The notes under the pieces are model-generated. The model saw only the letters and a program-made list of their open reading frames with translations, had not been told where the DNA came from and did not search any database. From Chitinophagaceae bacterium (GTDB taxonomy: Bacteria; Bacteroidota; Bacteroidia; Chitinophagales; Chitinophagaceae): a DNA stretch of 14,641 nucleotides. This document shows positions 1-14,641 of this stretch, piece after piece. Each line of letters starts with the position of its first letter. The stretch's first letter is position 1. The translations under genes and the position numbers were made by a program. The stretch is from NCBI GenBank assembly GCA_025963615.1, contig JAOQAL010000545.1, positions 1 to 14,641 on the forward strand, written 5' to 3'.

Positions 1-182
1 TCAGCAGTCCTTCCTGGGCAGGTGCTTATCCATGGATTGATAAAAAGAATGGGGTGTATGGATTTTTGCTGGCAAGAGTAAATGAAGAAAAAGCGAATAA
101 AGATGGCTTCTCGTCTTTTTATTCAAGCGCTGTATTACCGCTGCTGGTGAGAGCTGCCATACAAAAAAAAAGTCTTAAATGA
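1..182 (+). CDS. Serine hydrolase (beta-lactamase-like), C-terminal fragment
   Basis: This open frame enters from the left edge (codons in register from base 3) and stops at TGA 180-182, giving 59 visible residues. The visible part has an aromatic segment, AGAYPWIDKKNGVYGFLL (residues 6-23), followed by DGFSSFYSSAVLPLLVRAA and a basic tail. The pattern of a small-residue/aromatic stretch, a 'PWID..NGVYG' strand and a closing amphipathic helix resembles the C-terminus of class C beta-lactamase-like serine hydrolases (penicillin-binding-protein/esterase fold). Those are usually secreted enzymes acting on amide or ester bonds. The catalytic SxxK and YxN motifs would lie upstream, outside the window, so activity cannot be judged. 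It is followed after about 65 bp by a strong terminator. The family call rests on resemblance of the tail only. That this is the end of a real gene is more certain than the family. Confidence 0.55.
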   Translation, partial: SSPSWAGAYPWIDKKNGVYGFLLARVNEEKANKDGFSSFYSSAVLPLLVRAAIQKKSLK

Positions 183-246
183 AACGTGGTCTTGGAAAGA
201 TTTGCTTTCAAATTATCATGTAGCTTAGCTCTTAAGTTTTAAATTA

Positions 247-285
247 AAAAGCCACCCTGTTTCAAACAGGATGGCTTTTGCTTAT
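247..285. terminator. Bidirectional rho-independent terminator
   Basis: AAAAGCCACCCTGTTT (247-262) pairs with AAACAGGATGGCTTTT (264-279): 16 positions with a single C/A mismatch, and the innermost bases presumably open to form the loop. The A-tract on one side and T-tract on the other make it a terminator in both directions. That suits its place between the convergent serine hydrolase (+) and M1 peptidase (-) genes. Confidence 0.9.
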
Positions 286-314
286 TCAGAAAAAGTTGTT
301 TTGTCAGATCTGAT

Positions 315-2690
315 TTAGAAACTTTTCTTTTCTTTAGCCTTCTGCATTGGGTTAAGGCCCTGGCTTTGACCCCGGGCTGCATCGAGCTTTTGTTTAAATA
401 CGGAGAACTTGGTGGGTTCAGGAATAGATCCCCAGGTGTTATTGCTTTCGTCAATGTCGGCCGTTTCACGCATCGGGTCAAGTTTAATGGAAGCCACTTC
501 TTTATCCTTCATAAAGAATTTGGTCACTTTCTTTTCATTCAATCTCCATATCTGCGCCGGGATACGGTCAATTTCTTTTGTTCCATCCTTAAAAGTCCAC
601 TCAACGATGATGGGCATGACAAGACCACCTTTATTACTAAAGGTTAATTCGTAAAAGTTTTTGCCTGCATATTTTTCTTTCTGTGCGGCATCCAGGTCCG
701 TCAGAGAAGACGAAATGCTGTGCGTGGACGCACTGCTGTCATAAGGCTCCAGGCTACGGTCATAGCGCCAGTAAAAATCACGGGTAGCCGTATCCGCATC
801 TGTTTCGAATGTTATATTCTTATCGTTCTTGTTGCGGATCTTGGAAATGTCTTCAAAACTATTTACAGCAGGCTTTGCGACCTTGGTGCTCATGGTTCTA
901 TCCGCCGGCGGCGCTGCATTCACATCGGCCTTTGCATATTTTACAGAATCCAGCGACAGGTCACAGGCGTCGGTGCTATAAAACCAGCCGCGCCAAAACC
1001 AATCCAGGTCTTCACCACTGGCGTCTTCCAGGGTACGAAAAAGATCTGCAGGCGTAGGATGTTTAAATGCCCAACGCCTTGCATATTCTTTGAAGGAATA
1101 ATCAAATAATTGACGGCCCATCACGGTTTCACGGAGTATGTTTAAACCGGTAGCGGGTTTTGAATAGGCATTGGGGCCAAAACCAATAATGTTTTCAGAA
1201 TTGGTCATGATCGGTTCCAACTGATCCTTTGGCAATTTCATGTAATCAGTAATGGTAAAGGCCGGGCCTCTTTTGGAGGGGAACTTGTTATCCCACAATT
1301 CTTCCGTCAGGTATTCAACAAAAGTATTAAGGCCTTCATCCATCCAGCTCCATTGGCGTTCATCGCTGTTGATGATCATCGGGAAAAAGTTGTGCCCTAC
1401 TTCATGAATAATGACACCCAGCATCCCGTTTTTAACTGCTTCTGAATACGTGCCATCTTTTTCAGTACGCCCGAAATTGAAACAGATCATCGGGTATTCC
1501 ATACCGTTAGCTGCCTCAACGCTCTGTGCCACGGGATAGGGATAGGGAATTGTAAACTTTGAATACGTTTTTATCGTATGGGCCACCGCCTTGGTAGAAT
1601 ATTTGCTGTACATGTTATACGCTTCTTTGCCATAATAACTCATGCACATGACTTTCTTACCTTCCACGATAGCAGGCAAGGCATCCCAGATAAATTTCCT
1701 GGACGAGCCCCAGGCAAAGTCACGGACATTATCCGCCTTGAATACCCATGTTTTCTTTTGTGTGCTTTTTGTTTTCTCCTTTGCTTTTGCTTCTTCCAGA
1801 TTTACAATTTGCAACGGTTCTTTTACCATCTGTGCTTTTTGCCAGCGGCTCAGTTGTGCCGGCGATAAGACCTGTGCATAGTTCTGGCATTCACCCGTTG
1901 CACCGATGATATGATCCGACGGAACCGTCATCTGTACTTTGAAATTGCCAAAGGTCAATGCAAATTCACCCCGGCCGGTGAACTGGTGATTTTGCCATCC
2001 CTGGAAATCACTGTACACGCAAAGACGGGGGTACCATTGCGACATGGTAAAAAGTGAATTCCCATCTTCGGGAAAGTATTCATAGCCGCCCCGGGAGCCG
2101 CCATATTTCATACGGTCGGGTATTTTATAGTTCCAGTCGATATTTAAAATGAATTTCTGCCCGGGTTTTAAGGCGGCAGGCAGATCAATCCGCATCATGG
2201 TTTTATTAACAACGAAAGAAAGTTTTTTTCCTGTGGCATCGGTAATACGGGTAATCTTATCGCCAAAATCATTATCGCTTTTCGCTTCCTCTAATCTTTC
2301 CAGCGATTTATCGTTGGCCTGGTTAGGCAACGAGCTGCTCATTTGATAATTGGCATTGTTAACCGTGCTATGCTCGTTTTCATCGAGTTGCAGCCACAGG
2401 TAGGTAAGTACATCCGGTGAATTATTATAGTAAGTAATGATTTCGCTGCCGGTCAGTTTTAAATTGGGCTCATCCAATTCGCATTTTATGTCGTAATCGG
2501 CACGTTGTTGCCAGTATTTAGGCCCGGGGGCGCCACTCGCGGTGCGGTATTCATTGGGTGTTGGAAGAATAACGCCCAATTGTTCAAACTTATTCCCGTG
2601 GTTGCTGCCGGGATTGTTTTCAATGTCCTGAGCCAGCAGGATACTGCAGGCAATAAGCTGCAACCCAAAAATTAAAAGGATTCTCTTCAT
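315..2690 (-). CDS. Secreted M1 family metallopeptidase (aminopeptidase-like)
   Basis: This 791-residue protein starts with a signal peptide (residues 1-20, basic MKR, hydrophobic core, cleavage probably near LLA-Q). The zinc site is clear: HEVGH at 429-433 supplies two His ligands and the catalytic Glu430, and Glu452 in WMDEGLN is the third ligand, the HExxH-(18)-E spacing of M1 peptidases. NGMEYP at 395-400 stands where the exopeptidase GAMEN motif lies. Tyr509 (AYSKPA) is a candidate for the transition-state tyrosine. A beta-rich N-terminal domain comes before the catalytic core, and about 200 residues of mixed beta/linker sequence follow it. A Lys-rich linker lies at about 300-314. M1 enzymes remove N-terminal residues from peptides; with its signal peptide this one should act in the periplasm or outside the cell. 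The specificity is unknown. The gene stands alone, ending at the shared terminator near 280. No good promoter box was found upstream; a hairpin pair sits about 60-105 bp before the start. Confidence 0.93.
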   Translation of the reverse strand: MKRILLIFGLQLIACSILLAQDIENNPGSNHGNKFEQLGVILPTPNEYRTASGAPGPKYWQQRADYDIKCELDEPNLKLTGSEIITYYNNSPDVLTYLWLQLDENEHSTVNNANYQMSSSLPNQANDKSLERLEEAKSDNDFGDKITRITDATGKKLSFVVNKTMMRIDLPAALKPGQKFILNIDWNYKIPDRMKYGGSRGGYEYFPEDGNSLFTMSQWYPRLCVYSDFQGWQNHQFTGRGEFALTFGNFKVQMTVPSDHIIGATGECQNYAQVLSPAQLSRWQKAQMVKEPLQIVNLEEAKAKEKTKSTQKKTWVFKADNVRDFAWGSSRKFIWDALPAIVEGKKVMCMSYYGKEAYNMYSKYSTKAVAHTIKTYSKFTIPYPYPVAQSVEAANGMEYPMICFNFGRTEKDGTYSEAVKNGMLGVIIHEVGHNFFPMIINSDERQWSWMDEGLNTFVEYLTEELWDNKFPSKRGPAFTITDYMKLPKDQLEPIMTNSENIIGFGPNAYSKPATGLNILRETVMGRQLFDYSFKEYARRWAFKHPTPADLFRTLEDASGEDLDWFWRGWFYSTDACDLSLDSVKYAKADVNAAPPADRTMSTKVAKPAVNSFEDISKIRNKNDKNITFETDADTATRDFYWRYDRSLEPYDSSASTHSISSSLTDLDAAQKEKYAGKNFYELTFSNKGGLVMPIIVEWTFKDGTKEIDRIPAQIWRLNEKKVTKFFMKDKEVASIKLDPMRETADIDESNNTWGSIPEPTKFSVFKQKLDAARGQSQGLNPMQKAKEKKSF

Positions 2691-2746
2691 GTGTATTGCT
2701 TTTTATTTAGTAAACTTTTCATGTAACCAGCCTTGTAATTCTATTG

Positions 2747-2796
2747 GACGCTCGTTGCGTCTCAAACTTGTATGTTCAGTCATTTGCTGAACATAC
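2747..2796. repeat. Two adjacent hairpins (REP-like or operator candidate)
   Basis: GACGC (2747-2751) pairs with GCGTC (2757-2761) around TCGTT. Eight bases later GTATGTTCAG (2770-2779) pairs perfectly with CTGAACATAC (2787-2796) around a 7-base loop. No T-tract follows on either strand, so these are not terminators. They lie in the 258-bp gap between two minus-strand genes, upstream of the M1 peptidase. They could be a REP-type intergenic repeat, a protein-binding palindrome or an mRNA leader structure. Only genome-wide copy number could tell. Confidence 0.5.
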
Positions 2797-2948
2797 CCCG
2801 GGGGGTGGGCAGTATGACGTATAAATCTGCTACTTTCTTTAGTCCCTGCAACTCCCGGCCTTATATAAATATTCAACAACCAAAATCAACAAATCAACCT
2901 TCAACGCAACAAATCATCATTTAAGATTGAATTTTCCAAAACACGAAC

Positions 2949-3530
2949 CTATAAGCCATAAGCCCGTTCCAACGCCATTTTCAATGCTAAACTAAACACG
3001 CCTGCTGATAAAAAGAGCACCCATTCTCTTCTCGGTGCTTTAAATACACTGATCATGATTTGTGTCAACAAAAGGATACAAACCACCACAACAATCTGCC
3101 CCGCTTCGAGTCCGAGATTGAAACCAAATAGACTCCAGCCCAGGCTTTCGTCTTTTGCCATCGCGAAGCGGACCGCATTGGCAAAACCCATTCCATGAAT
3201 CAAACCAAATCCCAGGGCCAGAAAATAATTGATACGGATCGTTTTGGCCGTAAATTGTTTCTGAAACAGGTTGCTGAACGCCGTAATGACAATCGTGCAG
3301 GGAATCAGGAATTCCACCCATTTGGATGAAAAGCGGATGATATCCAGCACACTTAAAGCCAGGGTAAGTGAGTGTCCGATGGTGAAAGCCGTAACGAGCA
3401 CCAACACCTGCTTCCAGTCTTTAAGCAGGTAAATAGCGGCCAGTGCCGCGATAAAAAGCTGGTGATCCAGGGCATCCAGGCTGACAATATGGTGCCAGCC
3501 CCAACTAAAATAAAGTCCAAAGTCCTGCAT
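2949..3530 (-). CDS. HupE/UreJ-like membrane protein
   Basis: This 193-residue membrane protein has about six hydrophobic segments (about 24-37, 40-60, 71-87, 101-118, 143-163, 168-186). The conserved polar residues of the HupE/UreJ_2 family are visible: GWHHIVSLDALDH (11-23; His13, His14, Asp19, Asp22, His23), AFTIGHSLTL (48-57; His53), GLIHGMGFA (109-117; His112) and FNLGLEAGQ (137-145; Glu142). HupE and UreJ are accessory permeases linked to nickel enzymes, and buried His/Asp/Glu residues fit metal handling. No hydrogenase or urease gene is nearby, so nickel as substrate is an inference from the family. It is divergent from a DUF6702 secreted protein 203 bp away, which resembles in placement the extracellular domain that longer relatives carry fused to the membrane part. 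A 17-bp palindrome lies about 20 bp before the start codon. Confidence 0.85.
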   Translation of the reverse strand: MQDFGLYFSWGWHHIVSLDALDHQLFIAALAAIYLLKDWKQVLVLVTAFTIGHSLTLALSVLDIIRFSSKWVEFLIPCTIVITAFSNLFQKQFTAKTIRINYFLALGFGLIHGMGFANAVRFAMAKDESLGWSLFGFNLGLEAGQIVVVVCILLLTQIMISVFKAPRREWVLFLSAGVFSLALKMALERAYGL

Positions 3531-3549
3531 CTTGTGAACGGGTTAACGC

Positions 3550-3566
3550 GTCTTTTGGCAAAAGAC
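3550..3566. promoter_or_regulatory. 17-bp palindrome, operator candidate
   Basis: GTCTTTTG (3550-3557), one central G, then CAAAAGAC (3559-3566): a perfect 8+8 inverted repeat, 20 bp before the start of the minus-strand HupE-like gene and inside the divergent promoter region. On the minus strand its half GTCTTTTG resembles a degenerate -7 box. A second inverted pair, TTAACGCG (3543-3550) and CGCGTTAA (3658-3665), brackets the region. Binding by a dimeric regulator is an inference. Confidence 0.4.
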
Positions 3567-3733
3567 TGAAAAACAGAATATAATGCCGGAATTAAATCCT
3601 GTACAAGTATTGATGAATGTTTTCAAAGCCTTTTATAACGACTGGCCGGGTTATTTACGCGTTAAAAAATAACATTAAAGCCAGACGCATGAAAATAATC
3701 CAGACTTTTGTAAACAAAAAAAATATTTGCTAA

Positions 3734-4279
3734 ATGGTTATAGCATCCTGCAAGTGGTTCATGGTCTTTTGTTTGCCCTTATTTTTTTTATCTACGCGAT
3801 CAGATATAGCGGGCATTCCTGGTCAACAGGAAAATACATTTCATCCGTTTCATGTCAGTGTTACCGAAATCAATCATAACGCAGTTGAAAAGACGCTTGA
3901 AATCAGTTGCAAAATATTTACAGACGATTTTGAAGAAACGCTTTCAAAAAAATTTAAAACAAAAGTGGACCTGGTGAAGCCGGGTGATAAAGTGGCGATG
4001 GATAAGCTGCTGAATGAATATATTCATGAACACCTGCAGTTAAAAGCGGATAATAAAGCGGTTGTATTAAACTATCTCGGGTATGAAGTAGAAAGCGAGG
4101 CGGTATTTGTCTATCTGCAGGCAATAAACATCGGTTCTGTTAAAAAAATTGATGCGGTTAATACCATCCTTCATGATATGTTTAATGACCAGACAGAGAT
4201 TATGCACGTATCGGTGGCGGGCAATCGTAAAAGTATGAAGATGGATTATCCTGATAGCCGGGCAACCTTCCAGTTTTGA
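3734..4279 (+). CDS. DUF6702 family secreted protein
   Basis: This 181-residue protein starts with a hydrophobic signal segment (residues 7-20, cleavage probably around 20-30). The mature part opens with HPFHVSVTEINHN (37-49) and continues with TLEISCKIFTDDFEETL, the features I associate with DUF6702, a family of uncharacterised Bacteroidota exported proteins. The rest alternates short beta strands and charged helices, for example a Lys/Asp-rich stretch at 70-90 and VLNYLGYEVESEAVFVYLQ near 115. No catalytic motif is evident. It is divergent from the HupE/UreJ-like gene, which suggests that the two act together, with this protein as the periplasmic part of a metal-related permease; that is inference. 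It ends 3 bp before the end of the convergent CNNM-type gene. No Shine-Dalgarno site is seen; the region before the ATG is A-rich. Confidence 0.8.
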   Translation: MVIASCKWFMVFCLPLFFLSTRSDIAGIPGQQENTFHPFHVSVTEINHNAVEKTLEISCKIFTDDFEETLSKKFKTKVDLVKPGDKVAMDKLLNEYIHEHLQLKADNKAVVLNYLGYEVESEAVFVYLQAINIGSVKKIDAVNTILHDMFNDQTEIMHVSVAGNRKSMKMDYPDSRATFQF

Positions 4280-4282
4280 GAC

Positions 4283-5575
4283 TTAATCCATTTCGTCTTT
4301 TATCTCTTTGCTTGCTGTTACCAGCACTTTGTCAATGCGGTGCCCGTCCATATCAATGATCTCAAATTTAAACCCTTCCCATTCCAGTTTATCCGTGGCA
4401 CGTGGAATACGTTCCAGTTTGTGCAGGATGAAACCAGCCAGCGTATCGAATTCCTGTTCACCTTCATTCATGTGAACGGTTTGATCAAACCGTGAAAGAA
4501 AATCATAAAAAGGAATTTGCGCATCAACCAAAAAAGTGCCATCGCTTCTTTCAATAATTTCATAATCAGGAGTATCCGGTTGCGGAAAATCGCCGATAAT
4601 GGCTTCCAGAATATCATTCAGTGTAACCATTCCTTCTACGGTGCCATATTCATCTACAATAAAACAGGAGTGGTGTTTTGTTTCTTTGAATTTTTCCAGC
4701 AATTGATACGCTGTATTATTTTCCGGTACAAACATCGCCGGTTTCATAATGGTCTTAAATATCGTCAGATCGTTGGTAATGTATAAATCCTTTAGTGTTA
4801 CAATACCCTTGATATTATCGAATTCACCATCGCAGATAGGATATACGGCATGCGGTTCTTTCAGTATTTTAGCCCGGATACCTTCTTCATTGTCGTTTAC
4901 ATCAAACCATACAATGTCGCTCCGGTGCGTCATTAATGAGGTAATGTTCCTGTCGCCGAGATGAAAAATCCGTTCAATGATTTCCTTTTCCTCTTCTTCA
5001 ATGGTCCCGGCTTCTGTTCCTTCGGAGATCATGGTCTTAATTTCTTCTTCCGTTACCGCATCATCTTTGTGACGTTTGATATTAAAAATCCGGAAAAAAA
5101 GTTTAGTAACAATATTCAGGAACCACACGATAGGGTGAGTAATTTTTGCAAAAACGAGCATCGGTGTTGCCGCAGTCTTTGCGATCTTCTCTGCCCGCAG
5201 CAGACCAATTCTTTTGGGGATCAATTCACCAAATATGATGGAAAGCAATGTAACAATAATAACTACAATGGTAATCGAAATGGTATTGGCGTAAGGTCTC
5301 AGGATTTCAAACTGCTCGAAAAAAGGTTTAAGATAAACACCAAACCGTTCGCCGGAATAGACACCCGTAAGAATAGCGATCAAGGTAATGCCGATCTGGG
5401 CAGCTGATAAAAATATTTCAGGGTTGTTGGAAAGTTCAAGGGCAATCCGTGCTCTTTCATCTCCTTTTTCAGCCTGGCTTTCCAATCTTCCTTTTCGTGC
5501 GGATACCAAAGCAATTTCAGACATCACGAATAAGCCATTGATCAATATCAAAACTAAAAGAATAACGATGTCCAT
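4283..5575 (-). CDS. CNNM/CorC-type transporter (hemolysin family, DUF21-CBS-CorC_HlyC)
   Basis: This 430-residue protein has the full architecture of the family. The DUF21/CNNM membrane domain spans about 1-165, with helices near 2-22, 55-72, 98-115 and 140-160 and the motifs NPEIFLSAAQIGITL (51-65) and GELIPKR (116-122). The CBS pair spans about 205-330 and ends in VDEYGTVEGMVTLNDILEAIIGD (307-329). The CorC_HlyC domain spans about 340-420. CNNM/CorC proteins export or exchange Mg2+ (or Co2+), gated by nucleotide binding to the CBS pair; 'hemolysin' is a historical label. The start ATG lies 14 bp after the stop of the PAP2 gene on the same strand, so the two probably share a transcript. Length and domain order are normal. 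The ion specificity is from the family, not the sequence. Confidence 0.93.
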   Translation of the reverse strand: MDIVILLVLILINGLFVMSEIALVSARKGRLESQAEKGDERARIALELSNNPEIFLSAAQIGITLIAILTGVYSGERFGVYLKPFFEQFEILRPYANTISITIVVIIVTLLSIIFGELIPKRIGLLRAEKIAKTAATPMLVFAKITHPIVWFLNIVTKLFFRIFNIKRHKDDAVTEEEIKTMISEGTEAGTIEEEEKEIIERIFHLGDRNITSLMTHRSDIVWFDVNDNEEGIRAKILKEPHAVYPICDGEFDNIKGIVTLKDLYITNDLTIFKTIMKPAMFVPENNTAYQLLEKFKETKHHSCFIVDEYGTVEGMVTLNDILEAIIGDFPQPDTPDYEIIERSDGTFLVDAQIPFYDFLSRFDQTVHMNEGEQEFDTLAGFILHKLERIPRATDKLEWEGFKFEIIDMDGHRIDKVLVTASKEIKDEMD

Positions 5576-5589
5576 TTACGCTGGTTGGG

Positions 5590-6189
5590 TTATTTACCGA
5601 AGTTAATAAATCCGAACCTCTTATTGAATATCATACCGGTAAATAAACCAAAACATAACCCGAGCAGGGCGCCGCCGAGTATATCCAGTGGATAGTGCAC
5701 ACCGACATAGACCTGAGCGTAACAAACGATAGCCGCCCAGAAAAAAGCGACTAATGCCCAGCGTCCGAGGACATGTCGCGTGGTGAAATAAAAAAAAGTA
5801 GCAATGCCAAAGTGATTCGCCGCATGAGTAGAGGTGAAGCTATAACCACCCCCGCAGTAATTTGCCAGCAACCGGACATGCATCACAAAACCCGGGTCGT
5901 TGCAGGGACGAAGCCGTTCAAAGCCATTTTTAAAAACGCGGCTGCTGATAATATCCGTAAATGAAACGGTGCAGATGAAAAACAGTGCCCACCACCAGCC
6001 CCTGCTTTTGAAATTACTTGTAATGAATAATAAGAGAAATAAATAAAGCGGCGCCCAGAAGGTTGGTTCACGGGTAAAGGGCAATACCGTGTCAAAGAAT
6101 GAATTGGTCCACTCACTGTTCAGTTTCATGAAAAGCCACTGATCCCATTGTTTTAATTGTTCCAGTATTGTCATTATCTGAATATTCAT
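5590..6189 (-). CDS. PAP2 family phosphatase (lipid-phosphatase-like)
   Basis: This is a protein of up to 199 residues with about six membrane helices. PAP2 enzymes dephosphorylate lipid phosphates such as phosphatidate, phosphatidylglycerol phosphate or undecaprenyl pyrophosphate. Motif C1 is intact, KNGFERLRP (87-95, KX6RP). Motif C2 is SFTSTHAAN (117-125), with the acid-base His122 but Thr in place of the Pro and Gly of PSGH. Motif C3 reads AQVYVGVHYPLD (158-169): the nucleophile His165 and Asp169 are present, but the usual Ser-Arg pair is Ala-Gln. It is the first gene of an operon with the CNNM-type transporter 14 bp downstream. Two starts are possible. The ATG at 6189 would lie almost on the predicted transcription start, while the ATG at 6174 (MTILEQL...) leaves a 15-20 base leader and looks better to me, giving 194 residues. 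Substrate unknown. Confidence 0.9.
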   Translation of the reverse strand: MNIQIMTILEQLKQWDQWLFMKLNSEWTNSFFDTVLPFTREPTFWAPLYLFLLLFITSNFKSRGWWWALFFICTVSFTDIISSRVFKNGFERLRPCNDPGFVMHVRLLANYCGGGYSFTSTHAANHFGIATFFYFTTRHVLGRWALVAFFWAAIVCYAQVYVGVHYPLDILGGALLGLCFGLFTGMIFNKRFGFINFGK

Positions 6190-6194
6190 GGATG

Positions 6195-6202
6195 CAAAAG
6201 TA
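6195..6202 (-). promoter_or_regulatory. Bacteroidota -7 box for the PAP2-CNNM operon
   Basis: Read on the minus strand this is TACTTTTG, a perfect TAnnTTTG. No TTTG is found at the expected -33 distance, so only half of the promoter is supported. It implies a transcription start near 6191, which argues for the internal ATG at 6174 as the start of the PAP2 gene. Confidence 0.5.
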
Positions 6203-6284
6203 AGTGATGGATTTTATACTCTTTACAGGGTCTTTTTTGTAGTTTTTTGAACATTAGAAATCAGCGGCGTAAAAATTAATTTGT

Positions 6285-6305
6285 AACTTTCAACTATCAA
6301 CTAAA
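6285..6305 (+). repeat. Three degenerate heptad repeats
   Basis: AACTTTC, AACTATC and AACTAAA follow head to tail, sharing AACT in exact 7-bp register. They lie in the 177-bp divergent gap between the PAP2 and transglutaminase-like genes. The unit is close to that of the array at 9636. Confidence 0.45.
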
Positions 6306-6366
6306 AGTAATTTAAGCAGGAAGCTTTTATCCGTTGATAATGTAGGATAACTTTTAATTTTTTTAG

Positions 6367-7389
6367 ATGAAACGGTTGACAACAGTTATATTTAAATGCA
6401 CGGATTATCCCATCAGAATTCTTGGTATGGTGACTGCCGTTTCTATGGGAATTGGAGCTGCTTATGCAACAGGCCCGCCCACCCGATACCTTACGTTAAC
6501 GTATACCTGTTATCTCAGCAATCTTCCGGTTACGGCTAAACAAGTGGATTGGTGGATACCGGTTCCGGTTTCTAATGAACGGCAAACGGTAGAGATTTTA
6601 AAAGCCGATCTATCCGCTGGTATCATTAACACGGAATCAAAATATGGGAATAAGATGTATTACCGGCATATTAACCTCAGCCCGGAAAAATCAGCAGATA
6701 CCATAACTATTACACTTTCCTATAAGATACGGGTGAATGAGAAATCAGTGCCGGAAGCCGGGCAACTTGCACCCCTGCCAAAAGTAAATGCCGGTAGCTC
6801 TATGCATGTATATTTAATAAACAACAGGTTAATCCCGTTTGAAGGACCCATTGCCAAATTGAAAGGACAATTACAGTTACCGGCCGAACCCATCCCCGCA
6901 GCCATGCAGATTTATGATTATTTAATTAATACCATGGTATATAACTACCAGGCCCCGGGTGCAGGCAAAGGCGATGTGCTTTGGGCTTGCAATAGTCACA
7001 CCGGGGATTGTTCGGATTATCATTCCATTTTTATAGGCGTTTGCCGTTCCTCCGGAATACCCGCTGATCATGTATTCGGCCTGCCCTTAAAAACCAAACA
7101 AGGAAAAGGTGAAGTAAAAGACTGGCATTGTTGGGCGAGGTTTTGGGTAAATGGCCCGGGTTGGATTACCATTGATGCGTCTGAAGCTTCCAAACATCCG
7201 GAATTACGGAACTATAATTTTGGCACATTAAGCGATACGTATCTTACACTTACCCATGGCAGGGATGTGATACTGCAACCCGCTCAAAAAGGTGAACCCT
7301 TGAATATTTTTGCCGATCCTTATGTGGAAGTAGATGGCAGCCATTTTGAGAATGTAAAATGGATAGCTTCTTTCCAGGAGGAGAACTAA
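6367..7389 (+). CDS. Secreted transglutaminase-like protein
   Basis: This 340-residue protein has a basic, hydrophobic N-terminus (residues 1-36, with an Ala-Thr-Gly cleavage region after AAYA), so it is probably exported. Residues 40-165 are beta-rich, like the N-terminal domain of similar bacterial proteins. The transglutaminase-like core follows, with a complete Cys-His-Asp triad: Cys215 in TGDCSDYH, His254 in DWHCWARF and Asp270 in WITIDASEA. Bacterial members of this papain-like superfamily are mostly peptidases, amidases or acyltransferases rather than true protein cross-linkers, and the substrate cannot be read from the sequence. The next gene on the same strand starts 189 bp later, so co-transcription is uncertain. 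The ATG chosen is the first in frame after a stop-rich A/T region and gives a good signal sequence. Confidence 0.85.
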   Translation: MKRLTTVIFKCTDYPIRILGMVTAVSMGIGAAYATGPPTRYLTLTYTCYLSNLPVTAKQVDWWIPVPVSNERQTVEILKADLSAGIINTESKYGNKMYYRHINLSPEKSADTITITLSYKIRVNEKSVPEAGQLAPLPKVNAGSSMHVYLINNRLIPFEGPIAKLKGQLQLPAEPIPAAMQIYDYLINTMVYNYQAPGAGKGDVLWACNSHTGDCSDYHSIFIGVCRSSGIPADHVFGLPLKTKQGKGEVKDWHCWARFWVNGPGWITIDASEASKHPELRNYNFGTLSDTYLTLTHGRDVILQPAQKGEPLNIFADPYVEVDGSHFENVKWIASFQEEN

Positions 7390-7450
7390 ACTTCAAAAAG
7401 GGTATGGACTGATTAACAAGTTGATTTTTGGACCTGGGATTGGGAACCTT

Positions 7451-7488
7451 TCACCGCCTGGTGACCGCGGGAAGTCGCCGCCGGCCAC
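7451..7488. other. GC-rich patch in an intergenic gap
   Basis: A roughly 40-bp, clearly GC-rich stretch (CCGCGGG, CGCCGCCGGCC) interrupts the otherwise AT-rich 189-bp gap before the LtaS-like gene. It includes a short hairpin, TCACC (7451-7455) with GGTGA (7460-7464). No T-tract follows it directly. Downstream, TTCCTTTG at 7520-7527 matches seven of the eight positions of the -7 box but lacks a proper -33 partner. The function is not evident. Confidence 0.3.
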
Positions 7489-7578
7489 ATAAATCAATTT
7501 CTGTTTGGTTTATTTTTCCTTCCTTTGTGCTCCCGTTCTAATCCTCGTACGCTGAGAAGAAATACTGCTTGAACAATC

Positions 7579-9549
7579 ATGCTGATTAAATTTAAGATAC
7601 CAAAGACCATTCTTTGGGTGGTCAACCTGTTTCTGATATTCATCCTGATCTTTACAGTGTTCAGGATAGCGACTTATTTTGCGTTTGTACCTAAAGGGTT
7701 TTCGTTTCCCGATATGCTACCTTCGTTTTTCCTGGGTATTCGTTATGATCTGCGCTGGGTAGCAATTATTCTTTTACCCGTAGTGCTGATAAGCTTAATA
7801 CCAAAGCTTTCACCATTTTATTCTGTAACAAATAAAATAGGTTGGACCTGGTATCTGGCCATACTTACATTTATCACCTTTTTCTTTTTCGCTGCTGATT
7901 TTGGATGCTTCTCCTATAACCGCACCAGGCTTGGCGCCAGTGCCTTAAACTTTTTTGAAGACGCCCATATCTCCCTGTCCATGCTATGGCAAACCTATCC
8001 CATGTTCTGGTTGTTGCTCGGTTTATTCCTGGCCGTATTTTTCTTTCGTTGGATGTACCGGCGCAGCCACGGGAATGTAAGAACAAAAACGGATGGCCTG
8101 GGAATTCCCTACCGCCGTAAATGGTTTGTAGTTGCGGCATTAATCCTGGGATTATTTGTACATGGCAATTTTGCCCGGTCGCCACTCAAATCCTCCGCTG
8201 CGTTTATATTTGGCGATAGTTTTAAATCCTACCTCGCATTGAACCCGTTGCAGAATTTCTTTTCTACGTTGAAATTCCGCAGTCCCCAATATAACGAAAG
8301 TAAGGCGCGTGAGTATTTTCCCGTGATTACAAGGTGGATGGGCTTAAAAAATACAAAAGATTTTTCGTATCAGCGGGAAAGTTTTCCATCGGGAAATTCA
8401 ATCGAAAGCCACCCCAATATTGTGTTGGTGCTTTGTGAATCCTTCAGCATGTATAAAAGCAGCATGAGCGGGAACCGGTTAAATACTACGCCTTATTTTG
8501 AAGAACTGGTGAGTCAGGGCATTTTCTTTAACCGTTGTTTTACTCCCCATTTTTCCACGGCAAGAGGATTGTTCGCGACCCTTACCGGCATCCCGGATGT
8601 GCAACTGTCCAAATTTTCAACCCGCAATCCACTGGCCTTACAACAGCGGACGATCATTAATGACTTCGAAGGTTACGAGAAATTGTATTTCCTGGGCGGC
8701 GATCCTGAGTTCAATAATTTTAATGGATTATTGCAAAATATCAATGGCCTGCAAATGTACACACAGGAAAAATTTCAAAAGCCTTCGGTTAATGTTTGGG
8801 GTGTTAGTGACAAAACCCTTTTCCAGGAAGCTGATAATATTTTAAGTAAACAGGCAAAACCTTTTTTCGCTATAATCCAGACAGCCGATAACCATCGTCC
8901 ATTTATGATTCCGGAAGAAGATTCCGCGTTTAAAAAACTGGAATTGTCAAATGATACGCTGCATTATTACGGTTTTGAATCTTCAGCTGAACTGAATTCT
9001 TTCCGTTATTCTGATTATTGTTTCAGGAAATTTATGGAATCTGCCAGGCAGGAGCCATGGTTTCATAATACCATTTTTGTTTTTGTCGGTGATCATGGAG
9101 TGTCTGGCAATGCAGAAGCTATCTATCCTTCTGTATGGACCGACCAGCGATTGACAGATGAACATGTACCATTGCTTTTTTATGCCCCTTATTTGCTGGA
9201 ACCGCAAAATCATTCAGAAGTAGTATCACAGATTGATGTATTGCCAACCATAGCCGGGCTATTGCATCAGCCTTATACTAATAGCACCTTGGGTAGGGAT
9301 GTCCTGGCCACCGACAAGAAAAATAACTACGCTTTCACGATTCATCATGATGAAGGCCGGATCGGCATCATTACCAATTCCTATTATTTTGTAAAAAATA
9401 TCAATTTCCACGACGAACAATTGTATTCGCTGGATAAAGAACCATTGCCTTATTCAAAAGTTGAGCAAGACTCTATAAAAGCGGAAATGTCAGAACTTAC
9501 TACAGGGTTTTATGAAACAGCAAAATGGATGCTGATGAATAATAAATAA
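7579..9549 (+). CDS. LtaS-like membrane sulfatase/phosphotransferase (alkaline phosphatase superfamily)
   Basis: This 656-residue protein has five hydrophobic segments at the N-terminus (about 11-31, 60-75, 90-108, 140-157, 183-197) and an extracytoplasmic catalytic domain (about 275-580). Residues typical of lipoteichoic acid synthase-like enzymes are visible: Glu287 in VLCESFS (metal ligand), Thr327 in HFSTARG (nucleophile), Trp407 in VWGVSD, His439 in ADNHRPF, Asp505-His506 in VGDHG (metal ligands) and His529 in DEHVPLL. Family members form a covalent phospho- or sulfo-threonine intermediate and transfer glycerol phosphate or phosphoethanolamine from phospholipid, or cleave sulfate. Gram-negative bacteria lack lipoteichoic acid, so here the acceptor is more likely an envelope glycan or lipid; that is inference. 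The gene follows the transglutaminase-like gene on the same strand. The C-terminal tail of about 70 residues is charged and not diagnostic. Confidence 0.9.
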   Translation: MLIKFKIPKTILWVVNLFLIFILIFTVFRIATYFAFVPKGFSFPDMLPSFFLGIRYDLRWVAIILLPVVLISLIPKLSPFYSVTNKIGWTWYLAILTFITFFFFAADFGCFSYNRTRLGASALNFFEDAHISLSMLWQTYPMFWLLLGLFLAVFFFRWMYRRSHGNVRTKTDGLGIPYRRKWFVVAALILGLFVHGNFARSPLKSSAAFIFGDSFKSYLALNPLQNFFSTLKFRSPQYNESKAREYFPVITRWMGLKNTKDFSYQRESFPSGNSIESHPNIVLVLCESFSMYKSSMSGNRLNTTPYFEELVSQGIFFNRCFTPHFSTARGLFATLTGIPDVQLSKFSTRNPLALQQRTIINDFEGYEKLYFLGGDPEFNNFNGLLQNINGLQMYTQEKFQKPSVNVWGVSDKTLFQEADNILSKQAKPFFAIIQTADNHRPFMIPEEDSAFKKLELSNDTLHYYGFESSAELNSFRYSDYCFRKFMESARQEPWFHNTIFVFVGDHGVSGNAEAIYPSVWTDQRLTDEHVPLLFYAPYLLEPQNHSEVVSQIDVLPTIAGLLHQPYTNSTLGRDVLATDKKNNYAFTIHHDEGRIGIITNSYYFVKNINFHDEQLYSLDKEPLPYSKVEQDSIKAEMSELTTGFYETAKWMLMNNK

Positions 9550-9635
9550 AAAATTTTGTGCCTGGAGTTCTGAGGATAAGGTTTTGCTTTTCGTGTGGAA
9601 AATTTCTGATTGATTTGTGAAATTTCAACTAAAAG

Positions 9636-9677
9636 AACTTTAAACTTCAAATCCTAAACTCCAAACTTCAGTTATCA
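9636..9677 (+). repeat. Six degenerate heptad repeats
   Basis: AACTTTA, AACTTCA, AATCCTA, AACTCCA, AACTTCA and GTTATCA follow without gaps in 7-bp register; units 2 and 5 are identical. The array ends 5 bp before the -7 box of the next gene, so it occupies the place of the -33 element. Confidence 0.6.
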
Positions 9678-9682
9678 ATGCT

Positions 9683-9690
9683 TATTTTTG
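9683..9690 (+). promoter_or_regulatory. Bacteroidota -7 box upstream of the phosphoglucosamine mutase gene
   Basis: TATTTTTG is a perfect TAnnTTTG. It predicts a transcription start near 9694 and a leader of about 20 bases before the GTG at 9716. No TTTG lies at the -33 position; heptad-repeat DNA is there instead. Confidence 0.5.
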
Positions 9691-9715
9691 CAGTTCAAGC
9701 TTAAACCTTCAGACT

Positions 9716-11104
9716 GTGGCATTGATTAAGAGTATATCCGGTATCAGGGGAACAATTGGTGGAAAACCCGGTGAAACCCTTTCACCTGTAGACATTGTAA
9801 AATTTTCTGCTGCTTTTGGAAAAATTATCCAGCGATCATCTTCTGCCGGCAAAAAAATAAAAATTGTTATTGGCCGGGATGCCCGCATAAGCGGAGAAAT
9901 GGTTCGCAATCTCGTGGTAAATACATTAATTGCCCAGGGCATCGATCTGATTGATCTCGGTTTGTCGACGACCCCTACTGTAGAAATAGCGGTGAAAATG
10001 GAAAATGCGGATGGAGGGATTATTCTGACTGCCAGCCATAATCCGAAAGAATGGAATGCGTTGAAACTATTGAATGGGGAAGGGGAATTTATTTCAGCCG
10101 AAATTGGAGCCAACCTACTGGAAGAGGCTGCGAAGGAAAATTTTGTTTTTGCACCCGTGGATAAACTCGGCACCGTGCGGATAGATGATTCTTACCTGAA
10201 GAAACATGTTGAAGCGGTATTAAATTATCCATTGGTTAATGCAAAGGCGATAGCCGGCCGCAAATTCAAAGTGGTGGTGGATGCTATTAATTCAACGGGG
10301 GCTACGTTTGTTCCGGCATTGTTGAACGTGCTGGGAGTAGAAAACGTAATCGTGATTAACAAAGAGGTGAATGGGAAATTTGCCCACAACCCCGAACCGT
10401 TACCAGAACATCTTTCAATTCTCAGTAATGAAGTGATAAAGAACAAGGCTGACCTGGGTATAGCGGTGGATCCGGATGTGGATCGTTTGTGCTTTGTGTG
10501 TGAAGACGGGACCATGTTTGGCGAAGAGTATACCTTAGTGGCTGTTGCGGATTATATTTTAAAAACCAGAAAAGGTAATACAGTAAGCAATATGAGCAGC
10601 ACCAAAGCGCTAAAGGAATTGACCATTAAGCGCGGAGGTGAATATTTCCCTTCTTCCGTCGGAGAAGTGAACGTAGTGAATAAAATGAAAGAGGTTCATG
10701 CCGTAATTGGTGGCGAAGGAAATGGAGGCATCATCGTTCCCGATTTTCACTATGGCCGGGATGCATTGATTGGCATCGGTTTGTTTTTAAGCCACCTGGC
10801 CGAATCTGGTAAAAGTCTTAAGTCACTCCGGAATCTTTATCCCGATTATTTTATATCTAAGAATAAAATTGAACTTACTAACGGCTTTGATGTAAAGTCA
10901 ATATTTGATAGTATTAAAAAGAGATACAAAAATAACCCGGTTAATACAGAAGACGGTTTGAAGATTGAATTTGATAACGACTGGGTACATCTTCGGACTT
11001 CTAACACCGAACCCATCATCCGGGTATACGCCGAAAGTGATTTTGAATCAAAGGCCAATCACATGGCCATGCGTCTTATACAGGATATCAAGGAGTTTAT
11101 GTAG
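9716..11104 (+). CDS. glmM: Phosphoglucosamine mutase / phosphohexomutase
   Basis: This 462-residue alpha-D-phosphohexomutase has all four signature loops: the phosphoserine loop TASHNP (105-110, Ser107), the metal loop DPDVDR (252-257), the sugar loop GEGNGG (333-338) and the phosphate loop RTSNTEP (427-433). These enzymes move a phosphate between C6 and C1 of a hexose or hexosamine through a bisphosphate intermediate. GlmM makes glucosamine-1-phosphate for UDP-GlcNAc, needed for peptidoglycan and lipopolysaccharide. The sugar loop is neither the GEQSGH of proteobacterial GlmM nor the GEMSGH of PMM/PGM; I associate the GEGNGG form with Bacteroidota and archaeal enzymes, so the substrate is assigned from lineage and is less sure than the family. 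The start is GTG at 9716, supported by the N-terminus ALIKSISGIRGT, which aligns with the family start. The cysteine desulfurase gene follows after a 278-bp repeat-rich gap. Confidence 0.9.
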   Translation: MALIKSISGIRGTIGGKPGETLSPVDIVKFSAAFGKIIQRSSSAGKKIKIVIGRDARISGEMVRNLVVNTLIAQGIDLIDLGLSTTPTVEIAVKMENADGGIILTASHNPKEWNALKLLNGEGEFISAEIGANLLEEAAKENFVFAPVDKLGTVRIDDSYLKKHVEAVLNYPLVNAKAIAGRKFKVVVDAINSTGATFVPALLNVLGVENVIVINKEVNGKFAHNPEPLPEHLSILSNEVIKNKADLGIAVDPDVDRLCFVCEDGTMFGEEYTLVAVADYILKTRKGNTVSNMSSTKALKELTIKRGGEYFPSSVGEVNVVNKMKEVHAVIGGEGNGGIIVPDFHYGRDALIGIGLFLSHLAESGKSLKSLRNLYPDYFISKNKIELTNGFDVKSIFDSIKKRYKNNPVNTEDGLKIEFDNDWVHLRTSNTEPIIRVYAESDFESKANHMAMRLIQDIKEFM

Positions 11105-11112
11105 GGGGAGAA

Positions 11113-11147
11113 GCTGCGAGCCGCGAGCTATGAGCTGCGAGCTTGAG
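11113..11147 (-). repeat. Five degenerate heptad repeats
   Basis: GCTGCGA, GCCGCGA, GCTATGA, GCTGCGA and GCTTGAG follow in 7-bp register straight after the mutase stop codon. Read on the minus strand the unit is TCGCAGC, the same word that opens the array at 11244, so these two arrays are inverted relative to each other. Confidence 0.6.
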
Positions 11148-11243
11148 TAGCTTTCATTTTCCATTCATACGGCCCCCTGTCAACAGAACATAATTTATCT
11201 TTTCGACTGTTAAAAATTTAAAACTGTAACTGCTCATTAGATC

Positions 11244-11264
11244 TCGCAGCTCACAGCTCGTAGC
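11244..11264 (+). repeat. Three degenerate heptad repeats (end of duplication copy 1)
   Basis: TCGCAGC, TCACAGC and TCGTAGC follow in exact register and are succeeded by TTTTTC. They correspond to the start of the longer array in copy 2. Confidence 0.55.
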
Positions 11265-11298
11265 TTTTTCTCCAGTTCCCTATCAACAGAACATAACT

Positions 11299-11306
11299 TA
11301 TCTTTG
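11299..11306 (+). promoter_or_regulatory. Bacteroidota -7 box upstream of the cysteine desulfurase gene
   Basis: TATCTTTG matches TAnnTTTG exactly and lies in the second copy of the duplication. No TTTG is found at -33. It would give an mRNA leader of about 70-85 bases that includes the heptad array at 11346. Confidence 0.45.
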
Positions 11307-11345
11307 CGCTGTTAAAAATTTAAAGCTGTAACTGTTCAATAGGCC

Positions 11346-11387
11346 TCGTAGCTAGTTGCTTACGGCTTACCGCTAATAGCTCATGGC
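11346..11387 (+). repeat. Six degenerate heptad repeats overlapping a possible start codon
   Basis: TCGTAGC, TAGTTGC, TTACGGC, TTACCGC, TAATAGC and TCATGGC follow in register with the pattern TnnnnGC. The last unit contains the first ATG of the cysteine desulfurase frame (11383), and TTTTTAT comes next. This makes the later ATG at 11395 the more plausible start. Confidence 0.6.
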
Positions 11388-12522
11388 TTTTTATATGGAT
11401 CGAATTTATTTTGATAACGCTGCAACAACCTCCCTGGATAAAGAAGTGCTCGATGCGATGCTCCCTTACATGACTACGCATTTTGGTAATCCCTCTTCCA
11501 TTTATTCTTATGGCAGGGAAACACGATTAGCAATCGAAACGGCCCGCAAGAACGTGGCTAAAATCTTAAATGCGCATCCCGGAGAAATATTTTTTACCAG
11601 TGGTGGCACTGAAAGCAATAATACAGCCATACAGTCTGCTATAAGGGATCTTGGTTGCGGGCATATTATTACGTCTTCCATTGAACATCATGCGGTATTG
11701 CATACGGTAGAGCATCACGATCACCTGGATGAAGTAACAAGCAGTTTTGTAAAACTGTTGCCCAATGGACATGTTGATCTTGATGATCTTGAGGAGCAAC
11801 TCGCTTCCCGTGAAGAACGTTGTTTGGTAAGCCTGATGCATGCTAATAATGAAATAGGCAATTTACTGCCGATCAAAAAAGTGGGTGACCTTTGCAATAA
11901 GTATAATGCCATCTTTCATTCGGATTGCGTGCAAACGGTAGGGCATTATCCGATTGACCTGCGTAGGATACCAGTACATTTGATTTCTGCTGCCGGGCAT
12001 AAATTTCATGGTCCGAAAGGTATTGGTATCCTGTATATCAATGACAACATAAAAATTAAGCCATTTATATTTGGTGGCAGCCAGGAAAGAAATATGCGGG
12101 CAGGCACCGAGAACCTGTATGGAATTGTTGGCTTTGCAAAAGCCCTGGAACTTGCATCGGCTAATCATGAAAAAGAAAGCAATTATGTTCAGTCGTTGAA
12201 GACCTATATGATCCATGCGCTGCAAAAAAATATTCCGGGCGTTTCTTTCAACGGTGATTACGCCGGTAGCTGTTTGTATACTGTGCTGAGTGCCGCATTT
12301 CCAAAAACCGAAAAGTCGGAAATGATTCTTTTTAATCTGGATATCCATAATATTTGTGTATCAGGCGGTAGTGCCTGCAGCAGTGGTGCCGATACCGGTT
12401 CTCATGTTATCCAGGCCATTGATAATAACCCCCAGAAAGTTACCGTTCGTTTTTCTTTTAGTAAATACAATACGAAAGAAGAAGTGGACAAAGTGGTGGA
12501 AACGCTGAAGACCGTGTTGTGA
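11383..12522 (+). CDS. Cysteine desulfurase (NifS/IscS-like, class V aminotransferase fold)
   Basis: This PLP enzyme of up to 379 residues takes sulfur from cysteine, giving alanine and an enzyme persulfide, for Fe-S clusters and thiolated tRNA. It opens with RIYFDNAATT, the standard N-terminus. Visible sites are the PLP-phosphate region TSGGTESNN (72-80), His102 in EHHAV (ring stacking), Asp181 in HSDCVQ, the PLP lysine Lys207 in AAGHKFHGP, and the persulfide Cys332 in SGGSACSSG followed by the longer loop of group I enzymes. Relatives begin one or two residues before RIY, so the ATG at 11395 (MDRIYF, 375 residues) is more likely than the ATG at 11383, which falls in a heptad repeat. No iscU or suf gene is adjacent, so its partner scaffold is not known from this window. 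It stands 278 bp after the mutase gene, with its own likely promoter, and is convergent with the GH16 gene. Confidence 0.92.
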   Translation: MAFYMDRIYFDNAATTSLDKEVLDAMLPYMTTHFGNPSSIYSYGRETRLAIETARKNVAKILNAHPGEIFFTSGGTESNNTAIQSAIRDLGCGHIITSSIEHHAVLHTVEHHDHLDEVTSSFVKLLPNGHVDLDDLEEQLASREERCLVSLMHANNEIGNLLPIKKVGDLCNKYNAIFHSDCVQTVGHYPIDLRRIPVHLISAAGHKFHGPKGIGILYINDNIKIKPFIFGGSQERNMRAGTENLYGIVGFAKALELASANHEKESNYVQSLKTYMIHALQKNIPGVSFNGDYAGSCLYTVLSAAFPKTEKSEMILFNLDIHNICVSGGSACSSGADTGSHVIQAIDNNPQKVTVRFSFSKYNTKEEVDKVVETLKTVL

Positions 12523-12548
12523 TGTACGATGTTAGCGGGCGGATGTAC
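12521..12548 (+). repeat. Possible heptad repeat remnant
   Basis: GATGTAC, GATGTTA, GCGGGCG and GATGTAC lie in 7-bp register at the stop codon of the cysteine desulfurase. The outer units are identical, the second matches at five positions and the third poorly. The weakest of the heptad arrays. Confidence 0.3.
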
Positions 12549-12718
12549 CCATTTCCTATAGTTAGAAGTACCTGTTATTCAAAACAGTTTAGGATTCTTT
12601 ACTCAGGAAATGAGTTTCTAATTGTGATAACGTGACTGAGTTAAACCCCGGGCACATAAGTCTATTCTGGCTGTGGCCGGTTGGTAACCACCAACCCCAA
12701 ACTATAAACTTATCTCCC
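12549..12718. other. Convergent gap with small hairpins
   Basis: This gap separates the cysteine desulfurase (+) and GH16 (-) genes. The best structure is GGTTGGT (12679-12685) with ACCAACC (12690-12696) around AACC, but without a T-tract on either strand. Weaker hairpins are CTGTT/AACAG (12572-12587), followed by TTTAGGATTCTTT, and ACTCA/TGAGT (12601-12615). No clear terminator or gene is seen. Confidence 0.35.
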
Positions 12719-13528
12719 TCATTGATACACTCTCACATAGTCAATTTCCATTTTTTGCGGCCATATTTTTTCATCAACACCTTTCTGGCCACCCCAGTCA
12801 CCGCCTACAGCGATATTGAGTAGTAAATACATTTTGTTATCAAAAGGCCATGCATCATAGCCTGAATGTTCGTTTGCGAAACTGAAATACATTCTTCCAT
12901 CAACTGCTATTTTAACGGAATCAGCGCTCCATTCCATCCCATAAATATGAAAATTTTCAGAACAATCTTTTACCTCTGTTACAGCCGTTTTTTGTGTGCC
13001 AATACTGTGATAATATTTTTTACAATGAACGGAAGCATGAATTATTCCCTGGTCAAAACCCACATGCTCCATAATATCGAGTTCTCCGTCATCAGGCCAT
13101 TTAAGTGGTGTAACAGAACCCAGCATCCAGATGGCTGGCCATGTACCAACACCCTTAGGGATCTTTGATCTTACTTCAATTTTTCCGTACTGCCACCCGG
13201 TGGCTACCGTGTCGCCTTTGCCTTTTGTTATCAGTCTGGCTGACGTGTAATTCATTCCTTGAAAACTTTCTTTCCGGGCTTCAATAATAAGATTACCGTT
13301 TTCTACTCTTGCATTCTCTGGCCTTTGCCAGGTGTAATATTCCAGCTCGTGGTTGCCCCAGCCATGTCCACCCGTATCATAGCTCCATTTCGTAGGATCC
13401 GGTAAGCCGGTGTAATTAAATTCGTCGGCCCATACCAGTTTCCATTTCTTAGCTGTATTTTTTTGCGAAATGGCGCAACCCGCCGATAACAGAAGAGCCG
13501 AAAGGAAAAAAGCCTTGAAATGTTTCAT
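12719..13528 (-). CDS. GH16 family beta-glucanase lipoprotein (laminarinase-like)
   Basis: This 269-residue protein has a lipoprotein signal (MKHFKAFFLSALLLSAGC, lipid-modified Cys18), so it should be anchored in the membrane, possibly at the cell surface. The rest is one GH16 beta-jelly-roll domain: LVWADEFNYTGLPDPTKWSY (31-50), GWGNHELEYYT (56-66), GTWPAIWML (128-136), the catalytic motif DGELDIMEHVG (147-157; nucleophile Glu149, Asp151, acid-base Glu154), and the closing MEIDYVRVYQ. GH16 enzymes of this type usually cut beta-1,3 or mixed beta-1,3/1,4 glucans by a retaining mechanism. No extra carbohydrate-binding module is present. The frame extends upstream to a TTG at 13540, but the ATG at 13528 gives the ideal lipoprotein signal. 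No SusC/SusD pair is nearby, so it is not in an obvious utilisation locus. It is divergent from the histidine operon. Confidence 0.93.
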   Translation of the reverse strand: MKHFKAFFLSALLLSAGCAISQKNTAKKWKLVWADEFNYTGLPDPTKWSYDTGGHGWGNHELEYYTWQRPENARVENGNLIIEARKESFQGMNYTSARLITKGKGDTVATGWQYGKIEVRSKIPKGVGTWPAIWMLGSVTPLKWPDDGELDIMEHVGFDQGIIHASVHCKKYYHSIGTQKTAVTEVKDCSENFHIYGMEWSADSVKIAVDGRMYFSFANEHSGYDAWPFDNKMYLLLNIAVGGDWGGQKGVDEKIWPQKMEIDYVRVYQ

Positions 13529-13601
13529 ATCGTGCAGCAATTTGAACAGAAAGTTAGTGAATCCTGCATTTAAAGCTGCTTACAACTTTAAATAGAATTT
13601 T

Positions 13602-13632
13602 TTTGTGACTTTCAAATAACCTGTTATTTTTG
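13602..13632 (+). promoter_or_regulatory. Histidine operon promoter
   Basis: TTTG at 13602-13605, a 19-base spacer, and TATTTTTG at 13625-13632: an exact match to the Bacteroidota -33/-7 consensus and the best promoter in the window. Transcription should start near 13636, only about six bases before the leader peptide ATG. Confidence 0.85.
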
Positions 13633-13641
13633 CGCCACATT

Positions 13642-13692
13642 ATGAAACAAAACATACACATCCATCATCATCATACTTACCCTCTAAGGTAG
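13642..13692 (+). CDS. hisL: Histidine operon leader peptide
   Basis: This is a 16-codon frame, MKQNIHIHHHHTYPLR, ending at TAG 13690-13692. Five of its residues are histidine: one CAC at 13657 and four consecutive CAT codons at 13663-13674. Its job would be to sense charged tRNA-His: a ribosome waiting at the CAT run uncovers or covers RNA segments that decide whether the downstream terminator forms. The name is by analogy with enterobacterial hisL; there is no sequence homology beyond the His run. It is placed between a perfect promoter and a terminator just before hisG, which makes chance very unlikely. The start ATG is almost at the predicted 5' end, with no Shine-Dalgarno site. Confidence 0.88.
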   Translation: MKQNIHIHHHHTYPLR

Positions 13693-13762
13693 GCCGGTGA
13701 TGTTTTGTGTATAATAGCATAAAAAGATTGGGGCTTACTAGAAAGTAGGCCTTTTTTATTTT
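13647..13762 (+). promoter_or_regulatory. Histidine transcription attenuator
   Basis: Four segments can be drawn. Segment 1 (CTTACC, 13676-13681, directly after the His codons) pairs with segment 2 (GGTAGG, 13688-13693). Segment 2 (GGTAGGCC, 13688-13695) can instead pair with segment 3 (GGCTTACT, 13732-13739), the antiterminator. Segment 3 pairs with segment 4 (AGTAGGCC, 13744-13751), the terminator. An outer stem, ACAAAACAT (13647-13655) with ATGTTTTGT (13700-13708), supports the 1:2 form. A ribosome stalled on CAT codons would cover segment 1, favour 2:3 and allow read-through when histidine is scarce. Pairings were found by eye; the regulation is inferred from the classical his/trp mechanism. 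Confidence 0.85.
13732..13762 (+). terminator. Attenuator terminator before hisG
   Basis: GGCTTACT (13732-13739) and AGTAGGCC (13744-13751) form an 8-bp stem with one G-U pair and loop AGAA, followed by TTTTTTATTTT. It lies about 100 bp before hisG and inside its own leader, as expected for a conditional terminator. Confidence 0.85.
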
Positions 13763-13794
13763 GTACCGGCACAGCATTGCGCTAGGGAACTTCC

Positions 13795-13813
13795 GGTCCG
13801 CCACCGGCGGACC
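13795..13813. repeat. GC-rich perfect hairpin in the hisG leader
   Basis: GGTCCGCC (13795-13802) and GGCGGACC (13806-13813) form a perfect 8-bp stem with a 3-base loop (ACC). No T-tract follows. It lies after the attenuator terminator and 50 bp before hisG, so it would be present only in read-through mRNA. It could be a REP-like intergenic palindrome or an mRNA-stability or translation element. Confidence 0.5.
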
Positions 13814-13863
13814 CTTTAACGGTTCGTTCTTTATTCAGCAAGGAGTGCCTTAAATTAAAAGCG

Positions 13864-14641
13864 ATGGAGAAACTTAGGATAGCGATTCAGAAATCAGGCC
13901 GTCTGTACGAAGATTCGGTCAAACTGTTGAACGAATGCGGCATTGATTTACGGAATGTAAAAGACAGGTTGAGAACCGAATCAGATAATTTCCCCCTTGA
14001 AATTTTCTTCCTCCGCGATGATGATATTCCCCAGTATGTAGAGGATGGTGTAGCGGACATTGGAATTGTTGGTGAAAATGTATTGTTTGAAAAGAATAAA
14101 CAGGTTGATGTGGCCGAAGAACTGGGTTTTGGTAAATGCCGGCTGGCGATAGCCATTCCCCGCAGCCAGCAATATGAGGGAATAAAATCTTTAAAAGGGA
14201 AACGAATAGCTACAAGTTACCCGTTTCTGGTAACCAATTACCTAAAGCAATATAATATTGAAGCAGATATCCATGAAATCAGTGGTTCGGTAGAAATTGC
14301 TCCGGGTATTGGCCTCGCGGATGTTGTGGCGGATCTGGTCAGTAGCGGATCTACCTTATTTATGAATGGACTAAAGGAAGTAGAAATCATCCTGCAATCG
14401 CAGGCGGTATTGATAAAAAACAAAAAACTGAATGATAAGCAGCTGCAGCTGCTGGATAAATTAATATTCCGTTTCCGCGCCGTAAAGAAAGCGAAGCGCA
14501 ATAAATACGTATTAATGAATGCGCCCAATGAAAATCTTGAGAAGATTATTTCGTTGTTGCCGGGAATGAAAAGCCCTTCCGTGCTGCCATTAGCCGAAAG
14601 CGGGTGGAGTAGTGTTCACAGCGTATTGAGTGAAGATGAAT
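13864..14641 (+). CDS. hisG: ATP phosphoribosyltransferase, long form (partial)
   Basis: This enzyme performs the first and controlling step of histidine synthesis, joining ATP and PRPP to give phosphoribosyl-ATP. The frame is open from ATG 13864 to the right edge, 259 codons, without its stop. It starts KLRIAIQKSGRL, typical of HisG. Further signatures are GVADIGIVGENV (about 63-74), KGKRIATSYP (about 111-120) and the PRPP-binding stretch GSVEIAPGIGLADVVADLVSSGSTL (about 141-165). The sequence goes on past 210 into the C-terminal ACT-like regulatory domain (KYVLMNAPNENLEKIISLLPG, then SPSVLPL), so this is the long form, which binds histidine as feedback inhibitor and does not need HisZ. About 25 residues are probably missing. 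It is preceded by a His leader peptide and attenuator and is presumably the first gene of a his operon continuing beyond the window. No well-placed Shine-Dalgarno site is seen. Confidence 0.96.
   Translation, partial: MEKLRIAIQKSGRLYEDSVKLLNECGIDLRNVKDRLRTESDNFPLEIFFLRDDDIPQYVEDGVADIGIVGENVLFEKNKQVDVAEELGFGKCRLAIAIPRSQQYEGIKSLKGKRIATSYPFLVTNYLKQYNIEADIHEISGSVEIAPGIGLADVVADLVSSGSTLFMNGLKEVEIILQSQAVLIKNKKLNDKQLQLLDKLIFRFRAVKKAKRNKYVLMNAPNENLEKIISLLPGMKSPSVLPLAESGWSSVHSVLSEDE

Follow-up and report, generated by a model that had tools for sequence, protein, structure and literature searches.

Anatomy and occurrence of a probable histidine leader-peptide attenuator upstream of hisG in Bacteroidota

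The window, that is, the whole stretch of 14,641 nt analysed from a Chitinophagaceae bacterium, ends in a hisG gene preceded by a short His-rich open reading frame and a hairpin, and the question is whether the gene is controlled through translation of this leader. The evidence presented below makes it very likely that the element is a ribosome-mediated transcription attenuator of the his operon. The parts of the element and hisG lie on the forward strand.

The promoter consists of TTTG at 13602–13605 (−33 element) and TATTTTTG at 13625–13632 (−7 element), separated by a spacer of 19 nt. Judged by its sequence, it agrees with the consensus given for the Bacteroidota primary sigma factor, with TTTG at about −33 and TAnnTTTG at −7 (quoted in PMC7366714). 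The TAnnTTTG box is placed at −12 to −5 from the start site in PMC9723704, and a start at 13637, with a 5′ UTR of about 5 nt, is predicted for the window. The leader ORF of 16 codons, MKQNIHIHHHHTYPLR, occupies 13642–13692, from the ATG at 13642 to the TAG stop codon at 13690–13692. Its His control codons (CAC ATC CAT CAT CAT CAT, 13657–13674) include five His: CAC at 13657–13659 stands apart from the run of four CAT codons at 13663–13674.

Two words occur twice in this region, GTAGGCC at 13689–13695 and 13745–13751, and CTTAC at 13676–13680 and 13734–13738. Segment 1, CTTACC (13676–13681), lies inside a 5′ (attenuating) hairpin at 13654–13712, for which folding gave the arms 13654–13660/13706–13712, 13666–13672/13696–13702 and 13676–13681/13688–13693. 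Segment 2, GGTAGGCC (13688–13695), is the antiterminator 5′ arm by folding and alignment, and holds the leader stop codon. It is followed by an inner antiterminator stem at 13703–13724 (13703–13710/13717–13724, from folding). Segment 3, GGCTTACT (13732–13739), is seen in sequence, folding and alignment to serve both as the antiterminator 3′ arm and as part of the terminator 5′ arm, while segment 4, GTAGGCC (13745–13751), lies in the 3′ arm of the terminator. The intrinsic terminator itself, found by folding and by terminator search, spans 13730–13762, with a stem of 13730–13739/13744–13753 and a T-run from 13752.

The gene at 13864–14640 was identified as hisG (ATP phosphoribosyltransferase) by TIGR00070 (198 bits) and TIGR03455, both above cut-off, and is incomplete, being cut off by the contig end. 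The terminator lies about 110 nt ahead of it. Between the two, at 13795–13813, there is a perfect 8-bp inverted repeat, GGTCCGCC-ACC-GGCGGACC, whose 3′ part overlaps a terminator-like site at 13806–13828 given by the terminator search. At a locus of the same genus (L002), hisG is followed by a hisD-like ORF, recognized by eye, and then by hisC (TIGR01141), which suggests a his operon with the element at its head.

The initial annotation had described the promoter, the 16-codon leader, the repeated words and the terminator, and all of them were found in the window sequence exactly at the positions given. The four consecutive His codons are present as claimed, the fifth His standing separately, and the three stems all form in folds, the antiterminator in an RNA that lacks the 5′ part and stops after segment 3. 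It had further stated that everything lies within 160 bp of hisG; the elements are where it placed them, and the distance needs correction, since the leader ATG is 222 nt from the hisG ATG.

The minimum-energy fold of the full window leader contains the 1:2 hairpin, with the His codons inside it, and the terminator (−37 kcal/mol, z −4.66, not equalled by any of 200 shuffles). When the 5′ part was removed and the RNA was ended just after segment 3, the 2:3 antiterminator was obtained, with 8 bp plus the inner stem and −18.5 kcal/mol. Once the 3′ part is complete, the minimum fold keeps the terminator whether or not the 5′ part is present. Therefore, the switch must be kinetic, and the equilibrium fold alone does not show it. 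In known attenuators the order of synthesis matters. Judged as an attenuator, the locus thus has tandem codons of the pathway amino acid in a short upstream ORF (an HIHHHH leader before hisG) and an intrinsic terminator between the leader and the first structural gene (13730–13762); an antiterminator that a stalled ribosome would free is present as pairing potential only, the complete-RNA equilibrium not favouring it.

The course of events that we infer, from the start site through leader translation and stalling to termination and the histidine response, is as follows. Transcription would start about 5 nt before the His-rich ORF of 16 codons, which would be translated as it emerges. With plentiful histidine, the ribosome would pass the His codons and reach the stop inside segment 2, thereby covering segment 2; the 3:4 terminator would then form and the RNA would end near 13757–13762. 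With scarce histidyl-tRNA, the ribosome would stall at 13663–13674 and cover segment 1, leaving segment 2 free to pair with segment 3 before segment 4 is made, so that the terminator would be blocked and hisG and the downstream genes transcribed. If there is no translation, the 1:2 hairpin would form and termination would be the default.

Conservation was studied in the same family. HisG was found in 112 of 147 Chitinophagaceae genomes, and after leaving out the upstream regions of G101 and G033, 110 loci remained. Under a looser rule (a cluster of at least three His in seven residues, up to 500 nt upstream of hisG), 103 of the 110 have a His-rich leader. Among the seven without one in that range, the DNA ahead of hisG is limited to 2 nt in L031 and 123 nt in L052, L035 and L042 carry a leader about 600 nt upstream of hisG, and no leader was found upstream of hisG in L131, L133 and L134. 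A strict rule (a short ORF of up to 60 aa with at least four His in seven residues, up to 500 nt upstream) was passed by 93 of the 110 regions, by none on the reverse strand and by 0–3 in 20 rounds of dinucleotide shuffles; the residue ranking next under the same rule was Leu, with 23 of 110. With a somewhat stricter His rule (ATG starts, ORFs of at most 45 aa), other genes of the relatives gave 0/25 for asd, 0/24 for lysA, 0/13 for leuA and 0/13 for trpE-like genes. A chance His run is excluded by the shuffles, the reverse strand and these other-gene controls.

Three consecutive His are found in 97 of the 103 family leaders, with both CAT and CAC used, and the residues flanking the run vary while the His persist. 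Such a pattern would be expected of codons that are read. Behind 102 of the 103 leaders there is a strong intrinsic terminator (shuffles: mean 2.7, maximum 5), and TAnnTTTG is present within 20 nt upstream of the leader start at 92 of the 103 loci, compared with 5.4% of random positions. The initial annotation was to be abandoned if the His run or the stems were not conserved in relatives; the result came out opposite, with both conserved in nearly all of those in the family.

The antiterminator was followed in per-sequence folds at 100 of the 102 terminator loci, repeated sequences and segments containing N having been dropped. Of these 100 leaders, 96 have the terminator in their minimum fold, and 95 show downstream pairing of the His codons. 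When a model ribosome was placed on the middle His codon and the RNA was cut directly behind segment 3, the 2:3 helix was obtained in 98; with that block kept and the RNA complete, 83 retain the terminator in the minimum-energy fold. The distance from the last His codon to segment 2 is near-constant, mostly placing segment 2 at 5 nt past the modelled ribosome edge. In 67 of 99 family leaders, the segment 2 core word (GTAAGC, GTAGGC or GTGAGC) starts one base before the leader stop, so that the antiterminator includes the stop codon; in the remaining ones, the stop lies before or after the core word. Segment 3 can pair upstream at 99 of 102 family loci against 48.3 expected, a test whose high background gives it less weight than the pairing counts in the alignment.

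Alignment A1 comprised 95 of the 100 folded leaders; three outside 95–135 nt were left out, as were L132 and L135, which have a leader and a terminator with other words. Consensus folding of the whole leader yielded only the terminator, in which 7 of 10 pairs changed on both sides, and the antiterminator pairing was thus counted on the named structure and per sequence. In the 2:3 helix, 96.7% of cells are paired over the 95 sequences, and 3 of 8 pairs changed on both sides. For the whole antiterminator, 78.1% of cells are paired, compared with 29–46% for a slid partner and, barely lower, 76.8% in shuffles. Its covariation score of 0.181 is above all 500 shuffles (mean 0.158), while pairs with double-sided change (8, shuffled 7.4; 234/500) and pair types (32, shuffled 30.6; 155/500) are no more numerous than in the shuffles. 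The inner stems are weakly conserved, with 44.1% and 62.5% of cells paired. In many family leaders, a ATAAAACATT-like word before segment 3 can pair with TGTTTTGT after segment 2; in the alternative state, the His codons take TGTTTTGT as their partner, and this inner stem (13703–13724 in the window) is unevenly conserved in A1. The parts of the element, their conservation and their pairing potential are in this way read directly from the sequences.

The short distance between promoter and leader start is also a family trait. Taking the first in-frame start after the box, a promoter box was assigned to 95 of 104 family leaders, and the predicted UTR is 0–6 nt in 73 of these 95, exactly 0 in 20, never below 0 and never 7–9 nt. 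Taking instead the ATG nearest to the His run, 60 of 103 family leaders have a predicted UTR of 0–6 nt. Most family leaders are therefore predicted, from box and start codon positions, to be nearly leaderless. Outside the family, 0–6 nt was predicted for only 22 of 46 boxed leaders (8/8 in family f21, 1/9 in f5), and a phylum-wide rule of nearly leaderless starts was given up. For comparison, about 3.7% of 5′ UTRs in Bacteroides are shorter than 10 nt (PMC7366714), and leaderless mRNAs are put at 5.5% in PMC9723704.

Occurrence beyond the family was evaluated in two samples. The strict rule accepts 17 of 25 titled loci, and under the looser one a leader is found at 22; those with a leader include Cesiribacter, Fulvivirga, Psychroflexus, a MAG named Chryseobacterium gleum, a Saprospiraceae bacterium and Bacteroidales. 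The titled locus L002 is the same DNA as the family locus L027. The three titled loci without a leader are L012, with 142 nt upstream, L019, with a run of N, and L026, whose HisG has 36% identity. The phylum sample comprised 148 genomes, 128 of them with a detected HisG; 89 loci were handled and 86 upstream regions were counted, L136, L139 and L162 being left out of the phylum count for their orientation and other phylum HisG matches likewise standing outside it. A His leader is present in 49 of 64 regions outside the family with HisG of at least 43% identity (50 of 66 with L137 and L138, which repeat family genomes), and in 0 of 20 regions upstream of a distant HisG (26–38% identity). Families f12, f16 and f23 together gave 0 of 6 within 500 nt upstream of hisG. 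These six loci (L142–L144, L146, L214 and L217) have hisG of 43–63% identity without a His leader, and they may possibly represent losses.

The segment words follow the lineage, with CTTACC in the family of the window, CCCGTTTGA in f5, GGTTTGCAG in Bacteroidales and AAGCCCCATCGG as a further variant in other families. Outside the family set, upstream pairing of segment 3 is possible at 39 of 50 loci (21.2 expected), a result to be read with the same reserve as the family count. The presence in many families argues for an old element in the phylum and is silent on a still older common origin. Acquisition from Enterobacteria was considered and found unsupported, words and leaders being lineage-typical.

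Family f21 differs in its 3′ part. All 12 of its loci (L207–L213, L216, L218, L219, L223 and L224) have His leaders, mostly with a GTG start, and no strong U-tailed terminator was found in any of them with loops of up to 20 nt searched. The start codon is exactly at the predicted transcription start in 7 of the 12, and the His codons run to near the leader stop. The opening 8 nt of the leader are able to pair with a stretch beyond the stop codon in L207, L212 and L219; across f21, this pairing is strong in 3 of 12 (1 of 200 shuffles as good), and in most it is not. Some His leaders of f3, f8, f9 and f19 also lack a strong U-tailed terminator, and one whose loop measures 14 nt is present in L215 (f19). 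The read-out may therefore not be uniform in the phylum, and in f21 it may be Rho or translation.

These leaders are what can be said for an attenuator in the window that works through translation or Rho rather than through an intrinsic-terminator switch, since they suggest that other read-outs may exist in the phylum. The window, however, has a strong U-tailed terminator, as have all but one of the 103 family leaders, and we regard such a read-out here as improbable. A terminator-based attenuator therefore stays the preferred reading of the window element.

Related leaders were found at other amino-acid genes. When 60 family genomes were searched with a covariance model of the leader, 56 gave a match (E up to 0.001); 42 genomes have one upstream of hisG with E ≤ 4.5e-12, many of these sequences being in the model. 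Of the 41 weaker matches not at hisG, 20 were examined: 10 precede asd, 4 a class I/II aminotransferase gene, 1 lysA and 5 nothing evident (the asd, lysA and one of the aminotransferase assignments were checked). The asd, lysA and aminotransferase leaders are Lys-rich (KHTKRTKK, IKTIKTKK). By the 4-of-7 rule, Lys stands out in no more than 1 of 25 asd regions and 2 of 24 lysA regions, so it is the patterned leaders that carry the lysine reading.

At asd, KHTKRTKK-type leaders with a GGCCTTCC/GGAAGGCC-like terminator were observed (L166, L167, L169, L170, L173, L175–L178, L181 and L245–L261). A scan of 17 asd regions showed the Lys pattern in 10, one of these being a 7-residue ORF and probably spurious. 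Their sequence makes it possible that the asd leaders are lysine-responsive leader-peptide attenuators; we know of no leader-peptide attenuator with lysine as the control amino acid. At lysA, one of 24 loci, L184 (same site as L280), has an IKTIKTKK leader, and Lys-rich leaders stand before a class I/II aminotransferase of uncertain substrate at L165, L168, L172 and L183.

The trpE-like genes (L365–L377), strong matches below the curated cut-off of the model, were found with WWW in the leader at 11 of 13 loci, WW in L375 and neither in L366, and with strong terminators at 12 of the 13. The genome of the window itself (G000, locus L376, contig C122) has the Trp leader MNQKITNKLWWWHTSSSGVL before a trpE-like gene. 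The trpE-like leader is a probable Trp attenuator. Before leuA, no leader was found at 13 loci by promoter and terminator criteria. Trp and Lys leaders at other genes lend support to the view that the his element is one of a set.

The Trp leaders bear on a second alternative, in which the His-rich peptide is itself the product, for example a small metal-binding protein, the hairpin being only its terminator and the link to hisG incidental. Leader and own terminator would indeed make a complete small transcription unit, and short His-rich peptides can bind metals. Nevertheless, the residues around the His run vary while the His stay, segment 2 repeats a terminator arm and pairs with segment 3, neither of which a plain terminator needs, the leader is upstream of hisG at nearly all family loci, and a Trp-rich leader occupies the same place at trpE-like genes. 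This alternative is accordingly very improbable, and attenuation by the translating ribosome remains the preferred reading.

More widely, Bacteroidota may have their own suite of amino-acid leader-peptide attenuators. It would be marked by interchangeable word pairs, by nearly or fully leaderless RNAs in the family of the window and in f21, by lysine-sensing leaders at asd, lysA and aminotransferase genes, and by the f21 His leader, with GTG predicted as the first transcribed codon in 7 of 12 and its lack of a strong terminator suggesting Rho or translation. This broader proposal is advanced tentatively, as it falls somewhat short of an even chance.

Rfam families were searched in the window, and none, T-box included, reached its gathering score. 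In 13560–13880, at E up to 10, five weak matches were obtained; His_leader is not among them, the best is Phe_leader (21.3 bits against a cut-off of 55) and Thr_leader also appears. Attenuators of the same design are thus included among the weak matches, which were counted in favour of attenuation. A known RNA family was excluded by this search. Control of hisG by a protein- or metabolite-binding RNA (a T-box, a riboswitch or the target of an RNA-binding repressor), with the ORF left untranslated, is barely credible: no point in its favour was found, the gathering score was attained by no Rfam family, and the coding character of the leader is conserved, with three His in a row written in both CAT and CAC.

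The attenuator reading places a textbook mechanism in Bacteroidota, where it is widespread and not an oddity, and it likely controls the his operons of many members of the phylum. Promoters and translation signals of Bacteroidota differ from those of most other bacteria (PMC9723704). The roughly 100 aligned leaders of one family provide a basis for the missing RNA family. They also raise the point that a nearly leaderless leader start may synchronise ribosome and polymerase in the family of the window.

Among the closest known systems is the enterobacterial hisL, which has a His-codon leader before hisG and mutually exclusive pause, antiterminator and terminator hairpins; its Rfam entry is His_leader, RF00514. 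The leader of His codons upstream of hisG and the three mutually exclusive hairpins are the same here, whereas the predicted UTR of about 5 nt, the stop inside segment 2, the Bacteroidota-type promoter and the lack of an Rfam match are different. The enterobacterial architecture proposed in the initial annotation thus stands as to its logic, and homology to that family was undetected with the Rfam model.

A 2010 comparative survey (Lopatovskaya and others, cited in PMC4833913) may have predicted some his attenuators in Bacteroidota. Our literature searches found no paper devoted to his attenuators in this phylum. In the part of PMC8305728 drawn on here, which concerns the his genes of the superphylum, attenuation is mentioned for enterobacteria only. 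In Firmicutes, his attenuators are described for the Bacillus cereus group, five Eubacteriales and six Erysipelotrichales species (PMC9413887). They share with the present element 3–5 His codons in a row, a short leader, an antiterminator and a terminator; they belong to another phylum, and the string 'bacteroid' is absent from the main text of that paper.

The nearest report is on Flavobacterium psychrophilum, in which structured 5′ elements before hisG and pheA, conserved in Flavobacteriaceae, have no Rfam match, and whose authors note strong indications that amino-acid operons are preceded by leader-peptide attenuators (PMC9723704). The phylum, the gene and the missing Rfam match are the same; as far as the relevant parts of that report extend, it differs in giving no hisG-specific mechanism, no anatomy and no range beyond Flavobacteriaceae (PMC9723704). 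The doubt of the initial annotation about earlier description in the phylum was justified, this one partial report having been found (PMC9723704).

A leader outside the his genes offers a further parallel. The trpL leader of Sinorhizobium meliloti starts leaderless, and it resembles the present element as an attenuator leader peptide on a leaderless RNA, with Trp as its amino acid, Alphaproteobacteria as its group and another promoter type as differences. This trpL is a subject of PMC7298713. By mechanism, the element of the window is a his attenuator, outside Rfam His_leader as far as the model can tell; such an element was known in part from one family, and what is new here is its anatomy and its wide occurrence in the phylum.
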